From NCBI GenBank assembly GCA_003697085.1, contig RFFU01000048.1:1-5046 (forward strand): a DNA stretch of 5,046 nucleotides, written 5' to 3'. The notes beneath the pieces are model-generated. The model did no database searches. It was given only the letters and a program-made list of their open reading frames with translations, and was not told the origin of the DNA. The position numbers and the translations under genes were made by a program. Positions 1 through 5,046 of this stretch are shown in pieces (within the stretch, counting starts at the first letter, position 1; every line of letters begins with the position of its first letter). The stretch comes from Candidatus Hydrogenedentota bacterium (lineage in GTDB: Bacteria > UBA8481 > J006).

Positions 1-945
1 CCCGGAGAACGGGTCGTGGTCCTGACGGATCCCGGACGAACGGTCCCGCTCGAGTGCGAGATTATCGAGGCGGAACGGACGGAGGGGCATGGTTGTGAGC
101 CGCATCCCGACGTCTGGCGCGCCGTTTTCGGCTGCACGGCGATAGGATTTCTCGACACCTACGGAATTCTGGAGAAAATCCTGGCGAAGGAAGTGGAGGA
201 GGTTGACCAGGAACTTCTGGAAAGGTGGAAAAACGAGAGCCGAACGATGGTTCCGGACGCCGTTCTCGCCGTCACGTATTACTCCACTTCCCATACCTTT
301 TTCAGAAAGGTTTTGAACGAATTGGGAACGCGATACGCTTCGATGCCGCTTTTCGAGGAATATTTGCTGAGAGAAGATGGTCCGCTGGCGGTTGACCGCG
401 AGATTTTGGTTGAGAGCGGGCGGAAACTTTTGGCGTCGTTGAAGGGGGCGGTGAAGATCGAAGTGAAATCTCCGAACGGAACGGAACTCGTTTTTTCCGT
501 TTCCGGAAGAGACTTTCACTCGGATGACGGTGACCTGACGCAGCCGGGGAGTTTTGGAAATCTGCCCGCAGGAGAAGTTTATGTCGCGCCGGTCGAGGGG
601 CAAACGAACGGCATACTCGTTCTCGAAGATGGAACACGAATGGAAGTGGAAAAAGGGCGCTGTGTCAAATTGACCGGCGACCATCCCGTCAAGGAAATAT
701 GGAAAGCCCATCCGGAATACTTTTTCATCGCGGAATTGGGGATGGGAACGAATCCTTATGCTTCCCGGCCCGATAATATCCTTGAAGCCGAAAAGATCGC
801 CGGAACAATCCATGTGGCTTTCGGAGATAATGCCGGGTTCGGGGGGACTCAGAGGATTCCGTATCACGAGGACCACGTTGTCTATAAACCGCAGATCCGC
901 GTGGATGGACGCCTCTTGGAACTACCTGTTTCGAAACCCCTATAA
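1..945 (+). CDS. M29/AmpS-like metallo-aminopeptidase family protein, 5' end outside window
   Basis: The reading frame is open from base 1 and ends with TAA at 943-945. The first codons read PGERVVVLTD, the kind of N-terminal strand found in this family, so the true start lies upstream; the GTG at 16 is probably internal. The C-terminal half carries the metal-site pattern of M29 (thermophilic aminopeptidase) and NicX-like proteins. Counting from the GTG at 16, these are Glu187 in GNLPAGEVYVAP, Glu240 in FFIAELGMGTNP, His266 in GTIHVAFGDN, and His284/Asp286 in YHEDHVVYKP. By family knowledge these would bind two divalent metals and hydrolyse N-terminal residues from peptides in the cytoplasm. 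The protein is shorter than Thermus AmpT, with tighter spacing between ligands, like the compact bacterial and archaeal branch. Substrate is unknown; some relatives are ring-opening dioxygenases rather than peptidases. The next gene starts 9 nt downstream, so co-transcription is likely. Confidence 0.85.
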   Translation, partial: PGERVVVLTDPGRTVPLECEIIEAERTEGHGCEPHPDVWRAVFGCTAIGFLDTYGILEKILAKEVEEVDQELLERWKNESRTMVPDAVLAVTYYSTSHTFFRKVLNELGTRYASMPLFEEYLLREDGPLAVDREILVESGRKLLASLKGAVKIEVKSPNGTELVFSVSGRDFHSDDGDLTQPGSFGNLPAGEVYVAPVEGQTNGILVLEDGTRMEVEKGRCVKLTGDHPVKEIWKAHPEYFFIAELGMGTNPYASRPDNILEAEKIAGTIHVAFGDNAGFGGTQRIPYHEDHVVYKPQIRVDGRLLELPVSKPL

Positions 946-954
946 AGTCTGGCA

Positions 955-1836
955 ATGAATGATGCCTCCTTTCCTTCCAGGTCCACTTCGGTGAAAGTCT
1001 CGGTGATTCAATTCAATTCGCGGGACGACGAGAACGCGAACGTGGAACGGCTTCTGCCCCTTCTGGATCGCGCCGTGGCGGCGGGGGCAAAACTTGTTGC
1101 CCTTCCAGAGACGGTTTGGTTTCGAGGTCGTTTCGAAGAGGCTCCCGGGCATAAATTTCCCGATCCCTTCCTAGATCGTTTGAGGGCCTTCGTCCGCGAA
1201 CGAAAGTTCTGGCTGTACGGTGGTACTCTCGCGGAAAGAATACCCGGCGAAGACTCCCGGCGTTTCAACACGGGCTTTTTCATCGATCCGTCGGGGGAAA
1301 TCCGCGGGCGTTACCGGAAAGTTCATCTCTTCGATATCGACCTTCCTGATACAAAGGTCACGGAATCCCGGCACACGCGCCCGGGTGAGGTTCTCACCCT
1401 CGAAAAGGTTGAGGGATGGACATTCGGGCAGATGATCTGTTATGACGTCCGATTTCCGGAGGCGTGGTTAGCGTTGAGATTGGCGGGGATGGAAGCGGCG
1501 GTCCTGCCGGCAAATTTCACGAAGAAGACGGGCGAAGCGCACTGGGAGGTGTTGGTGCGGGCAAGAGCGATCGAGAACCAGGTCTATATTCTGGCGGCGG
1601 GGCAGTGGGGAGTTCATCCGGGATTGAATGTTCCTGCTTTCGGACACAGTATGATCGTCGATCCCTGGGGGCGGATTCTCGCCTCGGCCTCGGGAGACGA
1701 GGACGCGATCCTTACCGCGGAATTGGATCGAGAGACACTCGAGAGGGTCCGGAGGGAGATGCCGGTTCTTCAGCACCGCCGTCCTTCAGCGTACCGTCTT
1801 TCGAGGGGAAATTCTTTTTCAGACGATAAAGTGTAA
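955..1836 (+). CDS. Nitrilase-superfamily carbon-nitrogen hydrolase, omega-amidase (Nit2)-like
   Basis: A complete 293-residue cytoplasmic amidase of the nitrilase fold. The catalytic triad is visible: Glu52 in VALPET, Lys122 in GRYRKVHLFDID, and Cys162 in MICYDVRFPE. The extra active-site Glu found in Nit2-type enzymes fits Glu137 in VTESRHTRPGE. The block DIDLPD...TRPGE and the end MPVLQHRRPSAY resemble omega-amidases, which hydrolyse alpha-ketoglutaramate or alpha-ketosuccinamate, and related metabolite-repair amidases acting on deaminated glutathione. Exact substrate is not decidable here. Start is uncertain: ATG 955 has no clear Shine-Dalgarno sequence, and the conserved part begins only at KVSVIQF, so GTG 991 (281 residues) is a good alternative. 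The last 13 residues after the conserved Tyr280 look like run-on. The 3' end overlaps the convergent ubiE gene by 125 bp. Pairing with an aminopeptidase suggests peptide or amino-acid amide turnover (inference). Confidence 0.9.
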   Translation: MNDASFPSRSTSVKVSVIQFNSRDDENANVERLLPLLDRAVAAGAKLVALPETVWFRGRFEEAPGHKFPDPFLDRLRAFVRERKFWLYGGTLAERIPGEDSRRFNTGFFIDPSGEIRGRYRKVHLFDIDLPDTKVTESRHTRPGEVLTLEKVEGWTFGQMICYDVRFPEAWLALRLAGMEAAVLPANFTKKTGEAHWEVLVRARAIENQVYILAAGQWGVHPGLNVPAFGHSMIVDPWGRILASASGDEDAILTAELDRETLERVRREMPVLQHRRPSAYRLSRGNSFSDDKV

Positions 1837-2509
1837 CAATTCCCAGGGACAATGGTTTGATGGACAGAACGCGAAAACCCAGAGATTCGATGTGGTGCGC
1901 AAAAGCCTTAGGAGGTGGAAAGGAAAGAACGGATTCGGGAAGATAGGAGTACGAAGCGGAATTTCGGGAGATGAGACGGCCGATCCAGGGGAGAACGCGG
2001 CGAAAATAGAAGAGGTAGAGGTTGCGAAAAAGAAGGTTTTCGGGGATCGAAAACTCGAGTATCAGAAGTTCCCCTTGGTTCTTCAGGACGCGACGGATTT
2101 CCTTCAATGCTGCGGATCGATCCTGAAAATTTCTGATTCCAAAGGCGATCGTGGCAGCATCAAAGAGTCCGGAGCGAAACGAAAGAGACTCGGCACGCGC
2201 GGCCACGAAAGGAATTGAGACTTGCCGCCGTCGGGTTTTTCGAGCAGCGACGAGCAGCATTTCCGGAAGTATATCGGTTCCCACGACAAGACGGTCCGCT
2301 TCGCGTATGAGAGCCAATGAGACATCCCCCGTTCCACAGGCCAAATCGAGAACACGACCTGGTGGCGTGGAAGAGGCAAGAACGCGCCGCCAGTGCTGAT
2401 CCCGTCCGAAGGAAAGGATCCGATTGAGGAGATCATAGACGGGAACAATCGGCCGAAAGATAATCCTCGAATCGAAGGAGCCTTCGATTCGAGAAAGACG
2501 TTCACTCAC
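1712..2509 (-). CDS. ubiE: Demethylmenaquinone / 2-methoxy-6-polyprenyl-benzoquinol C-methyltransferase
   Basis: A 265-residue class I SAM-dependent methyltransferase of the UbiE/MenG family, catalysing the C-methylation step that makes menaquinone (and ubiquinone where present) at the membrane surface. Family landmarks occur in order: VPVYDLLNRILSFG (23-35), SAM motif I VLDLACGTGDVSL (53-65), GTDILPEML (77-85), the AESLSFRSGLFDAATIAFG block (106-124) followed by IRNFQD, RVLKNQGELLILEFSIP (140-156), and YSYLPESVLSFP (187-198). The family core ends at GIVTLYRLKK (residue 232, near base 1814). The remaining 33 residues are poorly conserved-looking run-on, encoded opposite the amidase 3' end. 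The start is GTG at 2507-2509; the frame closes at an upstream TGA, with no ATG between and no clear Shine-Dalgarno sequence. It is the last gene of the leftward row, 166 nt after rpsU. If the organism makes only menaquinone, menG is the better name. Confidence 0.93.
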   Translation of the reverse strand: MSERLSRIEGSFDSRIIFRPIVPVYDLLNRILSFGRDQHWRRVLASSTPPGRVLDLACGTGDVSLALIREADRLVVGTDILPEMLLVAARKTRRRQVSIPFVAARAESLSFRSGLFDAATIAFGIRNFQDRSAALKEIRRVLKNQGELLILEFSIPENLLFRNLYLFYFRRVLPWIGRLISRNSASYSYLPESVLSFPPPKAFAHHIESLGFRVLSIKPLSLGIVTLYRLKKNFPSKDGTLKDGGAEEPASPSGPSRVSLDPIPR

Positions 2510-2560
2510 GGAAAATGTGCTAGCGGAAGATCCGAGTCATACAAATTTTTCCAAAGGAAC

Positions 2561-2575
2561 GTTTCCCACGGAAAC
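2561..2575. repeat. Short perfect inverted repeat upstream of ubiE
   Basis: GTTTCC-CAC-GGAAAC has 6-bp perfect arms and a 3-bp centre. It lies in the 166-bp gap between rpsU and ubiE. On the - strand it directly follows a TTGACA hexamer (2576-2581), but no matching -10 box sits at the usual distance. It could be an operator or a small transcript hairpin, or it could be chance. Nothing else in this gap is recognisable. Confidence 0.25.
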
Positions 2576-2675
2576 TGTCAAGGAAAGCGAAAAGGAAGAA
2601 GGAAGAGACCGGTAGCCGCCTGATGTTTTTCCTTTATTATTCGTCATTTTTTTTTGCGGTTTCCCGCGTCTCAGA

Positions 2676-2879
2676 TCAATAGTACTTTCGTCGTTTCGCG
2701 ACGCGCTTGCGCATCTTTGCTTGCGCCTTGCGCGCCTTCCGGCGCCTCTTCTCGCTGGGTTTCTCGAAGGCTCTTTGACGCTTGATATCCCTCTTGATTC
2801 CCTCCTTATCGCACTTCGATTTGAAGCGTTTGAGCGCCTTCTCGAGCCCTTCTTCCTCCGTTACAACGACTCCAACCAA
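2676..2879 (-). CDS. rpsU: Small-subunit ribosomal protein S21
   Basis: A 67-residue, very basic protein with the S21 pattern: a short acidic N-terminal strand (VVVTEEEGLEKALKRFK), the KCDKEGIKRDIKRQRAFEKPSEKRRRK core (residues 22-48, with the conserved R..FEKPSEKRRRK), and a Lys/Arg-rich tail ending RRKYY. Length is normal for the family. It binds the 30S platform near the anti-Shine-Dalgarno end of 16S rRNA and helps initiation. The only usable start in frame is TTG (2877-2879); an in-frame TAA lies nine codons upstream. The nearest purine-rich stretch, AGGA, is only about 5 nt away. A better-placed GGAGG (2926-2930) instead serves an out-of-frame ATG at 2914. It lies 65 nt after the TPR gene, in the same direction. 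Confidence 0.93.
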   Translation of the reverse strand: MVGVVVTEEEGLEKALKRFKSKCDKEGIKRDIKRQRAFEKPSEKRRRKARKAQAKMRKRVAKRRKYY

Positions 2880-2914
2880 AATTCCTCGCCACCCTTCCTG
2901 TTAGATTTTTTCAT
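2861..2914 (-). CDS. Possible 17-codon leader peptide overlapping the rpsU start
   Basis: On the - strand, ATG 2912-2914 follows GGAGG (2926-2930, 11-nt spacing) and opens a frame reading MKKSNRKGGEEFWLESL, ending with TAA at 2861-2863. The frame differs from rpsU and runs across the rpsU TTG start and its first five codons. It has better initiation signals than rpsU itself. It may be a leader peptide that couples or dampens S21 translation, or the GGAGG may simply be accidental. No homology is recognised, and very short frames like this arise often by chance. Confidence 0.2.
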   Translation of the reverse strand: MKKSNRKGGEEFWLESL

Positions 2915-2944
2915 TTTATCGGTTTCCTCCGGATCGGACACCGA

Positions 2945-3493
2945 TCAATACTGTGCAATTTCCTTCCGAAGTTCCTCCACGCGGTTGCGGAAGTCCTCAA
3001 TGGCCCGCGTTGCGACCGTCGCGGAGGAGAGATACTCCTCGAACCGCCGAAGATGTTCCGCGGCTTCATCGGATCTCCCCTGAAGGAAGTGAAGTACCGC
3101 AAGATTGTATTCCGGCTCCTTCCGTTCCGGAAAATCTATCAGAAGAGATTGGTATTCCTTCTCAGCCTTCTGCAGGTCTCCGTGACGGTGGAAGGCGACC
3201 GCCTTGAGAAGGCGGTCTTCCCACGATTTGTCCGTCAAATCGAGTTTTTCGCGCAGGAGAAACTGATCCGATTCATCGATCGAGTAAAAGAAGAGGAAGC
3301 CGTATTCATCGAGCATCCGATCGACTTCCTCATCGGGAAGTTCGGGGCGGATCCGGCAGGCAAAACGGCTCGTCAACTCAGCGTAAAGAGCCTGTCCCGG
3401 GAGCCGCCGCCGCTCCTTGCCGCTTTCTTCTTTCTTCCTTGTCTCATTCGATCTTTCTTCCGTCTCCGTAGCGCTGCCGGACGTTTCGCTCAT
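2945..3493 (-). CDS. Small TPR-repeat protein of unknown function, coupled to carD
   Basis: 182 residues, cytoplasmic by appearance, with no signal peptide or membrane segment. Residues 1-30 are a charged, low-complexity and probably disordered N-terminus (SETSGSATETEERSNETRKK). A helical region at 34-90 follows. Two TPR-like helix pairs come next: about 92-124 (AVAFHRHGDLQKAEKEY) and about 126-159 (EYNLAVLHFLQGRSDEAAEH). A charged helix ending EELRKEIAQY closes the protein. Such repeats normally bind other proteins; the partner is unknown. The start codon overlaps the carD stop as ATGA (3490-3493), and GAGGG in the end of carD supplies the ribosome binding site. Translation is therefore probably coupled to carD, and a role linked to CarD or RNA polymerase is possible (inference). 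A small palindrome, GATCGG-TGT-CCGATC on the - strand, sits at its stop codon. Confidence 0.8.
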   Translation of the reverse strand: MSETSGSATETEERSNETRKKEESGKERRRLPGQALYAELTSRFACRIRPELPDEEVDRMLDEYGFLFFYSIDESDQFLLREKLDLTDKSWEDRLLKAVAFHRHGDLQKAEKEYQSLLIDFPERKEPEYNLAVLHFLQGRSDEAAEHLRRFEEYLSSATVATRAIEDFRNRVEELRKEIAQY

Positions 3494-4008
3494 ATCGCAA
3501 CCCTCTTCTTGATATTCGCCTTCAGGGCATCCTCGACCTTTCGCGTCACCTGCGCTTTGGGAAGGTTCAGGGCCAAGGTCAGCTCCTGGATGATCAGGTT
3601 CTTTGCGTGCTTGAGGATTTCCCTTTCCTTGACGTTAGGTTCATAAACTTTTGCATTCTTGTCAAGATCCCGAACCAATTCCGCGAGATCCTCGCCTTCG
3701 CCTTCGCGAATCCTCCGCTTGAGGTCTTCGTAGCGTTCGAGCCAACCTTCGCTGGAAGTGAAAGGAGATTCCTTGGCCGGAGAACGAAGTATCTTGAGCA
3801 TGACCTCTGCTCGTTCCTTCGAAACGACATGGCGGACCCCCAGTTCCGAGGCTTTCTCGATGGGAATCTGCAACTCCATCTTCTTCGTCGAAATGACATA
3901 AACGCGAACGGTTTCCCCCAAAACGGACGTTTCACGAATGTCCTTGACCGTGCCGAGGCCGTGTTGCGGGTGAACGACATTGTCTCCGATTTTGAATTGA
4001 GGCTCCAT
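3490..4008 (-). CDS. carD: CarD/CdnL-family RNA polymerase-binding transcription regulator
   Basis: A 172-residue protein of the CarD/CdnL family. The N-terminal Tudor-like RNA polymerase interaction domain covers about residues 1-55, with the signature FKIGDNVVHPQHGLGTVKDI (5-24), a glycine-rich turn typical of CarD and the TRCF N-terminus. The helical DNA-binding part follows, including Trp89 in SSEGWLERYEDLKRRI, at the place of the Trp that wedges into the upstream edge of the transcription bubble in mycobacterial CarD. By family knowledge it binds the RNA polymerase beta lobe and stabilises open complexes, often at rRNA promoters. ATG 4006-4008 has GGGAG about 7-8 nt upstream. It is the first gene of a leftward row with a TPR gene (4-nt overlap), rpsU and ubiE. 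A strong promoter (4120-4148) and an RBS-covering hairpin (4009-4059) lie upstream. Length is close to the family norm. Confidence 0.93.
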   Translation of the reverse strand: MEPQFKIGDNVVHPQHGLGTVKDIRETSVLGETVRVYVISTKKMELQIPIEKASELGVRHVVSKERAEVMLKILRSPAKESPFTSSEGWLERYEDLKRRIREGEGEDLAELVRDLDKNAKVYEPNVKEREILKHAKNLIIQELTLALNLPKAQVTRKVEDALKANIKKRVAI

Positions 4009-4059
4009 GCCTTCACTCCCGTTCCGCGACCGCCCGAAGCGGCCCGGAAAAGTGAAGGC
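4009..4059 (-). promoter_or_regulatory. Long hairpin ending at the carD start codon, covering its ribosome binding site
   Basis: On the - strand the leader folds as GCCTTCACT (4051-4059) against AGTGAAGGC (4009-4017), a perfect 9-bp outer stem whose last base touches the carD ATG. Inside are TTCCG against CGGAA (5 bp) and then GGCCGC-TTCGG-GCGGTC (6 bp with one G-T pair). An internal loop holding part of the GGGAG ribosome binding site separates the outer and middle stems, and a single bulged G separates the middle and inner ones. There is no T run, so it is not a terminator. It is likely to limit ribosome access and could respond to temperature, a ligand, a protein or an RNA; no known riboswitch class is recognised. 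Confidence 0.6.
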
Positions 4060-4119
4060 ACCGCCGCCGGCAGTCTAGATTATGGATTCGTCTCTCACGA
4101 CTGATGTACCACTGTCAGA

Positions 4120-4148
4120 ATTATCCGGGAAAGGGCAATGTTTGTCAA
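4120..4148 (-). promoter_or_regulatory. Sigma-70-type promoter for carD
   Basis: On the - strand a perfect TTGACA (4143-4148) is followed by a 17-nt spacer and GATAAT (4120-4125, five of six matches to TATAAT). The predicted transcript start near 4113 gives a leader of about 105 nt before carD. This is the best promoter-like sequence I see in the window. The -35 box overlaps the last codon and stop of the HEPN gene remnant. Confidence 0.75.
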
Positions 4149-4234
4149 CGGAGAAATGCTTGCGATTTGCGAACGGAGAGGAGTGAGTTCCGGGCGTTGT
4201 TGATGTAATAGCGTGCCAAGGCGTCATTTGTTAT
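4145..4234 (-). pseudogene. Truncated start of a HEPN-domain gene (toxin-like partner of MNT)
   Basis: The - strand frame from ATA 4232-4234 to TGA 4145-4147 reads ITNDALARYYINNARNSLL and about ten further residues. This matches what I recall of the opening of HEPN proteins encoded next to MNT nucleotidyltransferases (MTN..LAR.Y...A...L). Those proteins are about four to five times longer; the helical bundle and the RNase motif (R-x4-6-H) are absent here. The start codon is ATA instead of ATG. It overlaps the nucleotidyltransferase stop by four bases (ATAA, where intact modules often have ATGA). The remnant runs straight into the carD promoter. Family assignment rests on a short stretch plus the neighbouring remnant. 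Confidence 0.6.
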
Positions 4235-4490
4235 ATCGAGAAGGTCTCTCCCCACTTTAAATCGGGCTTGAGAATCCATTACCACCGCGACCCGCGGAAA
4301 ACACGTCGCGATCCTAGTTCGACCAGGCGTTTTCGAAGGCGGTCCAGCGTTTCCTCCAGGAACCCGTCACGGTCCTGGAGGAGAATGACGTCTTGGGTCA
4401 TACCAAGAGAAGCGAAAAGAAGCATTCCGCCCCCGTTTCCGTGCGAATGACGGGAGAAGACGTGGCGAACCAGGGGATGAGAAAGAGAAT
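4231..4490 (-). pseudogene. Broken C-terminal half of an MNT-type nucleotidyltransferase
   Basis: On the - strand one frame reads SSPVIRTETGAECFFSLLLV and stops at TGA 4398-4400. The next frame continues from ATG 4401 as MTQDVILLQDRDGFLEETL, then DRLRKRLVELGSRRVFRGSRW, a TAA stop (4279-4281), and WILKPDLKWGETFSI up to TAA 4231-4233. Family members, as I recall them, run LLLDMTEDAVILYDRDGFF...RRVWRGN.WYWDLKPD..PGEVFEI without gaps. One deleted A near 4402 (GGATATG to GGTATG) and one Tyr codon changed to TAA explain both breaks. The N-terminal catalytic part (GS..D.D motif) is missing; the sequence becomes unrecognisable toward the porin terminator. In intact modules this protein is the antitoxin that modifies HEPN. 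It is almost certainly non-functional here. Confidence 0.65.
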
Positions 4491-4510
4491 TTAAAGAGCG
4501 TTAGGAGAAG

Positions 4511-4543
4511 AAAAAACCGGGGACCGCGCAAGCGGTCCCCGGT
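4511..4543 (-). terminator. Rho-independent terminator of the porin-like gene
   Basis: On the - strand CCGGGGACCGC and GCGGTCCCCGG form a perfect 11-bp GC-rich stem around a TTGC loop, followed at once by six T and then a pyrimidine-rich stretch. It begins 25 nt after the porin stop codon, as expected. Read on the + strand the A run comes before the stem and no T run follows, so termination is directed leftward only. It should insulate carD from the porin transcript. Confidence 0.92.
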
Positions 4544-4568
4544 CCGAGCTCGTCCGAACGAATCGGAA

Positions 4569-5046
4569 TTAGAAGGAGCCCACCAGTGAAAGCGCGAAGA
4601 CGTCGTTGTCGATTTCGTTAATGCGGGTACCGTTGAATGTCACGTTACCGCCACCCAATTCGCTTTCATTATTGAGATCATATTCGGCCTTAACAATTAC
4701 GTTGTCGGCCAAACGGTAGGCTCCCGTAACCGCGATTGTGCTGAACTTATTCCTCCGGCTGGTCAAAGCGCCCTGCTCCGTCGAAACGTCGCTGTACCGG
4801 GCCCCAAAGGAGATCTTGCTGTTGTAGTCGTACTGAGCCTCCACATAAAACCCTTTTGCCTCAGTCTTGCTCGTGACTGGTTGTCCCGTCGGGTCTTCCG
4901 AAACTTTGATCCACTCACCGCGAAGGCCGATGGCTCCGAAGGAATAGGAAGCATCGACTCCCAGCGTGTTACGGTCCTGACTTCCGCCGGCCCCGCCGAC
5001 ACCGTCGACACCGTAGGAGACCCCCACTTCGAGCCCCTCGATCGGA
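4569..5046 (-). CDS. Porin-like outer-membrane beta-barrel protein, C-terminal part, N-terminus outside window
   Basis: The frame is open at the right edge (PIEGLEVGVSYG...) and ends with TAA at 4569-4571, giving 158 visible residues. They form alternating amphipathic strands separated by polar turns: LEVGVSYG, NTLGVDASYSFG, IGLRGEWIKVSE, GFYVEAQYDYN, ISFGARYSDVS, STIAVTGAYRLADN, VIVKAEYDLNNE and DNDVFALSLVGSF. The last residue is Phe, the usual BAM-complex recognition signal for insertion into the outer membrane. The style resembles phosphate-selective (OprP/OprO-like) or general porins, but substrate specificity cannot be told from this part. The GTG at 5025-5027 lies inside a strand and is unlikely to be the start. 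A strong terminator follows (4511-4543), so this gene ends its own transcript. Confidence 0.85.
   Translation of the reverse strand, partial: PIEGLEVGVSYGVDGVGGAGGSQDRNTLGVDASYSFGAIGLRGEWIKVSEDPTGQPVTSKTEAKGFYVEAQYDYNSKISFGARYSDVSTEQGALTSRRNKFSTIAVTGAYRLADNVIVKAEYDLNNESELGGGNVTFNGTRINEIDNDVFALSLVGSF

Follow-up and report, generated by a model that had tools for sequence, protein, structure and literature searches.

A decayed middle piece of an MNT-HEPN module in the gap between a porin gene and carD

Introduction

The window considered here, by which we mean the whole 5,046-base stretch of DNA that was analysed, contains a gap between two ordinary genes: on the minus strand, the intrinsic terminator of a porin gene is separated by several hundred bases from a promoter-like site of carD, a gene whose product carries CarD domains. 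What, if anything, fills that gap? The preliminary description, made from the sequence of the window, had placed there, at 4145-4490, the wreck of a toxin-antitoxin module made up of a nucleotidyltransferase (MNT) and a HEPN protein. As we detail below, this reading stands in its gene order, strand, position of the overlap and lesions, and its location is right, with the homology running from approximately 4480 to 4163 and thus ending slightly inside the limits originally given. We conclude that these roughly 320 bases of the minus strand are very probably the functionless remnant of a two-gene MNT-HEPN module of the PF01909 plus PF05168 kind, of which the decayed middle piece is left. Of the MNT gene the C-terminal half survives, and of the HEPN gene the first 15-24 codons, in order and in register; this surviving part carries one frameshift and one stop and has lost the HEPN start codon. 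Absent are the catalytic MNT half with its GSX10DXD motif (approximately 83 residues) and most of the HEPN protein, including its conserved RExxFY region (approximately 115 residues). Neither missing part left a trace in either flank of the relic, and neither has a match elsewhere in the 145-contig assembly. The features of the locus are collected in Table 1.

Table 1. Coordinates of the relic, its lesions and its flanking signals (window positions)
Feature	Position	Strand	Evidence
Upstream MNT pseudogene piece, profile positions ~84-105, frame FATSSPVIRTETGAECFFSLLLV	4407..4480, confident from 4472	-	Fixed-register p 1e-5 to 4e-5; frameshift-tolerant alignment
Frameshift, one-base offset between the two MNT pieces (~4402)	4400..4404	-	Frameshift-tolerant alignment; three-frame translation
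Main MNT pseudogene piece, profile positions 106-163, C-terminus, ending LKPDLKWGETFSI	4234..4407	-	66 bits; homologues E 6e-14
In-frame TAA within the conserved W-x-W motif	4279..4281	-	Three-frame translation; homologue search; profile
MNT stop/HEPN start overlap, ATAA (relatives usually ATGA)	4231..4234	-	Comparison with intact loci
HEPN pseudogene N-terminus, 15-24 residues ITNDALARYYINNARNSLLSVRKS	4163..4234	-	Fixed-register p 2e-5 to 6e-5
Porin gene intrinsic terminator, upstream edge of the relic	4514..4545	-	z -4.9
carD promoter-like site TTGACA-17-GATAAT, downstream edge of the relic	4120..4148	-	11/12 consensus matches, consensus match only

Results

On the minus strand of 4100-4510, one frame reads MTQDVILLQDRDGFLEETLDRLRKRLVELGSRRVFRGSRW, the in-frame TAA, WILKPDLKWGETFSI and a stop at 4233-4231, and another frame reads ITNDALARYYINNARNSLLSVRKSQAFLR. 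We searched 386 genomes with the 53-residue MNT piece, its stop written as X, and recovered, besides the window itself, intact ORFs of 166-200 residues, with no stop inside, from genomes spread over many families (best E 6.2e-14, 57% identity). Scored against a profile built from 11 intact relatives, the main piece reaches 66 bits, and its homology places it with the PF01909-type MNTs of MNT-HEPN pairs; the MNT part is a relic of a member of that family and not a working member. The upstream piece, WFATSSPVIRTETGAECFFSLL (4472-4407), lies in the other frame and fits the profile in the register that the main piece dictates, with the background for this fixed-register score taken from G000, the genome that carries the relic. 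The continuation of the main piece in its own frame upstream of approximately 4402 was also considered as MNT sequence, and was rejected because it scores as background. A frameshift-tolerant alignment joins the two MNT pieces at 104 bits (profile positions 84-163, window 4472-4234), compared with a maximum of 18.9 among 100 dinucleotide shuffles. All three segments proposed in the preliminary description were thus recovered, together with the missing base and the TAA to which it had attributed the breaks, and the frameshift-allowing translated search of this strand that it had set as a check yielded a clear nucleotidyltransferase match, and a HEPN match in fixed register.

The homology begins at profile position 84, and the remnant corresponds to the C-terminal extension of the protein; in an intact relative, the Pfam domain NTP_transf_2 spans residues 13-87. 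A Pfam search of the raw fragments returned no match even at E 10, a DNA search of 60 relatives found short, chance-level matches only, and searches of plasmids and viral contigs with the MNT piece gave no match. In a tree built from the C-terminal 80 columns, the remnant is not firmly placed, and its branch length of 0.99 is unexceptional beside a median of 0.67. The codon-position G+C of the main piece is similar to that of neighbouring genes. Over the same piece, mean identity is 46% between the remnant and the intact relatives and 50% among the intact relatives themselves; the closeness of these values suggests, if weakly, that inactivation was recent relative to the age of the family.

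The remainder of the relic belongs to the HEPN gene. The 4-nt overlap usual between the two genes had been claimed for this site, and it is found at the right position; its sequence is not the usual one, since the relic has ATAA where relatives usually have ATGA, and the HEPN start codon is therefore gone too. The residues that follow the ATAA, TNDALARYYINNAR (read from 4234 as ITNDALARYYINNAR), fit the N-terminus of PF05168 HEPN proteins at exactly the expected offset (p ~2e-5 in fixed register). When the register is left free, the score of this piece is non-significant; because significance requires the fixed offset, the weight of the HEPN piece comes from its position. The complete HEPN domain, conserved polar residues included, is not present, as 15-24 of approximately 139 residues are left, and the flanks contain no HEPN sequence past about residue 24.

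The intact comparison set consists of 11 MNT loci from distant genomes, in 8 of which a HEPN (PF05168) gene adjoins the MNT. At L034, for example, the MNT domain is recognised as PF01909 (E 1.9e-7) and its neighbour as PF05168 (E 2.5e-15). An ATGA overlap was seen directly in L034, L041, L042, L051 and L052, and in L036 and L040 the HEPN gene lies beside the MNT without overlap. The intact MNTs start with the nucleotidyltransferase domain and end in a W-Y/F-W-x-L-K-P-D-like motif. With the intact pairs at L034, L041 and L042, the relic has in common the MNT C-terminus ELGSxRI...WYWxLKPDxKxGE, the gene order, the strand, the position of the 4-nt overlap and the HEPN N-terminus MTNxxLAxxY; in contrast to them, it lacks the catalytic MNT half and most of the HEPN, and has the frameshift, the stop and the lost start codon.

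A characterized two-gene module of the same general layout is the type VII system HepT/MntA of Shewanella oneidensis (SO_3166/SO_3165), in which the MNT AMPylates a tyrosine in the HEPN RNase, by way of GSX10DXD in the one protein and RX4HXY in the other (PMC7641770). The preliminary description had cited such type VII-like modification and silencing as known for MNT-HEPN pairs. On the MNT side this agrees with the intact relatives, all 11 of which carry the GSX10DXD motif of MntA. On the HEPN side it does not: RX4HXY is absent from the HEPN proteins of all 8 intact relatives that have one (0/8), and the corresponding region is missing in the window. HepT itself belongs to PF01934, whereas the HEPN proteins of the relic's subfamily are PF05168, with RExxFY and without RX4HXY; a survey notes that the conserved H can be replaced in PF05168 proteins (PMC3710099). 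With the MNT motif present and the HEPN motif absent, type VII-like action in this subfamily is plausible but unproven.

The relic lies in a 3.2-Mb draft genome of 145 contigs, on a contig of 5046 bases. No other close copy of its MNT type is present in this genome, and direct comparison with the other MNT loci of the genome gave weak matches only, the best of them to a locus on contig C60. That locus also holds the sole HEPN of the relic's subfamily elsewhere in the genome (205 bits to the subfamily profile, likewise without RX4HXY). It is a separate and intact pair with an ATGA overlap, and its MNT carries a HicB-like domain at the N-terminus and shows no more than distant similarity to the remnant; at L030, the stretch examined there, positions 1815-845 of the minus strand encode the HicB-like domain (PF05534) fused to the MNT N-terminus and then the HEPN. 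Pairs of other kinds are found on C129 (PF01934) and C106 (PF08780), both with RX4HXY. A further MNT-HEPN pair was observed on C42 (L022, 1500-1870), where one frame covers PF05168 positions 1-67 and a different frame 70-114 of the HEPN, which points either to a second module in decay or to a sequencing error.

Discussion

How might such a piece have come to lie in the gap? MNT-HEPN modules are documented as mobile, related genomes differing by recent gains or losses (PMC2701414), and the relic fits this pattern. A mobile module would once have occupied the space from the porin terminator to the carD promoter-like site; deletion would then have removed its outer parts, and the remaining middle piece would have decayed without function. 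The first of these steps, that the module formerly at the site was intact, goes beyond the evidence, and a fragment already truncated on arrival must be weighed against it. On that alternative, recombination brought in the MNT-HEPN junction only, and no intact module ever stood here, which would account for missing parts that have no trace on either side. The nearest relative compared at the porin-carD locus, G001, is of the same order, and at its locus (L033) no MNT-HEPN module lies upstream of carD; what stands there is a putative adenine phosphoribosyltransferase-like ORF, as read from its translation. Since that gene differs, L033 offers no clean empty site, and the flank appears to have been rearranged, which again favours truncated arrival. 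An intact MNT-HEPN pair does exist in the same relative (L042, on G001:C204), at a locus other than carD. Nothing decisive speaks against truncated arrival; deletion in place, however, needs no event beyond the insertion of a normal mobile module, and we regard arrival of a ready-made fragment as rather unlikely, while giving it some weight.

Whichever way it came, the relic should do nothing, because it lacks a catalytic half, a HEPN body and any promoter-like site of its own, and has a terminator in front. It is highly improbable that the stretch regulates carD or that its short frame is expressed as an antitoxin-like peptide binding HEPN partners. This frame starts with an ATG at 4425, in the MNT frame, and encodes 48 residues of the MNT C-terminus (4425-4279), conserved about as well as in intact relatives. 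The frame, however, is known from a single genome, a strong terminator immediately precedes it, a consensus scan found no promoter-like site belonging to it, and it ends inside the conserved WxW motif. We consider it just as improbable that the 48-residue product continues to be made and, as a stand-alone scrap of antitoxin, binds the intact HEPN encoded on C60.

An error of sequencing or assembly in an intact gene pair is scarcely credible; the draft is in 145 contigs and the contig of the relic is short, but an error would have to explain some 83 MNT and 115 HEPN residues missing besides the three small lesions, with sensible flanks (a terminator and a promoter-like site) on both sides and the missing parts nowhere else in the assembly. 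Equally hard to credit is the reading of 4397-4451, upstream of 4400, as a non-coding dispersed palindromic repeat, which was suggested by the inverted GTCAT/ATGAC ends of this 55-bp stretch and by one GTCATTCCGAG...CTCGGAATGAC element in the other examined stretches of the genome (L005), and which we dropped given that the stretch has no close copy in the genome and matches the MNT profile in register (p ~1e-5).

The relic is an ordinary gene remnant, and the module it comes from is of a kind already known. Its recovery demonstrates that the decayed remains of an MNT-HEPN module can be identified far beneath the thresholds used in gene calling. It also supplies, from a lineage with sparse sampling, one instance in which a module of a kind described as mobile (PMC2701414) was lost; the view of how MNT-HEPN modules work is unchanged by it.

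Two further observations were made in passing. The element at L005 (positions 109-216) is 108 bp long with inverted ends, and perhaps belongs to a family of palindromic repeats dispersed through this genome. At the other end of the window, an ORF on the plus strand (16-945), upstream of a carbon-nitrogen hydrolase gene, matches M29 aminopeptidases only weakly and below threshold (PF02073, E 2e-4).
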